Below, in pieces: positions 1 through 64,000 of a stretch of DNA of 64,000 nucleotides. The DNA is taken from positions 62,001-126,000 of the forward strand of contig FNEU01000002.1 of assembly GCA_900100245.1 (NCBI GenBank). Reading direction: 5' to 3'. Position numbers and translations under genes: made by a program. This DNA is from Lachnospiraceae bacterium G41 (GTDB lineage: Bacteria > Bacillota > Clostridia > Lachnospirales > Lachnospiraceae). The notes beneath the pieces were generated by a model that was not told the DNA's origin, did not search any database, and was given only the letters and a program-made list of their open reading frames with translations. Position 1 is the first letter of the stretch; the number at the start of each line of letters is the position of its first letter.

Positions 1-1
1 G

Positions 2-703
2 GAAAGTGCAGAAACCATTTGTAACGCATATCATATCAATTTGACCCAAAATCCCGAAGAAATCGTCGGAAGCTGGATACTGCTCGGTGATATAGTAGGA
101 GCTATGATGATTGAATTTACCGAAGAAGGTTATGCCCAGGTTTATTTGAAAAACACCAACAGGCCGGTTTTCCTGATGAGAGGCACTTATGCTACCGGAA
201 AAGATAAAGTCAACGGCGGTACAAATATATATTTAAGTCTTCACTATACGGCCGATGATTCGTATATGCAGAATAATTTCTGCTATGTTCCGAAAGATGA
301 TTCGCTCAGTATGTGTGTCGGAAATACTGATTACGGAATGGATTTTTCCTGGGAAGATGCATTGTTCATTCCTTACGATATGAGCAGTATGCCAAGACAG
401 GAGCACACAAAAACTTCTACCGAAAAACCTTATGCGGATTTAAAAGGTCTTTATATTTCCGAAGACGAATATATGGTTCTTCTTTCGGGAGACGGATTCT
501 ACAGGGTATACGATTCGATAGATCTTGAGAATGCAACGTTATTGTCCGAAGGATCTTTTGAATCAGACCCCGGCGGTTACATCCTTTATGACGAGGACGA
601 TGACGAAGAGTATGGGTTTATAGCATTTATGGAACAGGGCATTTTTGATTTAACGTTTTATGATACTAACGAAACAAAAGAATTTTTCTTGTTAATTAAT
701 TAG
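2..703 (+). CDS. Hypothetical protein, 5' end cut by the window edge
   Basis: The reading frame is open to the first base of the window, so the true start lies upstream; a TTG at 41 is the first possible internal start but has no convincing ribosome binding site. The visible part has two similar-looking segments, one beginning near EEIVGSW and one near DLKGLYI. Each is rich in beta-strand patterns of alternating hydrophobic residues, which suggests a repeated lipocalin-like or small beta-barrel fold. There is no signal peptide or membrane segment in the visible part. It ends 8 bp before alr, so the two are probably co-transcribed. The function is unknown to me; the fold idea is only an inference from the residue pattern. 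Confidence 0.6.
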   Translation, partial: ESAETICNAYHINLTQNPEEIVGSWILLGDIVGAMMIEFTEEGYAQVYLKNTNRPVFLMRGTYATGKDKVNGGTNIYLSLHYTADDSYMQNNFCYVPKDDSLSMCVGNTDYGMDFSWEDALFIPYDMSSMPRQEHTKTSTEKPYADLKGLYISEDEYMVLLSGDGFYRVYDSIDLENATLLSEGSFESDPGGYILYDEDDDEEYGFIAFMEQGIFDLTFYDTNETKEFFLLIN

Positions 704-711
704 GTGACTTC

Positions 712-1881
712 ATGGAATCAACATTAAGAAGAACGTGGTCTGAGATTAATCTTGACTCGTTAAAATTCAACTACAACATTATACGTAAAAAAATCGGTGA
801 AAACGTAAAATTCCTTGGCGTCGTAAAGGCAGATGCCTACGGACACGGCAGTATCAATGTGGCCAAAACGCTCGAAGAAATCGGCGCAGATTATCTGGCT
901 GTCAGTAGTATCGACGAGGCTATGGAGCTTAGAGTAAACGGTATCAAAATGCCGATTCTTATCTTAGGCCATACACCGAGAGAACAGGTTGAAAGACTGA
1001 TTGATCTTAATATCACTCAGGCGGTAACCTGCAGAGCCAAAGCCGTTGAATATTCCGAAGAAGCGGTTAAGCTTGGCAAGACCTTAAAGATTCATATCAA
1101 AGTCGATACAGGAATGTCGAGACTCGGATATCTTTGCGAAGGCAATTATTTCGAAAACGGCATAAAAGGAATCTGCGAAGCATTAAATATGCAGGGACTT
1201 TATGCCGAAGGAATCTTCACACATTTTGCAGTATCCGATGAGCCCGGAGAAGAAGCATATGAATATACCATGCATCAGTTTAAGCTTTTCACTGATGTAT
1301 GCTCGGAAGTCGAAAGAAGAGCGGGCAGACGTTTCGAGATTAAGCACTGTGCCAATACAGGCGCCGTTGCAAGATACCCCGAGACATATCTTGATATGGT
1401 TCGCCCCGGACTTCTTTTATACGGTTACGGTGAATTTGCCAAAGAGATGGGTCTTAAGCCCGTGATGACTTTAAAGACCACGGTTTCCACGATTAAGATT
1501 TATCCCGAAGGAACTAAGATAAGCTACGGCGGTATTTTCACAACTGATAAAACCACCCGAATCGGAGTTCTTCCCTACGGATATGCAGATGGTTTCTTCA
1601 GATGCCTTTCAAATAAGTGCAAACTTTATACCGTTGACGGACCTGCGTGCGTCAGAGGAAAAATATGCATGGATATGTGTATGCTTGACATCACGGACAT
1701 GATGAATGTTGAGGTCGGAAGCGAAGTCGAAATTTTCGGCGAGAAAAATCCTATCGAGGATCTCTGTGAAATCGCAAACACAATTCCTTACGAATTAACC
1801 TGCGCTGTAAGCAAGAGAGTTCCCAGAAAATATATCAAGGACGGAGAAGTCTTCGAGCAGGAACTGATGCTCAGAATATAG
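712..1881 (+). CDS. alr: Alanine racemase
   Basis: PLP-dependent interconversion of L- and D-alanine, supplying D-alanine for peptidoglycan. At 389 residues it has the usual family length. The PLP-binding Lys39 sits in the motif VVKADAYGHG, the MVRPGLLLYG motif lies near residue 230, and ISYGGIF near 265 carries the expected second catalytic Tyr region. The ATG at 712 follows an AGGTGA ribosome binding site 4-9 bases upstream. A DUF1858 gene follows after 28 bp in the same direction. Assignment is secure at family level; nothing here distinguishes a biosynthetic from a sporulation or catabolic isozyme. Confidence 0.95.
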   Translation: MESTLRRTWSEINLDSLKFNYNIIRKKIGENVKFLGVVKADAYGHGSINVAKTLEEIGADYLAVSSIDEAMELRVNGIKMPILILGHTPREQVERLIDLNITQAVTCRAKAVEYSEEAVKLGKTLKIHIKVDTGMSRLGYLCEGNYFENGIKGICEALNMQGLYAEGIFTHFAVSDEPGEEAYEYTMHQFKLFTDVCSEVERRAGRRFEIKHCANTGAVARYPETYLDMVRPGLLLYGYGEFAKEMGLKPVMTLKTTVSTIKIYPEGTKISYGGIFTTDKTTRIGVLPYGYADGFFRCLSNKCKLYTVDGPACVRGKICMDMCMLDITDMMNVEVGSEVEIFGEKNPIEDLCEIANTIPYELTCAVSKRVPRKYIKDGEVFEQELMLRI

Positions 1882-1909
1882 ATTTTTCTCATAAAAGAAA
1901 GGAACTAAA

Positions 1910-2113
1910 ATGTTTAGAATAAACGAAAACACCAGAATAGGCGAACTTCTTCGTGCGTGTCCCGAGGCAGCAGGAATCTTACAGGAGATGGGTATGCATT
2001 GCCCCGGCTGTCCTTCGGCACAAAATGAGACTTTAGAAGAAGCATGCATGGTTCACGATATGGATGTGGACAGTCTCATAGAAGATCTTAAGGGATTTTT
2101 GGAAAACATGTAA
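1910..2113 (+). CDS. DUF1858 domain protein with CPGC motif
   Basis: A 67-residue protein that is almost entirely a DUF1858 domain: an N-terminal stretch about bringing 'RIGELLRACPEAAGIL' to a CPGC pair near residues 29-32 (MHCPGCPS), followed by a helix. The family is often described as a putative redox-active disulfide or metal-binding helper and may stand alone or be fused to hybrid cluster proteins. The start is supported by AAAGGAAC 8 bases before the ATG. It lies between alr and the adenine deaminase gene in a co-directional run, with no obvious partner. The molecular role is not established. Confidence 0.85.
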   Translation: MFRINENTRIGELLRACPEAAGILQEMGMHCPGCPSAQNETLEEACMVHDMDVDSLIEDLKGFLENM

Positions 2114-2116
2114 TTA

Positions 2117-2138
2117 CAAATCTTTATTTGCAGATTTG
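2117..2138 (+). other. Short inverted repeat between the DUF1858 gene and ade
   Basis: CAAATCT and AGATTTG form a perfect 7-bp stem around an 8-base loop immediately after the DUF1858 stop codon. There is no U-tract after it, so it is a weak candidate for a terminator; it could be an mRNA processing or stability hairpin. Confidence 0.35.
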
Positions 2139-2151
2139 ATGAGGGCGGGTT

Positions 2152-3846
2152 ATGAAAACATTATTAAAGAATGCAAAAGTCGTAAATGTATTTACCGAGA
2201 AAATCGATTTTACAAATGTTTTAATCGAAGATGACAGAATAACAGGTATCGGCGATTACTACAAGGATGAAGATGCGGACGTAATTGAAGACCTTGAAGG
2301 CAGATTCCTCTGTCCCGGATTTATAGACGGACACATTCATATCGAAAGTACGATGATGGTTCCTCCGTCACTTGCGCAGGCCGTTCTTCCTCACGGTACA
2401 ACCGCAGTTGTGACTGACCCTCACGAGATAGCAAATGTATGTGGTGTCGACGGCATCAAATATATGCTTGAGATGAGCGAGAATATTCCTCTTCATGTAT
2501 TCGTAATGATTCCCTCATGCGTGCCTGCGACATGCTTTGATGAAGCAGGAGCCATTCTAAATGCAGAGGATATCGAAGATTTATACAAAGAAGAGAGAAT
2601 ACTCGGTCTTGCTGAAATGATGAATTATCCCGGAGTTATTTACAATGATGCTCCGACAATGGATAAAATAAATGCCTGCGTGGAAAAAGGCAAACCTGTG
2701 GACGGACATGCACCTCTTTTATCAGGAAAAGATCTTGATAAATATATCTCTGCGGGAATTAATTCGGACCATGAATGTTCTGATGCTGCTGAAGCTATGG
2801 AAAAGCTTTCCAAAGGCCAGTGGATAATGATTCGTGAAGGCTCTGCAGCCAAGAATCTTGAAAAGCTTCTTCCTTTGTTTGAAAGCCCTTACTATCAAAG
2901 ATGCATTCTTGCAACGGACGACAGAAATCCTGCGGACATTTTGTCCGAGGGCCATATAGACAATATCGTAAGACTGGCAATTAAGGCGGGGAAAGACCCC
3001 GTACGCGCCATTAAGATGGCTACGCTTAATCCCACACTCTGCTTCGGTATTAAAAGAATGGGTGCGATAGCATGCGGCTACAAGGCAAATCTGCTGGTTC
3101 TTGACAATCTTGAAAACATTGATATCAAGGATGTTTATTCAAACGGCGTACAGGTCGTAAAAGACAAAGAAATCTCGGGCTTTTCGATTCCAAAAGCCGA
3201 GGATATCATTACAGGCAGCGTGCTTAATTCGTTCCATATGCCCGACCTTAAAAACGATGATTTTTATATTGAGCCCAAGGGTACAAAGTGCAGGGTAATC
3301 GAAGTGATTCCCGGCGAAATACTTACGAACGAATGTATACTTGATATCGATTTTTCAAAGAATAACGGAATCGATATTGAAAAAGATATTTTGAAACTTG
3401 CCGTAATAGAGCGACACAAAAACACAGGGCATAAAGGTGTCGGTTTTATTAAGGGCATAGGCATTAAAAACGGTGCTTTGGCAGGAAGCGTTTCACACGA
3501 TTCTCATAACTTAATCGTTATCGGAAGCAGTGAGGAAGATATGGTTATCGCGGCCAATCATATCAAGAAAATCGGCGGCGGACTCTGCGTTGTAAGCGAA
3601 GGAAAAGTCATATCCGAACTTCGTCTTCCCGTAGCGGGTCTTATGAGCACAAACTCTGCGGCTGAGATTGCCAAAGCGAATGTTGAATTAAGAGAGAGTG
3701 CCGAGAAGATTGGAATAAACGAAGGCATAGAGCCTTTTATGAACATGGCTTTCGTATCTCTTCCCGTCATTCCGGTACTAAAGATGACTACACAGGGGCT
3801 TGTAAACGTCAACGATTTCAAACGTGTTGATTTATTCGTCGAATAA
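2152..3846 (+). CDS. ade: Adenine deaminase
   Basis: Amidohydrolase converting adenine to hypoxanthine and ammonia, a purine salvage step. The 564 residues match the usual length. Visible motifs are the metal-binding GHIHIES near residue 60, TDPHEIANVCG near 95, the DGHAPLLSG His site near 185, and the ILATDDRNP motif near 255 that carries the catalytic Asp. The C-terminal half carries the SHDSHNLIVIG segment typical of bacterial Ade. The ATG is preceded by GAGGGCGGG. The gene is co-directional with its neighbours. PurC and a PurF-like protein elsewhere in the window belong to the same nucleotide economy but are not in this operon. Confidence 0.95.
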   Translation: MKTLLKNAKVVNVFTEKIDFTNVLIEDDRITGIGDYYKDEDADVIEDLEGRFLCPGFIDGHIHIESTMMVPPSLAQAVLPHGTTAVVTDPHEIANVCGVDGIKYMLEMSENIPLHVFVMIPSCVPATCFDEAGAILNAEDIEDLYKEERILGLAEMMNYPGVIYNDAPTMDKINACVEKGKPVDGHAPLLSGKDLDKYISAGINSDHECSDAAEAMEKLSKGQWIMIREGSAAKNLEKLLPLFESPYYQRCILATDDRNPADILSEGHIDNIVRLAIKAGKDPVRAIKMATLNPTLCFGIKRMGAIACGYKANLLVLDNLENIDIKDVYSNGVQVVKDKEISGFSIPKAEDIITGSVLNSFHMPDLKNDDFYIEPKGTKCRVIEVIPGEILTNECILDIDFSKNNGIDIEKDILKLAVIERHKNTGHKGVGFIKGIGIKNGALAGSVSHDSHNLIVIGSSEEDMVIAANHIKKIGGGLCVVSEGKVISELRLPVAGLMSTNSAAEIAKANVELRESAEKIGINEGIEPFMNMAFVSLPVIPVLKMTTQGLVNVNDFKRVDLFVE

Positions 3847-3864
3847 GCCTGACAGGAGAATTAA

Positions 3865-5223
3865 ATGATTTACAGATCGCTTGCACTTGTAAGCATGGCG
3901 ACATTCTATATTATTTATTTTGCCAAACTTTTCCTTCAGAAAAAAAGAGGGATAAAGGTATATAAACTCGCGCAAAACGAGAAAAACAAAAAGAATATTA
4001 CAGAGATACTTCTTAAAATCGTATCGTTTACACTTCCGGTGCTTGAACTTGTAAGCATCATTATTGGAAGGTCTTTCTTGCCTATTATGGGCAAGGTAAT
4101 CGGAGTTTATTTTGCATTCTTTGCGGACTTCCTTTTCCTAAATGCCATTATATCTATGAAGGATTCATGGCGCGTCGGAGTCGCAGAGGATGAAAAAGAC
4201 AGGAAACTTATTACAGGCGGAATATACAGGTTTTCAAGAAATCCGGCATTCCTTGCATTTGATTTACTCTATATCGGGATTGTTTTGATGTATTGCAATA
4301 TTCCGTTAATAGTATGCACGGTAGTTGCGATAGTTGTATTCCATCTTCAGATTTTAAGCGAAGAAAAGTTCCTGGAAGAGACCCTAAAAGAAGAATACGT
4401 CGAATACAAAAAGAAAGTCGGAAGGTATCTCGGATACGGAAAGTTTTCATTCCTTTCCGTCAGAATGTACGCTTATTTTATACTGTTTATCTGGTGCATA
4501 TTATATATTATTACGCTTCTTTTATACGCGGGACCTTTGCTTTCGTGGATATGGATCTGGATTATAATCGGAGCATTTGCATTCTTAAGATTTATGATGC
4601 TTAAGTTTGCAATCGACAAAGACAAGAGACTAAAGATTCCCAAAGCAATAAAAGTAATTTATTATGTTTTATTTGCCTTTGCACTGACTGTATTTTGCGT
4701 GGTTGAGTTCAATGTTTTTAAGGCAATGAATGCAGAGCCGGAAAGAGACCTTGATTACGTAATCGTACTCGGAGCGGGAGTTAACGGTACCACACCTTCA
4801 AAGCCTTTGGCTAAAAGAATCGAAGAAGCATATTATTATATGTCCGATAATCCGGACACACTGCTTATAGCTTCGGGCGGTAAAGGACCTTACGAAAGTA
4901 TCAGCGAAGCCGAATGCATTAAGAGAGAACTTGTTAAACTCGGTATAGACGAATCAAGAATTATTCTTGAGGATAAGTCTACGAGCACGATAGAGAATTT
5001 GAGATTTTCCAAGGAAATAATCAATGACGACAGCAAGAAAGTCGGCATTATAACAAACAGTTTTCACGAATACCGCGCGGGACTTATAGCCAGGGAAGCA
5101 GGTTATGACAAGGTTTATTCTGTTCCTGCGGTTACACTGTTTCCTGTGGGAATTCATTATATGTTAAGAGAATTCTTCGGAGTCGTGAGACTCTGGATGG
5201 AATACGGAAGGGTTATTTTATGA
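3865..5223 (+). CDS. Fusion: isoprenylcysteine-methyltransferase-like membrane domain plus YdcF/ElyC (DUF218) domain
   Basis: A 452-residue membrane protein with two recognisable parts. Residues about 35-195 have several hydrophobic segments and the pattern GGIYRFSRNPAFL followed by ILSEEKFLEE and Y-KKVGRYL, as in the ICMT/PEMT family of membrane methyltransferases. Two further hydrophobic segments follow, then a DUF218 domain from about residue 290 (YVIVLGAGVNG, ASGGKG, ED-STST-EN, ITNSFHEYRA). DUF218 proteins such as YdcF and ElyC bind nucleotide-like ligands or act in envelope metabolism. The fusion suggests a linked envelope-modifying activity, but the substrate is unknown. Its stop overlaps the next ATG by four bases (ATGA), implying translational coupling. 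Confidence 0.75.
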   Translation: MIYRSLALVSMATFYIIYFAKLFLQKKRGIKVYKLAQNEKNKKNITEILLKIVSFTLPVLELVSIIIGRSFLPIMGKVIGVYFAFFADFLFLNAIISMKDSWRVGVAEDEKDRKLITGGIYRFSRNPAFLAFDLLYIGIVLMYCNIPLIVCTVVAIVVFHLQILSEEKFLEETLKEEYVEYKKKVGRYLGYGKFSFLSVRMYAYFILFIWCILYIITLLLYAGPLLSWIWIWIIIGAFAFLRFMMLKFAIDKDKRLKIPKAIKVIYYVLFAFALTVFCVVEFNVFKAMNAEPERDLDYVIVLGAGVNGTTPSKPLAKRIEEAYYYMSDNPDTLLIASGGKGPYESISEAECIKRELVKLGIDESRIILEDKSTSTIENLRFSKEIINDDSKKVGIITNSFHEYRAGLIAREAGYDKVYSVPAVTLFPVGIHYMLREFFGVVRLWMEYGRVIL

Positions 5224-6653
5224 GTAATATCAAAAAAATACTTCTTGGAAAAGCTGAATGTGCCATAGATTTGGGCGACGGCAGCGAGAGAGGCGAATAC
5301 GTCAGTCAGGATTATATTTTAAATGTTTTGGGACGTCCTATGAGAGCGATATCCTTAATGACTGCGTACTATCCTTTGGATGAGACTTTCCCCACACGTG
5401 CACATGATGCGTTTGCAGACAAGGACATAACTTTTCAGTGGGACTATCCTTACGATGATTATGAAACATACAAAGGAGGCCTCATCGGACAGCTTGACAA
5501 AGAGCCTTTCAACTGGATGAGAGATGTTCGTAAACACGGCCAGGATGTATGTCTAACCGTTACGATGGATACCAATGTTTCCGACGAGCATATAAAGGCA
5601 ATGGCCAAAGACCTTTCCACATTCGGAAGAGTAATGCTTCGTGTGAATCATGAAGCGGGCGGGGACTGGTTTTCTTTTACGAAGAGAGCATCCTATGAAG
5701 ACATTGCGTTATTCTTCGCACATGTCTGCGATATCTTCCATGAGGAAGCAAAGAACGTAAAGCTTATCCTTTGTTTAAACGGACTCGATCCCGACGGTGT
5801 CAGAATCGAAAAGGAAGAAGAATTTACACCTGCGATTAAAGCGACCGATATCTTCTCGATGGACCGCTATATGTCTCTTCACTGGGGCTGGCCCTATGAT
5901 ATCGCGAAAAAGGATACGAAGAATTATTACAGGGAAACCGTTGCAAACATATATGATATGGGCAAGCGCACGGCCAAAAGATTCGAATTTGTTGCAGGCG
6001 AGAAAAGACCGATGGTGCTTTCAGAGATGAACGCCGACGGCGATGTGACCGGACCTTACGAACAGTGCGATATGCTAAAAGAATTCTGCGACAGATTAAA
6101 GGCTGATCCCGAAAAATGGCTTGAGGGCTTTACCTTTTATCAATTCAGAGACAGAGGACGTCTGGGACTTGAGTGGGAAGATCCCAACAATTCCGAAGTC
6201 GGCATAAAACTTCCTTTAATGGATACCTTTAAGGAAATCATCAATGACGAATTTTTTATGCCGAAGATTGAAGAAAAAGAAGAAATAAGTCTTCCGGTAA
6301 CACTGCGATGGGGAAGTGCGGAAGACAGCGAAGGCGTAGCAATTCCTTTGTCGTTTGAAAATGAACCGGTTTTCTGCGAAGGCTATTTTGAAGATGAGCT
6401 TAAAGATGCCAATCTTATGATGGAATTAAACGGAAGATGGTTTTATAAAGCACCGGGCGTTTCATTCATTGATTTTATGCCGGCATTTTTCGAAGGAAAG
6501 AAAGTAGCCGGCAAAGATTTAACTCTTAAGATATTCGCTCCCCCTGCAACCGGAGAAAACGACAGCTCGCAGGGAGATGACTGGAATATAAATTGGTACT
6601 ATGAACTTAAGAAACTGCCGGAGATTAGGATAGAATATACTGCGGTTATATAA
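5220..6653 (+). CDS. GH26-like glycoside hydrolase, putative beta-mannanase
   Basis: A 477-residue protein without a signal peptide. The segment VMLRVNHEAGGDWFSF (Glu145) closely resembles the GH26 acid/base motif, in which a His-Glu pair is followed by Gly and Trp. PMVLSEMNADGD (Glu269) fits the nucleophile strand at the expected distance. A TIM-barrel-like region covers about residues 30-350, and the last ~120 residues look like a beta-sandwich. Start and upstream stop overlap (ATGA), so it is coupled to the membrane fusion gene. It probably acts inside the cell on imported oligosaccharides. The family call rests on motifs read by eye; another TIM-barrel clan member is possible. Confidence 0.55.
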   Translation: MSNIKKILLGKAECAIDLGDGSERGEYVSQDYILNVLGRPMRAISLMTAYYPLDETFPTRAHDAFADKDITFQWDYPYDDYETYKGGLIGQLDKEPFNWMRDVRKHGQDVCLTVTMDTNVSDEHIKAMAKDLSTFGRVMLRVNHEAGGDWFSFTKRASYEDIALFFAHVCDIFHEEAKNVKLILCLNGLDPDGVRIEKEEEFTPAIKATDIFSMDRYMSLHWGWPYDIAKKDTKNYYRETVANIYDMGKRTAKRFEFVAGEKRPMVLSEMNADGDVTGPYEQCDMLKEFCDRLKADPEKWLEGFTFYQFRDRGRLGLEWEDPNNSEVGIKLPLMDTFKEIINDEFFMPKIEEKEEISLPVTLRWGSAEDSEGVAIPLSFENEPVFCEGYFEDELKDANLMMELNGRWFYKAPGVSFIDFMPAFFEGKKVAGKDLTLKIFAPPATGENDSSQGDDWNINWYYELKKLPEIRIEYTAVI

Positions 6654-6659
6654 GAATAC

Positions 6660-6694
6660 ACGGTGCCTGACTCCCTCAGGGTGTCCGGCTCCGT
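6660..6694 (+). repeat. GGTGCC-type imperfect palindrome, copy 1
   Basis: The core at 6662-6692 (GGTGCCTGACTCCC, loop TCA, then GGGTGTCCGGCTCC) forms a hairpin with T-T mismatches at regular positions, flanked by ACGG/CCGT. It matches the element at 30983-31013 at 25 of 31 positions with the same mismatch pattern and loop length, so the two are copies of one intergenic repeat family. It sits in the 59-bp gap between the GH26-like gene and pncB. Unlike the second copy it has no T-tract. Confidence 0.75.
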
Positions 6695-6712
6695 CAAAAA
6701 GAGAGGTATGAA

Positions 6713-7927
6713 ATGGAAAGAATTATCACAAGTTTGCTTGAAACAGATGCTTACAAGTTTTCAATGGGACAGGCTATTTATCACCAGTTCTCGGACTACA
6801 AGACCACATGGGATTTTAAATGTCGTAATACCGATGTTAAATTCACACCCGAGATGGTTGAAGAGATTAAGAATCAGATCAGACTCTACTGTGATTTAAG
6901 ATTCAAGGAAGACGAGCTTGAATATCTTCACAATATCAAATGGATCAAAGGATCCTATGTTGATTTCTTAAGACTCTGGAAGCCCAGATATGAGGATTTC
7001 GAAATTACCACAGATGCAGAGTGCGGACTTGCAATCGAGACCAAGGGAACATGGCTTAACACATCCATGTATGAAATCCCCACACTTGCCATTGTAAACG
7101 AAGTATATTTCAGAATGGCTTACGATTACGACGATTTATTCGAAAGCTTCAAGGAAAGACTTGCAGACAAGCTTGCAAAGCTTGAAAGCGGCGTATACGA
7201 AATCAGTTCTTTCTCGGAATTTGGTATGAGAAGAAGATTATCGGCAGAGGCACAGGAGCTTGCTGTTAAGACTCTTCACGAAGGCAAACTTAAAAATTCT
7301 ACATTTGTCGGAACATCGAATGTATATCTTGCAAAGAAATACAATATCACTCCTGTAGGAACCATGGCTCATGAGTGGATTATGTGCGTAGGTCAGGGTA
7401 ACCACAAACACAATCCCGCATATTCAAACTGGTATGCACTTGATGCATGGGTAAAGGAATACGGTGTGTTAAACGGAACAGCACTTACGGATGCCATTAC
7501 AACCAAGTGCTTCCTTAAGGATTTCCAGTTAACCTATTCCACACTTTTCTCAGGATGCCGCCACGACTCGGGAGATCCTTATATCTGGGGTGATATGATG
7601 ATAGACCATTACAAGAGCCTCGGAATCGACCCCAAAACCAAGATGCTTCTTTTCTCCGACAGTCTTGATTTTGACAGAGCGACAGCCATCAACAAATATT
7701 TCAATGGCCGCGTAAAAGTAGCATTCGGTATCGGTACATATATTGCAAACGACACCAAGGTGCCTGCGCTTAATATCATTATGAAGACCACGGCCTGCAA
7801 CGGAATGGATGTTGCCAAGATTTCCGATGTGGAAGGCAAGGGTATGTGCAAGAGCCCTGAATACATCCATTACCTTAAGAGATGTATTGAGTGGAGATTA
7901 ACTCATCCCGATGATTTGTTAAGATAA
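6713..7927 (+). CDS. pncB: Nicotinate phosphoribosyltransferase
   Basis: Converts nicotinate and PRPP to nicotinate mononucleotide in the NAD salvage (Preiss-Handler) route. The 404-residue length and the opening LLETDAYKFSMGQAIYH are typical of the PncB class. Other motifs are ISSFSEFGMRR near residue 165, GTMAHEWIM with its conserved His near 220, and SGCRHDSGDPYIWGD near 280. The ATG follows AGAGAGG. It is followed after 9 bp by a TSCPD protein, and preceded by a palindromic repeat rather than a clear promoter. Confidence 0.95.
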   Translation: MERIITSLLETDAYKFSMGQAIYHQFSDYKTTWDFKCRNTDVKFTPEMVEEIKNQIRLYCDLRFKEDELEYLHNIKWIKGSYVDFLRLWKPRYEDFEITTDAECGLAIETKGTWLNTSMYEIPTLAIVNEVYFRMAYDYDDLFESFKERLADKLAKLESGVYEISSFSEFGMRRRLSAEAQELAVKTLHEGKLKNSTFVGTSNVYLAKKYNITPVGTMAHEWIMCVGQGNHKHNPAYSNWYALDAWVKEYGVLNGTALTDAITTKCFLKDFQLTYSTLFSGCRHDSGDPYIWGDMMIDHYKSLGIDPKTKMLLFSDSLDFDRATAINKYFNGRVKVAFGIGTYIANDTKVPALNIIMKTTACNGMDVAKISDVEGKGMCKSPEYIHYLKRCIEWRLTHPDDLLR

Positions 7928-7936
7928 GGAGTTTTT

Positions 7937-8194
7937 ATGAGATATAATTACAGAACACAGAATGTATGTGCCGTTCAGATAAGCTTCGACCTTGAAGGCG
8001 ATATTGTTTCAAATATCCAGTTTTTAGGCGGATGCAACGGCAATTTAAAAGCAATATCAAAGCTTGTGGACGGTATGAGCGTTGACTATATCGAAAGCAA
8101 ACTTAAAGGTAATACCTGCGGTATGAAAAACACATCATGCGCAGATCAGCTTGCTATAGCCGTAAGACAGGCTTACGAGGAAAGCAGGAAATGA
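7937..8194 (+). CDS. TSCPD domain protein, TIGR03905 type
   Basis: An 85-residue protein matching the small stand-alone TSCPD family often labelled TIGR03905. It has C11, the FLGGCNGNLKAI segment and a CGMKNTSCADQLA Cys cluster. TSCPD domains also occur at the C-terminus of class II ribonucleotide reductases, where the Cys residues may bind metal. The stand-alone form has no settled function. It starts 9 bp after pncB behind AAGGAG, so it is likely co-translated with it. Confidence 0.85.
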   Translation: MRYNYRTQNVCAVQISFDLEGDIVSNIQFLGGCNGNLKAISKLVDGMSVDYIESKLKGNTCGMKNTSCADQLAIAVRQAYEESRK

Positions 8195-8199
8195 TTGTC

Positions 8200-8213
8200 G
8201 GTGCCTTGGCACC
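8200..8213 (+). repeat. 14-bp perfect palindrome between TSCPD and tocopherol-cyclase-like genes
   Basis: GGTGCC-TT-GGCACC lies 6 bp after a stop codon. It shares the GGTGCC half-site of the longer palindromes at 6662 and 30983 but is much shorter. A similar short design (ACAAGC-TT-GCTTGT) is at 11125-11138 in another intergenic gap. Either could be chance. Confidence 0.4.
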
Positions 8214-8232
8214 AAATTTATGGAGAGGGTAA

Positions 8233-9078
8233 ATGAGCGGATATTTTTACGGATGGTATATGAAATGCCAGTCGAAGGATTCGACGGTGGCTTTTATAAG
8301 TGCACGACATAAAAACGGAACGAGTGAGACGGCTTCGCTTCAGGTGATTACCGAAGACGGTGCCTGGAATATTGATATGCCGGGGACTGCGTTTAAAAAA
8401 GACTGTGCCAATATTTTCCTTGGAAAGAACAGATTCGGAAAAAACGGCATCAGGGTAAATATCGACAATCCCGAGGCAAGAATAAAAGGAAAACTTGATT
8501 TCGGTCAGATTACGCCTATTAAATACGACATCATGGGACCGTTTGCTTTAATACCTTTTATGGAATGCAGACACTATGTTTTTAGCATTCGTCATTCCGT
8601 TAACGGTAAGGTCGTAATAAACGGAAAGAACTACGTATTTGAAAATGCCGTAGGATATTGGGAAGGCGATAGCGGAAGATCTTTTCCGAAGGATTATCTT
8701 TGGACGCATACCTGTTTTAGCGGCGGCTCCTTAATGCTTTCCGTAGCGGACATTCCTTTCGGACCGCTGCATTTTACAGGCATTATCGGAGTAATTTATT
8801 ACAACAAAAAAGAATACAGATTTGCCACATATCTCGGAGCACATATTCAGGAGCTTCGTGACGGGAAGGTACGTATCAAGCAGGGCAATATGGTATTTGA
8901 GGCGCACTTACTTGAATCATCAGGCAGGGCATTAAATGCACCCGTCGGCGGTTCAATGATCAGAACGATTCACGAATCCGCATCCTGCAAGGCAAGTTAC
9001 AAACTGCGTATTAAAGGAAAGACAGTATTTTCTTTTAAGACAAACAAAGCATCGTTTGAATACGAATATCCCTCATAA
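8233..9078 (+). CDS. Tocopherol cyclase-like family protein
   Basis: A 281-residue soluble protein. It has the signature layout of the tocopherol-cyclase-like family: an opening YFYGWYMKCQS, a central VGYWEGDSGRSFPKDYLWTH (about residues 137-156), then beta-rich sequence with GPLHFTGIIGVIYYN. In plants and cyanobacteria the family cyclises a prenylated quinol to tocopherol. An anaerobic Firmicute is not expected to make tocopherol, so the substrate here must differ. GGAGAGGG precedes the ATG. No quinone or isoprenoid genes are nearby, so context does not help. Confidence 0.75.
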   Translation: MSGYFYGWYMKCQSKDSTVAFISARHKNGTSETASLQVITEDGAWNIDMPGTAFKKDCANIFLGKNRFGKNGIRVNIDNPEARIKGKLDFGQITPIKYDIMGPFALIPFMECRHYVFSIRHSVNGKVVINGKNYVFENAVGYWEGDSGRSFPKDYLWTHTCFSGGSLMLSVADIPFGPLHFTGIIGVIYYNKKEYRFATYLGAHIQELRDGKVRIKQGNMVFEAHLLESSGRALNAPVGGSMIRTIHESASCKASYKLRIKGKTVFSFKTNKASFEYEYPS

Positions 9079-9123
9079 AAGAGACGATATAATCATAAAA
9101 AATACAACTTTGGAGAGACTAAA

Positions 9124-9978
9124 ATGGGAGTGATGATTATTGCCGATTCGGCTAGTGAAGTATCGCAGGAGACTGCAAAGGAATGGGGGATAAAGGTACT
9201 TCCGCTTAAGATAAGATTCGGAGAAGATGAATATCTTGACGGAGTAACACTATCAAATAAAAGATTTTATGAGTTATTAATCGAATCCGACGAACTTCCA
9301 AAGACCAGCCAGATTTCACCGGCCGACTATGAGGATTGTTTCAAAGAAGCAGTGGATACGGGAGACGAGGTAGTCTGCCTTACGATTTCCTCGGGAGTTT
9401 CGGGTTGCGTACAAAGTGCGAATATAGCAGCAGCGGAGTTTGAAGGAAAAGTACATGTGGTGGATACAATGCAGTTTTGTATTTCTTACTATGTACTGGT
9501 TGAATATGCGGTAAGACTTCGCAATGAAGGCAAGAGCGCCAAAGAAATTGCGGACGAAATCACGAGAGTTCGCGAAAAGGCAATAGTGCTTGCGGTATTT
9601 GATACACTTGAATATTTAAAGGCAGGAGGAAGACTTTCTTCAACCGCTGCATTTGTGGGAGAGGTTCTTTCCATCAAACCTGTTATCACGATTACAAACG
9701 GAATTGTTGATGTTATCGGCAAAGCAAGAGGTTCCAAAAAAGGAAACAATATGCTTATTTCAAAGGTAAAGGAAATAGGCGGCATAGATTTTACGATGCC
9801 TGTTGTTACAGGATATACGGGTCTTTCTGATGATTTGTTACAGAAATACCTCGAGGACAGCAGGGATTTATATGACGGTGATATTAAAGACATCAGAAAA
9901 GTCAGCGTAGGTGCCACAGTCGGAACATACGCAGGGCCCGGCGCCATAGCCGTAGCATTTTATCCCAAAGGAATTTAA
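9124..9978 (+). CDS. DegV family fatty-acid-binding protein
   Basis: A 284-residue DegV protein: N-terminal IIADSASEVSQE, then the LPKTSQISPADY ligand-loop motif near residues 59-70, TISSGVSGCVQSA near 95, and GGRLSSTAAFVGEVLSIKPVI near 170. DegV proteins bind a fatty acid, and in Gram-positives the FakB members hand it to the kinase FakA. No FakA-type kinase is seen in the window. The ATG follows TTGGAGAG. It is followed at 10 bp by a serine hydrolase gene. Confidence 0.9.
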   Translation: MGVMIIADSASEVSQETAKEWGIKVLPLKIRFGEDEYLDGVTLSNKRFYELLIESDELPKTSQISPADYEDCFKEAVDTGDEVVCLTISSGVSGCVQSANIAAAEFEGKVHVVDTMQFCISYYVLVEYAVRLRNEGKSAKEIADEITRVREKAIVLAVFDTLEYLKAGGRLSSTAAFVGEVLSIKPVITITNGIVDVIGKARGSKKGNNMLISKVKEIGGIDFTMPVVTGYTGLSDDLLQKYLEDSRDLYDGDIKDIRKVSVGATVGTYAGPGAIAVAFYPKGI

Positions 9979-9988
9979 GGACGAAGAA

Positions 9989-11125
9989 ATGGATTTTGAC
10001 AAATTAACTTATTATCTTGATTCGCTTGTAATTAAAGATGATTTTCCTTCCGTAGACTGTATCATTTACAAGGACCACGAAATGCTTTACAGACATATGT
10101 ACGGAACCTGTGACAAGGCCAAAAGCATTCCGGTCAGAGATAACCAGCAGTATCTGATGTTCTCAATGACGAAGGTTCAGACAATGGTTGCTTTTATGCA
10201 GTTAGTCGAACAGGGAAAAATATCCCTTGAGGACGAGGTCTCAAAATACCTTCCTGCGTACGGAAATCTTTTATACGAAAAAAGAGAAGGCAATAAAATC
10301 GATATCGTAAAATGCGACAAGCCTTTAAAGATAAAACATTTGGTTTCCATGCAGTCGGGACTTGATTACGATCTTGAGCGTGCGGGAATTTTAAGAGTTT
10401 TAAATGAAAAAGGAATGAATGCCACGACGAGAGAGCTGGTTGATTCCTTTGTGGAAACACCTCTTAAATTCAAGCCCGGCACCAGATTTTTATACAGTTT
10501 AAGCCATGATGTAATCGCTGCGATAATCGAGGTTGTATCGGGCAAATCCTTTGGCGAGTACCTAAAAGAAAACATCTGGGACCGTCTCGGCATGAAAGAT
10601 ACGATGTTTGCAAAGCCCGAGAATTATTTAAACAATCTGGCAGTACAGTTTATATGCGACGATAAAGGAAACATCAATCCGATGGAGCCCATTTGTCAGT
10701 ATCAGCTTTCCGAAAAGTATGAAAGCGGCGGAGCAGGACTTATATCCACCACCGAAGATTATGCCAAATTTGCAGATACAATTGCATGCGGCGGTGTCAG
10801 CAAAGACGGTAAAAGAATTATAAAAGCAAAAACAATAGATATCATCAAAACCAATCTTTTATGCCCGCAAGGATTAAAAGATATCGAAGAAACCATGGGC
10901 AGAAAAGGTTACGGCTACGGCGTCGGAATGCAGGTTCTGATGAAACCGAGGGTTATCAAATCCAAAGCACCCAAAGGAGTATTCGGTTGGGACGGCGCTG
11001 CGGGAAGCTGCATCATAATGGATACGGAGAATAAGCTCTCGCTCGTCTACACCATGCATGTAAGAAACTGCGGTATGGCATACGGTGAGGTTCATCCGAG
11101 GTTAAGAGATTTTCTGTATGAATAA
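9989..11125 (+). CDS. Serine hydrolase of the beta-lactamase/class C-like family
   Basis: A 378-residue serine hydrolase with the S-x-x-K motif at Ser59-Met-Thr-Lys62. A Tyr-Ser-Leu element near residue 171 takes the place of the usual Tyr-x-Asn, and GWDGAAG near 333 that of the K/H-x-G motif. There is no signal peptide, so it should be cytosolic. Its position before an alpha/beta hydrolase and two xylanases makes an esterase role (family VIII carboxylesterase-like) more attractive than a penicillin-binding one. That is an inference from neighbours only. Confidence 0.75.
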   Translation: MDFDKLTYYLDSLVIKDDFPSVDCIIYKDHEMLYRHMYGTCDKAKSIPVRDNQQYLMFSMTKVQTMVAFMQLVEQGKISLEDEVSKYLPAYGNLLYEKREGNKIDIVKCDKPLKIKHLVSMQSGLDYDLERAGILRVLNEKGMNATTRELVDSFVETPLKFKPGTRFLYSLSHDVIAAIIEVVSGKSFGEYLKENIWDRLGMKDTMFAKPENYLNNLAVQFICDDKGNINPMEPICQYQLSEKYESGGAGLISTTEDYAKFADTIACGGVSKDGKRIIKAKTIDIIKTNLLCPQGLKDIEETMGRKGYGYGVGMQVLMKPRVIKSKAPKGVFGWDGAAGSCIIMDTENKLSLVYTMHVRNCGMAYGEVHPRLRDFLYE

Positions 11126-11152
11126 CAAGCTTGCTTGTATGAAAGGAACAAT

Positions 11153-12016
11153 ATGAAAGATTTTTTAAGGGAAATGCAAAGCTATCCGGGCATTGGAGCG
11201 AAACTTTTAACTTATAAAAGAGAGATTAAGCCCACCAAGGTTAATCTCGGAGAGAGCAAGGAAGTATATTTTCTTCATTTTGCTCCGCCCGTTAAAAAAC
11301 ATTCAGAGATAGTAATCTACATTCACGGTGGCGGATGGAACAGCAAGTCTCCGAGAGACTTTGAATTCATCGGTCAGAGAATAGCCAAGGAAGGCTACGA
11401 ATGCGTCCTCATGGGCTACAGAAAGGTTCCCGGAGCACATTACAACCAGATAATCGAGGATGTATGCATCGAATACAAGGCTGTTTTAAAATATCTTAAG
11501 GGCAAGGAAATCGAAGCCAACCGCGTGATAATAATGGGCTCGTCCGCAGGGGCACATTTGGGCTCACTCCTTGTATACGACAAGAGCCTTCATAAAAAAT
11601 ATAAAATCGGTGCCAAAAGATTCGTCGGCTTTATCGGACTCGCAGGCCCCTACTGCTTCGAAGGAAAGCTTCCCTGGGCACTCAATCAGCTTGTAAGCGA
11701 TTTGTTTGAAAAGGGTCAGGACTGGAAGGAAGGCGAGCCTTATTCAAAACTCGATCTGCTTACACCCGGCGATATAGAAACAACCATTCCGATGTATCTT
11801 ATTCAAAGCGATCATGACGGCGTGCTTGATATGAAGCATACGCTTGTATTTGCCAGAAAGGCCATGGAAATGAATATGCCTGTGACATTTTACAAGGTTC
11901 TTGATTCAAAGAATACGCATTCATATTATTCGACGGCTGTTTTCTTTGACGATTTAACCAAGAGCAGAACGCTTCAGACGATATTTAATTACCTCGGTCA
12001 GCTGACAGAGGATTGA
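11153..12016 (+). CDS. Alpha/beta hydrolase, putative carbohydrate esterase
   Basis: A 287-residue alpha/beta hydrolase of the carboxylesterase/BD-FAE type. The oxyanion motif is HGGGW at residues 58-62, the nucleophile Ser131 lies in GSSAG, a likely acid is in QSDHDGV near 222, and a likely His in NTHSYY near 255. I chose the ATG at 11153 because AAAGGA stands 6 bases before it; an in-frame TTG at 11135 would swallow that site. No signal peptide. It lies between a serine hydrolase and a GH10 xylanase, which fits removal of acetyl or feruloyl groups from imported xylo-oligosaccharides, though this is not shown by the sequence itself. Confidence 0.8.
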   Translation: MKDFLREMQSYPGIGAKLLTYKREIKPTKVNLGESKEVYFLHFAPPVKKHSEIVIYIHGGGWNSKSPRDFEFIGQRIAKEGYECVLMGYRKVPGAHYNQIIEDVCIEYKAVLKYLKGKEIEANRVIIMGSSAGAHLGSLLVYDKSLHKKYKIGAKRFVGFIGLAGPYCFEGKLPWALNQLVSDLFEKGQDWKEGEPYSKLDLLTPGDIETTIPMYLIQSDHDGVLDMKHTLVFARKAMEMNMPVTFYKVLDSKNTHSYYSTAVFFDDLTKSRTLQTIFNYLGQLTED

Positions 12017-12064
12017 TTCTTTTAGGATGATGAATAAATAAAAAATTATAATTGAGGAGGGCGT

Positions 12065-13318
12065 ATGGACTTTTCACACAGAAAGGTAAGCAAGGTTTTA
12101 AAGATTACCAACGGTAACAATGAGCCTTTATGCAATGAAAAGGTTCACATTGCTTTAAAAAATCATGAATTTTTATTCGGTTGCGGCGCATTTGAGACGA
12201 TTCCTTATGTAATGGAAAAGAATCCGCAGTTCGGAGAAAAGATTCCCGAGAACCTTATCAAAAATCTCGCATTAAAACCCGATATTGAAGCCGGAATAGA
12301 AAAGTGGCTTAATCTTTTTAACTACGGTACACTTCCTTTTTACTGGGGACAGTATGAGAAGGAAGAGGGCAAAACCAACGAAGCAGTGCTTATGGCGGCT
12401 GCCAAGTTTTTGCAGAGCAATAATGTGACCGTAAAAGGCCATCCTTTGTGCTGGCACACCGTATGTGCAGACTGGCTGATGGATTATGACAATCCCACCA
12501 TTTTAAAGAAGCAGCTTGACCGTATCGAGAGGGAAGTTAACACTTATAAAGGCGTAATCGATATGTGGGATGTAATAAATGAAGTTGTAATCATGCCCAT
12601 ATTCGACAAATACGACAATGCTATTACACGTATCTGCAAGGACAAGGGCAGGGTAGGGCTCATAAAAGAAGTATTCGACAAAGCGCATTCATGCAATCCG
12701 AACGCAACACTTCTTATAAATGACTTTAACACCTCGGTTTCCTATGAAATATTAATCGACGGATGCTTATCCGCAGGAGTTCCGATTTCTGCCATCGGTA
12801 TCCAGTCGCATCAGCATCAGGGCTACTGGGGCAAAGAAAAGGTGGAAGAAGTGCTCGAGAGATTTTCGCATTTCGGACTTCCGATTCATTTTACGGAAAA
12901 TACCTTTGTATCAGGTACACTTATTCCCGAATACATTCAGGACTTAAACGACTGGCAGGTTGACGAGTGGCCTTCAACTCCCGAAGGAGAAGAGAGACAG
13001 GCGAATGAAGTAAAAGAGATGTACAGCCTCCTTTTCGCTCATCCCCTCGTAAAAGCAATCACAACCTGGGACTTCAGGGACGGCGCATGGCTTGGTGCAC
13101 CGAGCGGTTTATTGAGAAAGGACGGCTCCTTAAAACCCGCATACGAGACCCTTTACAACCTGGTTAAAAAAGAGTGGAGCACCGACGAAACTCTTACCAC
13201 CGACGAAAACGGATTCGTTAAAATCGACGCTTTTAAGGGCGATTACATAATCGAGGTTCAAGGCAAGAGTGTAACTGCCAAATTCGCAGAAGACGGCGAA
13301 GAAAAAATCACATTTTAA
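12065..13318 (+). CDS. Cytosolic GH10 endo-1,4-beta-xylanase
   Basis: A 417-residue GH10 enzyme. The acid/base Glu173 lies in MWDVINEVV and the nucleophile Glu278 in IHFTENTF, spaced as in the family. GHPLCWHT near residue 125 and ITTWDFRDGAWLGAPSGLL near 345-365 complete the barrel motifs. A short N-terminal beta segment precedes the barrel (residues 1-45) and a small beta tail follows it. There is no signal peptide, so it should cut short xylo-oligosaccharides after import. GAGGAGGG supports the start. A strong terminator follows before the surface xylanase gene. Confidence 0.9.
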   Translation: MDFSHRKVSKVLKITNGNNEPLCNEKVHIALKNHEFLFGCGAFETIPYVMEKNPQFGEKIPENLIKNLALKPDIEAGIEKWLNLFNYGTLPFYWGQYEKEEGKTNEAVLMAAAKFLQSNNVTVKGHPLCWHTVCADWLMDYDNPTILKKQLDRIEREVNTYKGVIDMWDVINEVVIMPIFDKYDNAITRICKDKGRVGLIKEVFDKAHSCNPNATLLINDFNTSVSYEILIDGCLSAGVPISAIGIQSHQHQGYWGKEKVEEVLERFSHFGLPIHFTENTFVSGTLIPEYIQDLNDWQVDEWPSTPEGEERQANEVKEMYSLLFAHPLVKAITTWDFRDGAWLGAPSGLLRKDGSLKPAYETLYNLVKKEWSTDETLTTDENGFVKIDAFKGDYIIEVQGKSVTAKFAEDGEEKITF

Positions 13319-13347
13319 GCACTCAAATTTCATAGGCGAAAAATTAT

Positions 13348-13385
13348 AGAAAAAACAGGGATAAAAACTTGTTTTTTCTTTTTTT
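13348..13385 (+). terminator. Rho-independent terminator after the cytosolic xylanase
   Basis: AGAAAAAACAGG pairs with CTTGTTTTTTCT (one G-T pair) and runs directly into a T-rich tract. It separates the two xylanase genes into different transcripts. Confidence 0.8.
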
Positions 13386-13388
13386 GCG

Positions 13389-13418
13389 TTGAAGAATAAC
13401 GGACAAATTTGATATAAT
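13389..13418 (+). promoter_or_regulatory. Promoter of the surface xylanase gene
   Basis: TTGAAG and TATAAT are separated by 18 bp, with TG one base before the -10 box (extended -10). It lies between the upstream terminator and the strong AAGGAGG ribosome binding site of the xylanase gene. Confidence 0.75.
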
Positions 13419-13467
13419 TCTGCTATATGTGAAAATTTAATTTCACTAGGGAGCAAGGAGGAAAAAA

Positions 13468-16400
13468 ATGAGCAGAAAAATCATGGCTTTTGTGATGGCT
13501 GCACTTCTGTTTATCGGTTCATTTGCCTTATTTTTACCGATTTCAGTTAAGGCTGCACCTTCAGAAAAGACTTACACTTTCTCGGATCTGAAATCCACTA
13601 TGGAGTACGGATTGACATCAAGTGTAAACGGAGATGGTGAACTGGAGATTTCTTTCCAGGATCAGTACAAGTCTCAGTTTTACGCAATCCCTTCGGATAT
13701 CGACCCCGATACAATCACCAAGGTTGTATTTGATGTAACAAGCGGTAATGCGGGAGACCTTGCATTCAAGCTTCATACACAGGCCGATTACGATTCCGAC
13801 AACAAGGGTGGCACCCCTGTATCTTACGGTAGTCCTACGATTATCCCCGATACAAAAGGATGCAAATATTTTTCAATTATGTCTATGAATACGGGTACAA
13901 CCAAAGCTACGGTAGCTTCGGTCACATTTACCGTATCCGGTGAAGGCAACCCTCCCGGGGACGAAGCAGACGCACTTGAAGCACCCTCTGTAGAAGGTGA
14001 GAACCTTTTAAAGAACGGTAACTTCGCTGATGCAGACGTTTCCATGTGGGGAGCTGAAATAGAAAACGCAAAGATTACTACAGCAGTTAGTGATACACCT
14101 ATCGTAGGCGATATTACAACTTACGGTGTAATCGACGGCAGAACAAGACCTTATGACTGCTTCGGTTACGATGTAACAGATATCGTTGAAAACGGTGCAA
14201 CATATGCATACTGCTTCTATGTAATGCTTACAGATGACTACAACGGAGCACCCGCTACACAGCGTCAGGTTGATTTTGCTCCTTATATTACATCAGGCGG
14301 AAGCACCAATTATCTTGGTTCTTATTCGCCTGAAATCTCAGGTTCTTCAAGCCAGCAGCTTGAGCCTAACGTTTGGACCAAATTCGAAGGTACTTTCAAA
14401 GTATCTGCAGCAGGGGATATTGAAAAGGTTGTTTTAAGATTCCTCGAGCAGGGCGAAAACTACGGTGAAGGCGATTGCGTTAAAGGTAAATATTATCTTA
14501 CAGGCGTTTCCTTCATTAACTTAAATCTCGGTTCCAAGACAATTGAAGCAAACATTCCCAATCTTAAGGATGCATTTACAAAAGATTTCGGTGCTGACAT
14601 GATCTGCGGTACATCCCTTTCAGGTTCCGAAATCAACGATAAGGTTCTTATGCAGCTCGTTGAAAAGCACTTCAATGCAGTTACATTAGGAAATGAATTA
14701 AAGCCTGATTCACATCTCGGTTATTCAATCAGAGGAACAGAAGAGGCAACTATCGACGGACAGACAATCACTGTTCCCGTACTTGATTATTCAAATGCAG
14801 AGAGATATCTTGATTATTTCCTTGCATGGAACGAAGAACATCCCGACCAGCAGATTAAGATCAGAGGTCACGTTCTCGTATGGCATTCACAGACACCCGA
14901 ATGGTTCTTCCATGAGGACTATGATGCTAACAAGGCTTACGTATCTCCCGAAGTTATGACACTTCGTCAGGAATGGTACATCAAGTCCGTTCTTGAACAT
15001 TACGTAGGCGCAGACAGCAAATACAAAGATCTCTTCTACGGATGGGATGTTGTAAACGAAGCTGTTTCCGACGGAACAGGTACATACAGAAACGATTCCG
15101 AAGGTTCAAGCTGGTGGGCAGTATATAAGAGCAACGAGTTTATCGTAAATGCTTTCAAATTTGCAAACAAATATGCTCCCGCAAATGTAGAACTTTACTA
15201 CAACGATTACAATGACTGTACACCCGGTAAGGTTGAAGGTATCGTAAAACTCCTTGAAGACGTTAAGGCAGGCGAAGGTACCAGAATCGACGGTATGGGT
15301 ATGCAGGGCCACTATGATAATGAATATCCTACAACTGATCAGTTCGTATCTGCAGCTACAAAGTATGGCGCAGTAGTAGGCAAGATTATGCTTACAGAAG
15401 TTGACTTTAAGTCCAGCAAGGCATATGACGGAACAGCAGCTACACTTCAGGGCGAATATACAAGACAGGCTTACAGATACAAAGCAATTTATGATGCAAT
15501 GAAGAAGGTTGATTCCGAAGGTCTTGCAGATGTTACAGGTTTCACCGTATGGGGCGTTATCGACGGTAACTCATGGCTTCAGGCTTACACAGGCGTAGGC
15601 GGCGGTGTAACAGACGGCAGTCCTCAGTGTCCTCTTCTTTTCGATGATGACTTAAAGGCTAAACCTGCATTCTGGGCACTTGCAGATCCTACTCAGTTAT
15701 CTCCCGAAACAAAGGCAGCAGACGTAACTCAGGCTATGGTTGACGATTTCGCACTTGCGAATAAAAATTCATTCTCGGGAGAGAAAGCAAACGTTGATTT
15801 CTATCCTATCTGGAATGAAGGTCAGCTTCAGTTCAGAGTAGATGTTTGGGACGTTGAACAGGATGAAAGAGATTCGGTAAAGGTTTACGTTGATAAATAC
15901 AATTCAAAATCCAAAGGCATTAAGACCAAGATGGTTGAAGCCTTCAGAAAAGATGTTCCTTCAACCGATGACGGAAAATATACTGTTATAATTAATGTTC
16001 CCGTTGATACAGCAGAAGCAAATGCTGTAGTGGGATTTGATATTGTTGTTACCGATGGCGATGAAGTATTTGCTTTTAACGACAATACAATGTCTCAGGA
16101 AACATCCAGCCAGTATTATGCAGAAGGTATGTTAAAGCCTTTCATGTTTATCCCTAAGGGAACTGCCACAATTGACGGCGAGATGGAAGATGCATGGAAC
16201 AATGCAGTAGAAGTCAAACTTGGCAACAAGACAGACAATCCCAAGGCAACCGCAACGGTTAAGCTTCTCTGGGATGAGCAGTACTTATATGCTTATGCTA
16301 CCGTAGTTGATGACGATCTTAACAAAGATTCGGAGCAGGTACATGAGCAGGATTCATTCGAAATCTTTATCGATGAAACTAACTCCAAGGCTGCAGAGTA

Positions 16401-17100
16401 CAACGATGCTACAAAGCAGTACAGAATCAACTATGCAAACGATCATTCATTCAATGGTGAAAAATGTACCGAAGAAAACGAGAGCACATTTGCCAAGACA
16501 ACCGATAACGGATACATTGTTGAAGGTGCTTTCAAGTGGACCGAAATTACACCCAAGGCAGGCGATTACATCGGTATCGAACTTCAGATTAACGATGCAG
16601 ATTCAAGCGCTGTAAGAATCGGTACGGTTACATGGAACGATATTACCAACCAGTGCTGGTCTTCACCCGCATGCTACGGTACAGCTACGCTCGTAGATTC
16701 ACTCGGCTCAGGCCAGACAATCGGTGCAGGAACCGGTACAGATACTGACGAAGGAAATGACGGCAACTCCAAGAGCAAAGTAGGTCTCTTCGCAGGTATC
16801 GCTGCAGCAGCAGTTCTTGCAGGTGCAGCAGCATTTATTTCACTCAAGAAACAGCCCGAAGATGAAGAGGAATCAAAGGAAGCTGAAGCTCCCGGCGAAA
16901 ACTTCGATGAAGGCGAAATTAAGAGTGAAGCTGAAGAAGCAGCAGAGGAAGCTGAAGAAGCAGCAGAAGAAGCTGTAGAAGAGGCAGAGGCAGAAGCTGA
17001 AGAAGCAGTTGAAGAAACTGCAGAAGAGGCAGAAGCTGAAGTTGAAGAAGCAGTAGAAGAGGCTGAAGAAGAAGCTGAAGAAAAGGCCGACAAAGAATAA
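13468..17100 (+). CDS. Large modular surface xylanase: CBM22-GH10-CBM9 with C-terminal membrane anchor
   Basis: A secreted 1210-residue xylanase. A signal peptide (residues 1-30, ending VKAA) is followed by a beta-rich module (31-160) and a CBM22-like module (about 178-352). The GH10 barrel spans about 362-740, with acid/base Glu531 in GWDVVNEAV and nucleophile Glu644 in MLTEVDF. A CBM9-like module (about 750-885) and a clearer CBM9 (about 890-1078) follow. Residues 1104-1126 form a membrane helix followed by KK, so the enzyme should be held in the membrane with its C-terminus inside. The last ~75 residues are almost only Glu and Ala with Val. The gene has its own promoter and terminator. Confidence 0.92.
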   Translation: MSRKIMAFVMAALLFIGSFALFLPISVKAAPSEKTYTFSDLKSTMEYGLTSSVNGDGELEISFQDQYKSQFYAIPSDIDPDTITKVVFDVTSGNAGDLAFKLHTQADYDSDNKGGTPVSYGSPTIIPDTKGCKYFSIMSMNTGTTKATVASVTFTVSGEGNPPGDEADALEAPSVEGENLLKNGNFADADVSMWGAEIENAKITTAVSDTPIVGDITTYGVIDGRTRPYDCFGYDVTDIVENGATYAYCFYVMLTDDYNGAPATQRQVDFAPYITSGGSTNYLGSYSPEISGSSSQQLEPNVWTKFEGTFKVSAAGDIEKVVLRFLEQGENYGEGDCVKGKYYLTGVSFINLNLGSKTIEANIPNLKDAFTKDFGADMICGTSLSGSEINDKVLMQLVEKHFNAVTLGNELKPDSHLGYSIRGTEEATIDGQTITVPVLDYSNAERYLDYFLAWNEEHPDQQIKIRGHVLVWHSQTPEWFFHEDYDANKAYVSPEVMTLRQEWYIKSVLEHYVGADSKYKDLFYGWDVVNEAVSDGTGTYRNDSEGSSWWAVYKSNEFIVNAFKFANKYAPANVELYYNDYNDCTPGKVEGIVKLLEDVKAGEGTRIDGMGMQGHYDNEYPTTDQFVSAATKYGAVVGKIMLTEVDFKSSKAYDGTAATLQGEYTRQAYRYKAIYDAMKKVDSEGLADVTGFTVWGVIDGNSWLQAYTGVGGGVTDGSPQCPLLFDDDLKAKPAFWALADPTQLSPETKAADVTQAMVDDFALANKNSFSGEKANVDFYPIWNEGQLQFRVDVWDVEQDERDSVKVYVDKYNSKSKGIKTKMVEAFRKDVPSTDDGKYTVIINVPVDTAEANAVVGFDIVVTDGDEVFAFNDNTMSQETSSQYYAEGMLKPFMFIPKGTATIDGEMEDAWNNAVEVKLGNKTDNPKATATVKLLWDEQYLYAYATVVDDDLNKDSEQVHEQDSFEIFIDETNSKAAEYNDATKQYRINYANDHSFNGEKCTEENESTFAKTTDNGYIVEGAFKWTEITPKAGDYIGIELQINDADSSAVRIGTVTWNDITNQCWSSPACYGTATLVDSLGSGQTIGAGTGTDTDEGNDGNSKSKVGLFAGIAAAAVLAGAAAFISLKKQPEDEEESKEAEAPGENFDEGEIKSEAEEAAEEAEEAAEEAVEEAEAEAEEAVEETAEEAEAEVEEAVEEAEEEAEEKADKE

Positions 17101-17137
17101 TCATTTACCGAATATTTGATATTTTCTGAGGTTTTAA

Positions 17138-17182
17138 AGACCACGCAGGATGTGATAATCATATTTTGCGTGGTCTCTTTTA
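17138..17182 (+). terminator. Terminator of the surface xylanase gene
   Basis: AGACCACGCA and TGCGTGGTCT form a perfect 10-bp stem with a 19-base loop, followed by CTTTTAT. Confidence 0.8.
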
Positions 17183-17202
17183 TGAGCAAAATGGACTAAA
17201 AT

Positions 17203-17232
17203 TTGACATGAGTTAACATAATGTGATAAAAT
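17203..17232 (+). promoter_or_regulatory. Promoter of the 221-residue membrane-anchored protein gene
   Basis: TTGACA and TAAAAT are separated by 18 bp, about 70 bp before the start codon at 17302. Confidence 0.65.
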
Positions 17233-17301
17233 ATCATTTACCCGTCGGAAAGGCGGGAGTGTTAAGTATAATCATTTCAGGGATTTTAAAGGAAAATTTT
17301 T

Positions 17302-17967
17302 ATGTTCAAGAAGACCATGAAGTTCGTAGCGGCCACTGCGATTCTTGGTATATGTGTATTCACCCTTTCCTACATTTACGTCCTTCGTACTACGATCAAT
17401 ACACTTGAGACGGACGCGAGCATGGAAAAGATGCGCTCTAGAAAATACACGGATATCATAGTCGGCGGCAGCGATAACAGAGTGGAATCCGATGTCCTTA
17501 CTAAGAACACACTTTACAATGTAAACTATACGGTTTACGATATGCCGAAGTATGCTCCTTATTACGGGCAAAAGGCTTACGAGAACTATTCAGCCATTAC
17601 CTCTCGTCCGAGCAGACAGTTTAAGCTTCAGGAAGTAGCTTACACGGACGAATACGGATTCAGAATTTATGAAGACAGATACCTAATTGCGGTAGGCACT
17701 TATTTTAATGCGCCGGTAGGTACTTATATTGATGTTGAACTGGCAAACGGAGTTATTATTCCCTGCATAGTCGGAGATATCAAATCCGACCGAGACACGG
17801 AAGAAAACAATGTTTACAGCTTATCCTGTGCGTGCGCAACGGAGTTCATCGTTGACGGCAGAATCATCGATCCGTATACACGAGGCGATGTATCCTACAT
17901 CATAGAAGGCTGGGACAGCGAAGTAGTTCACATCATCGTTTACGAACATAATTATTTTGATACTTGA
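17302..17967 (+). CDS. Membrane-anchored protein of unknown function, possible double-psi barrel
   Basis: A 221-residue protein with one N-terminal membrane segment (about residues 8-28, ICVFTLSYIYV) and the rest predicted outside. The C-terminal third (about 125-200) reads IAVGTYFNAPVGTYIDVELANG, then IVGDIKSD-RD and EFIVD, a pattern recalling small double-psi beta-barrel domains (3D or RlpA-like) that bind cell-wall material. I do not recognise the family with certainty. It forms a single-gene unit with its own promoter and terminator, between the surface xylanase and a lipoprotein gene. Confidence 0.6.
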   Translation: MFKKTMKFVAATAILGICVFTLSYIYVLRTTINTLETDASMEKMRSRKYTDIIVGGSDNRVESDVLTKNTLYNVNYTVYDMPKYAPYYGQKAYENYSAITSRPSRQFKLQEVAYTDEYGFRIYEDRYLIAVGTYFNAPVGTYIDVELANGVIIPCIVGDIKSDRDTEENNVYSLSCACATEFIVDGRIIDPYTRGDVSYIIEGWDSEVVHIIVYEHNYFDT

Positions 17968-18002
17968 TTTTTTCGTTAATTTGAAGTAGAGTAAAACAAG
18001 TC

Positions 18003-18031
18003 AGGGGCGGTTTTATAACTGCCCCTTTTTT
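18003..18031 (+). terminator. Terminator after the membrane-anchored protein gene
   Basis: AGGGGCGGTT pairs with AACTGCCCCT (one G-T pair) around a 4-base loop, followed by six T. Confidence 0.85.
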
Positions 18032-18123
18032 ATGCAAATTTATCGTGAATTTTTTGAAATATATAGTGCTAAATACTTCAAAAAATAGTACAATAATAAG
18101 CGACTGATAAAAGGAGAACGGAA

Positions 18124-18777
18124 ATGAAAAGCTGTATGGCAAAAACGGTGCTTGTGGCCCTTGCAATTTCGGTTTTGTCGCTCTTTGGATGCAATAAAAT
18201 AGTTACCGACGTTAACGCCGAAATGGAAGCCATTTATCCCGATGCAGATTTGGGTATACCCGTAAATTTAAACGAAAATTACATAGAAGTTGCTTATAAT
18301 CCTTCAGCCGCACCTTCAGTAGATATAGAAGATCCGGTTAAGGAAGACGATAAAAGTGTCGAGAACACCGAAACTGTTTCCGAAATCATAAAAGAAGAGG
18401 AAGAAGAAGATGTCTTAACCGCTTCTGAAGATGATACGGACTCGGAAGATGAAGAAAATGCTGACGAAGAAGACAACGAAGGAACCGAAGGAGAAGATAC
18501 CGACGGTGAAGATACCGACGTTGAAGATACTGAAAATACCGATGGTGAAGAAGCTGTAGCAGATAACAATGAAGAAAACAGCGAATCGGATTTGAATGCT
18601 TCGATGGCTGCAGATAATTTTGACGCGGAATTTTATGCGCGTACATATCCCGATGTTGTATCGGTATTCGGTGATTCGGCTGAAGCACTTTACAAACATT
18701 ATCAGGATTACGGTAAAGCGGAGGGAAGAAGTTGCAACGAGGAAGAGTTTGCGCTTTTGAACGAAGTTACCAATTAG
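18124..18777 (+). CDS. Acidic lipoprotein with C-terminal YPDV repeat motif
   Basis: A 217-residue predicted lipoprotein. The signal ends in the lipobox LSLFGC, with Cys23 as the likely lipidated residue. Residues about 60-155 are a low-complexity run rich in Glu, Asp and Thr, suited to a flexible surface spacer. The C-terminal ~45 residues carry FYARTYPDVVSVFGDS-EALYKHYQDYGKAEGR, a short motif that I recall as a repeat in secreted Lachnospiraceae proteins. It immediately precedes two sugar-type ABC permeases where a solute-binding lipoprotein would be expected, but has no solute-binding fold. AAGGAGAA supports the start. Confidence 0.75.
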   Translation: MKSCMAKTVLVALAISVLSLFGCNKIVTDVNAEMEAIYPDADLGIPVNLNENYIEVAYNPSAAPSVDIEDPVKEDDKSVENTETVSEIIKEEEEEDVLTASEDDTDSEDEENADEEDNEGTEGEDTDGEDTDVEDTENTDGEEAVADNNEENSESDLNASMAADNFDAEFYARTYPDVVSVFGDSAEALYKHYQDYGKAEGRSCNEEEFALLNEVTN

Positions 18778-18790
18778 AGAAATATTAGGC

Positions 18791-19720
18791 ATGAAGAATA
18801 AAGATAGAGAAGAAAAAAAGAAAGTTAAGAAAGTTAAACTTTCGGCTTACGGACGAAAGATGGCAAGAAAGGAGAGAAGAAAAGATTCGCTCTTTTTAAT
18901 GCCCTCTTTTTTAGGTGTTTCTGTCTTTTATCTCGTTCCTTTCCTGGTTGTTTTGTTTTATTCTATAGTTGACAATCCCGTTACCAAAAACTATGTCGGC
19001 ATACAAAACTATGTCAGAATTCTCGGTAACGATGCCTTTAAAACCGCAGCTGCGAATACATTTAAGTTTTCACTGATGGCGGTTCCTCTTGCTGTGGTTA
19101 TTTCTTTACTTATGGCAGTTTTGCTCGATCAGAGCATTCCTCTTGCGTCACAGTTTCGTACTATTTTCTTATCACCCATGATGGTTCCCGTTGCGTCGGT
19201 CATTCTGGTATTCAGAGTGCTCTTTGATTACAACGGTGCAATAAATGAAATCGTCAAGTTTTTCGGCGGCAGCAATATAGACTGGATTAAAAGTGTATAT
19301 GCTCCCTTCGTTATACTTGCGCTTTTCCTATGGAAAAATTTAGGCTACAACATGATTCTTTTCTTAGCGGCACTCGGTACGATCCCAAGAGAAATGATGG
19401 AGGTTGCATACCTTGATTCTTCCAATTCACTTAAGTTATTTTTTATAGTTAAAATCAGATATCTTTCCCCGACGATTCTTTTTGTAACGATTATGTCGCT
19501 TATCAATTCTTTTAAGATATTCAGGGAAGTATATCTTTTATCAGGCAATTACCCTACGGATTCTGTATATACGCTCCAGCATTTTATGAACAATATGTTT
19601 AATTCGCTGGACTATCAGAAGCTTTCATCCGGAGCCATCATCATGTGCTTCGTGATGGTTATCATTATCGGAATCCTTTATATTCTGGAAAGTCGTTTCG
19701 GAAAGGATATGGAGGATTAG
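18791..19720 (+). CDS. Sugar-type ABC transporter permease, MalF/UgpA class
   Basis: A 309-residue permease with about six membrane helices. A basic cytoplasmic N-terminus (rich in Lys and Arg, residues 1-33) is followed by SLFLMPSFLGVSVFYLVPFL. The EAA loop appears near residues 197-216 as AALGTIPREMMEVAYLDSSN, which contacts the ATPase. It would form a heterodimer with the product of the next gene, which starts 1 bp after its stop. Neither a solute-binding protein nor an ATPase gene is nearby; sugar transporters in Firmicutes often share a distant MsmK-type ATPase. Confidence 0.85.
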   Translation: MKNKDREEKKKVKKVKLSAYGRKMARKERRKDSLFLMPSFLGVSVFYLVPFLVVLFYSIVDNPVTKNYVGIQNYVRILGNDAFKTAAANTFKFSLMAVPLAVVISLLMAVLLDQSIPLASQFRTIFLSPMMVPVASVILVFRVLFDYNGAINEIVKFFGGSNIDWIKSVYAPFVILALFLWKNLGYNMILFLAALGTIPREMMEVAYLDSSNSLKLFFIVKIRYLSPTILFVTIMSLINSFKIFREVYLLSGNYPTDSVYTLQHFMNNMFNSLDYQKLSSGAIIMCFVMVIIIGILYILESRFGKDMED

Positions 19721-19721
19721 T

Positions 19722-20645
19722 ATGGATCAGACTAAAAGAGATAAAAGACTTCGTATAAAAAAACGTCTTAAAAGAATTACAAGAACATTAATCCTTTTCG
19801 TGATAGCCCTCGCGTTTGCGGTTGTGTTCTTATTACCGACGGTTTTGACCATCACCAATTCTTTTATGAACGAGACGGAAATAAACGCAAACTACGGAAA
19901 GATTTTTGCAACGACCGAAACAGGCGGAAAAGTTTTTGTAAGCGAAACGGTATATATCAAATTCATTCCGAACAAGGTGAGTTTTGATCAGTACTCATCG
20001 GTACTTTTTAAAAGCCCGGACTACCTGTACAAATTCTGGAATTCGGTTATTTACACAGTGCCCATTATGATATTCCAGTTAGTCATAGCACTGCTGGCGT
20101 CGTTTGGTTTTATGAGATTAAAAGGGCGCCTAAAAGAAATGCTGTTTTTCATTTACATCATCATTTGCCTGATGCCTTATCAGGTAACGCTGGTGCCGAA
20201 CTTCTTAGTATCGAAATGGCTTAATATAATTGATACGAGATGGGCAATATGGCTCCCCGGAATGTTTTCGCCGTTTGCGGTTTATCTTCTGACAAAATAC
20301 ATGAAGAGAATTCCGACATCGATTATTGAAGCCGCCAAGGTGGACGGTGCGGGAGAGTTTAAGATATTCCTTAAAATATGTCTCCCTCTCTGTAAAGGAG
20401 CAATTTATTCGGTAGCAATACTGATATTTATAGATTTCTGGAACATGGTAGAACAGCCGTTAATACTTTTGGCAGACGAGTATCTGCACCCGTTAAGTAT
20501 CTTCCTAAGCAAGATTAATTCGGGCGAAATAGGACTGGCATTTGCGGTTGCGTGCGTATATATGGTACCAAGCCTTTTGATTTTCCTATACGGCGAGGAT
20601 TATCTCGTAGAAGGAATTTCGTATCAGGGTGGAGTCAAAGGGTAG
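19722..20645 (+). CDS. Sugar-type ABC transporter permease, MalG/UgpE class
   Basis: A 307-residue partner permease. A basic N-terminus and a first helix are followed by a ~60-residue external loop. The EAA motif near residues 204-223 reads PTSIIEAAKVDGAGEFKIFL, and the ending YLVEGISYQGGVKG is close to the MalG-class consensus. GGAGGA overlaps the end of the upstream gene. Downstream, after 15 bp, is a HlyD-like adaptor rather than a sugar enzyme, so the imported or exported substrate cannot be inferred. Confidence 0.88.
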   Translation: MDQTKRDKRLRIKKRLKRITRTLILFVIALAFAVVFLLPTVLTITNSFMNETEINANYGKIFATTETGGKVFVSETVYIKFIPNKVSFDQYSSVLFKSPDYLYKFWNSVIYTVPIMIFQLVIALLASFGFMRLKGRLKEMLFFIYIIICLMPYQVTLVPNFLVSKWLNIIDTRWAIWLPGMFSPFAVYLLTKYMKRIPTSIIEAAKVDGAGEFKIFLKICLPLCKGAIYSVAILIFIDFWNMVEQPLILLADEYLHPLSIFLSKINSGEIGLAFAVACVYMVPSLLIFLYGEDYLVEGISYQGGVKG

Positions 20646-20660
20646 GCTAAGGAGGATTTT

Positions 20661-22700
20661 ATGAAAAATTTGAAAAAGAGAGAACTCATAAAAAATATAG
20701 CAATTGTTTTTCTTGTGATAATGTTAATTCTCACATTTTTTTCCAATACCATTATGAACAGAACTCTTCCCGAGGTCAGTACCCAGTCTGTTTCAAGCGG
20801 ACCCGTTACTACGCAGGTTAGAGGAGAGGGCGTCGTTGAAGCGGAAGACCCTTACAATCTTGTGATTGATGAAACCAGAAAAGTTAAAAGCGTTCCTGTT
20901 CGCGTGGGTGATCATGTCAACGAAGGCGATATTATTTATTATCTCGCAGGCGAGACAAGTGAAGAACTTACAACGGCTAAAAACGAACTTGAAAACTTAA
21001 AGGGTGAGTATGAATTAACCATCCTTGAGAGCGGTCTTACTCAGGCAGAGGTTGCAAGCGTTGAAGCAGGAGTAAGAAATAACACGGGTACTATTTTAAG
21101 TACACTTGAAGCAAAGGATAATGAAATCAATTCATTAAAGTCACAGCAAGAGGAAAAAGAAAAGAAGCTGGCAGAAATCGAGCATCAGCTTTCTCTTATC
21201 GATCCTTCAAACTCAACATCTGTAGATTATTCCGCAGAGGAAAAGGCTGTGGAGAATGCACAGACTGCACTTGACAGCGCAAAGAGCATTTTAGACAGCT
21301 TAAACGAAGCAAAGGCTCAGGCAGTACAGGTTGCGCAGGCTAAGAGCGAAGCGCTTAACAATTATAATGAGGCAAAGGATAATTTCTACGGAACAAGCAG
21401 CAAAAAGGGCGCTAAGACAGCCTTTGACGAAGCTGAGGCCGATTATGAGACCAAGAAGGCAGATTATGCCAATAAATACAATGATTATCAGAGTAAGGTG
21501 GCTGATTATAACAGTAAAAAGGCTGCATATAACACAGCTGAAAACGACTGCATAAACAATCCCGGTGATGCATCCTTGATACCGATAAGAGATGCTGCCA
21601 AAACAGCAATGAATGATGCTGAGACCGCAACGAACACGGCCAAGACAGCTATGGATAGTGCCCTTGCTGCCAAAGACAGTTCAGAGAGTAATTACAATAC
21701 AGCCAAGAAGAACAAAGATGATGCGGAAGCAGCATTAAATACAGCCAAGACTGCAATGGATGAAGCAAATGCTCTTTCAGCAAGTGCTCCTTCTGATGAG
21801 CAGATTGCAAATGCACAGGCTGACGTAAACGCAAAGCAGGCTGCACTTAATCAGGCCAATACAAACCTTTCAAATAAAAAGAATTCTGCTTCTTCCTCAC
21901 AGAGTAAGAACAATCAGAATTATACAAACCTTAAAAACCAGGAATATGAAATGTCTGTGGCTATCAATGACCTTAAGTCTAAAATAGAAAAGCTTGAAGC
22001 AGCCAGAGCAGACTATCTTTCCACAGAAAAGACCAAGATGAGTCTTGAATCAAAATATCAGGATATTCTTAAAAAAGAAAAGGATATCAAGGACCTTGAA
22101 GCAAAGGCACTCGGCGGAGAAATCAAGAGCCCCGTATCAGGCGAAATCACCTCTCTTGCATATGCAGGCGGTGAGAAAATCGAAGCCGGCAGTACAGCAG
22201 CCGTAATCCAGATAGACGGCAAGGGATATAAGCTTTCCTTCCCTGTATCTGCTAAGCAGGCCAAGGCTGTTAAGGTGGGAGATCCAGTATCTGTTGAAAA
22301 CTCATGGTACTATGGAGACTTAAATGCCAACCTTGTGGCAATTCAGCCCGACAAAACCAATTCAAGAGACGGTAAAGTCCTTGTATTCTCACTTACGGGT
22401 GAATCCGTAACCGCAGGACAAAACTTAACCCTTTCAGTCGGAGAGAAGAGTTCCAATTACGATCTTATCGTTCCCAATGCCGCTCTTCATGAAGACAACA
22501 CCGGGCATTTTGTCTTAATAGTTGATACCAAGAGCACACCTTTCGGCTCCAGATACATTGCCAAAAGAGTGGATGTAACCGTACTCGCACAGGACGACAA
22601 AGTTACTGCAATTGATGCAGAGCTCTTCGGTTACGAATATGTTATTACTAATTCTTCAAAATATATCGAAAACAAGGATCAGGTAAAACTTGCTGATTAA
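20661..22700 (+). CDS. HlyD/MacA-like membrane fusion protein with long coiled coil
   Basis: A 679-residue adaptor anchored by one N-terminal helix (about residues 12-30). A split lipoyl-type domain flanks a very long helical hairpin. The first half is near 60-85 (VKSVPVRVGDHVNEGDIIYYL), the second near 490-515 (IKSPVSGEITSLAYAGGEKI). The region between is rich in Ala, Lys, Asp and Asn and includes short degenerate repeats such as AKTAMD. A beta-barrel part follows to the C-terminus. It probably bridges membrane and wall for an ABC exporter, in partnership with the next gene. Confidence 0.82.
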   Translation: MKNLKKRELIKNIAIVFLVIMLILTFFSNTIMNRTLPEVSTQSVSSGPVTTQVRGEGVVEAEDPYNLVIDETRKVKSVPVRVGDHVNEGDIIYYLAGETSEELTTAKNELENLKGEYELTILESGLTQAEVASVEAGVRNNTGTILSTLEAKDNEINSLKSQQEEKEKKLAEIEHQLSLIDPSNSTSVDYSAEEKAVENAQTALDSAKSILDSLNEAKAQAVQVAQAKSEALNNYNEAKDNFYGTSSKKGAKTAFDEAEADYETKKADYANKYNDYQSKVADYNSKKAAYNTAENDCINNPGDASLIPIRDAAKTAMNDAETATNTAKTAMDSALAAKDSSESNYNTAKKNKDDAEAALNTAKTAMDEANALSASAPSDEQIANAQADVNAKQAALNQANTNLSNKKNSASSSQSKNNQNYTNLKNQEYEMSVAINDLKSKIEKLEAARADYLSTEKTKMSLESKYQDILKKEKDIKDLEAKALGGEIKSPVSGEITSLAYAGGEKIEAGSTAAVIQIDGKGYKLSFPVSAKQAKAVKVGDPVSVENSWYYGDLNANLVAIQPDKTNSRDGKVLVFSLTGESVTAGQNLTLSVGEKSSNYDLIVPNAALHEDNTGHFVLIVDTKSTPFGSRYIAKRVDVTVLAQDDKVTAIDAELFGYEYVITNSSKYIENKDQVKLAD

Positions 22701-22703
22701 ACT

Positions 22704-23729
22704 ATGGAAAAAATAAAAAGATTTCTTTCCAAAATAAAATATTACAGAGCAGTCTGCCTGGCTGTTTCGTTTATTACTCTGATAATAGGCATCGTTATGA
22801 GCATCATAATTAATGCGGGTGCCAACAAGTATCAGGACCAGACACTTGCAAAGAGATGGGATAAATCCGGTAATTGTTCTCATATTTCGGTTTTTATAAA
22901 AGATACGGCTTTTTATAACAAGACCAATATCGACGGATTCGAATATGAGTTAAACAACAAACTGGATTTTAATTCCGTTTATGCAGAAAAAGAGGATTCA
23001 AGAAGATTCATAGACTGCTATGTTGCCAAAACAAGCATTTATCTTGAAGGCCCGAGCAAATCCATGAATGTAAACTGTATGGCTGTAGGCGGAGATTTCT
23101 TCAAATTCCACCCTGTGAAGCTTTTATCCGGTACATACTTTTCAGGAAACGATCTGATGCAGGATGGCGTAATACTCGATGAAGAAACCGCATGGCAACT
23201 CTTCGGCTCAAGCGATGTCGCAGGTCAGAAAATCCTCTATGGTGACAGAGTTTTGTTCGTAAAAGGTGTATACAAAAAAAGCGAAGGCAAGATATACAAT
23301 TACGCTATGGGTGATAAGCCCGAGATATTTGTACCTTTCGAACTGCTTGACTCTGAGGAAGTGCCTTTAAACATCACATGCCTTGAAGTCTGCATGCCAA
23401 ATCCTATCGAAAACTTCGCAGCGAATATCATGACCGAACTAATTACGTTAGACGGCTCGGAGTTTGAAATAGTGAACAATTCCGCTCGTTACAGCGTCGA
23501 AAATCTCTGGATGGTTTATAAGAACAAAAAATACCGCTCCATGCAGAATCACGACATTATTTATCCCTACTGGGAGAAGATAGCAAGATACGAGGAAGAC
23601 CTCCTTGCGCCCAAGGCAGTGGTAATGGTGGTTTCGTTTGTGGTTTCGGGAACCGTATTTATCGGCCTTTTGTTATACGAGATTTCAAAACTGACTAAGC
23701 TAAAGAAAAGAAACGACGATTTGGCTTGA
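22704..23729 (+). CDS. MacB-like extracellular-core protein with two membrane helices
   Basis: A 341-residue protein with one N-terminal helix (about 18-40), a ~260-residue extracytoplasmic region, and one C-terminal helix (about 302-326). The external part resembles the MacB periplasmic core: VNCMAVGGDFFKFHPVKLLSGTYF, ILDEETAWQLFGSSDVAGQKI and FVKGVYK. Classical MacB permeases have three more helices forming the FtsX domain, and these are absent, so this is a reduced form. It starts 3 bp after the adaptor gene, with no clear ribosome binding site, suggesting coupling. Confidence 0.65.
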   Translation: MEKIKRFLSKIKYYRAVCLAVSFITLIIGIVMSIIINAGANKYQDQTLAKRWDKSGNCSHISVFIKDTAFYNKTNIDGFEYELNNKLDFNSVYAEKEDSRRFIDCYVAKTSIYLEGPSKSMNVNCMAVGGDFFKFHPVKLLSGTYFSGNDLMQDGVILDEETAWQLFGSSDVAGQKILYGDRVLFVKGVYKKSEGKIYNYAMGDKPEIFVPFELLDSEEVPLNITCLEVCMPNPIENFAANIMTELITLDGSEFEIVNNSARYSVENLWMVYKNKKYRSMQNHDIIYPYWEKIARYEEDLLAPKAVVMVVSFVVSGTVFIGLLLYEISKLTKLKKRNDDLA

Positions 23730-23746
23730 TTTTGAGTACATTTTAC

Positions 23747-23775
23747 TTGAATCAAACAGTAAAATGGAATATGAT
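23747..23775 (+). promoter_or_regulatory. Promoter of purC, probably also of the ATP synthase operon
   Basis: TTGAAT and TATGAT are separated by 17 bp, 36 bp before the purC start. No other promoter was seen between purC and atpB (27 bp gap), so it may also drive the atp genes. Confidence 0.65.
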
Positions 23776-23810
23776 GTAATCTGTAAAAAAATTGTCCTAA
23801 GGAGGATGAA

Positions 23811-24677
23811 ATGAAGCCCATAAAAGAAGGAAAAGTTAGAGAGATTTATGACAACGGCGATACGTTAATCATGGTAGCAACTGACAGAATCAGTTGCTTT
23901 GATGTGATTTTAAACAACATTGTCACGAAGAAAGGAACCGTACTTACTCAGATGAGCAAGTTCTGGTTTGACATGACAAAGGACATTGTTCCCAATCACA
24001 TGATTTCCGTAGACGTAAACGATATGCCCGAATATTTCAGACAGGAAAAGTTCGATGGCAACAGCATGCTTTGCAAAAAGCTCACAATGCTTCCCGTAGA
24101 ATGTATCGTTAGAGGATACATCACAGGCAGCGGATGGGCAAGTTACAAAAAGGACGGTACCGTATGCGGTATCAAGCTTCCCGAAGGATTAAAAGAATCG
24201 GACAAACTCCCTGAGCCTATTTATACACCTTCAACAAAGGCAGAGATAGGCGATCATGATGAGAACATAAGCTTCGAGCAGAGCGTTGATTATCTTGAAA
24301 AGCGCTTCCCCGGCAAAGGTGAAGAGTATGCTTCCAAGCTTCGCGACCTCACAATAGCTTTATATAAGAAATGTGCTGACTATGCACTTACAAAAGGTAT
24401 CATTATCGCAGATACCAAATTTGAATTCGGTCTCGACGAAAACGGTGAGATAGTAATAGGCGATGAAATGTTAACACCCGATTCATCCAGATTCTGGCCG
24501 CTCGAGGGATATGAACCCGGTCATTCACAGCCTTCTTACGACAAGCAGTTTGCAAGAGACTGGTTAAAGAACCCTGAAAACGAAGGTCACAACTGGACAC
24601 TTCCCAAAGAAGTAGTTGACAAGACCATCGCTATTTATCTTGAAGGATACGAAAAATTAACAGGTAAGAAATTATAA
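23811..24677 (+). CDS. purC: Phosphoribosylaminoimidazole-succinocarboxamide synthase
   Basis: ATP-dependent SAICAR synthetase of de novo purine synthesis, joining aspartate to CAIR. The 288 residues include the opening [26 protein letters not shown], the [19 protein letters not shown] block near 95-112, [10 protein letters not shown] near 198 and [13 protein letters not shown] near 218. AAGGAGGA gives a strong start. [12 protein letters not shown] insert is typical of the longer bacterial and eukaryote-like form. Purine genes are not clustered with it, and atpB follows 27 bp later. Confidence 0.96.
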
Positions 24678-24704
24678 GTTTTCATACAGAAAGAAGGATA
24701 CTTC

Positions 24705-25571
24705 ATGAGTAAGAAAAGGATAGTAATCTCCGCTGCGATATTTGTAGTGCTGATTGCCGGCCTGATTGCAGGAATAATCCTGACGAATGATCCGAACAGG
24801 GTACAGGATGAAACCATAAAAGAAGTAATGAAGGATGCTGTTCTTCACGAAAATGTCAAGGTTTCGTTATTCGGTCTAAAAGATGTCAATCCCGGACTTA
24901 TAGCCGCATTCTGGACTACCGGAATTGTGTTGGTTGTATCTTTAATAATCCGAATCTTTGCGGTACCTAAATTCAAGCTTATCCCCGGCAAGTTCCAGAT
25001 AGCCGTGGAAAGTATAGTCGGAATATTCGACGGTACGGCGAGAAGCAACAGCCCTCATAAATACAGGCTACTGCAATATTACATGTTTGCTGCGGGTACT
25101 TACATATTTACGGGAACCATGTTTGAACTCATCGGTGTTCAGGCAATCTCCACACACGGAAAGCCGATAACCCTCGGCGCACCGCTATCTGATATAAACG
25201 GTGCAATAATGATGGGTTGTACGACATATTTGTTCATACTGGTCAACGGATTTATAACGAACGGACCTATGGGAGCGCTTAAGACCCTAAAAGATTTCTC
25301 GCTTCCAATCTCCATGAGCTTCCGTTTGTTCGGTGCGCTTATTTCAGGTGCGCTTGTTACCGAACTCGTATATTACTACATGGCTACGAGTTTTATCATC
25401 CCCGTATTCGTCGGAGTGCTCTTTACCGCACTGCATGCACTGATTCAGGCATACGTCCTTACAATGCTTGCAAGTATATTCTACGGTGAAGTAACCGAGA
25501 AACCGGAAAAGAAAGAAAAAGAGAAAAAAATAAAAGTTAAAAAACAGAAAACAGTTAGTTCGGAGGTTTAA
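24705..25571 (+). CDS. atpB: ATP synthase F0 subunit a
   Basis: Membrane subunit forming the ion half-channels against the c-ring. The 288 residues include an N-terminal helix, several membrane segments, and the essential Arg in SMSFRLFGALISGAL near residue 205. HALIQAYVLTMLASIFYG near 250 is the usual last helix. The C-terminus has a Lys/Glu-rich tail of about 25 residues, longer than in most homologs. First gene of the atp operon in the order B-E-F-A-G-D-C; no atpI is present upstream. Confidence 0.93.
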   Translation: MSKKRIVISAAIFVVLIAGLIAGIILTNDPNRVQDETIKEVMKDAVLHENVKVSLFGLKDVNPGLIAAFWTTGIVLVVSLIIRIFAVPKFKLIPGKFQIAVESIVGIFDGTARSNSPHKYRLLQYYMFAAGTYIFTGTMFELIGVQAISTHGKPITLGAPLSDINGAIMMGCTTYLFILVNGFITNGPMGALKTLKDFSLPISMSFRLFGALISGALVTELVYYYMATSFIIPVFVGVLFTALHALIQAYVLTMLASIFYGEVTEKPEKKEKEKKIKVKKQKTVSSEV

Positions 25572-25573
25572 CA

Positions 25574-25936
25574 ATGAAAAATTCCATTAAGGCTCTTATC
25601 TTGACATTATTCCTTGCATTATCTTTAGGAATCGCATTTGCACCCGTAAAGGTATATGCAGCAGGAAGCGATGATGCAGCTATCGTAAAGGCAGAAACAA
25701 ACGATAACGACGTTGTAGTTGCAAAGGCTGTTACAGCTGCAGTTGTTGTATCTGTAGTAGCAGGTTTGGGTGCCGTATCAATGTGTCTTGCAATTATGAA
25801 GGTTGCAGATTCAACAGCACGTCAGCCCGAAGTTGCAAGCAGACTTTTCACAATGATGATGCTTGGTCTGGTATTCATAGAGACAGCTATTATTTATGGT
25901 TTGATCGTTGCAATTTTCATCGTATTCATTTTGTAA
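25574..25936 (+). CDS. atpE: ATP synthase F0 subunit c with N-terminal leader
   Basis: Proteolipid of the rotating c-ring. The last ~75 residues hold the two-helix hairpin with the polar loop STARQPE (Arg83-Gln84-Pro85) and the ion-binding Glu103 in FIETAIIYGL. Typical c subunits have 70-90 residues; this one has 120 because of a front extension. That extension looks like a signal peptide (residues 1-30, ending KVYAA) plus a charged linker rich in Asp and Asn. The Gln found in helix 1 of well-studied sodium-binding c subunits is Met here by simple alignment, so proton use is more likely. It starts 2 bp after atpB, with a GGAGG site. Confidence 0.9.
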   Translation: MKNSIKALILTLFLALSLGIAFAPVKVYAAGSDDAAIVKAETNDNDVVVAKAVTAAVVVSVVAGLGAVSMCLAIMKVADSTARQPEVASRLFTMMMLGLVFIETAIIYGLIVAIFIVFIL

Positions 25937-25957
25937 GTTTAAGAAGAGGCAGGAATT

Positions 25958-26449
25958 ATGAAATTACCGCTTAACATAGATGTTCAGCAGATTCTTTTGC
26001 ATCTTTTGAATTTCACGATTCTTTTCGGCGGATTGTATTTTATCCTTTACAAACCCGTCAGAAAGATCATGGATGAGAGAGAAGAACATTTTAAGAAACT
26101 CGAAGAAGAGGCTAACGGCAAAATCGAAGAGAGTGAAAAGAACAGAGTTGAGTATGAAAACAAGTTAAAGAATGCCGACTCCGAGATTAACGCTCAAAAA
26201 GAAGCAGCCGGAAAAGAAACCTTTGCCGACAGGGAAAGGATTATTACCGCTGCCAATGACGAAGCTGCCAAGATTCTTAAAAAAGCAAGAGAAAAAGCCA
26301 ACGCAGAACATGACAGAATTATAAGTGATGCTCAGAAAGAAATCGCTGAGATAGTAAATGAGGCTACCGAAAAAATCGTATTGGATTCAAATCTGGATAC
26401 TTACGATGAGTTTTTAAATGCCGCAAATAAGGACGAAAGCAATGTATAA
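25958..26449 (+). CDS. atpF: ATP synthase F0 subunit b
   Basis: Peripheral stalk subunit. It has one membrane helix near the N-terminus ([22 protein letters not shown], about residues 12-33) and then a long charged helix with heptad-like Glu/Lys/Ala sequence to residue ~150. The 163-residue length is normal and there is no delta domain fused to its end. Its stop codon lies inside the start region of the next gene (8-bp overlap), so translation of b and of the delta-alpha fusion is coupled. Confidence 0.92.
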
Positions 26450-28187
26450 CGATTCGGTTTTCAGTGTGCTTTATGCGGCAAAAGAGCCAACGGAAGCACA
26501 GTTAAACAAACTAAAGAGTTTCCTTGCCGGAAAATATGACAAAGAAGTTTTCATTGAATGGGTTGAGGACGAGAACGTAACCGACGGTTTCCGTCTCGAA
26601 GTCGGAACTGATGTATACGACTGGACCAATGCCGGAAGACTCGAACAGTTCAAGGAAATGATTAAGAATGTCGGCAAAAAGGCAAGCGCGGATTCGAATA
26701 TCATTCCTCTTATCAAAGAGAATATCAAGGACTGGACTCCGTCCGGCGCACCCGTTGAATTCGGTGTGGTTACCAGTATCGGTGACGGTATTGCGACCGT
26801 TTCGGGACTTAAGACTGCAACCTACGGAGAGATTCTTTTATTCTCCGAAGGTATCAGAGGTATGGTTCTTGATTTAAGAGCCGACGAAATCGGTTGTATT
26901 CTTTTTGACGATACAGATTCCATATGTGAGGGCAGCAGGGTTAAAAGAACAGGCAGAAGTGCCGGCGTTCCCGTAGGAAACAATTTCTTAGGAAGAGTTA
27001 TTAACCCCTTGGGACTCCCCCTCGACGGTCTCGGAGATATCGATTCAGATGATTACAGAGCCATCGAATCACCCGCACCCGGAATCATTGAAAGACAGCC
27101 TGTCGACAAACCCATGGAAACAGGCATCCTTTGTATTGACTCAATGTTCCCTATTGGCCGCGGTCAGAGAGAACTTATCATCGGCGACAGACAGACGGGT
27201 AAAACCGCCATCGCGCTCGATACAATCGTAAACCAGAAGGGTAAGGATGTTATCTGTATCTATGTAGCCATAGGACAGAAAGCCAGCCTTATTTCACAGA
27301 TGGTTACCAATCTTAAAAAGCACGGAGCAATGGACTACACAATCATCGTCAATGCATCCGCATCCGATGCAGCACCTTTCCAGTATATAGCACCTTATTC
27401 GGGCTGCTCGCTGGCTGAGTATTTTATGCATCAGGGTAAGGACGTTCTTATCGTATACGATGATTTGTCAAAGCATGCGATTGCATATAGATCCCTTAGT
27501 CTTTTGCTTGACAGATCTCCCGGACGTGAGGCTTATCCCGGAGACGTATTTTATCTGCATTCAAGACTTCTTGAGAGAGCGGCACATTTAAGTGACGAAC
27601 TCGGCGGAGGTTCAATTACCGCACTTCCCATCGTAGAAACACAGGCAGGCGATGTTGCGGCATACATTCCGACTAACATTATTTCAATTACGGACGGACA
27701 GATTTTCCTTGAAAGCGAACTGTTCTTTGAAGGTCAGAGACCTGCTGTTAACGTCGGTCTTTCGGTTTCGCGTGTCGGCGGCGACGCACAGACGAAGGCT
27801 ATGAAAAAATCCAGCGGCTCGTTAAGACTTGATTTGGCACAGTACAGGGAAATGGAAGTGTTCACACAGTTCTCATCCGATCTTGACGAAGCAACGCAGA
27901 AACAGCTTACCTACGGCCACGGACTTATGTATCTTTTAAGACAGCCGCAGTATAAGCCTTATTCACAGCATGAGCAGGTAATTCTTTTAACGGTTGCATT
28001 AAACAAGTATTTTATGGATGTTCCCGTAAAAGAAATACAGGACGAAATTGTTAAACTTCTTGAATACTTTGAACTTACTCATCCCGATATATGCTCGAGA
28101 ATCGATTCTACGGGACTTATAGAGGATGATGACAAACAGGCAATAATCAATTATGCCAAAGAGTTTAAGGAACAGGGCCGCGAATAA
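26442..28187 (+). CDS. atpA: ATP synthase F1 subunit alpha with an N-terminal delta C-domain
   Basis: Regulatory nucleotide-binding alpha subunit, here 581 residues instead of about 502. Residues from about 88 onward are ordinary alpha: [12 protein letters not shown], the Walker [14 protein letters not shown] near 250, [12 protein letters not shown] near 340 and [13 protein letters not shown]. Residues about 6-75 match the C-terminal domain of subunit delta instead: [16 protein letters not shown] aligns with its EQQLAKI helix, and [19 protein letters not shown] with its GD-VIDGSVRGRLERL end. No separate atpH lies between atpF and this gene, and the delta N-terminal helical domain is absent. 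The ATG at 26442 overlaps atpF; an in-frame ATG at 26418 is less likely. Confidence 0.93.
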
Positions 28188-28199
28188 GAGGTATTATTT

Positions 28200-29141
28200 A
28201 TGTCGAATATGAAGGAGATAAAAGGTCATATTCAGAGCGTTCGTGATACTCAGAAAATCACCAACGCAATGTACCTTATATCCTCCAACAAAATGAGAAA
28301 GATAAAAAAAGAACTCGACAAGACCAAACCGTACTTTGAGGAAGTGGCCTTAAGCATCAGACGAATCTTCAAGACGGTTAAAAACGTTCATAGTGATTAT
28401 TTTTATCCTGCCGGCAATACGTACGAAATAGAAGGTACGTATGCTTATCTTGTAATAACGGCGGATAAAGGTCTTGCGGGCGCATATAACCAGAATGTCA
28501 TAAAAGAAGCAAGCAAACTTATGACCAAAAAGCATGACAAGCTTCTTTTTGTGGTGGGCGAATACGGAAGAAGATATTTTACTTCCAAAAACGTTCCGAT
28601 TGAAAAGACATTCCTCTATACGGCTCAGAATCCCACACTTGCGAGAGCAAGAGAGATATCGAACCTTTTGCTTGATTTATACGATGATAAAAAAATCTCG
28701 AAGATTTATATTATTTTCACCGATTACGAATCAGGTATGGAAGCAAAGGTCAAAGTAATGAGACTGCTTCCTTTTAACAGATCTGATTTTAAGTTAAGCA
28801 AAAAAGAACTCGAAGAAGAGCAGAAATCCATCAGAGGCTTTGTATGGCCTAAGGGAGATATAGAGTTTTATCCAAACGCAAGAGAAGCGCTTGATAACAT
28901 GATTTCAAGCTATGTAACAGGAATCATTTACGGTGCTTTGGTAGACAGTTTTTGTTCCGAGCAGAGTGCACGTATGAATGCGATGGAATCCGCCAACAGA
29001 AATGCGGAAGAACTCATAGAAAAGCTCACAGTTCAGTACAATCACACGAGACAGGCGGCAATCACTCAGGAGATTACAGAGGTTTCCGCAGGTGCGCGTG
29101 CGAAAAAGAAAAAGAAAGAAAAAGCACTGGCAAGACAATAG
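28200..29141 (+). CDS. atpG: ATP synthase F1 subunit gamma
   Basis: Central rotor shaft. The N-terminus [32 protein letters not shown] and the C-terminus [43 protein letters not shown] are the conserved rotor helices. At 313 residues it is somewhat longer than the common ~290; the extra length lies partly in an Arg/Lys-rich tail. It sits between the alpha fusion and beta genes as in other atp operons. Confidence 0.93.
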   Translation: [313 protein letters not shown]

Positions 29142-29153
29142 TGTTTTTTATAA

Positions 29154-30563
<1,410 letters not shown>

Positions 30564-30566
30564 AGA

Positions 30567-30977
30567 ATGAACAGTTTTTCGCTTCATATTCTTGCCGCAG
30601 AGAGGAACTTTTATGAGGGTGACTGCGTCAGTCTCGTGGTTCCTATTACAGACGGCTCATACGGCATTATGGCTCATCATAAAAACATGGTGGCTGCCAT
30701 AGTTCCCGGCATAATGGAATATTCGCTTCCCGAAGGTGAGAGAGTGGTTGTCTGTGTTTCCCAAGGGATACTTGTTGTGGCCGACAACGACGTAAAGGTA
30801 TTGGTCGATACGGTCGAGACTCCCGAGGAAATAGATGAAAACAGGGCAAAGGCCGCTGCGGAACAGGCCAAGGAGGCCATGCTTCAAAAGAAGAGTATTC
30901 AGGAATACAAATCTGCACAGTTAAGAATTGCCAGAGAAATGAACAGACTTAAGCTTAAAAACAGAAATCAAACTTAA
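30567..30977 (+). CDS. atpC: ATP synthase F1 subunit epsilon
   Basis: Rotor subunit that couples gamma to the c-ring and can inhibit hydrolysis. The 136 residues show an N-terminal beta-sandwich (LHILAAERNFYEGDCVSLVVPITDGSYGIMAHH) and a C-terminal helical hairpin rich in Ala, Lys and Glu (about 85-130). It starts 3 bp after atpD. A strong bidirectional terminator follows, closing the operon. Confidence 0.92.
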   Translation: MNSFSLHILAAERNFYEGDCVSLVVPITDGSYGIMAHHKNMVAAIVPGIMEYSLPEGERVVVCVSQGILVVADNDVKVLVDTVETPEEIDENRAKAAAEQAKEAMLQKKSIQEYKSAQLRIAREMNRLKLKNRNQT

Positions 30978-31018
30978 AAAAAGGTGCCAGGCTCCCAAAG
31001 GGTGCCTGGCTCCGTTTT
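30975..31018 (+). terminator. Bidirectional terminator formed by a GGTGCC-type palindrome, copy 2
   Basis: The core at 30983-31013 folds as GG-T-GCCAGGC-T-CCC, loop AAA, GGG-T-GCCTGGC-T-CC, with three symmetrical T-T mismatches. It is preceded by a run of A and followed by GTTTT, so it can end both the atp operon and the convergent YtxH-like gene. It is homologous to the element at 6660-6694. Confidence 0.8.
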
Positions 31019-31038
31019 ACATATAAACTAAAAGGTGA

Positions 31039-31410
31039 TTAATCTTCTTTTACTTCCTCTACGATATCCTCAACTGCATCTTCAACAGCATCCTTGATAT
31101 CTTCTGCAGATTCAGCAACTTCTTCAGCTACTGAATCGTCGTTCTTTTTCTTCTTTAAACCGTCAATCTTATCCTGTGCTTTTTTCCAGGTATTCTGAGC
31201 GGTCTCTTTAGTCTTTGTTACAGCTTCGCTGGTTTTTTCCTTGATGTTGTCAAGATCCATATAGGAACGTTTTTTGGTTACTGTTCCGTCTTCATTTATA
31301 ATTTCTTCGGTTTTGAAAATTTTGTCTCTGTTCTGATAAACATAATATGCGCCCACACATGCTGCTGCGGCTGTTAACCCTAAAAGAAATCCTTTCGTAG
31401 TTTTCTTCAT
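31039..31410 (-). CDS. YtxH-like small membrane-anchored protein
   Basis: A 123-residue protein with an N-terminal glycine-containing membrane helix (GFLLGLTAAAACVGAYYVY, about residues 7-25) followed by a charged helical region and an acidic tail of alternating Glu, Asp, Ala and Val. This layout is typical of YtxH-domain proteins, often stress-linked, with no defined activity. The longer open frame begins upstream, but the ATG at 31410 has AAAGGAGG correctly placed before it. The gene is convergent with atpC. Its acidic tail is similar in composition to the end of the surface xylanase. Confidence 0.7.
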   Translation of the reverse strand: MKKTTKGFLLGLTAAAACVGAYYVYQNRDKIFKTEEIINEDGTVTKKRSYMDLDNIKEKTSEAVTKTKETAQNTWKKAQDKIDGLKKKKNDDSVAEEVAESAEDIKDAVEDAVEDIVEEVKED

Positions 31411-31507
31411 TTTGAATAACCTCCTTTGTGTTACATATACGGATATTTTACTCTCAAAATCCATAAAAGTAAATAGCAAAGAAACACCAAAAGTAAATAG
31501 AAAAGCA

Positions 31508-31536
31508 TTGAAGAAAGGCAGTGATTATGATAAGAT
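31508..31536 (+). promoter_or_regulatory. Promoter of the tetR-type regulator operon
   Basis: TTGAAG and TAAGAT are separated by 17 bp, 46 bp before the regulator's start codon. The A- and T-rich gap up to the divergent YtxH-like gene is where an operator would sit, but no clear palindrome was recognised. Confidence 0.5.
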
Positions 31537-31581
31537 ATTTTCGACTGCTTTAGTCAATTATTTGCGGGAGAAATCTACGGC

Positions 31582-32193
31582 ATGAATGATAAATTTTTTG
31601 ATCTGAAAAAAGAGAAACAGGATAAAATGATAAATGGTGCAATGCAGGTTTTTGCTTTAAAGGGTTATAAGCTTGCAAGTACCGATGATATGGTTAAGGT
31701 CGCAGGAGTATCAAAAGGTCTTTGGTTCCACTATTTCGTAAACAAGGCCGGTTTATACACTTTTGTGGCCGATTATTGTGTTAAGTACCTTAATATGGAG
31801 CTTGCGGTTAATCTATCTTCGTCTAAGACTGACTATTTTGACATTCTTTATACGATAGAAGAGACCAAGGCCGGCATATCCAAGATCTATCCTTATGCGC
31901 CTTTAATGATTCAGGCTATGGAAGATGAGAATGATGAGGAAATCGCAGAGGTAACAAAATCCAAGATTGAGCCTTATCTTGAAAAGGTAAATGAAGCACT
32001 GTCGGCTTTCGATGAAGGAAAGCTTTCAAAGCATGTCAAAAGAAGTATGCTTGACATGACTGTCGGATATACGATTAAAGGAATCAGGGAAAAAGCATAT
32101 TCAAAGGGAGAGTTTGATGCCGAAAAGTATTTATCGGAATTAAAAGAATACTTTGAAATGATGAAAAATACAGTTTATGTGGACGGGGAATAA
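31582..32193 (+). CDS. TetR/AcrR family transcriptional regulator
   Basis: A 203-residue regulator. The N-terminal helix-turn-helix domain runs from KQDKMINGAMQVFALKGYKLASTDDMVKVAGVSKG to LWFHYFVNKAGLYTFV (about residues 12-62), the usual TetR layout. The C-terminal ligand domain shows no recognisable specificity. It probably controls the following genes (DUF3592-like, clostripain, DUF4317 and others), which follow with spacings of 0-20 bp, and perhaps itself. The inducer is unknown. Confidence 0.88.
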   Translation: MNDKFFDLKKEKQDKMINGAMQVFALKGYKLASTDDMVKVAGVSKGLWFHYFVNKAGLYTFVADYCVKYLNMELAVNLSSSKTDYFDILYTIEETKAGISKIYPYAPLMIQAMEDENDEEIAEVTKSKIEPYLEKVNEALSAFDEGKLSKHVKRSMLDMTVGYTIKGIREKAYSKGEFDAEKYLSELKEYFEMMKNTVYVDGE

Positions 32194-32198
32194 ATCAT

Positions 32199-33092
32199 AT
32201 GGGAAACAAGCTTAACAACAAAAACGTCGGAATGGGCTGCACTATACTCGGCGGCCTTTTCTTACTCGGCGGATTAGTTCTTTTTATACTTTACAATTCG
32301 GTCAATCTGTATGCACAAAAGGCCGATGCGACCATCGTTTCAAAATACAGGGTTGAGTCCGAAGAGGATCCTCACACCGTACTTGAACTTGCCTACAGAG
32401 TGGGCGACGATATGGTCTATGCTACGGATTCGTATTACGGCGAAATAGATGACGATACGGTTAACCTTGATATTTACTATAACGTCAAAGATCCCAAGCA
32501 GATTCTTGATGCGGGCTGGCATTTCGAACCGATTATTCCCGCAGTGTTCGGCGTAATTATCCTTTTAACAGGTCTTTACTACATGGGATATATTTCCTTT
32601 GGATTTGAGCCTGCGAAAAAGCCCGGCGATGATTCATCAGATTGGGATAAAAAGTATTATGAAGCCAAGGAAAAAGCGGAAAACGCACTTATACCTCTTT
32701 TAGGAGTTCTTAGTTTCATCGTCTTCGGCGTATTCCTGGTAATCAAAAAGAGCGGCTGGTGGGCATGGATTTTCGTTGCTGTAGGAGCAATCGGAGTTGT
32801 ATATCTTTTAACAGATCTTATTCCCGCAGCGAATGAATTAAACGCTCTTAGAAGGCTTAAAAAGATTAAGGGCAAAACCGTTTCGGTAGACGATGATTTC
32901 GAAAACTTCGAAAAGGCTCAGAAGGAAAAATCCAAAGGCGGTAAAGCCAAGGCAAAGGAAGAGCCTGTTAAGGAAGAAATCATAAAAGAAGAGCCCAAAG
33001 AAGAGACTGTAGAAATTCCCAAGGAATATGAAGTGGAAGACACTTATGAAATAAAATCTTTGAATACAAAGAAAAATAAAAAGAAGAAATAG
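32199..33092 (+). CDS. DUF3592-like membrane protein
   Basis: A 297-residue protein. It has an N-terminal membrane helix (about 12-33), an external beta-rich segment with DATIVSKYRVESEED and VNLDIYYNVKDPKQIL (about 40-105), and three further helices to about residue 215. The tail is basic then Glu/Lys-rich. The arrangement fits DUF3592 proteins, whose role is not known. It lies 5 bp after the TetR gene, so it is a likely target of that regulator. Confidence 0.6.
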   Translation: MGNKLNNKNVGMGCTILGGLFLLGGLVLFILYNSVNLYAQKADATIVSKYRVESEEDPHTVLELAYRVGDDMVYATDSYYGEIDDDTVNLDIYYNVKDPKQILDAGWHFEPIIPAVFGVIILLTGLYYMGYISFGFEPAKKPGDDSSDWDKKYYEAKEKAENALIPLLGVLSFIVFGVFLVIKKSGWWAWIFVAVGAIGVVYLLTDLIPAANELNALRRLKKIKGKTVSVDDDFENFEKAQKEKSKGGKAKAKEEPVKEEIIKEEPKEETVEIPKEYEVEDTYEIKSLNTKKNKKKK

Positions 33093-33100
33093 GTGTAAAT

Positions 33101-34885
33101 ATGTATTGTGTCAGATGTGGCGATATCATAGATAAAAACGAGCTTGTCTGTGACAAATGCGGGCTTCGTTTTACGGTTGTAAGAGCGGACGGAACAACCG
33201 TCTATATCAATCAGTCCCCAACACCCGTTAAGGGGGCAAAAAAGAAAAAGCAGTTCAGATTCGGATGGATTATCGCACTCGTATCGGTATTATCCGTAGT
33301 AACCGCTTTGGTATTCGGAGCTATTCTTTTAAGCTCCGGTATTTTAATGGGAATTTTAATTTTCTCGGATGATTCGGCTTCTAACCAGGTCGTGGTTAAC
33401 AATCCTGTTACTAACCCCGGTCCTGTCATTTCAACTCCCACGGTAACATATCATAATACGGATACCGAAGAGCAGAATGTGTATTTTTCGAATGCAATCA
33501 GGGACCAGTTTGTAACCTTAAAGGGTGACGGAACGGATACTGTTACGGTAATGGTTTATATGAACGGTTCGGACCTTGAGAGTGAATACGGATATGCTAC
33601 CGAAGATTTAAGAGAGATGTTAAATGCCACACTTTCGGATAACGTTAATGTCGTAATTCAGACAGGCGGTACGAAAAAGTGGAAGACCGACGGCATTTCA
33701 AACAAGCATTCTCAGAGATTCCTCGTAAAAGACAAACACCTTGAGTTAATTGATGATTCTTTGGGACAGCTTGATATCACAGATGAAGATACTTTATGTG
33801 ATTTTATAGTTTATGCTTCAAACAATTATCCCGCAGACAGAAATATACTTATTTTCTGGGATCACGGCGGAGGAGTTGTATACGGCTACGGTGTAGACGA
33901 AAACTTAAACGATCCTTATGCAGCGCTTACGATTGACGAAATCCAAAGAGCCGTAAGAGATTCGGGTGTTAAATTTGAAATGATTGGTTTTGACTCATGC
34001 CTTATGGGCGGACTTGAAACCGCATGTGCACTTTGCGATTATTCGGATTATCTTATAGTATCCGAAGATTTCGAATCGGGCAGCGGATGGGAATATCAGA
34101 ACTGGCTAAGCCTCCTTGGATACAATTCATCCACACCCATGACGGATGTCGCAAAGGTTATCGTAAATGATTTTATTCAGGAGAGTTTATTCGCAGAATC
34201 GGAAGGCGTTCTTGCGTTAATAGATTTAAGATATACGAGACTTCTTTATTCAGCATGGACCGACTTTGCATATGCAAACGAGGACGAGCTTCTTTCATAC
34301 GACTATACAATGAGTATGCAAAGATCCGAGCGTGCTCCCGATTCAATGTTTGAAAAGAACGGCAAAAAGGATATCTGGGACTGGCTTTACTCAGATCCTT
34401 ATACCATGGAAACATACTGCTATGCCGTAGATATCATGGCGCTTGCTTCCACGATGAATACCGACGAATCAAACGCGCTTGCATCTGTAATGAAATCTGC
34501 GGTTCTTTATTGTTCATCCACAGCCGGCGATTCATATATGACCGGACTTTCCGTTACGCTTCCTTACGGCGATTATGACTTTTATGATGAATTAAAAGAC
34601 GTATTCACAAAATGCGGATTTGACAATAAATATCTTTCATTCCTTGCCAAGTTTGCCGATACCGACGATTCCATCACGAATTATGACTGGAGTTCGAGCG
34701 GATTCGAAGGCTGGGATACATATGATGATTCATATTATGACTGGAACGATTATGACTGGAATGATTTTGACTGGGACAGCTACTATGATTCATACTATGA
34801 TTTTGATGATGGTTACTATGACAGTTATGACTATAACAGTTACGACCGTGACTATGATTACTGGGACGAGGATTGGTTATACTAA
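33101..34885 (+). CDS. Membrane-bound clostripain-family (C11) cysteine peptidase with zinc ribbon
   Basis: A 594-residue protein with an unusual layout. Residues 1-25 are a four-Cys zinc ribbon (CVRCGD and CDKCGL). Residues 52-90 are hydrophobic and should cross the membrane. The C11 peptidase domain covers about 145-515, with the catalytic His in FWDHGGG near 252 and the Cys in GFDSCLMGGLE near 300. The last ~60 residues are low-complexity, made mainly of Asp, Tyr and Trp. The peptidase would face outside, with the zinc ribbon in the cytosol. C11 enzymes usually cut after Arg and mature by self-cleavage; the target is unknown. Confidence 0.85.
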   Translation: MYCVRCGDIIDKNELVCDKCGLRFTVVRADGTTVYINQSPTPVKGAKKKKQFRFGWIIALVSVLSVVTALVFGAILLSSGILMGILIFSDDSASNQVVVNNPVTNPGPVISTPTVTYHNTDTEEQNVYFSNAIRDQFVTLKGDGTDTVTVMVYMNGSDLESEYGYATEDLREMLNATLSDNVNVVIQTGGTKKWKTDGISNKHSQRFLVKDKHLELIDDSLGQLDITDEDTLCDFIVYASNNYPADRNILIFWDHGGGVVYGYGVDENLNDPYAALTIDEIQRAVRDSGVKFEMIGFDSCLMGGLETACALCDYSDYLIVSEDFESGSGWEYQNWLSLLGYNSSTPMTDVAKVIVNDFIQESLFAESEGVLALIDLRYTRLLYSAWTDFAYANEDELLSYDYTMSMQRSERAPDSMFEKNGKKDIWDWLYSDPYTMETYCYAVDIMALASTMNTDESNALASVMKSAVLYCSSTAGDSYMTGLSVTLPYGDYDFYDELKDVFTKCGFDNKYLSFLAKFADTDDSITNYDWSSSGFEGWDTYDDSYYDWNDYDWNDFDWDSYYDSYYDFDDGYYDSYDYNSYDRDYDYWDEDWLY

Positions 34886-36034
34886 ATGAACAACAGCGAA
34901 ATACATGAAATAAAAAAGAGACTGAAATTTTGCGACGAGGCTTCTTTTAAGATCGAAACCTGTTATGTCATAGGTTCGGAGAAAAGAATCCGCAGCAAAA
35001 TGAATTCATATCTTACGAATATAGACGACAGCGAGAGACACAAGTATATCGAAATACTTAAAAAAGGTTTATCCGGTGTATTAAACAGAAACCTTTTAAA
35101 TCTGTCGTTTGAAAGAAGCATGGACGGAGAGAATGCACAGAAATTCCTCCTTTCCTTAAGAGACAGCGAACTAAATGATCAGTCTGTAACGGATAAGTAT
35201 TACGAGAAAATCATCAATGCTTATTCAACTGTGGGCAATTATCTTATCATAACGATTTATGATGCTTACGATGTTCCGAGAGAGGGAACGGACGGCTTTT
35301 CACAGGGTGAGTCAGAGGAAGTGTTCAGATATATTTTCTCATGTATCTGTCCGGTCAATCTTGATAAGGGCGCTTTATCCTATCGTGAGGAAGAGAATGA
35401 CTTCGCAGCCAGAATCCGTGACTGGGTTGTGGAAATGCCTGATGTAGGTTTCTTATTTCCTGCATTTAACGACAGAAGCAGCGATGTAAACTCACTCCTT
35501 TATTACTGCAAGGATCCTCTTTTAATTCATCCCGAGATAATAAGCGACTGCCTCGGATGCGTGGAAGAAATGACCAGCGTGGTCGAGAACAGAATCTTTA
35601 AGAACGTGATTGAGGACGTTATAAACGAGGCTCCCGGATACGATACATTCGAGGTGGTAAGAAACGTTCAGGACAATATAAACGAAATGCTCGAAAACAA
35701 AGTCTTCTCAATGGAGCCCACGATTGACAAAAAGGGCGTGACGAAGCTTTTAAGGGATTCGGGCATAAAAGAAGAACACCTCCCTATAGTGGAAAAGAAA
35801 TTTGAAAAAGAACTCGGCGAAGACGGCGAGCTTCATATAGACAGGATTAAAGAAAAAGGCAGAATCGAAGTAAAGGGCGAAAACGTTAAGATATCTGTTA
35901 AGCCCGAGGCTTCATCCTTAGTTGAAATAAGAATGATAGACGGCAGAAAATGCCTGGTTATTCCGATGGATTCCGATATGGAAGTAAACGGAATAATTAA
36001 GAAGATTACCGAGAAATTAAAGGAGGAAGAATAG
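34886..36034 (+). CDS. DUF4317 family protein
   Basis: A 382-residue soluble protein whose opening NNSEIHEIKKRLKF and overall length match DUF4317, a family common in Lachnospiraceae without known function. It includes LLSLRDSELND near residue 88, a LIITIYDAYDVP strand near 118 and a highly charged C-terminal region. Its ATG directly follows the stop codon of the clostripain gene, suggesting coupled translation and a shared process. No catalytic motif is evident. Confidence 0.8.
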   Translation: MNNSEIHEIKKRLKFCDEASFKIETCYVIGSEKRIRSKMNSYLTNIDDSERHKYIEILKKGLSGVLNRNLLNLSFERSMDGENAQKFLLSLRDSELNDQSVTDKYYEKIINAYSTVGNYLIITIYDAYDVPREGTDGFSQGESEEVFRYIFSCICPVNLDKGALSYREEENDFAARIRDWVVEMPDVGFLFPAFNDRSSDVNSLLYYCKDPLLIHPEIISDCLGCVEEMTSVVENRIFKNVIEDVINEAPGYDTFEVVRNVQDNINEMLENKVFSMEPTIDKKGVTKLLRDSGIKEEHLPIVEKKFEKELGEDGELHIDRIKEKGRIEVKGENVKISVKPEASSLVEIRMIDGRKCLVIPMDSDMEVNGIIKKITEKLKEEE

Positions 36035-36163
36035 ATGGGCATCATGTTTATAATTTTAGCCGGAATAATTGGAATACCCGTTATTGTTGCGATTGTAGCT
36101 GCGATTGCATCCGTTATATCTGCTGTAGCTTTTGTGGCAGGTGCAAGAGAGGACGAGGAATAA
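36035..36163 (+). CDS. 42-residue hydrophobic membrane peptide
   Basis: A short open frame starting with ATG behind AGGAGGAAG and ending one base before the next gene's ATG. The product is almost entirely one membrane helix rich in Ile, Ala and Val (about residues 3-35) followed by the charged tail GAREDEE. The good ribosome binding site and the tight fit between two genes argue that it is real. Function unknown; it could be a small regulator or assembly factor for a neighbouring membrane protein. Confidence 0.7.
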   Translation: MGIMFIILAGIIGIPVIVAIVAAIASVISAVAFVAGAREDEE

Positions 36164-36958
36164 ATGTTAAACAAAGAAGATTACGAAGAACCCAGATGCG
36201 TTCTTTGTATGAATCCGAAGAGTCGTATTCCCGTAGACAGAGTCTTGGAAAAATACGATTCGTATATTGAAGATAAAGAATACGAAAGAGCCGAGAGTCA
36301 TATTAGATACTGGCTTGAAGAAGCAAAGGTCGGAGGCGATGAAGCCGGAGAACTTACAATGCTTTCAGAATTAATGGGGCATTTAAGAAAGAACGGGATA
36401 ATCGACGAAGCGGTTTCTGTTGCATCAAGCACAATCGCCAAGGTCGATAAGTTTGGCTTTTCAGACACGATTACAGGTGCTACGGCAATTCTTAATGCAG
36501 GAACGGTTTACAGGGCAGCAGGGAAGAATGCTGACAGCGCAGCCTGCTATGAGAAGGCAGAAAAGGTCTACGAAAAAGAACTTGACGAAAAAGACGACAG
36601 GCTCGGCGGCCTGTACAATAATTTTGCTTCAGCTTTAACCGAACTTGGCGAATACGAAAAGGCTGAGGAAAAGTATTTAAAGGCTCTTAAAATAATGGAT
36701 GGCACGAAAAACGGAAAGCTTGAATGTGCCATTACATATCTTAACTTAGCAGACCTTTATGAGAAGAGAGACGGCAGTGAAAAAGCCGAAAGCCACATAG
36801 ATGAAATGCTTGAAAAAGCATATAATCTTTTGACCGATGACTCGGTTGAAAAAAATGCTTATTATGAATTTGTACTTGATAAATGCATACCCGCATATGA
36901 CCATTTTGGTCAATTCATAAGGAGCGCGGAATTAAAATCAAGGATTGGAATTAAGTAG
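36164..36958 (+). CDS. Tetratricopeptide repeat protein
   Basis: A 264-residue TPR protein. After an N-terminal segment with RCVLCMNPKSRIP, several TPR-like pairs appear: AILNAGTVYRAAGKNADSAACYEKAEKVYEK, LYNNFASALTELGEYEKAEEKYLKALKIM and TYLNLADLYEKRDGSEKAESHIDEML (residues about 105-215 for these three). It is probably a protein-protein scaffold. The ATG abuts the stop of the small membrane peptide, and a DUF4037 gene follows 18 bp later. Confidence 0.85.
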   Translation: MLNKEDYEEPRCVLCMNPKSRIPVDRVLEKYDSYIEDKEYERAESHIRYWLEEAKVGGDEAGELTMLSELMGHLRKNGIIDEAVSVASSTIAKVDKFGFSDTITGATAILNAGTVYRAAGKNADSAACYEKAEKVYEKELDEKDDRLGGLYNNFASALTELGEYEKAEEKYLKALKIMDGTKNGKLECAITYLNLADLYEKRDGSEKAESHIDEMLEKAYNLLTDDSVEKNAYYEFVLDKCIPAYDHFGQFIRSAELKSRIGIK

Positions 36959-36976
36959 GATTTAAAGGAAATTTAG

Positions 36977-37918
36977 ATGAAAGGTTTGGAACTTTCAAAA
37001 CAGTTTTATTTAAACTATGGAAAAGAAATGCTGGAAGGTAGTTTTTCAGACTATCTTCCTTTTATTTCTGTCGGCCTCATCGGCGCCGGCTCGGAAGTTT
37101 TAGGCTATGACGATGAGGTGAGTACTGATCATGATTTTGAACCGGGGTTTTGCATATTCCTTCCAAATGAAGATGTGATAGACAGAAAAATCGCCTTTCA
37201 GATGGAGAGAGCCTATGCAAAGCTTCCCGACGAATTTATGGGATATACCCGCCAGAAACTTTCACCTGTAGGCGGAGCAAGGCACGGAGTCATGCGCCTC
37301 GAAGATTTCCTTATGCAAAAGACAGGCAAAAAGGACGGCAGTCTTAATACATATGAGTGGCTTAATATTCCCACGCAGTATCTATTGGAAGTTACAAAGG
37401 GTGAACTCTTTTATGATGGAAGCGGAGAGCTTACGAAGATAAGAGAAAACCTCGCAGTAATGCCGAGGGATGTAAGACTTAAAAGACTGGCAGGGCATTT
37501 ACTTCTTATGAGCCAGTCGGGACAGTACAATTTTATGAGGATGGTCAAAAGAAAAGATTATCCCGCGGCCGGAATGTGCGCATACGAATATGTAAAAAAT
37601 GCAATCGCTGCAATTTATCTAATAAATAACGAATATATGCCTTATTACAAATGGCAGTTCAGGGGTTTAAAGGAGCTTGATATTTTATCCCACCTGGCAC
37701 TCCCTTTGGAATTTTTGGTGACGGCTCCGAATGACGATTCTTATGTAAACGAAAAATACGACAGAATTGAACTTATTGCCACAGAGGTGATCGGCGAATT
37801 GATAAGCCAGGGCATAACAAGTGCCGTTTGCGGGGATCTTGAAAAGCATGCTTACTCGGTAAACGATTATGTAAACGACGGTGATTTGCGTAACTTAAAT
37901 ATACTGTCAGGAACTTAA
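36977..37918 (+). CDS. DUF4037 protein, nucleotidyltransferase-like
   Basis: A 313-residue protein matching DUF4037. The N-terminal half includes VGLIGAGSEVLGYDDEVSTDHDFEPGF (about residues 32-58), with an acidic D-x-D-style pair where nucleotidyltransferases bind metal. A helical half with YPAAGMCAYEYVKNAIAAIYL follows. The family is associated with the nucleotidyltransferase fold, but its substrate is unknown. It appears to be the last gene of the run that begins with the TetR regulator. RBS AAAGGAAAT. Confidence 0.75.
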   Translation: MKGLELSKQFYLNYGKEMLEGSFSDYLPFISVGLIGAGSEVLGYDDEVSTDHDFEPGFCIFLPNEDVIDRKIAFQMERAYAKLPDEFMGYTRQKLSPVGGARHGVMRLEDFLMQKTGKKDGSLNTYEWLNIPTQYLLEVTKGELFYDGSGELTKIRENLAVMPRDVRLKRLAGHLLLMSQSGQYNFMRMVKRKDYPAAGMCAYEYVKNAIAAIYLINNEYMPYYKWQFRGLKELDILSHLALPLEFLVTAPNDDSYVNEKYDRIELIATEVIGELISQGITSAVCGDLEKHAYSVNDYVNDGDLRNLNILSGT

Positions 37919-37936
37919 TTTTTTGTCGAAAACCGA

Positions 37937-37966
37937 TTGACATTTATAAGAAAAAATAAGTATAAT
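37937..37966 (+). promoter_or_regulatory. Promoter of the purF-like/carB operon
   Basis: TTGACA and TATAAT, both perfect consensus hexamers, are separated by 18 bp and lie 33 bp before the start codon. The leader is too short for a purine riboswitch. Confidence 0.8.
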
Positions 37967-37998
37967 CTTTCGGGATAAAACGATATAAGAGGTGAAAT

Positions 37999-39408
37999 AT
38001 GGGCGGATTTTTTGGCGTAACATCAAAATCAAACTGTGTCTTCGATTTGTTTTTCGGTGTGGATTATCACTCACATTTGGGAACCAGACGCGGCGGCATG
38101 TGTTTATATTCTGAAAACAAAGGATTCGACCGTGCAATACATAATATAGAAAACTCACCTTTCAGGACCAAGTTTGAACGTGATTTTGAAGAGATGGAGG
38201 GGACGCTTGGTATCGGATGTATTTCCGACAACGAACCCCAGCCTCTGATTGTTCGTTCTCATCTTGGTACTTTTTCTATTACGACAGTAGGAAAAGTAAA
38301 CAATACGGATGAACTTGTATCTAAGCTCTTTCATGACGGAATGTCACACTTTCTCGAGATGAGTGGCGGCAGTATCAACCAGACAGAGTTGGTAGCAGCC
38401 ATTATCAATCAGAAAGATTCCATTGTGGAGGGCTTATCTTATGTCCAGGAGCTGGTTGACGGTTCCATGTCGGTTCTTTTAATGACTCAGGACGGAATAT
38501 ATGCATCGAGAGACAAATACGGCAGAACACCGATTCATATCGGAAGAAAAGCAGGCTCTCAGTGCGCATCTTTTGAAAATTTCGCATATCTTCATTTAGG
38601 ATATAAGGACATAAAAGATTTAGGCCCCGGCGAAATCGTATACATCACTCCCGAAAAACTTGAAGTTAAAAAGGAAGCAGGCAAAGAAAGAAAAGTCTGC
38701 TCATTCCTCTGGGTATACTACGGATACCCTACTTCATGCTACGAAGGTATCAACGTAGAGGAGATGAGATACAGAAACGGTGCCAATATGGCCAAGAGAG
38801 ACGATGCAAATGTTGATCTTGTCGCAGGTGTTCCCGATTCAGGTACGGCGCATGCAATCGGATATGCAAACGAGTCAGGCTCACCTTTCTCAAGACCTTT
38901 CATCAAGTACACACCGACCTGGCCCAGAAGCTTTATGCCTGTTAAGCAGTCTCAGAGAAACTTAATTGCAAAGATGAAATTAATTCCCGTTGAACCGCTC
39001 ATAAAAGATAAGTCAATGCTTATGATAGATGACTCTATCGTACGTGGTACTCAGCTTCGTGAAACAACCGATTTCCTCTTCCAGGCAGGAGCAAAAGAGG
39101 TTCACGTTCGTCCCGCATGCCCTCCGATTATGTACGGCTGCAAATACCTTAACTTCTCAAGATCAAATTCCGATATGGACTTAATCGCCAGAAGAGTAAT
39201 CTGGGAGCTTGAGGATGGCAACGTAACAGAAGAGGTATTAAAGGAATATACCGATCCCGAGAGCGAGAAATATAAGAAGATGGAAGCAAAGATTTGTGAG
39301 ATAATGCATTTCACATCTCTTAAATTCAACAGACTCGATGACATGATTGATGCAATCGGTCTGCCCAAGTGTGATGTTTGTACATACTGTTTCGACGGTG
39401 TGGAGTAA
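37999..39408 (+). CDS. Amidophosphoribosyltransferase homolog lacking the N-terminal Cys
   Basis: A 469-residue PurF homolog. The phosphoribosyl part is intact, with the PRPP loop MLMIDDSIVRGTQLRE near residue 340, and the Cys residues expected for the iron-sulfur cluster of Bacillus-type PurF are present (VCSF near 234, IMYGC near 377, KCDVCTYC near 457). However, the protein begins MGGFFGV, where active glutamine amidotransferases begin with Met-Cys-Gly and use that Cys as the nucleophile. Glutamine hydrolysis by the usual mechanism is therefore not expected; ammonia-dependent or other chemistry is possible. It leads a two-gene unit with carB. Confidence 0.85.
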   Translation: MGGFFGVTSKSNCVFDLFFGVDYHSHLGTRRGGMCLYSENKGFDRAIHNIENSPFRTKFERDFEEMEGTLGIGCISDNEPQPLIVRSHLGTFSITTVGKVNNTDELVSKLFHDGMSHFLEMSGGSINQTELVAAIINQKDSIVEGLSYVQELVDGSMSVLLMTQDGIYASRDKYGRTPIHIGRKAGSQCASFENFAYLHLGYKDIKDLGPGEIVYITPEKLEVKKEAGKERKVCSFLWVYYGYPTSCYEGINVEEMRYRNGANMAKRDDANVDLVAGVPDSGTAHAIGYANESGSPFSRPFIKYTPTWPRSFMPVKQSQRNLIAKMKLIPVEPLIKDKSMLMIDDSIVRGTQLRETTDFLFQAGAKEVHVRPACPPIMYGCKYLNFSRSNSDMDLIARRVIWELEDGNVTEEVLKEYTDPESEKYKKMEAKICEIMHFTSLKFNRLDDMIDAIGLPKCDVCTYCFDGVE

Positions 39409-39429
39409 GATATATTTAGGAGGTCCTTT

Positions 39430-42400
39430 ATGGCAAAGAGAGAAGACATTCATAAAGTTCTGATTATCGGTTCCGGCCCGATTATCATCGGTCAGGCATG
39501 CGAATTTGACTATTCCGGAACCCAGGCGTGCAAGGCGCTCAAAAAACTCGGTTACGAAATCGTACTGGTTAACTCAAACCCCGCTACGATTATGACCGAC
39601 CCTACAACGGCAGATGTTACATATATCGAGCCGCTTAATCTTGAAAGAGTTACACAGATAATCGAAAAGGAACGTCCCGATGCGTTACTTCCCAACCTCG
39701 GCGGTCAGTCAGGACTTAACCTCTGCTCCGAACTTTCCGAAGCAGGCGTACTTGATAAGTACAATGTAAAGGTTATCGGTGTTCAGGTAGACGCCATCGA
39801 AAAAGGTGAGGACCGTATCGAATTTAAGAACACAATGAATGCACTCGGAATAGAAATGGCCCGTTCACAGGTTGCATATTCCGTAGAAGAAGGACTTGAG
39901 ATAGCAAAACAGATCGGTTTCCCCGTAGTACTTCGTCCCGCATATACAATGGGCGGCGCAGGCGGCGGACTGGTTTATAACGTAGAAGAGTTTAAGACAG
40001 TTATGGCAAGAGGTCTTCAGGCTTCACTCGTAGGACAGGTTCTTGTAGAAGAATCAATCCTTGGCTGGGAAGAACTCGAGCTTGAAGTTGTAAGAGATGC
40101 AAAGGGTAACATGATTACCGTATGCTTCATCGAAAACATTGACCCTGTCGGAGTTCATACAGGCGATTCATTCTGCTCGGCTCCCATGCTTACTATTTCC
40201 GAAGATTTACAGAAAGTACTTCAGGAACAGGCATACAAGATTGTAGATTCAATCGAGGTTATCGGCGGATGTAACGTACAGTTCGCACATGATCCTGTTA
40301 GTGATCGAATCGTAGTTATCGAAATCAACCCCAGAACATCACGTTCTTCGGCACTTGCTTCAAAGGCAACAGGTTTCCCTATCGCACTTGTATCCGCAAT
40401 GCTTGCATCAGGCCTTACACTCGATGAAATCCCCTGCGGTAAGTACGGTACACTCGACAGATATTATCCCGACGGCGATTATGTAGTAATCAAATTTGCA
40501 CGTTGGGCTTTTGAGAAATTCAAAGGCGTAGAAGACAAGCTCGGTACTCAGATGAGAGCGGTAGGCGAAGTAATGAGTATCGGTAAAACATACAAGGAAG
40601 CTTTCCAGAAAGCCATCAGATCTCTTGAAACCGGACGTTACGGTCTCGGCTTTGCAAAGGATTTCAATGAGCTTACAAAGGGCGAACTTCTTGCAAGACT
40701 TGTTATTCCTACATCCGAGAGACAGTTCATTATGTATGAGGCATTAAGAAAAGGTGCCACAGTTGATGAACTCTTCGAACTTACCAAGATTAAACGTTAC
40801 TTCATCGAGCAGATGAAAGAACTCGTAGAGGAAGAGGAAGCACTCCTTCGCATGAAGGGTTCCGTTCCCGATGAAAAGAGTTTAAGACAGGCTAAGAAAG
40901 ACGGTTTCTCAGATAAGTACTTAAGCCAGATTTTAGGCGTTAAGGAAGATGATATCAGAAACGCAAGAAAGGCTATCGGCGTTACCGAAGCTTGGGAAGG
41001 CGTTCATGTATCAGGTACAGAGAACAGTGCTTATTACTACTCAACATACAATGCTCCCGACAAGAGCACAATCAATACAGACAAGCCCAAGGTAATGATT
41101 CTTGGCGGCGGTCCCAACAGAATCGGTCAGGGTATCGAATTCGACTACTGCTGCGTACATGCTGCATTTGCTCTTCGTGAGCTCGGATTTGAGACCATCA
41201 TCGTTAACTGTAACCCCGAGACCGTATCAACAGACTACGATACATCCGACAAGCTCTACTTCGAGCCTCTTACACTGGAAGATGTATTAAGCATATATGA
41301 AAAAGAAAAGCCCGTAGGTGTAATCGCTCAGTTCGGCGGACAGACTCCTCTTAACCTCGCAGATTCACTTCAGGCTAACGGCGTAAAGATCCTTGGAACA
41401 CCTCCCGAAGTAATCGATATGGCTGAAGACAGAGATCTTTTCCGTGCAATGATGAAGAAACTTGAAATTCCCATGCCCGAAGCAGGAATGGCTGTTACGA
41501 TTGACGATGCAATCGAAATCGCAGAGAAGATCGGTTATCCCGTAATGGTTCGTCCTTCCTTCGTTTTAGGCGGACGTGGAATGGAAGTCGTTCACGACAG
41601 AGAAAGCTTAAAGGATTATATGGCAGCAGCTGTAGGTGTAACACCTGACAGACCCATCCTTATCGACAGATTCTTAAAGAACGCTATGGAATGCGAAGCA
41701 GATGCTATTTCAGACGGCGAGCATGCATTTGTTCCCGCTGTAATGGAACATATCGAACTTGCAGGTATTCACTCCGGTGACTCCGCATGTATCCTTCCTT
41801 CCATGCATATCTCTCCCGAGAATCTTGCAACCATAAAAGAATACACCAAGAAGATTGCGGTTGAAATGAATGTACGCGGTCTTATGAATATGCAGTACGC
41901 TATCGAAGACGGTGTTGTATATGTAATCGAAGCTAACCCCAGAGCATCGAGAACCGTTCCCCTTGTATCAAAGGTTTGCGGTATCAACATGGTTAAGCTT
42001 GCTACACAAATCGTTACTTCCGAGATTACAGGAAAGCCTTCACCCGTACCCGCACTTAAGGACTGCCACTACGATTATTACGGAGTAAAAGAAGCAGTAT
42101 TCCCGTTCAATATGTTCCAGGAGGTTGATCCTCTTTTAGGACCTGAAATGAGATCGACCGGTGAAGTACTCGGTATCGCTCCCGATTTCGGTGAAGCATA
42201 TTACAAGGCACAGGAAGCTACCAAGAATCCTCTTCCTCTTGAAGGAACTGTTCTTATCTCAGTTAATAAGAACGACAAGAAGGAACTTCCCGAAGTTGCA
42301 AAGGCATTCAATGAAATCGGATTTAAGATTCTTGCAACAGGAACAACATATGATTTAATCGTGTCTCTCGGAATTCCCGCAGAGAAGATTAAAAAGATGC

Positions 42401-42654
42401 AGGAAGGCAGACCCAATATTGTCGATGCCATAACAAACAAAGAAATTCAGCTTATTATCAATACACCTGCCGGCAAGGACAAGATTTTTGACGATTCTTA
42501 CATCAGAAAGAACGCCATCAAGCACAGAGTTCCTTACATTACTACTATGGCAGCAGCAAAGGCAAGCGCAGCAGGAATTAAGGCATTAAAAGAGCAGGGC
42601 CAGATAGGTGTTAAGAGCCTTCAGGATATTCACAAGGGTATCAGCTATAATTAA
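39430..42654 (+). CDS. carB: Carbamoyl-phosphate synthase large subunit
   Basis: Makes carbamoyl phosphate for arginine and pyrimidine synthesis from bicarbonate, ammonia and two ATP. The full 1074-residue length is present: two homologous ATP-grasp halves (GSGPIIIGQACEFDYSG near residue 13, GGGPNRIGQGIEFDYC near 558), and a C-terminal MGS-like allosteric domain from about 940. GGAGG precedes the ATG. The small subunit gene carA, which supplies ammonia from glutamine, is not in the window, though the upstream PurF-like protein is also an amidotransferase relative. Confidence 0.97.
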   Translation: MAKREDIHKVLIIGSGPIIIGQACEFDYSGTQACKALKKLGYEIVLVNSNPATIMTDPTTADVTYIEPLNLERVTQIIEKERPDALLPNLGGQSGLNLCSELSEAGVLDKYNVKVIGVQVDAIEKGEDRIEFKNTMNALGIEMARSQVAYSVEEGLEIAKQIGFPVVLRPAYTMGGAGGGLVYNVEEFKTVMARGLQASLVGQVLVEESILGWEELELEVVRDAKGNMITVCFIENIDPVGVHTGDSFCSAPMLTISEDLQKVLQEQAYKIVDSIEVIGGCNVQFAHDPVSDRIVVIEINPRTSRSSALASKATGFPIALVSAMLASGLTLDEIPCGKYGTLDRYYPDGDYVVIKFARWAFEKFKGVEDKLGTQMRAVGEVMSIGKTYKEAFQKAIRSLETGRYGLGFAKDFNELTKGELLARLVIPTSERQFIMYEALRKGATVDELFELTKIKRYFIEQMKELVEEEEALLRMKGSVPDEKSLRQAKKDGFSDKYLSQILGVKEDDIRNARKAIGVTEAWEGVHVSGTENSAYYYSTYNAPDKSTINTDKPKVMILGGGPNRIGQGIEFDYCCVHAAFALRELGFETIIVNCNPETVSTDYDTSDKLYFEPLTLEDVLSIYEKEKPVGVIAQFGGQTPLNLADSLQANGVKILGTPPEVIDMAEDRDLFRAMMKKLEIPMPEAGMAVTIDDAIEIAEKIGYPVMVRPSFVLGGRGMEVVHDRESLKDYMAAAVGVTPDRPILIDRFLKNAMECEADAISDGEHAFVPAVMEHIELAGIHSGDSACILPSMHISPENLATIKEYTKKIAVEMNVRGLMNMQYAIEDGVVYVIEANPRASRTVPLVSKVCGINMVKLATQIVTSEITGKPSPVPALKDCHYDYYGVKEAVFPFNMFQEVDPLLGPEMRSTGEVLGIAPDFGEAYYKAQEATKNPLPLEGTVLISVNKNDKKELPEVAKAFNEIGFKILATGTTYDLIVSLGIPAEKIKKMQEGRPNIVDAITNKEIQLIINTPAGKDKIFDDSYIRKNAIKHRVPYITTMAAAKASAAGIKALKEQGQIGVKSLQDIHKGISYN

Positions 42655-42719
42655 TTATATAGGTCATAACTCTTAACTCTTATTTCGTGCGAATATATTA
42701 GACTGCTTTAACGAAGGTA

Positions 42720-42748
42720 TTGCATTTTTTTCGGAAATTTTTTAAAAT
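42720..42748 (+). promoter_or_regulatory. Promoter of the sigma-like gene, HAD phosphatase and tyrS
   Basis: TTGCAT and TAAAAT are separated by 17 bp, 39 bp before the sigma-like gene. The three genes downstream are tightly packed and probably transcribed together. Confidence 0.65.
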
Positions 42749-42787
42749 TATATTCGGAAGGTGCAATAAATTACTGGAGGAGTCGGT

Positions 42788-43477
42788 ATGATTTATACTT
42801 ATGAATTATCCGTACAGGTTAAAAAGTTTTTAAAAGGCGAAGTAGAAGCTTTCGAAAAGATTTTTGTAATGACCGCTGATGATGTCTATTTCCATGTATC
42901 AATGGTTATAAGCGATCCCGAAGAAGCGGAGAGAATGGTCATTAAGATTTATAAAGACATGTATATGCAGTTCGGCAGACTCGACAAAGTCGAGAATGTA
43001 ATCTCATGGTATAACGAGATTATCTATCATGAGCTTGACAACTGGATTGGCAAGAATTATATGGAACTGCTTGTCACCGAGACCAGGGGCAAATTCGATC
43101 ACCCCGTTGCGAACATCGACGTTCTCTACGGCGAGAAGCTTTATAACGAATCGGAGACAGCTCTTATTGCAATAGATTATATTTATGAGCTCAATCCCAT
43201 TCATCAGTTAACATCACTGGCATATTTCTTTGATAAACTGGCTGTAAACGAGATAGCAAATCTGTTACAGGTGGATGACGACAGAATCAACAAGAGAGTT
43301 AAGTACATCACTCTTACGATTGAGGACTTCTGCAAACAGTATGCAAAGTCACATGAAGTAAGAATTGCGACTGTAGACGCGCACATGATTCTGCTCGCAT
43401 ATGTTCAGCTGTTCAAATCGGTTGAACTTCCCCATCCCAATAAAGTGTACAAGAAGATTATAGAGGCATTACAGTAA
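42788..43477 (+). CDS. Divergent sigma-70/ECF-like protein
   Basis: A 229-residue protein whose layout resembles an ECF sigma factor. Residues about 14-90 could be a region 2 (GEVEAFEKIFVMTADDVYFHVSMVISDPEEAERMVIKIYKDMY). Residues about 138-180 look like a region 4 helix-turn-helix (LAYFFDKLAVNEIANLLQVDDDRINKRVKYI). Both are weak matches, and the typical promoter-contact residues cannot be confirmed by eye. No anti-sigma gene is adjacent. Its stop overlaps the next ATG (TAATG), so it is coupled to the HAD gene. A DNA-binding role is inference. Confidence 0.5.
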   Translation: MIYTYELSVQVKKFLKGEVEAFEKIFVMTADDVYFHVSMVISDPEEAERMVIKIYKDMYMQFGRLDKVENVISWYNEIIYHELDNWIGKNYMELLVTETRGKFDHPVANIDVLYGEKLYNESETALIAIDYIYELNPIHQLTSLAYFFDKLAVNEIANLLQVDDDRINKRVKYITLTIEDFCKQYAKSHEVRIATVDAHMILLAYVQLFKSVELPHPNKVYKKIIEALQ

Positions 43478-44130
43478 TGTACAAATACCTGTTATTTGAT
43501 CTGGACGGTACTTTGACGGATTCTCAAGAAGGCATAACTAAGTCAGTTAGTTATGCCTTAATTAATTTAGGCGTCGAAGACCTTCCTGAAGATACAAAAT
43601 TACGTTTTATCGGACCGCCCCTAAAAGATTCATTCCAAAAATACTGCGGCTTCGATGAAGAAACAACCGAAAAAGCAATAGCGCTTTACCGCGAACGATA
43701 TTCGAAGGTCGGCAAATTCGAAAATCGTCCTTATGAGGGAATACCCGAACTTTTAAAAAAGCTTAAGGATGATGACAGGGTGCTTGTAATCGCATCCAGC
43801 AAGCCGACCGGTTTTGTAGAGGATATCTTAAGCAAATTTAAAATAAGAGAATACTTTGACGTAGTAAGCGGCGCCGATATGGCCGGCAAAAAATGCGAAA
43901 AAGAAGACGTCATAAAAGAAGCGCTCGATATATTAAATTTGCAAAAAGGAAGCAAAGATGTTGTAATGATAGGCGACAGGAATTATGATATCTATGGCGC
44001 CAAGTATTTCGAATTGGATTCGATAGGCGTTAATTACGGCTTTGCTTTTGATAAAAACGAGTTAAAAGATGCGGGTGCCACATATGTGGTTGATACCGTG
44101 GAAGAACTCGATAAATTATTATTTTCATAA
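43477..44130 (+). CDS. HAD-family phosphatase, phosphoglycolate-phosphatase-like
   Basis: A 217-residue HAD hydrolase. Motif I is [10 protein letters not shown] with the nucleophile Asp8, motif II is VIASSKP near 107, the Lys of motif III lies near 139-142, and motif IV is [14 protein letters not shown] near 168. A small helical cap lies between motifs I and II as in Gph-like enzymes. The substrate is uncertain; phosphoglycolate, pyrophosphate and sugar phosphates are all possible. Unusually, codons near the start contain a perfect 12-bp inverted repeat (43529-43559). Confidence 0.85.
43529..43559 (+). other. Perfect 12-bp inverted repeat inside the HAD coding sequence
   Basis: AAGGCATAACTA, a 7-base loop AGTCAGT, then TAGTTATGCCTT, all within codons about 18-28 of the HAD gene and followed by AATTAATTT. 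In mRNA this would be a very stable hairpin close to the start codon. It resembles an intrinsic terminator or attenuator but is coding. Confidence 0.7.
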
Positions 44131-44152
44131 AATTTATTTTAGGAGAAATACA

Positions 44153-45376
44153 ATGGGAATATTTGAAGAATTAAAGGCAAGAGGACTTCTTGCGCAGCTT
44201 ACCGATGAAGATGAAATCAGAGAACTTGTAAATAACGGAAAAGCAGTTTTCTACATCGGATTCGACCCTACCGCAGACAGCCTTCATGTAGGCCATTTCA
44301 TGGCACTCTGCCTTATGAAGAGACTTCAGATGGCAGGCAACAAGCCCATCGCACTTATCGGCGGCGGTACGGGCCATATCGGAGATCCTTCAGGCAAGTC
44401 AGATATGAGAAAGATGCTTACCAAGGAAGATATCGATCACAACTGTGAATGCTTTAAAAAGCAGATGAGCAAGTTCATCGATTTTTCGGACGGCAAGGCT
44501 TTGATGGTTAATAATGCCGACTGGCTTTTAAATCTTAACTACATCGAACTTTTAAGAGAAGTAGGTGCATGTTTCTCGGTTAACAACATGCTTCGTGCAG
44601 AGTGTTACAAGCAGAGAATGGAAAAAGGTCTTACTTTCCTTGAGTTTAACTACATGATTATGCAGAGCTATGATTTCTATATGCTCTTCCAGAAATACGG
44701 CTGCAACATGCAGTTCGGCGGTGACGACCAGTGGTCCAACATGCTTGGCGGTACAGAGCTTATCAGAAGAAAACTTGGCAAAGACGCATACGCTATGACC
44801 ATCCAGCTTCTTCTTAACTCAGAAGGCAAGAAGATGGGCAAGACAGAAAAAGGTGCAGTATGGCTTGATCCCGAGAAGACATCACCTTACGAGTTCTACC
44901 AGTACTGGAGAAACGTGGCAGACTCAGATGTTCTTAAATGCATCAGAATGCTTACATTCCTTCCTCTCGAAGAAATTGACAAGATGGATTCATGGGAAGG
45001 TTCACAGCTTAACGAGGCCAAGGAAATCCTCGCATTCGAACTTACCAAGATGGTTCACGGCGAGGAAGAAGCAAACAAGGCAAAGGAAGCATCCAAGGCG
45101 CTCTTCGCAGGCGGCGGAAATCTTGAAAATATGCCTTCATGCACACTGACAGATGAAGACTTCAGGGACGGTCAGATTGACTTAATCGGAATTCTTGTGG
45201 CAGCAAAACTTGTTCCCACACGTTCCGAAGGAAGAAGAACCATCGAACAGGGCGGATGTACGGTTAATGATGAAAAGATAACCGACTTCAAGAAATCTTA
45301 CACCAAGGAAGAACTTGCCGCAGGTGATTTCATCGTAAAGAAAGGCAAAAAGAACTTCTGCAAGATAGTTTTATAA
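44153..45376 (+). CDS. tyrS: Tyrosyl-tRNA synthetase
   Basis: Charges tRNA-Tyr. The 407 residues include the class I HIGH-type motif as HVGH in [16 protein letters not shown] near residue 43, the tyrosine pocket block [17 protein letters not shown] near 188-204, the KMSKS-type loop as KKMGKT near 226 and an S4 RNA-binding domain at the C-terminus (about 345-407). I place the start at ATG 44153 because AGGAGAAA is correctly spaced and the protein start matches the family. No T-box leader is present upstream; the gene is reached from the HAD gene 22 bp away. Confidence 0.96.
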
Positions 45377-45386
45377 TTGTGGATTA

Positions 45387-45423
45387 CACCCGGTTGCATT
45401 AATTTTGCAACCGGGTGATTTTT
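45387..45423 (+). terminator. Terminator of tyrS
   Basis: CACCCGGTTGCA and TGCAACCGGGTG form a perfect 12-bp stem followed by ATTTTTT. The palindromic tandem array begins directly after it. Confidence 0.88.
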
Positions 45424-45950
45424 TGGATTTTGTTAGCCGGAAAGGGCATTATTCAAGCTGTTTTAGAGGTGGCTGGCTAACAAAACGCCTGATTTTGGAT
45501 TTTGTTAGCCGAAAAGCAGATATTTCATGCTATTTTAGGAGTGGCTGGCTAACAAAACGCCTGATTTTGGATTTTGTTAGCCGAAAAGCAGATATTTCAT
45601 GCTATTTTAGGAGTGGTCGGCTAACAAAATGCCTGATTTTTGAATTTTGTTAGCCGGAAAGCAGATTATTCAAGCTGTTTTAGAGGTGGCTGGCTAACAA
45701 AACACCTGATTTTTGAATTTTGTTAGCCGGAAAGCAGATATTTCATGCTATTTAGAAGTGGTCGGCTAACAAAATGGCTGATTTTGAATTTTTGTTAGCC
45801 GGAAAGCAGATATTTCATGCTATTTTAGGAGTGGTCGGCTAACAAAATGCCTGATTTTGAATTTTTGTTAGCCGGAAAGGGAGTTATTCAAGCTGTTTTA
45901 GAGGTGGCTGGCTAACAAAACACCTGATTTTTGAATTTTGTTAGCCGGAA
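45424..45950 (+). repeat. Tandem array of seven 72-73 bp palindromic units plus a half unit
   Basis: Each unit starts with TTTTGTTAGCC and ends with its exact reverse complement GGCTAACAAAA. Left arms begin at 45428, 45500, 45572, 45645, 45718, 45790, 45863 and 45936; the last has no right arm. The interior comes in two versions, A (ATTATTCAAGCTGTTTTAG) and B (ATATTTCATGCTATTTTAG), in the order A-B-B-A-B-B-A, so there is a three-unit super-period. Arms of neighbouring units can also pair with each other across a shorter loop. Confidence 0.95.
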
Positions 45951-46060
45951 TTTGATTTTTGAATATTAAAACAAGTATAATTAGATGGATTAAAGATAAT
46001 TGAAATATAATAATATTAAGAAAAATAAAGATAATAATAGAGATAATAAATATATAAAAG

Positions 46061-46132
46061 ATATAAAGATATAAAGATATAAAGATATAAAGATATAAAG
46101 ATATAAAGATATAAAGATATAAAGATATAAAT
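46061..46132 (+). repeat. 8-bp microsatellite (ATATAAAG), about nine copies
   Basis: Eight perfect copies of ATATAAAG at 46061-46124 and a ninth, ATATAAAT, at 46125-46132, about 46 bp before the fbp start codon. The units contain TATAAA, so copy number could alter promoter spacing or strength. Confidence 0.95.
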
Positions 46133-46178
46133 AGCATTACTTAACTAAAAAAAATAAGAACCGAAAATGGAGAGACAA

Positions 46179-48122
46179 ATGGATAACACAAAATATTTGA
46201 AGATTCTTGCAAAACAGTATCCCACACCTGAAGAAGCGGCTACAGAGATTATAAACCTCGAAGCTATTCTTTCTCTGCCCAAAGGAACCGAGCATTTCTT
46301 AACCGATGTGCATGGCGAATACGAGCAGTTTGAGCATGTGCTTAAGAACGGTTCGGGTACGGTCAAGAGAAAAATCGAGGCTGTTTTGGGTGAAAAGAGT
46401 ACTGCGTATAAAAAGAGACTTGCGACTTTAATATACTATCCTCAGGAGAAACTCGAACTTATCAAGGCCGAGGGGATTAATACAAACGACTGGTACAAAG
46501 AGACCATAATGGATATGGTTAATGTGCTTAAATGCGTATCGAGTAAATATACCAGATCGAAAGTAAGAAAAGCGATTCCCGAAGAATTCAGATATGTTAT
46601 CGAAGAACTTATTACCGAAAAACAGGAAATAAGCGATAAGGAAAAATATTACAAAAGCATCATCGATACGATAGTAAGAGTCGGAGAGGCAGACAATATC
46701 ATCATTGCGATTTCCAATCTTATTCAGAGAATGGTAGTGGATCATCTTCATATTGTCGGCGATATTTACGACAGAGGACCGGGACCTCATAAAATAATGG
46801 ATACGCTCTGCTCATATCATTCGGTAGACCTTGTATGGGGCAATCATGATGTGGTTTGGATGGGTGCAGCAGCAGGACATCCCGCATGTATTGCAAATGT
46901 AATCAGAATGTCAGCAAGATACGGCAATTTAAATATTATCGAGGATGCATACGGCATTAACCTTCTGCCTCTTGCAACCTTTGCAATGGAGACTTATAAA
47001 AATACCGACAATTCGAGATTTAAATTAAAAGAGACAAGCAGCGGTGAATTCGTCAATGCTTCCGAGATTGAGAGTGAGATGTATAAAGCAATCACCGTGA
47101 TACAGTTTAAACTTGAAGGCGAAGTCATTAAAAGAAATCCGGATTTCAAGATGGATGATCAGCTTCTTTTGCATAAAATCGATTTTGACAAAAAGGAAGT
47201 TGAAATAAACGGAAAGAAATATCCGCTTCTCGAATGCGATTTTCCGACCATCGATAAAAACGATCCTTACAGATTAAGCGATGAAGAGGAGATGATTGTA
47301 AAACTTCTCGTCAAAGCTTTTATGCATTCCGAAAGGCTTAAGAAACATATCAAATTCCTTTACAAAAAGGGTGCGATGTACAGGGTTTACAACGGCAATC
47401 TTTTATATCACGGCTGTGTTCTTTTAAACGAGGACGGTTCCTTTGCGCATTCCGACATATGCGGTAAGGATACTTATGGCAAGAACCTTTATGAATTGCT
47501 AGAAGATTATGCAAGAAAAGCATACTTTTCACCTATAGGTTCATCGGACAGAATAAAGGGTGGAGATATTTTATGGTATTTATGGTGCGGACCCAAGTCA
47601 CCTTTATACGGCAGAGATAAAATGACCACGTTCGAGCGACTTTTTATCGCGGATAAGGAGACTCACAAAGAAAAGAAGGACGCATATTATTCTTTCATCG
47701 AAGAAAGCGCAGAGGTTGCGGATGCAATCCTAAAAGAATTCGGCGCAACAGGCAAATATTCAAGAATCATAAACGGTCATGTGCCCATTGAAATCAAGAA
47801 CGGCCAGACACCGATTAAAGCCGGCGGAAAAGTTCTTATGATAGACGGCGGTTTCTCCAAGGCTTACCACGAGAAGACCGGAATGGCAGGCTATACACTT
47901 GCCATCGACTCTCACGGTATGTGGCTCGTACAGCATGAAAAGTTTGAATCCAAAGCGAAAGCCATCGCAGGCGAAACAGACATTCTTTCCGATACTCTCA
48001 AGGTAATGGACTTTGACGAAAGAATGTATGTGCGTGATACCGACAACGGCAAGAGATTAATGGAAGAAGTGGCAGACCTCGAAGAACTTCTTAGAGCTTA
48101 TCAGGACGGAAATCTGACATAA
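46179..48122 (+). CDS. fbp: Fructose-1,6-bisphosphatase, class III
   Basis: Gluconeogenic phosphatase of the Firmicutes class III type, with a metallophosphoesterase core. Motifs are LPKGTEHFLTDVHGEYEQFEHVLKNGSG near residue 33, HIVGDIYDRGPGPHKIMD near 190, LVWGNHDVVWMGAAAG near 220 and INGHVPIEIKNGQTPIKAGGK near 535. I prefer the ATG at 46179 (647 residues), which has GGAGAG just upstream; the in-frame ATG at 46167 overlaps that site. It is bounded by the microsatellite upstream and a REP-like repeat downstream and appears to be a single-gene unit. Confidence 0.95.
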   Translation: MDNTKYLKILAKQYPTPEEAATEIINLEAILSLPKGTEHFLTDVHGEYEQFEHVLKNGSGTVKRKIEAVLGEKSTAYKKRLATLIYYPQEKLELIKAEGINTNDWYKETIMDMVNVLKCVSSKYTRSKVRKAIPEEFRYVIEELITEKQEISDKEKYYKSIIDTIVRVGEADNIIIAISNLIQRMVVDHLHIVGDIYDRGPGPHKIMDTLCSYHSVDLVWGNHDVVWMGAAAGHPACIANVIRMSARYGNLNIIEDAYGINLLPLATFAMETYKNTDNSRFKLKETSSGEFVNASEIESEMYKAITVIQFKLEGEVIKRNPDFKMDDQLLLHKIDFDKKEVEINGKKYPLLECDFPTIDKNDPYRLSDEEEMIVKLLVKAFMHSERLKKHIKFLYKKGAMYRVYNGNLLYHGCVLLNEDGSFAHSDICGKDTYGKNLYELLEDYARKAYFSPIGSSDRIKGGDILWYLWCGPKSPLYGRDKMTTFERLFIADKETHKEKKDAYYSFIEESAEVADAILKEFGATGKYSRIINGHVPIEIKNGQTPIKAGGKVLMIDGGFSKAYHEKTGMAGYTLAIDSHGMWLVQHEKFESKAKAIAGETDILSDTLKVMDFDERMYVRDTDNGKRLMEEVADLEELLRAYQDGNLT

Positions 48123-48123
48123 A

Positions 48124-48152
48124 TGACACAAAACCCCCGTCCCCCGGTGTCA
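48124..48152 (+). repeat. REP-like palindrome with a C-rich core
   Basis: TGACAC and GTGTCA flank a core of two C-runs (ACCCCCGTCCCCCG). Read on the other strand it has the GGGGGACGGGGG core that I recall from scattered REP-like elements of diverse bacteria. No transposase of the REP-associated type is in the window. It lies just after fbp and before the promoter of the four-gene operon. Confidence 0.5.
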
Positions 48153-48162
48153 AAATATTAAC

Positions 48163-48191
48163 TTTAAATAGACCGCCTTTTATGGTAAAAT
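48163..48191 (+). promoter_or_regulatory. Promoter of the pseudokinase/VWA/PurA-like operon
   Basis: TTTAAA and TAAAAT are separated by 17 bp, with TG one base before the -10 box (extended -10). It lies 47 bp before the first start codon of the operon. Confidence 0.55.
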
Positions 48192-48238
48192 ATCAGAGTA
48201 ATTAATGTTTTCAGACACCAGCTGAAAGGATTGACGAA

Positions 48239-49201
48239 ATGAAGAATATACTGTGTAAAAACTGTGGCGGAAGTATGATTTTGGACGCATCAGCGACAAC
48301 TGCTGTATGTAAGTATTGCGGGTCAACCTATGTGTTGAACCATGAAGATACCGATTATTACAAGCAGTTCTATCAGCGGATGCGTTCTTTTTTTACCCTT
48401 TCAAAGGATGAGCAGGCAAGACGCTTAAAGGCTGATGAGCTTTGGGAGACTGCGGAGGATAAAAAATTCGAATGCCTTGACGGTAAAGATATTGAGGTCA
48501 GATATCTTTATTCTCATAAAGATCCTGCTGCGGATTCATACACTGCAAGAAGAAATATAATTTATCATTTTGAAGAAAAGAATGCAGACTGTGTGGAGAA
48601 GTTTAGAAAAGCAATTTCCATGCTTGATTATCCGTCTGCCGATACCAAGAGTTTAAGTGATTTCTTCCCTCATATAAACGGTGGATTTGAACTTGAAGGC
48701 GGCGAAAGACTTCTTGTAATCACCAAGGGAGAGGATGAATATCCTTTAAGACTCTTTGGTACGCTTTCCGGAAGACATGTGGCATGGATTATAAGCCGTC
48801 TTGAGAACTTATGCTGCGTGCTTGAATATAACGGCCTTGCACATGCGGACTTAAATATAGATTCAATTTATATAAACCCTTATGATCATACCGCGTTTCT
48901 TTACGGCAACTGGTGGAATGCAGGAAAGCACAATACACACACGAGAGGCATATTCCTTGATGTAGCAGACAATCTTGTAAACTTAAGAAAGATTGCAAAG
49001 GAACTGCTCGGTTTTAAGGCGGATGAAAAAGTCATTCCCGACGGTGATAATATCCCACAGGCTCTGGCTGATTTTATAAACGGAAATCCCAAGGTAAATG
49101 CATACGAAGATTTTGCGTATTGGGATGAAATGTTAATAAAGGCCTTCGGTGAGAGAAAGTTTATCAACATGGATACCGAAGACGGTGAAATATACAAATA
49201 A
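48239..49201 (+). CDS. Zinc-ribbon protein with degenerate protein-kinase-like domain
   Basis: A 320-residue protein. Residues 1-30 form a zinc ribbon (Cys6, Cys9, Cys24, Cys27). The rest resembles the C-lobe of a protein kinase: YNGLAHADLNIDSIYINP (His202-Ala-Asp204) takes the place of the HRD catalytic loop, and FLYGNWW (about 220-226) stands where the DFG motif would be. A later helix with DNLVNLRKIAKELLG and the ending EMLIKAFGERKF follow. The missing Asp of DFG suggests an inactive or unusual kinase. It is the first gene of a tight operon with two VWA-like proteins and a PurA-like enzyme; kinase-VWA pairs are known from Ter/TerY systems, so a signalling role is plausible. Confidence 0.6.
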   Translation: MKNILCKNCGGSMILDASATTAVCKYCGSTYVLNHEDTDYYKQFYQRMRSFFTLSKDEQARRLKADELWETAEDKKFECLDGKDIEVRYLYSHKDPAADSYTARRNIIYHFEEKNADCVEKFRKAISMLDYPSADTKSLSDFFPHINGGFELEGGERLLVITKGEDEYPLRLFGTLSGRHVAWIISRLENLCCVLEYNGLAHADLNIDSIYINPYDHTAFLYGNWWNAGKHNTHTRGIFLDVADNLVNLRKIAKELLGFKADEKVIPDGDNIPQALADFINGNPKVNAYEDFAYWDEMLIKAFGERKFINMDTEDGEIYK

Positions 49202-49216
49202 TTGACGGAGACATAA

Positions 49217-50149
49217 ATGGGCAGAGGAAGCTACAGGGCTTCGGACTGGGCTAAGCTTAGAAGCAGGATCAGCACATCCGTAAGCGCAGAAGAAATATAT
49301 GCCAACAGAATAACGGCTTTTACACCCGCTTTGGATATTCATACCAAGAAAACCGAAGGGTGCAAGCAGATTCGCGAATCAAGAGATTCTGAGGACTCGC
49401 CCGAATCGACACCTGTTATCATAGGCTTTGATGTGACTGCTTCAATGGGATATCTTGCAAAGGAACTTGCACTTAATTCCATGAACAAAATCATCACCAA
49501 TCTTTACAAAGAAAAGCCGATTTCAAATCCGCATATTTTATGTGCGGCCATAGGTGATTCGAGAGCGGACAATTATCCTCTTCAGGTAACTCAGTTTGAA
49601 GCAGATATAAGAATCATTGAACAACTTATAGATTTGTATCTTGAAGGCGGTGGTGGAGGAAACGGCGGAGAAAGCTACAATCTTTTATGGTATTTTGCCG
49701 CGAAGCATACCAAGGCCGACTGCTTCGAAAAACGTTCTAAAAAAGGATATCTTTTTACGATAGGCGATGATGCGAGTCTTGGAAATCTTTCGCCTGCAGA
49801 GATAAAGAGAATATTTAATGACGATGTTCCGTATGTTTTATCCGATGAGGAGCTTTTAAGAAAAGCCGAGAAAAACTACAATGTTTTTCATATCGTGATA
49901 GAAAACGAACAGGCGGATGAGGAAAAAATCTTCAGAAAATGGCAGGAATTAATGCCGGGAAAAGTTACAATCATAAATAAAAAAGATATTTCATTCTTAG
50001 CTGATATAATATATGCAATCATTTCGGTATCCGAAGGAAAGACAGCGAATGAAGCATTAAAATCCATGGACCAAAATAAGGCGGAAAAGGCAGCGGAGTC
50101 ACTGGCGTATATCGAAGGGCCTAAGAAACAGTCTTCAATTGTATTTTAA
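49217..50149 (+). CDS. VWA-like protein, first paralog
   Basis: A 310-residue protein starting MGRGSYRASDWAKL and carrying a metal-site motif of the von Willebrand A type, FDVTASMG (Asp72-x-Thr74-x-Ser76). Between them lies ESRDSEDSPESTP, shared with the next gene's product. Further shared blocks are ITNLYKEKPISNPHILCAA, QVTQFEADIRIIEQL and SYNLLWYFAAKHTKAD. No signal peptide or membrane helix, so it is cytosolic. VWA domains bind partner proteins through a metal ion. It starts 15 bp after the zinc-ribbon pseudokinase gene. Confidence 0.7.
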   Translation: MGRGSYRASDWAKLRSRISTSVSAEEIYANRITAFTPALDIHTKKTEGCKQIRESRDSEDSPESTPVIIGFDVTASMGYLAKELALNSMNKIITNLYKEKPISNPHILCAAIGDSRADNYPLQVTQFEADIRIIEQLIDLYLEGGGGGNGGESYNLLWYFAAKHTKADCFEKRSKKGYLFTIGDDASLGNLSPAEIKRIFNDDVPYVLSDEELLRKAEKNYNVFHIVIENEQADEEKIFRKWQELMPGKVTIINKKDISFLADIIYAIISVSEGKTANEALKSMDQNKAEKAAESLAYIEGPKKQSSIVF

Positions 50150-50176
50150 AAAATTTTAATAAACGGAGGTTCCAAT

Positions 50177-51064
50177 ATGGGAAGGGGCAGTTATCGTGCA
50201 TCAGACTGGACTAAATTAAAACAGTCGAGAGGTATTACAAGTTCATCAAGCGCAAGTACAATTTTCCAGGTATCAAAAGCTAAGGAACAGTATTTGCCGA
50301 AATTCATCAATGTAAGAGAATCAAGAGACTCAGAGGATTCACCGAATTCAACACCTATTATTTTAGGATTTGATGTTACGGGTTCAATGGGCTATCTCGC
50401 AGAAGAGATTGCAAAGAATGCTTTAAACGAAACGGTAACTCAGATTTATGCCAAAAATCCTGTTACCAATCCGCATATTATGTGTGCTGCATTTGTAGAG
50501 GCAGAAGATCCCGACGGACTTCAGGTAACACAGTTTGAAGCGGACATCAGAGTAGTTGAACAGTTGCTTGATTTAAGAGTAGGCTTCGGTGGAAACTGGT
50601 ACAGCTATGATTCACTGCTTTGGTATTTCGCAGCTAAGCATACTTCAATCGATTCTTTCGAGAAGAGAGGAAAGAAAGGTATTCTGATCGGAATCGGCGA
50701 TGAAATAGCTGATAATGGCGGCAGACATGTGCTTTCAAAGAAAGAGATAGAAGACATGTTTGGCGATAAAGTGGATAAAGAAATCACTCTTGCCAAAGCA
50801 TATGAAATGGCAAGCGAAAAATATGAAATCATTCATATTATCACGGGTGGCAATCAGAAGAATGCATGGAAAACATGGACCGAACTTCCTTACATGAAGG
50901 GCAGAGTAGCTATCCTTGATCCTTCAGATATCGGATGTCTCTCGGAAGTAATTACAACCATTCTTCAGTTGATTAACAAGGGCAACAGAGAAGATATCAT
51001 CAATCAGTGGCCCGAGAAGATTCGTCCTATCATTAAGGAAGCTGTAAAAGAAATTAAGTTTTAA
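50177..51064 (+). CDS. VWA-like protein, second paralog
   Basis: A 295-residue paralog of the preceding gene. It has the same N-terminal MGRGSYRASDW, the same RESRDSEDSP linker, the metal-site motif FDVTGSMG (Asp66-x-Thr68-x-Ser70), NPVTNPHIMCAAF, QVTQFEADIRVVEQL and SLLWYFAAKHTSID. It lacks the Gly-rich loop of the first paralog (GGGGGNGG), having VGFGGNWYSYD there instead. The two may form a heterodimer or recognise different partners. ACGGAGG supports the start; its stop overlaps the ATG of the PurA-like gene (TAATG), so the two proteins are made together. Confidence 0.7.
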   Translation: MGRGSYRASDWTKLKQSRGITSSSSASTIFQVSKAKEQYLPKFINVRESRDSEDSPNSTPIILGFDVTGSMGYLAEEIAKNALNETVTQIYAKNPVTNPHIMCAAFVEAEDPDGLQVTQFEADIRVVEQLLDLRVGFGGNWYSYDSLLWYFAAKHTSIDSFEKRGKKGILIGIGDEIADNGGRHVLSKKEIEDMFGDKVDKEITLAKAYEMASEKYEIIHIITGGNQKNAWKTWTELPYMKGRVAILDPSDIGCLSEVITTILQLINKGNREDIINQWPEKIRPIIKEAVKEIKF

Positions 51065-52302
51065 TGAAAGCACACATTGTAATCGGCAAAAATTTTGGAG
51101 ATGAAGGAAAAGGCCTTGCAACGGACTGCTTCGCGAGATTGGCAATTAAAAACGGTCAGTCAGCGATAGCAGTTCGTTTCAACGGCGGAGCGCAAGCCGG
51201 CCACACGGTAGATACACCCTGTGGGCGGTTTGTTTTTCATGAGCTCTCATCCGCATCTTTTAGGAAAGTCGATACATATTGGGCGAAGGACTTTCTGCCG
51301 GATTTGTACAAGCTTGAAGAAGAATTGAATGAATTTAAGGGATTAACCGGCTTTGCTCCTTCGATTATCGCATCGCCCTTATGCCGTATTGTTACGATAG
51401 ATGATGTTTTACTTAACATGGCTTTGGAAAGTTTGAGGGGTAAGGACAGGCACGGCTCCTGCGGTATGGGTATATATGAAGCCGTGGTTCGTTCCGAACA
51501 ACATCCTTTGCTCCTAAAAGATATAAAAGGCATATCCGCAGAAAAACTATTTAATATATTCAAAGAATTAAGAAGCGAATATTATCCTAAAAGATTGGAA
51601 GATTTGATAGCAGAAGATAGCAGCTTAAAGGCAGCAGTTGGTAAGGAAAATGAATTCTTTGAACTTCTAAAGGAAGAAAATGTTATAAGAAATGCTGCGG
51701 AAAGAATCTGTCGAGGGGCGGAACTTGTTGAATTAAAAGAGCATGATTTTCTCTCATCGTTTGATGAAATAATATTCGAAGGTGCACAGGGACTTTTGCT
51801 TGATACAGACAATACAGAATTTGCTCCGCATATAACCGCATCACATACCGGAGCCAAGGCAGCAGTAAATATATGCATGGAAACAGGTATTAAGGATATA
51901 GAGGTTTGCTACATAAGCAGAACGTATGTTACAAGACATGGGGCAGGCGTGCTCCCGTGTGAAGAAGAGTGGCCAAAATACAATCTTAAGATAAATGATG
52001 CAACCAATATCGAAAACCCCTGGCAGGGAATTATAAGATATGCTCCACACGAATCTTTGGACAGATTTTTAGAAGCGGTTATTAAAGATTTGAATTCAAT
52101 AGATAAAGGATTGATTTCCGATGATGTTTCCATTAAAAAATCACTCTTTCTAACACATCTGAATGAAACGGATAATAAGATATTATTTTCCGACAATACT
52201 GAATTGGATATTGATTCTTTTATGAGAAAATCTGAAATATCGAAAACATTTGATAATTATTATCTGTCTGCTTCGCCATTTTCAGAAAAAAGTACTGCCT
52301 GA
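51064..52302 (+). CDS. Divergent adenylosuccinate-synthetase-like enzyme
   Basis: A 412-residue relative of PurA. Kept: NFGDEGKG with the catalytic Asp13, GGAQAGHT with His47, and IIFEGAQGLLLDTDN near residue 238. Changed: the segment normally reading TTGRRRRTGW, which binds aspartate and IMP, is replaced by a stretch with NIENPWQGIIRYA; the guanine-binding TKLD becomes THLN; and the usual STRVG is TRHGAG. The purine-handling core may therefore act on another acceptor or nucleotide. It is translationally coupled to the second VWA gene. Its last codons lie in the first unit of the 52-bp array. By eye its sequence is more A/T-rich than flanking core genes. Confidence 0.75.
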   Translation: MKAHIVIGKNFGDEGKGLATDCFARLAIKNGQSAIAVRFNGGAQAGHTVDTPCGRFVFHELSSASFRKVDTYWAKDFLPDLYKLEEELNEFKGLTGFAPSIIASPLCRIVTIDDVLLNMALESLRGKDRHGSCGMGIYEAVVRSEQHPLLLKDIKGISAEKLFNIFKELRSEYYPKRLEDLIAEDSSLKAAVGKENEFFELLKEENVIRNAAERICRGAELVELKEHDFLSSFDEIIFEGAQGLLLDTDNTEFAPHITASHTGAKAAVNICMETGIKDIEVCYISRTYVTRHGAGVLPCEEEWPKYNLKINDATNIENPWQGIIRYAPHESLDRFLEAVIKDLNSIDKGLISDDVSIKKSLFLTHLNETDNKILFSDNTELDIDSFMRKSEISKTFDNYYLSASPFSEKSTA

Positions 52303-52540
52303 AATAGAAAAAATAAATGAAGGCAGTACAAAAGGCAATAAAAGTACTGCCTGAAATAGAAATAATAAATGCAGGCAGTACAAAAGTCAATCAAGGTACT
52401 GCCTGAAATAGAAAAAATAAATGCAGGCAGTACAAAAGTCAATAAAAGTACTGCCTGAAATAGAAAAAATAAATGCAGGCAGTACAAAAGTCAATAAAAG
52501 TACTGCCTGAATGAGAAAAAAAGAAATCTGGCAGTAAACA
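52291..52540 (+). repeat. Tandem array of five 52-bp palindromic units
   Basis: Left arms GTACTGCCTG begin at 52292, 52344, 52396, 52448 and 52500, an exact 52-bp period. Each is followed by an A-rich loop and the reverse complement CAGGCAGTAC (one mismatch in unit 1, degenerate in unit 5), then AAAAGTCAATAA. The first unit overlaps the end of the PurA-like gene and supplies its stop codon. It is unrelated in sequence to the 72-bp array but of the same design. Confidence 0.95.
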
Positions 52541-52713
52541 TTGCAGATATTCACATATTTATTGAAAAATTATGGATAGAAAATCATTTTCAATCTTGAA
52601 GATGATTTTTTTGTGGCATTTTGACGAATAATGATATATAATATTATGTAAATTTTTCAAAGACAAAAAACGCCCTTAAAATAAGGCTTTAGAGTCCGGA
52701 AAGGAGGGAGATT
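52303..52713 (+). other. 410-bp intergenic region before the RelA/SpoT gene
   Basis: No gene. It holds the rest of the 52-bp array, a terminator, and a possible promoter with TTGACG at 52621 and a poor -10 box about 18 bp on. A strong AAAGGAGGGAG ribosome binding site precedes the ATG at 52714. Confidence 0.7.
52580..52612 (+). terminator. Terminator of the PurA-like operon
   Basis: AAAATCATTTTCAA pairs with TTGAAGATGATTTT (one G-T pair) around a 2-base centre, followed by more T. It lies after the 52-bp array, so the array is expected to be part of the operon's transcript. Confidence 0.75.
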
Positions 52714-55011
52714 ATGGCAGTAAATAAAAAAGATTTGGTTCAAAACGATTTTATTATTGACTATGGTCGTATCGAGGATATCGGTGCGAACATTGAGCCT
52801 GCCGTTTTATATCAGGATCTTATCAAAAGAATCCGCGATTATCACCCTTCCGAGGATTTTTCATCGATCAGAGCCGCGTATGAACTTGCGTACAGTGCGC
52901 ATGAGGATCAGCTTCGTAAAAATGGTGAACCCTATATCATTCACCCTCTTTATGTTGCGATTATCTTAGCGGACCTTCAGATGGATAAGGAAACAATTAT
53001 TGCAGGTATCCTGCATGACGTTGTTGAAGATACGGTTCTTACCGTAGCCGATATTGAAAGCAAATTCGGTCCCGATGTTGCGAAGCTTGTAGCAGGTGTT
53101 ACCAAGGTCACCAAAGATTTCAATTATTCTTCCAAGGAAGAAGAGCAGGCAGTTAACTTAAGAAACATGTTCCTCGTGATGGCGCAGGATATCCGTGTTA
53201 TTATCATCAAACTCGCGGACAGACTCCACAACATGAGAACGCTTGAGCATATGCCTCCTCACAAGCAGTACGAGAAAGCAAAGGAGACTATGGAAATCTA
53301 TGCTCCTTTCGCACAGAGACTTGGTATCGGTAAATTAAAGGTTGAACTTGAAGATTTATCTTTTAAATATCTTGAGCCCGAAGCTTATCAGGACCTCGTA
53401 AATCAGATGGTTTTCTCCAAAGAGGAACGTGAGGAATACATCGCCAATATCGTTATGAAGGTTAAGCGCATCATGGATGAGGCTGACATTCATGCTAAAA
53501 TAGACGGTCGTGTAAAGCATCTTTTCAGTATCTACAGAAAGATGAAAAATCAGGGCAAGACTCTCGAGCAGATATACGATTTGTTTGCGGTAAGAATCAT
53601 CGTTGAAGACGAAGACGATCTATATACGGTACTCGGTTATGTTCATAAAAACTTCAAGCCGATGAACAACCGTTTCAAAGACTATGTTGCAAACCCCAAG
53701 GAGAACGGTTACAAATCAATTCATACCACTGTATTTGATACAACCGATGCAAAGGCTCCTTTCGAAATACAGATTCGTACCAGAGAAATGCACAAGGAAG
53801 CTGAATACGGTATCGCTTCCCACTGGAAATACAAGGAAGAATCGGACGGTAAAAAGGTTTCTGCCAAAGAGGTTGAAAAGAGCGACTGGCTTCGAAGCCT
53901 TACTGAATGTCTCGAGGAAGAGGATAACGAAAAATTCTTATCCCTCATTCATGACGACCTTGATATTTTATCGGAAAACATTTACTGTTCATCACCCAAA
54001 GGACGTACCATCGAACTTCCGAGCGGTTCAACGCCCATTGACTTTGCATATGCGATTCATACCGATGTCGGTAACAAGATGGTCGGTGCAATGGTCAACA
54101 ATGTTCATGTCGGAAACGATTATGCCTTAAAGAACGGTGATATTGTTGAAATCATTACAAGTAACAATTCTAACGGTCCCTCACGTGACTGGCTTAAAAA
54201 GGTTCGTTCCACTCAGGCGAAGAACAAGATTAACCAGTGGTTTAAGAGGCAGCAGAAGGACGAGAATATTGTCAAAGGCCGTGAGAAGATTCAGGAATAC
54301 TGTAAGCAGAACAATATCGATTTAACATTAGTTTTAACCGACGAATATAAAAAGAGATTACTCGACAATTATTCATTTAAGGACTGGGATGCACTTCTTG
54401 CAGCCATCGGACACGGCGGTATCAAAGAAGGCCAGGCTATTAACAGAATAGTTGCCATGTACGACAAGGACCATCCGAAGGTATTTACCAACGAAGAAGT
54501 TCTTGAATCAATCAGAAACAATCAGTACAAATTTAAAGCCAATCAGAAGAACGGTATCACTGTTAACGGTACCAACGATGTTGAAGTACGTTTCGGCAAA
54601 TGCTGTAATCCTATTCCGGGCGATGATATCATCGGATTTATCACAAGAGGCCGTGGTGTTACCATTCACAGAAAAGACTGCGTGAATATGAGTCCCGATG
54701 TACTCGCAGAAGAAGACAGACAGCGAATCATCGAAGCAGACTGGTTAGCCGAAGCAATTGAAGGCGAACTTGACAATTACCTTGCAGAGATTACCATTTA
54801 TGCAAACGAACGTACCGGACTTTTATACGATGTCACGAAGATATTCACGGAAAATGATACGATGATTAATATGCTTCATACCAATGTTTCTAAGAAGGGC
54901 GTTGCGACCATGCGACTTTCTTTTAGAATCAGAAGCAAGGAAGAACTTGATAAGATCTGTGCGAAGCTTTCAGGCATTGACGGCGTAATAGAAGTCGAGA
55001 GAACAAAATAA
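52714..55011 (+). CDS. Bifunctional (p)ppGpp synthetase/hydrolase of the RelA/SpoT family
   Basis: A 765-residue long RSH protein controlling the stringent response. The hydrolase domain has an intact HD site (YIIHPLYVAIIL and AGILHDVVEDT, about residues 75-115). The synthetase domain includes FKDYVANPKENGYKSIHTTVF near 320-340. A TGS domain follows near 430-490 (RTIELPSGSTPIDFAYAIHT), then a conserved CCNPIPGDDIIGFITRGRGV block near 630, and an ACT domain at the end. All active regions look intact, so both activities are expected. A metallo-hydrolase gene follows after 14 bp. Confidence 0.95.
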   Translation: MAVNKKDLVQNDFIIDYGRIEDIGANIEPAVLYQDLIKRIRDYHPSEDFSSIRAAYELAYSAHEDQLRKNGEPYIIHPLYVAIILADLQMDKETIIAGILHDVVEDTVLTVADIESKFGPDVAKLVAGVTKVTKDFNYSSKEEEQAVNLRNMFLVMAQDIRVIIIKLADRLHNMRTLEHMPPHKQYEKAKETMEIYAPFAQRLGIGKLKVELEDLSFKYLEPEAYQDLVNQMVFSKEEREEYIANIVMKVKRIMDEADIHAKIDGRVKHLFSIYRKMKNQGKTLEQIYDLFAVRIIVEDEDDLYTVLGYVHKNFKPMNNRFKDYVANPKENGYKSIHTTVFDTTDAKAPFEIQIRTREMHKEAEYGIASHWKYKEESDGKKVSAKEVEKSDWLRSLTECLEEEDNEKFLSLIHDDLDILSENIYCSSPKGRTIELPSGSTPIDFAYAIHTDVGNKMVGAMVNNVHVGNDYALKNGDIVEIITSNNSNGPSRDWLKKVRSTQAKNKINQWFKRQQKDENIVKGREKIQEYCKQNNIDLTLVLTDEYKKRLLDNYSFKDWDALLAAIGHGGIKEGQAINRIVAMYDKDHPKVFTNEEVLESIRNNQYKFKANQKNGITVNGTNDVEVRFGKCCNPIPGDDIIGFITRGRGVTIHRKDCVNMSPDVLAEEDRQRIIEADWLAEAIEGELDNYLAEITIYANERTGLLYDVTKIFTENDTMINMLHTNVSKKGVATMRLSFRIRSKEELDKICAKLSGIDGVIEVERTK

Positions 55012-55025
55012 AAGGAAAAATAAAA

Positions 55026-55661
55026 ATGTCCCAGATTAAAGTTGGATGCCTCACCCTTGGCATGCTTGGAAACAATACTTACTTTTTACATAAGGATGGC
55101 GAATACGACTGCATTATCATAGATCCCGCAAGAGACGGTGAAATGCTTGTGACGAAATTAAGAGAAAAAGGATTGACCATAAAAGCAATCTTTTTAACAC
55201 ATGCGCATTTCGACCATATTCTCGGTGTCGAAGGCATTAAGAAACTCTGCGATGCGCCAATATATGGCGGCAAAGACGATGTCGAAGGATTCCTTGATCC
55301 CGAGATGAATCAGTCCGTAAAGGTAAATAAGCAGATTAGCATTAAGCTTGATTTTAAGCTTACGGACGGTGACGTGGTTACTGTCGGAGGCATGACATGT
55401 AAAGTAATAGCTACACCCGGCCATACACCGGGCGGAGTATGCTTTTATTTTAAAGAAGACAATATACTTTTCTCCGGAGATACATTATTCTTTGAGACCT
55501 ATGGAAGAACGGATTTTGAAAACGGTTCCGCGGCGGATATGCAAAGATCCGTAGAAAGACTTCTTGAACTTCCCGAGGAGACAAAGGTTTATCCCGGACA
55601 CAATGAGTTTACAACCATAGAGCATGAGCGAAAATACAATCCGCTTTCAGTAAATTATTAA
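55026..55661 (+). CDS. Metallo-beta-lactamase fold hydrolase, glyoxalase II-like
   Basis: A 211-residue MBL-fold enzyme. The metal motif is THAHFDHILG near residues 58-67, with further metal ligands expected in ATPGHTPGGVCFY near 135, FSGDTLFFETYGRTD near 156 and VYPGHNEFT near 190. The length and motifs match the YcbL-type glyoxalase II-like family found beside relA and hisS in many Firmicutes. Its true substrate is not established. It lies 14 bp after the RelA/SpoT gene and 17 bp before hisS. Confidence 0.9.
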   Translation: MSQIKVGCLTLGMLGNNTYFLHKDGEYDCIIIDPARDGEMLVTKLREKGLTIKAIFLTHAHFDHILGVEGIKKLCDAPIYGGKDDVEGFLDPEMNQSVKVNKQISIKLDFKLTDGDVVTVGGMTCKVIATPGHTPGGVCFYFKEDNILFSGDTLFFETYGRTDFENGSAADMQRSVERLLELPEETKVYPGHNEFTTIEHERKYNPLSVNY

Positions 55662-55678
55662 GAGACGAGGAAGATTAC

Positions 55679-56956
55679 ATGAGTTTGACCAAAAAGCCCG
55701 TTACGGGCATGAAAGATATTTTACCCGAGGAAATGCGAATCAGGGATTACTGTATATCCGTGATTGAAAAGACATACGAATCCTTTGGATTTTCACACAT
55801 TGAAACTCCCGGCGTGGAACATATCGAAAACCTTTGTTCCAACCAGGGCGGCGAAAATGAAAAACTCATTTTCAAGGTAATGAAAAGAGGAGAGAAGTTA
55901 AATTTAGAAGAAGCCAAGAGCGAGAACGATCTTGCAGACTCCGGACTTCGTTATGATTTAACACTTCCTTTATCAAGATTTTATGCGAACAACCAGGCAA
56001 CTCTTCCCTCACCTTTTAAGGCACTTCAGATGGGCAATGTTTGGAGAGCCGACAGACCTCAGAAGGGAAGATTTCGTCAGTTTATGCAGTGCGATATCGA
56101 TATCCTCGGTGAAGAGAGTAACTTAGCCGAAATCGAGCTTGTACTTGCAACAACGACTCTTTTAAGCAAACTCGGTTTTTCAAATTTCAAGGTTAAGATT
56201 AACGAAAGAAGAATCCTTAAAGCCATGGCAGCATATGCAGGCTTTGATGAAGAAAAGATTGACCTCGTATTCGTTATCCTTGATAAGATGGATAAAATCG
56301 GATTTGACGGCGTAAAAGAAGACTTAATCGCAAACGGCTTTGAAGCAGCGACAGTTGAAAAATACATGGCTCTCTTTGATGAAATGGGAAAGAATACCGA
56401 TGCATCAAGTGTAGCCAATATTGACTTCCTAAAAGAAAAGCTCGGCGATCTTTTGGATGAGAGCGTAACAGAGAATTTAAAAGAAATCTTCGCTTCCGTA
56501 AACGCTGCGAAAACAGCAGATTTTAATCTTGCTTTCGACCCCACACTTGTAAGAGGTATGGGATATTATACAGGTACCATCTTTGAAATCGAAATGTCCG
56601 AACTTAACTGTGCAGTAGCAGGTGGCGGAAGATATGACAAGATGATCGGTAAATTCACGGGCAACGATACACCTGCCTGCGGTTTCTCAATCGGATTTGA
56701 AAGAATCATTACGATTATGCTTGATAAGGGATTTAAGATTCCCGGCGAGAGCGAAAAAATTGCGTTCCTTGTAGAAAAGAACATCAAGGGCGAAAGAATG
56801 GGCGAGATTATTAAAGAGGCAGCAGCTCTTCGAAATGAAGGGAAGGTTGTTCTTATCGCCAAAATGAACAAGAACAAAAAGTTCCAAAAGGAGACCCTTG
56901 AAAAACAGGGCTTCACGGAATTTAAGAGTTTCTACGCAGAAGAATTAAAGCACTGA
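55679..56956 (+). CDS. hisS: Histidyl-tRNA synthetase
   Basis: Class II synthetase charging tRNA-His. The 425 residues show KPVTGMKDILPEEM at the front, motif 2 as MGNVWRADRPQKGRFRQFMQCDIDI near 120-145, the histidine-specific LVRGMGYYTGTIFEIE near 285, and motif 3 as ACGFSIGFERI near 335, followed by an anticodon-binding domain. RBS GACGAGGA. It belongs to the run from the RelA/SpoT gene to the phosphopantetheinyl transferase gene. Confidence 0.95.
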   Translation: MSLTKKPVTGMKDILPEEMRIRDYCISVIEKTYESFGFSHIETPGVEHIENLCSNQGGENEKLIFKVMKRGEKLNLEEAKSENDLADSGLRYDLTLPLSRFYANNQATLPSPFKALQMGNVWRADRPQKGRFRQFMQCDIDILGEESNLAEIELVLATTTLLSKLGFSNFKVKINERRILKAMAAYAGFDEEKIDLVFVILDKMDKIGFDGVKEDLIANGFEAATVEKYMALFDEMGKNTDASSVANIDFLKEKLGDLLDESVTENLKEIFASVNAAKTADFNLAFDPTLVRGMGYYTGTIFEIEMSELNCAVAGGGRYDKMIGKFTGNDTPACGFSIGFERIITIMLDKGFKIPGESEKIAFLVEKNIKGERMGEIIKEAAALRNEGKVVLIAKMNKNKKFQKETLEKQGFTEFKSFYAEELKH

Positions 56957-56957
56957 T

Positions 56958-57629
56958 ATGATTAAAATTTTTGCATACAAACTGGATGAAAATAATGCGG
57001 ACATCTTACTTGATAAGATGTCCCTTTTGTCATTAAAAGAAAAAGAATATGTATGCAGGTATAAGTATGAAAAAGACAGGTTGCGTTCTCTTATCGGAAG
57101 GCTTATGCTGTTTTGCTTTGCCGATAGATATAAAGAAGACTGCTTCGAGGAAATTAATTTTATTTCGGGAACTGATGAGTTCATAAAAGAAAACATTTCC
57201 GACATCACAATTGCCGTCGATGAAAACGGTAAGGGCAGCATAGAAAACAGAGAAGGCTTATTCTTTAATATTTCGCATTCAAAAGATTATGTCGTGCTTG
57301 CTTTGTCGGACAAAGAAGTCGGTATAGACATTCAGGAAATAAAACCTTTGAAAGCAAATGTTCCCAAGAGATTTTTTACCGATACTGATAACGAATATAT
57401 AGACCAAAGCGAAGAGGGTAAAATCGAAAGATTCACTCAAGTCTGGAGTGCAAAGGAAAGCTTTGCGAAGCTGACGGGAAACGGCATCGGCGAAGGCTTT
57501 GCCTCATTTTACGAGGACTTTGAGAAGATGGTAATAATCGACGCGAAAACATGCGAAGAGAAGGCTAAAATCGCTGAAATTATTATCGACGAAAAATATA
57601 AATGTTTCGTATCTTTTTACAAAGGATAA
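56958..57629 (+). CDS. 4'-phosphopantetheinyl transferase, Sfp type
   Basis: A 223-residue Sfp/AcpT-like enzyme that attaches phosphopantetheine from CoA to carrier proteins. The signature residues are in EVGIDIQEIKP near 117-127 (magnesium Asp) and FTQVWSAKESFAKLTGNGIGEGF near 155-177 (the W-x-x-KE motif). The preceding NISHSKDYVVLAL block is also typical. No carrier-protein, polyketide or peptide synthetase genes are nearby, so its partner is elsewhere. It starts 1 bp after hisS. Confidence 0.9.
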   Translation: MIKIFAYKLDENNADILLDKMSLLSLKEKEYVCRYKYEKDRLRSLIGRLMLFCFADRYKEDCFEEINFISGTDEFIKENISDITIAVDENGKGSIENREGLFFNISHSKDYVVLALSDKEVGIDIQEIKPLKANVPKRFFTDTDNEYIDQSEEGKIERFTQVWSAKESFAKLTGNGIGEGFASFYEDFEKMVIIDAKTCEEKAKIAEIIIDEKYKCFVSFYKG

Positions 57630-57793
57630 AAAAAGGACAAATTGCACAAAAATACCCCGTCATTTCTACATATCGGTGCATAGACAACGAATACCGCAAC
57701 ATATATAATTATTCCGTAGGGGAATTGTACGGATGTTTGTAATTATTATTCGTAATGTTCACTATAATTTCTTTTATGAGGTGACATGAAATT

Positions 57794-59083
57794 ATGAAGA
57801 ATAAGGACAAATTGACGGGATTATATTTATTTGATGAATTCATAAATGTAGCGTCCAAGCGTCTGATTGAGGCAGACAAGGATGCTTTGTTTGTGCTGAT
57901 TTCTGCCGATTTTTCCAAGTTTAAGTACATTAACAGAGTTTACAGTTACAGCGCGGGTGACAAGCTTATCAAGGCTTTGGCTGAAGCGATTGCCGGCCAG
58001 GAAGAGTGTGTGGTAGCCTGCAGACCGTATTCGGACCATATCATCGGTCTTTTCGAATACACCAAGACTGACTGGGAAGAAGAAAAAGAAAAGCTTAAAA
58101 ATCTCGAAGAAGATTTCTGCAAGGCTCATAAAAAAGAGTATTCCAAAACTTCTGTGCATCTTAACATCGGTGTTTGTCTGGTCGAAGACAACAACGAACC
58201 GATTACTTCCATTATTGACAAAGCCAATATTGCAAGAAGAAGCGTAAAGGGCAATTATTCGGTGCCTTACTGTTTGTATACTCAGAAACTTCAGGTGCTT
58301 AAGGAAGCAGAATCAAGATTAATCCCGATATTTGAAAAAGCTCTTGAGAATGATGAGATCCTTGTTTACATGCAGCCCAAGATAAGTGTTAAGAAGGGCG
58401 GTATCAGAGGCGCAGAGGCGCTTACCAGACTCGTGGATGATGACGGCGAACTGATTCCTCCCGAGATATTTATTCCAGTGCTTGAGAATTCAGGCAAGGT
58501 AATAGATCTTGACTGGTATGTAATGAAATATATATTCAAGAAAATCGATGAGTGGCTCGCAGAGGGAAGAAACGTGGTTCCCATCTCCGTTAACCTCTCG
58601 AAGCTTCATTTCTATCATGATTCGCTCGTTGAAGATATCATGAGAGAATTTGAAAAATATGATTTCTCACCCGAATATGTTGAATTTGAAGTTACCGAAT
58701 CGGTATTCTTTGAAGAATCCGAACTTATCATAGACAAAATTGAGCAGCTCAGAAGTCACGGATTTAAGATTTCCGTAGATGATTTCGGTGCAGGATATTC
58801 GTCATTAAACCTTATCGGAATCCTTCCCGTAGATATCATCAAGCTTGACAAGGGATTTATCAAAAACTCCCTTAACAACAAAAAGGGTATGGATATCATC
58901 AAAGGACTTATTCGTATCTTAAACGAAATCGAAATGGATATTGTCTGCGAAGGCGTTGAGACAAAGGATGAAGAAAAGATTGTATATGAGTTCGGCTGCG
59001 ATGCAATGCAGGGATTCTTATATGACCGTCCTATTCCCATCGACACATTTGAAGACAAGTATATTTTAAGACAGGTTATATAG
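57794..59083 (+). CDS. c-di-GMP phosphodiesterase: degenerate GGDEF plus intact EAL domain
   Basis: A 429-residue soluble protein. The N-terminal domain (about residues 1-160) has the GGDEF fold pattern, but the signature is replaced by RPYSDHI at 77-83, so no cyclase activity is expected; it may sense GTP or mediate dimers. The EAL domain (about 170-425) keeps EALTR at 208-212, the FEVTES Glu, DDFGAGYSSLN near 330, the KLDKGFIK Lys and the QGFLYDRPI end, so it should hydrolyse c-di-GMP. No sensor or membrane segment is present. It stands alone after a 164-bp gap. Confidence 0.92.
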   Translation: MKNKDKLTGLYLFDEFINVASKRLIEADKDALFVLISADFSKFKYINRVYSYSAGDKLIKALAEAIAGQEECVVACRPYSDHIIGLFEYTKTDWEEEKEKLKNLEEDFCKAHKKEYSKTSVHLNIGVCLVEDNNEPITSIIDKANIARRSVKGNYSVPYCLYTQKLQVLKEAESRLIPIFEKALENDEILVYMQPKISVKKGGIRGAEALTRLVDDDGELIPPEIFIPVLENSGKVIDLDWYVMKYIFKKIDEWLAEGRNVVPISVNLSKLHFYHDSLVEDIMREFEKYDFSPEYVEFEVTESVFFEESELIIDKIEQLRSHGFKISVDDFGAGYSSLNLIGILPVDIIKLDKGFIKNSLNNKKGMDIIKGLIRILNEIEMDIVCEGVETKDEEKIVYEFGCDAMQGFLYDRPIPIDTFEDKYILRQVI

Positions 59084-59120
59084 GTAGCTTAAAGCAATCC
59101 TTTTAATGTGTGGCTAAAAA

Positions 59121-59150
59121 AAAGAAGTCGTCATTTGACGGCTTCTTTTA
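59121..59150 (+). terminator. Bidirectional terminator between the EAL and sirtuin-like genes
   Basis: AAAGAAGTCGTCA pairs with TGACGGCTTCTTT (one G-T pair), flanked by A-runs and T-runs on either side. It overlaps the last codons and stop of the minus-strand sirtuin-like gene, whose stop is the TCA at 59131-59133. Confidence 0.82.
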
Positions 59151-59853
59151 TGTTATCCCTTATATTTCCATATATTACATAATCCGCGAACTTGTCTCCG
59201 TATTTTTCTTCCTTCGCGAAGAGAATGAGATTGCTTCCTTTGTAGTGGCCCGTTACATACTGAACCTTGGAACTTTCAAGATCCATTCCGAGGATTATGA
59301 TTGTATCCGCTTCGGAACAGTGGATGGCCGATTTGGTATAAAGGTCGTTGTCTACACGTTCCCCCAAGAGTCTAATGTTTGGACGAAGCGCCTTTTTACA
59401 TTCATCGCATACCGGAATCGAACGGCTATTTAAAAGATAGTCCACATCAAAGGTCTTGTTGCACTTAGGACAGTAGTTATCGTATACGCTTCCCGCAACT
59501 TCAACCACGTTTTTAATGCCTGCGAGCTTTTCAAGTCCGAAGATGTTAAAAGAAACGACCGCTTCAAGTCTGTCCTCATCCTCGAGAGCCTTTATTATTT
59601 CATAGGTTTCATCAGGCTTGGGCAGATAGGAGATTACCTCTTTTTTATAAAAGTTGTAAAAGCGTTCCTTTCTCGACGAGTATTCTCCGGCGGATAAAAG
59701 CTGCTCGGGACACATTTTATATTTTCTCTCTATCTCATAAAAGATATCGGAGGACCACAGATCCCTTCCGCCGCATTCTACGACTGAACCGAGACCCGTC
59801 ATAAACACTATTTTATTCGATTGTTTTATGATTTTGCGTACAGTTTCTAACAT
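59131..59853 (-). CDS. Sirtuin-like protein lacking the catalytic His
   Basis: A 240-residue Sir2-fold protein. The zinc ribbon is intact (Cys128, Cys131, Cys149, Cys152), as are the RPNIRLLGERV segment and the C-terminal IILGMDLESSKVQYV strand. The NAD site is altered: FMTGLGSVVECGGRDLW replaces the GAGIS-SGIPDFR pattern, SFNIFGLEKLAG replaces TQNID-LH-AG, and AGS (Ala120) replaces the catalytic His-Gly-Ser. Deacetylase activity is therefore doubtful. I use the ATG at 59853 with AGGGG upstream; a TTG at 59871 would overlap that site. It diverges from the CNNM gene. Confidence 0.75.
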   Translation of the reverse strand: MLETVRKIIKQSNKIVFMTGLGSVVECGGRDLWSSDIFYEIERKYKMCPEQLLSAGEYSSRKERFYNFYKKEVISYLPKPDETYEIIKALEDEDRLEAVVSFNIFGLEKLAGIKNVVEVAGSVYDNYCPKCNKTFDVDYLLNSRSIPVCDECKKALRPNIRLLGERVDNDLYTKSAIHCSEADTIIILGMDLESSKVQYVTGHYKGSNLILFAKEEKYGDKFADYVIYGNIRDNIKEAVK

Positions 59854-59872
59854 AACACATTCCCCTAACAAT

Positions 59873-59900
59873 ATTTTAAAACTATATAAAAAATTGTCAA
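59873..59900 (-). promoter_or_regulatory. Promoter of the sirtuin-like gene
   Basis: On the minus strand TTGACA (59895-59900) and TAAAAT (59873-59878) are separated by 16 bp, about 20 bp before the start codon. It lies back to back with the promoter of the transporter gene. Confidence 0.6.
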
Positions 59901-59939
59901 TCCGGTCATGAATGAGAGATATTCCTACATAAAATCCGC

Positions 59940-59968
59940 TTGTTAAAGATGGGTAATTTAAATATAAT
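59940..59968 (+). promoter_or_regulatory. Promoter of the CNNM/CorC gene
   Basis: TTGTTA and a perfect TATAAT are separated by 17 bp, 29 bp before the GTG start codon. Confidence 0.75.
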
Positions 59969-59997
59969 ATTATCCATAGAAATTTGGTGAGGAAATC

Positions 59998-61272
59998 GTG
60001 GATATATTTTTAAAAATCTTTATATTAGTACTTCTATTATTGTTATCGGCATTTTTTTCTTCCGCCGAAACCGCTTTTAACTGTGCAAATGAAATTAGGC
60101 TAAAAAGTCTGGCGGATGAGGGAAGCAAAAGAGCTGCCGCTTCTCTTAAAATTCTTAACAATTATTCCAAACTCATAAGCGGAATACTGATAGGAAACAA
60201 TCTTGTAAACATTGCGGCATCGGCATTGACGACGACGCTTGCTTTGCTTAGCGGTTATTCATGGGCTGTATCTGTTGCAACAGGTGCATTAACCATAGTG
60301 GTTCTTTTATGCGGAGAAATCATCCCCAAGCAGTGGGCTAAGATAAAAGCTGATAAAATAGTGCTTGTTTATTCATATGTTTTCAGATTCTATCTCTTCG
60401 TGTTTACACCGGTTATTTTCCTCGTTGATAAAACGGCGTTTATTCTTATGAAGATACTTAGAATAAATACCAAAGACGATGCTCCTTCAATCACTGAAGG
60501 CGAGCTTAGAACTATCCTTGATACATCACACGAGGACGGTGTCATCGAGGAAAAAGAAAAGGATATGATCATCAATCTTTTCGACCTTTCCGATTCAAAG
60601 GCGAGAGATATTATGATTCCGAGAATCGACATGGTGATGGTAAACGAAAAAGCATCATACCGCGAAATCATGAATGTTTTCAGGGAGAACATGTATACGC
60701 GTCTGCCTGTTTACAGGGATTCGAAGGAACATATTATAGGCATTCTCAACATGAAGGATTTTCTGTTCGTCAGAAACCCTGAGAATTTTAAGATCGAAGA
60801 TTTTTTAAGAGAGCCGTACTACACATACGAGAACAAAAATACTTCGGATCTTTTAACCCAAATGAGACAATCTTCGTATAATATCGCCATTGTTTTAAAC
60901 GAATACGGCGAAGCCGAAGGCATGATTACGCTCGAGGATTTATTAGAGGAAATAGTCGGCGAAATCAGAGACGAATACGACAGCGATGAAGAAGAATTAA
61001 TCAGAAAAAAATCTGACAAAGAGTATATCGTACAGGGCAATCTTAAGCTTGATGACATCAACGATGCTCTTGATACTGAATTTGAAAGCGAAGATTACGA
61101 TACCATAGGCGGTCTTATGATTGACTGCCTCGACAGACTGCCGAAGGAAGGCGAGACTGTAAAGCTTGAAAACGGCACCACGCTTTTAGCACTGAAAGTC
61201 GCCAGAAACAGGATTTTATCGGTTAAAATCTTCCTTCCCGACGAAGAGAGCGAAAAAGACGCGAAAGAGTAG
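59998..61272 (+). CDS. CNNM/CorC-type transporter-associated protein (hemolysin C family)
   Basis: A 424-residue membrane protein. A CNNM domain with about three to four helices (residues 1-150, including FFSSAETAFNCANEIRLKSL and a GEIIPKQWAK motif) is followed by two CBS domains (IMIPRIDMVMVN near 203 and IVLNEYGEAEGMITLEDLLEEIVGEI near 300) and a CorC/HlyC C-terminal domain. The family is linked to magnesium or cobalt export rather than haemolysis. It starts with GTG behind GGTGAGGA. SecDF follows 83 bp later. Confidence 0.9.
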   Translation: MDIFLKIFILVLLLLLSAFFSSAETAFNCANEIRLKSLADEGSKRAAASLKILNNYSKLISGILIGNNLVNIAASALTTTLALLSGYSWAVSVATGALTIVVLLCGEIIPKQWAKIKADKIVLVYSYVFRFYLFVFTPVIFLVDKTAFILMKILRINTKDDAPSITEGELRTILDTSHEDGVIEEKEKDMIINLFDLSDSKARDIMIPRIDMVMVNEKASYREIMNVFRENMYTRLPVYRDSKEHIIGILNMKDFLFVRNPENFKIEDFLREPYYTYENKNTSDLLTQMRQSSYNIAIVLNEYGEAEGMITLEDLLEEIVGEIRDEYDSDEEELIRKKSDKEYIVQGNLKLDDINDALDTEFESEDYDTIGGLMIDCLDRLPKEGETVKLENGTTLLALKVARNRILSVKIFLPDEESEKDAKE

Positions 61273-61355
61273 GCAGCTATTTACTTTCGGGCGTTTTTAT
61301 GGCATAATTATTTATTGTGCGAAATTAACATATATATAAGAAAGGTTTTTATGAA

Positions 61356-63857
61356 ATGAAAGGCAGAATAGGAAAGATAATCGCTTTATTTCTCATAATT
61401 GCTGTAACCGTCGGACTCGGTTATGTAGCAGTTGCAGGTATTGGACCGGATAAAGCAGGAAGTTATAAAAATATATCTCAGGGTCTTGACCTTGCAGGTG
61501 GTTTAAGTATCACATATCAGGTAGTCGGAGAAGACAATCCTACAGCTGAAGATATGGCCGATACCATCGAAAAGCTGAGAAACAAAGCTGAGACTTATTC
61601 AACAGAAGCTCAGGTTTATCAGGAAGGCGGTAACAACGACCGTATCACCATCGAAATTCCCGGCGTATCGGATGCAACCTCAATCCTTGAAGAACTCGGA
61701 AGACCCGGCTCACTTTATTTCATATCACAGACAAGTCCCAACGGTGATTACAACTACTTTTATGAGCTCACCGAAGACGGGAACTATGTATATATTGACG
61801 AGAAGTTCAACAAATTCATCTATATCAGCGAAGATGCGGCAGTCAGATATGACGACACCACAGGCAGTGCTCTTAAAGACGAAAACGGAAACGTTATAAG
61901 TTATGATTTAAATGCATTTGAAGAAAAGAACATTTCTTACATGCTTTTAAGAAGCATTGACGACCTTAAGGCTGACGGTTCAATCATTCTTGACGGTACG
62001 GATGTTAAGAGTGCAAAGGCCGCTACTCAGGACAATCAGACAACAGGCAACAAAGAAAACGTAGTTGCTCTGTCTTTAAACGATTCAGGTACTCAGAAAT
62101 TCGCAGATGCCACAAGAAACGCTTATTCAAAGGGCGAAACAATAGCGATTTACTATGACGGCAACTTTATATCGGTTCCCAGAGTATCGGTAGTTATTAC
62201 AAACGGTGAAGCTGTTATTACCGGTATGGCAAACCTTACAGAGGCGGACAGACTTGCTTCCAAGATTCGTATCGGTGCGTTAAAGCTTACACTTGAAAAA
62301 TTAAGATCAAATATCGTAGGTGCTCAGCTCGGTACCGAAGCTGTTTCTTCATCCATCAAGGCAGCTGCAATCGGTCTTGCGCTTGTAGCAATCATCATGA
62401 TCGCGGTTTACTTTATACCCGGTCTTGCATCTGTGCTTGCACTTGCGCTTTATACAGTACTTATCGTATGCATCCTTTCGGTATTCCATGATGCCATAAC
62501 GCTTACCCTTCCCGGTATCGCAGGTATCATTCTTTCAATCGGTATGGCGGTTGACGCAAACGTTATTATCTTTGCGAGAATCAGAGAAGAGCTTGCCAAG
62601 GGCAAGACACTTGAAGATTCCGTAAGCGTTGGTTTTAAGAAGGCTTTAAGCGCAATCTTAGACGGTAACATTACAACACTTATTGCAGCATTCGTGCTTA
62701 TGTTCTTCGGTTCGGGTACAATCAAGGGCTTCGCTCAGACACTTGCAATCGGTATTGCACTTTCAATGTTTACAGCACTTGTAATCACCAGACTTATCCT
62801 TCAGGGATTCATGGCACTCGGTATTACAAACCTTAAACTTTATGGTGTTGCAAAAGAGAGAAAGACCATCAACTTCTTAAGCAAGGGACATATATTTGTA
62901 ATAGTATCACTTGTTCTAGTTTTAACCGGTTTCGCATTCATGGGAATCAACGGTGTAAGAAAAGGCAGTCCTTTGAATTATTCGCTTGAGTTTGTCGGTG
63001 GAACATCAACCAATGTAGAACTTGCTGAAGACTTGACAATTGATGAAATAGATTCAACCATCACACCCCGCATTGAAGAAATTACCGGCGACGGAAACGT
63101 ACAGATTCAGAAGGTCGGCGGCGGAAATGAAATTATTATTAAAACCAGAAGCCTCGAAGATTCCGAAAGAGATAAACTTGATACACTTCTTGTAGATGAG
63201 TTCCATGCAGTTGAAGGTTCACTTGAATCAGAGACCATTTCGGCTACGATTTCGGGCGAAATGAAAAAGGAATCAATCATTGCGGTATCAATCGCAGTTA
63301 TCTTAATGCTTTTATATATCTGGATCAGATTCTCGGATTTCAGATTCGGCTTATCAAGTATTGCCTGCCTCTTGCATGACGTACTTATCGTGCTTGCATT
63401 CTATGCGGTTGCACGTATCAGCGTAGGTTCAACATTCATTGCCTGCATGCTGACGATAGTCGGTTACTCAATCAACGCGACCATCGTAATCTTCGACAGA
63501 GTAAGAGAGGAATTAAAAGAAGAGAAACTTCGAATCGAATCCTTAGGCTCGAGAAGAAAGAAAAAGAGAAAAGGCGAAGAAGTCAATCCCGACAATGTGC
63601 TTGACGTAAAGGGTATCGTAAACGGCGCTATTACATCGACACTTTCAAGAAGTATCTTTACTTCGTTAACCACATTCGTTATGGTTCTTCTTCTGTACAT
63701 ATTGGGCGTTACATCGATCAAGGAATTTGCACTTCCTCTGATGATCGGTATCCTCTGCGGTACTTATTCGTCGGTATGCTTAGCCGGAACGCTCTGGGTG
63801 TTCTTAAGAAAAGTATTTGTCCCGAGAGACAACGACGAAGAAGACGAATTACCTTAA
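61356..63857 (+). CDS. secDF: Protein translocase SecDF, single polypeptide
   Basis: An 833-residue fusion of SecD and SecF, which use the ion gradient to pull secreted proteins through SecYEG. The SecD part (about residues 1-505) has an N-terminal helix, the LDLAGGLSITYQV motif, the P1 domain and five helices with GIILSIGMAVDANVIIFARIREEL. The SecF part (about 515-833) has NYSLEFVGGTSTNVEL and VGYSINATIVIFDRVREEL. A charged cytosolic loop rich in Lys and Arg lies near 725-745. Fused SecDF is known from Bacillus and other Firmicutes. It is followed by a terminator. Confidence 0.95.
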   Translation: MKGRIGKIIALFLIIAVTVGLGYVAVAGIGPDKAGSYKNISQGLDLAGGLSITYQVVGEDNPTAEDMADTIEKLRNKAETYSTEAQVYQEGGNNDRITIEIPGVSDATSILEELGRPGSLYFISQTSPNGDYNYFYELTEDGNYVYIDEKFNKFIYISEDAAVRYDDTTGSALKDENGNVISYDLNAFEEKNISYMLLRSIDDLKADGSIILDGTDVKSAKAATQDNQTTGNKENVVALSLNDSGTQKFADATRNAYSKGETIAIYYDGNFISVPRVSVVITNGEAVITGMANLTEADRLASKIRIGALKLTLEKLRSNIVGAQLGTEAVSSSIKAAAIGLALVAIIMIAVYFIPGLASVLALALYTVLIVCILSVFHDAITLTLPGIAGIILSIGMAVDANVIIFARIREELAKGKTLEDSVSVGFKKALSAILDGNITTLIAAFVLMFFGSGTIKGFAQTLAIGIALSMFTALVITRLILQGFMALGITNLKLYGVAKERKTINFLSKGHIFVIVSLVLVLTGFAFMGINGVRKGSPLNYSLEFVGGTSTNVELAEDLTIDEIDSTITPRIEEITGDGNVQIQKVGGGNEIIIKTRSLEDSERDKLDTLLVDEFHAVEGSLESETISATISGEMKKESIIAVSIAVILMLLYIWIRFSDFRFGLSSIACLLHDVLIVLAFYAVARISVGSTFIACMLTIVGYSINATIVIFDRVREELKEEKLRIESLGSRRKKKRKGEEVNPDNVLDVKGIVNGAITSTLSRSIFTSLTTFVMVLLLYILGVTSIKEFALPLMIGILCGTYSSVCLAGTLWVFLRKVFVPRDNDEEDELP

Positions 63858-63861
63858 AAAC

Positions 63862-63890
63862 AAAAGCCTTGCATATGCGAGGCTTTTCTT
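63862..63890 (+). terminator. Terminator of secDF
   Basis: AAAAGCCTTGC pairs with GCGAGGCTTTT (one G-T pair) around ATAT, followed by CTTTCT. It begins 4 bp after the stop codon. Confidence 0.8.
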
Positions 63891-63920
63891 TCTAAACAGA
63901 CTTTTTTGGGAAACGCTTTT

Positions 63921-64000
63921 ATGAAAAACTGGATTCTTTTAAGAAAAAGTGCCGATTATGCGGGACTTTCAAAAGAACTGAATATAGACCCCGTTGCAGT
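63921..64000 (+). CDS. recJ: Single-stranded-DNA exonuclease RecJ, N-terminal fragment cut by the window edge
   Basis: Only the first 26 codons are visible. They read MKNWILLRKSADY and then SKELNIDPVAV, which fits the usual RecJ opening (a Trp-containing start followed by an I-D-P-V segment). The catalytic DHH domain lies outside the window. RecJ commonly follows secDF in Firmicutes, which supports the call. Confidence 0.6.
   Translation, partial: MKNWILLRKSADYAGLSKELNIDPVA

Follow-up and report, generated by a model that had tools for sequence, protein, structure and literature searches.

A conserved module of bacteria and phages that joins a predicted pseudokinase and VWA proteins to a PurA-like ligase

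The 64,000-nucleotide stretch of Lachnospiraceae bacterium G41 DNA analysed here (the window) contains, between genes for FBPase_2 and RelA/SpoT, four open reading frames in the same orientation (Table 1). An ORF check reproduced exactly the layout given in a first-pass annotation of this DNA, down to the 15- and 27-bp gaps and the final TAATG overlap. The single promoter proposed there did not stand out from background, as promoter-like sites numbered 17 in the window against 14.1 ± 3.2 in shuffled sequences, a count not above chance. The single terminator proposed there was not recovered: a scan returned no + strand terminators, and the three that it found (3.7 expected) all lay on the − strand. 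What sits at the 3′ end of the operon is a hairpin tandem array, not a + strand terminator. No RNA families were found in the window at gathering scores. In a near relative that lacks the operon (G010), relA/spoT comes directly after fbp. Carriage of the window copy by a mobile element was considered and rejected: judged by gene-like ORFs, the block absent from G010 holds nothing beyond the four-gene set and its repeat array, and no transposase or integrase was seen in it. In shared-word counts, coding words were intermixed.

Table 1. Features of the four-gene operon and its surroundings in the window.
Feature	Position	Strand	Details
Zinc-ribbon pseudokinase (predicted), 320 aa	48239..49201	+	kinase-like fold at residues ~73-303; AlphaFold pLDDT 90.4
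N-terminal zinc ribbon, CxxC...CxxC	48239..48334	+	C6/C9/C24/C27; PF08271 below cut-off, 23.1 of 29 bits
VWA protein 1, 310 aa	49217..50149	+	MIDAS-like DVTASM and GD; phrog_2971 5.8e-39; AlphaFold pLDDT 90.4
VWA protein 2, 295 aa	50177..51064	+	DVTGSM; phrog_2971 1.1e-26; stop shares one base with next start
PurA-like ligase, 412 aa	51064..52302	+	PF00709 8.3e-31; phrog_1211 1e-44
Candidate promoter, TTTAAA-17-TAAAAT with TG	48163-48191	+	9/12 match; site count at chance level
52-bp x 4.8 tandem array, GTACTGCCTG/CAGGCAGTAC hairpin units	52288..52536	.	overlaps last codons of PurA-like gene
Whole indel: operon and repeat array	48123..52603	.	missing in near relative G010; flanks aligned separately

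The first gene carries the motifs that had been read in it, a four-Cys ribbon, HAD (residues 202-204) and YGNW (residues 222-225). Its expected kinase-like fold was borne out by AlphaFold and Foldseek, which returned kinases and pseudokinases with probability 1.00 in the listed hits; matches to ROP5, PknB and ASK1, with TM-scores of ~0.4-0.5 by query length, indicate a bilobal kinase-like fold. The features of an active kinase (HRD Asp, DFG Asp and β3 Lys) are not kept as a set: the HRD-Asp position is Asp in 11/59, the place of DFG reads GGWW-like, and there is no conserved Lys in β3, a strand assigned from the AlphaFold model. On these motifs, we class the gene 1 product as a predicted pseudokinase with degenerate kinase motifs. 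Outside the window's lineage, the N-terminus of homologs resembles a J-domain and bears an HPD-like motif; on one of them (L112), PF00226 scored 6.6e-6, or 26.6 of 27.8 bits. The homolog of mycobacteriophage Tonenili lies above the PF00069 cut-off (35.6 vs 31.7 bits). A tblastn search of phages with the window pseudokinase gave no match, and the phage homologs were identified by position and profile.

The second and third genes had been described as VWA-like paralogs, and this description held. For VWA 1, AlphaFold and Foldseek recovered an integrin beta-I/VWA fold, the listed hits having a probability of 1.00 and TM-scores of ~0.4-0.5 by query length, and VWA 2 is 44% identical to VWA 1, the paralog for which the fold was modelled. 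D72, T74, S76 and D184, corresponding to the MIDAS DxT/SxS and later Asp, are invariant across 59 VWA rows. Pfam VWA models matched neither window paralog at E up to 1, and the VWA family profile had no match among PDB sequences. VWA 2 belongs to a separate clade that is common to other Clostridia, in a tree in which some zinc-ribbon loci bear J-type labels.

The product of the fourth gene proved to be a divergent PurA relative, as had been proposed, with a match to PF00709 at 8e-31; the profile of its family finds PDB PurA (1ade) at 1e-43. The window enzyme keeps Asp13 and His47, equivalent to PurA D13 and H41, and catalytic Asp13 and His41 are kept in 48/48 PurA-like sequences. The motifs TGRxRR and TKLD, the aspartate-binding loop and the nucleotide-specificity motif of PurA (residue numbers as in E. 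coli PurA), each occur in 0/48, while two new invariants, N315 and Q321, occur in 48/48. In addition, 92-100% of the family has Gln for PurA N38, Cys for T129/T130 and His for V273/V274. The PurA equivalog model NF002223 scored 91.7 of 402 bits on gene 4, below its cut-off, and the PurZ model NF038379 reached 33.4 of the 300 bits that it requires. We reject a simple PurA or PurZ on the basis of these curated cut-offs and the motifs. One PHROG label for the enzyme reads "2-aminooxy adenylosuccinate synthetase", and the host keeps a separate canonical purA (G000:C20:82212).

To assess co-occurrence, we counted gene content by six-frame search at the best 80 of at least 572 bacterial and the best 80 of 344 viral VWA loci; because the best 80 were taken, these counts lean to the window's own kin. 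A PurA-like gene lay beside the VWA gene in 77/80 bacterial loci (best 80 of at least 572), the other three ending at a contig edge, and a pseudokinase was present at 76 of these same best 80. Among the best 80 of 344 viral loci, 75 had the PurA-like gene; two of the five without a match (L141 and L151) lie near the locus end. The pseudokinase is more variable, being J-domain-bearing, swapped for a Met-rich protein or missing elsewhere. In bacteria, it mostly precedes the VWA and PurA-like genes and bears a zinc ribbon or a J-domain, whereas viral loci have a pseudokinase, a Met-rich protein or neither, and 29/80 viral loci (best 80 of 344) have neither it nor the Met-rich protein. In a kinase-less phage clade of 24 members, no common upstream gene was found, and a Rhodovulum locus (L195) has the VWA and pseudokinase genes with no PurA-like gene in the 14.8 kb covered. 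Within the genus, some or all of the module is present in 14/31 genomes, of which 13 have the VWA gene, 14 the pseudokinase and 12 the PurA-like gene; contig ends interrupt the loci of two (G006 and G020), and in another (G028), where no VWA gene was found, the pseudokinase and PurA-like genes lie on different contigs. Versions of the module are borne by Mycobacterium, Rhizobium and Vibrio phages. Approximately 190 mycobacteriophage records match both the VWA and the PurA-like proteins, and the PurA-like search returned 12 more phage records than the VWA search (218 vs 206).

The module is found on bacterial chromosomes and plasmids, and linkage of the VWA and PurA-like genes extends across Bacillota, Pseudomonadota, actinobacterial plasmids and phages. 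A chance neighborhood is ruled out by the co-occurrence counts, which lie far above chance. The idea of a four-gene system thus passed both the neighborhood check, with the set conserved, and the fold check, with kinase and VWA folds recovered for genes 1 and 2 and PurA homology for gene 4. The four genes are a conserved module. Linkage in 77/80 bacterial loci (best 80 of at least 572) and 75/80 viral loci (best 80 of 344) indicates strong selection. The database records that we examined annotate its parts only singly, as "PurA-like", "kinase" or "hypothetical". None of the four window proteins matched PADLOC 2023 at E up to 1; of nine homologs searched at E up to 0.01, seven had no match. The other two were the Tonenili kinase, with hits to 30 models that include a kinase, and an NrtR with a single weak hit. 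We found no description of the module in the accessible portions of the open-licence literature, and the accessible parts of PMC7824862, PMC10892097, PMC7139368, PMC8878043, PMC9476963, PMC5343134, PMC11090510 and PMC9503650 do not describe it.

Loci of other lineages also carry an NrtR-like gene, which lies beside 17/18 J-type and 5/6 kinase-less bacterial loci (22/24 untruncated non-zinc-ribbon loci). Beside zinc-ribbon loci, the window's type, it was found in 0/63, and the window's genome has no PF21906 gene; the regulator link is therefore not directly transferable to the window operon. The home-made NrtR profile was built from nine of the loci that it counted, and PF21906 served as an independent check: a PF21906 gene lies ≤2.1 kb from the VWA gene in 16/20 genomes, which hold 0-3 copies each. 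The misses are G458, G461, G841 and G865, of which G458 (L078) is a zinc-ribbon genome and G865 (L100) is NrtR-positive by the home-made profile. The model for ADPR-responsive NrtR matched two regulator copies (1e-39 and 1e-36), in both cases short of its equivalog cut-off; two actinobacterial NUDIX copies matched NrtR_WHD at 0.013 and 0.049, below cut-off, yet were counted as NrtR-like; and the strict Nudix-box pattern occurs in one of nine NrtR-like copies (L074). An operator-like palindrome, TTGTTATTTNNAAATAACAA, lies with 0-3 mismatches upstream of 7/24 non-zinc-ribbon loci, six of which are Competibacter-like relatives and the seventh of which, L200, is the motif source; for controls, random sequences of first order stood in for exact shuffles, with 25 of the zinc-ribbon loci as a further set. 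This regulator points to NAD/ADP-ribose-type ligands in the lineages that have it. The NrtR family also includes BtAraR, which regulates L-arabinose use, so the ligand of the NrtR-like protein need not be ADP-ribose.

The earlier proposal of a purine-type enzyme in the system agrees with the place of the PurA relative at the module's core, and a modified purine may be its product or ligand. We tentatively favor an accessory module exchanged between phages and bacteria, in which the PurA-like ligase makes or restores a purine nucleotide, the VWA proteins and pseudokinase act as a scaffold, and the NrtR-like protein provides control where present. By analogy with PurA, the enzyme would activate a purine nucleotide by phosphorylation at its 6-oxo group, and an amine would then take the place of the phosphate. 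The substrate pair would be other than IMP and aspartate, and the product would be a 6-amino or N6-substituted purine nucleotide tied to the ADP-ribose/NAD pool. A scaffold sensitive to metal and nucleotide, which loads or gates the PurA-like enzyme, may be formed by the metal-site-bearing VWA protein together with the kinase, whose catalytic motifs are degenerate. Because 29/80 viral loci (best 80 of 344) are without pseudokinase and Met-rich protein, this scaffold idea fails for some loci. The NrtR-like protein, where present, would repress the operon until an ADP-ribose-type nucleotide rises during phage conflict or stress. A more specific reading, which we regard as possible though somewhat doubtful, is a hitherto undescribed system of signalling or of conflict between phages and bacteria. 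Here a re-specified PurA-type ligase would be controlled by a scaffold of a VWA protein and a dead kinase bearing a J-domain or zinc ribbon. The ligase would yield a novel purine nucleotide substituted at N6, or else a novel purine conjugate, and in many lineages a repressor of the NrtR-like type would be dedicated to sensing that product. If a purine nucleotide not known before is made or sensed, this would be new chemistry in phage-host conflict, linked to NAD/ADP-ribose control.

The best-surviving alternative, which we nevertheless consider unlikely, is nucleotide repair or counter-defence, with the enzyme re-aminating ITP, dITP or deaminated NAD that arise from deaminase-based defences or damage and so restoring ATP or NAD for phage or cell. 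The PurA reaction does go from IMP to AMP, the catalytic residues are kept, phage matches are numerous, and NAMPT and NadM-Nudix genes lie within ~6 kb in several Met-rich-type phage loci (labels confirmed, one example each). However, simple repair needs no altered aspartate loop, the NAD genes could be no more than a sign that the phages are related, and no PurB-like lyase was recognised among the recurrent flank families, whose labels come mostly from sequence reading. Synthesis of a base-modification precursor for phage DNA, as by PurZ in 2-aminoadenine phages, would agree with a PurA-family gene in phages and with the PHROG label, but the low PurZ score, the copies on chromosomes and plasmids of bacteria, in which one would not expect base replacement of the phage kind, and the near-constant VWA linkage make it improbable.

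We give little credence to a protein-directed ligase, in which the VWA and J-domain/pseudokinase proteins would bind peptides as chaperones and so deliver a protein to the PurA-like enzyme, which would join the protein's amine to an activated purine: PurA-fold enzymes are not known to modify proteins, and the zinc-ribbon lineage is without a J-domain. The J-domain-like N-termini, the VWA fold and the loss of the canonical aspartate loop are in its favor, as is the vWA peptide-binding chaperone proposal made for other systems in the accessible part of PMC9503650. An ordinary second adenylosuccinate synthetase with incidental neighbors is very improbable, since the clear PurA homology comes with a sub-threshold equivalog score and altered specificity motifs, VWA linkage recurs from Bacillota and Pseudomonadota to actinobacterial plasmids and phages, and the host already has a canonical purA. 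Least probable of all is the kinship with Ter/TerY-P stress networks suggested by the first-pass annotation, which resembles the module on paper (kinase-like protein, zinc ribbon, paired VWA genes); membership is disfavored by a ribbon at the opposite end, degenerate kinase motifs and the lack of any PP2C or Ter family recognised in recurrent flanks, which were labelled mostly by sequence reading.

TerY-P combines a PP2C phosphatase with a Ser/Thr kinase bearing a C-terminal zinc ribbon, according to the accessible part of PMC11090510. The module resembles the TerY-P triad in its VWA-fold protein, kinase-like protein and zinc ribbon, and differs in having a pseudokinase, an N-terminal ribbon or J-domain, a PurA-like enzyme and no recognised PP2C: no PP2C or Ter family was recognised among flank families present in at least four loci, most of them labelled by reading their sequences. 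In section 3.8 of PMC9503650, vWA is suggested to bind peptides as a chaperone in systems with Nudix-type repressors, and the ARG-centred NAD/ADPr conflict systems described there share with the module a neighborhood of Nudix-HTH repressor and chaperone-like vWA protein. The module has instead a PurA-like core; no ADP-ribosylglycohydrolase was recognised by sequence reading in its recurrent flank families or annotated beside five annotated plasmid loci, and the word "adenylosuccinate" is absent from the main text of PMC9503650. With NrtR regulons of NAD metabolism, the module of other lineages shares an NrtR-like Nudix and winged-helix protein, divergent from or in line with the operon, and an operator-like palindrome in seven loci, whereas its targets are no known NAD genes and NrtR is absent from the window's lineage. 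Compared with PurA (PF00709), the module enzyme is homologous and retains the core elements GDEGKG, GHT, R143 and EGAQG, without the aspartate-binding TGRxRR loop and the TKLD motif (0/48). Like PurZ of 2-aminoadenine phages, it is a phage-borne PurA relative, but one that matches PurZ more weakly than PurA (33 vs 92 bits), is tied to VWA genes and also resides on bacterial chromosomes.

The operon proved to be one copy of a conserved, patchily spread module, in which a VWA/PurA-like core is joined by a dead kinase or its replacement. In the 2.59-Mb genome of Lachnospiraceae bacterium G41, the four ORFs have the spacing that the first-pass annotation had described, and they lie between genes assigned by Pfam to a class III fructose-1,6-bisphosphatase (fbp) and to RelA/SpoT. 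As the fbp and RelA/SpoT genes are adjacent in the near relative G010, only ~120 bp apart, the 4.5 kb holding the operon and a repeat array is a presence/absence block. (The G010 fbp match, G010:C43:3137-5077, was reported with one internal TAA.) Promoter-like sites in the window were no more numerous than expected by chance, and a terminator scan of the window found none on the + strand. Arrays of 52-bp and 73-bp hairpin units flank the stretch holding fbp and the operon. Among the matches listed, the nearest named relatives at this locus were Lachnospiraceae MAGs, mostly from the rumen (L023-L026).

Coordinates of the operon, the repeat arrays and the Met-rich proteins of phage loci
Feature	Location	Strand	Remark
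Gene 1, zinc-ribbon pseudokinase	window 48239-49201	+	
Gene 2, VWA	window 49217-50149	+	
Gene 3, VWA	window 50177-51064	+	
Gene 4, PurA-like	window 51064-52302	+	
Tandem array, 52 bp x 4.8	window 52288-52536		intergenic hairpin units; overlaps last codons of PurA-like gene
Tandem array, 73 bp x 7.3	window 45421-45950		intergenic hairpin units
8-bp array (ATAAAGAT) x 11.6	window 46037-46131		just upstream of fbp
Met-rich protein	L004:5747-6535		stands in for pseudokinase in one phage group
Met-rich protein	L005:6246-6956		same family
Met-rich protein	L003:6480-7085		same family

Gene 4 matched PF00709 (8.3e-31), and its best match was a phage family, phrog_1211 (1e-44). Compared with the canonical PurA that the host also encodes, all 48 family members examined retain the phosphate loop and both catalytic residues, Asp and His. 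None of the 48 has TGRxRR or TKLD, and the family carries a new DxTNxxNxxQGxxR segment in which Asn315 and Gln321 are invariant. In PurA, TGRxRR is the aspartate-binding motif and TKLD provides selectivity for GTP; with both motifs absent, amine and nucleotide specificity have probably changed. The curated PurA and PurZ models were rejected as identities for gene 4, which scored 91.7 of 402 bits and 33.4 of 300 bits, respectively, below both cut-offs. RefSeq phage records (e.g., NC_070966 gp019) label the family '2-aminooxy adenylosuccinate synthetase', a name for which we saw no support here, the window's copy being a poor match to PurZ.

The predicted model of gene 1 (mean pLDDT, 90.4) matched protein kinases, and the best matches included Toxoplasma rhoptry pseudokinases. 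Only 11 of 59 homologs have Asp at the HRD aspartate position, the DFG site is occupied by a GGWW-like sequence, and the homologs share no beta-3 lysine; on these grounds we call gene 1 a pseudokinase. Of the 59, 33 carry a four-Cys ribbon at the N-terminus, and the remaining 26 have a J-domain-like N-terminus bearing an HPD-like motif (Pfam DnaJ on one of these, 6.6e-6, just below cut-off). Gene 2 (pLDDT, 90.4) is predicted to adopt an integrin beta-I/VWA fold, and DxTxS and a later Asp are invariant in its family. Gene 3 is its paralog; as each falls in a separate clade common to other Clostridia, the duplication probably predates these genera. One locus, L059, has three consecutive VWA genes.

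VWA-family scans confirmed at least 572 stretches in GTDB genomes, and 344 were confirmed in IMG/VR; from each source, the best 80 were analyzed. Among these bacterial loci, 77 carry the PurA-like gene, and in each of the three exceptions a contig edge lies no more than 2 bases from the end. The pseudokinase is present in 76; three of the four misses start within ~600 bases of the locus end, and the fourth, L089, is a true absence. Among the 80 viral loci, 75 have the PurA-like gene (two of the five misses lie near the locus end), and a pseudokinase is found in 37, a Met-rich protein in 14, both in none and neither in 29. Clustering of flanking ORFs recovered the core families (PurA-like, 165 loci; VWA, 157; pseudokinase, 117), followed by an antisense ORF (24), the Met-rich protein (16), Nudix (15) and an ABC transporter (13). 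In each of four phages examined closely, the VWA gene lies directly 5' of the PurA-like gene, with the kinase gene ahead of both in Tonenili. The Met-rich protein had no Pfam match (one copy tested) and no NCBIfam match (two copies). A small protein lies between it and VWA in viral loci L149, L155, L156, L170 and L171; the L170 copy, the one tested, is weakly HIRAN-like (PF08797, 1.8e-4, below cut-off). On an Allorhizobium plasmid (L191 9408-14885), AAA ATPase, DUF5682 and DUF4132 genes lie directly downstream of the module.

Outside the window's lineage, the bacterial module nearly always has an NrtR-like regulator beside it. An annotated NUDIX gene adjoins it in four of five annotated plasmid loci, and a profile found one in the fifth (L192). 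The alphaproteobacterial and Desulfosporosinus copies are NrtR-like: they carry the winged helix PF21906 (1e-10 to 4e-23), and two of them scored 1e-39 and 1e-36 against an ADPR-responsive repressor model, below its equivalog cut-off. The two actinobacterial copies matched PF21906 only weakly, below cut-off. In 16 of 20 genomes (0-3 PF21906 genes each), the distance from the VWA gene to a PF21906 gene, by subtraction of coordinates, is at most 2.1 kb; the window's genome has none. With a home-made profile, NrtR adjoined 17/18 J-type and 5/6 kinase-less bacterial loci, and 0/63 zinc-ribbon and 0/3 truncated ones. Among the 22 positives it is upstream on the opposite strand in 13 and on the same strand in 3, and downstream on the same strand in 4 and on the opposite strand in 2. 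Upstream of 7/24 non-zinc-ribbon loci is a match to the palindrome TTGTTATTTNNAAATAACAA with 0-3 mismatches; of the 200 first-order random sequences generated per positive locus, none came as close, and the best matches in 25 zinc-ribbon control loci had 4-8 mismatches. As the motif was taken from one of the seven loci and the other six are close relatives, this supports a candidate operator and falls short of proof.

NAMPT-type genes lie near the module in eight viral loci (L128, L149, L152, L156, L161, L162, L171 and L177; identity tested on one copy), and NadM-Nudix in six, four of them shared. These neighbors agree with an NAD/ADP-ribose link, but most of the loci belong to one Met-rich phage clade. 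Vibrio phage Va1 (L005) has a NADAR gene upstream of the module.

Phage records matched the VWA protein in 206 of 50,697 cases (188 of them Mycobacterium phages) and the PurA-like protein in 218 (189), and 21 of 72,556 plasmid records matched VWA. Within the genus (31 genomes), VWA was found in 13, the pseudokinase in 14 and PurA-like in 12, every carrier belonging to a single set of 14; the gaps in G006 and G020 are contig ends, and in G028, where VWA was not found, the other two genes sit on different contigs. The VWA gene was not found in any of 30 genomes from outside the genus. Even draws found it in 1/398 genomes of the window's phylum, namely the window's own, and in 6/398 of Massilia's, one being the centre genome. 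In the VWA tree, phage and bacterial branches mix outside the zinc-ribbon clade, with several nodes weakly supported. This mixing and the patchy distribution fit spread by horizontal exchange.

Taken together, we propose a model in which a scaffold of VWA protein and pseudokinase would hold or gate a re-specified purine ligase, whose product, newly made or restored, would be a purine nucleotide linked to the NAD/ADP-ribose pool. Among the matches listed in the open-licence literature, in the portions available, we found no published description of the module. The available text of PMC9503650 proposes similar logic for other systems, which pair a Nudix-HTH repressor with a vWA protein; as described there, those systems are without a PurA-like enzyme, whereas here it belongs to the core.
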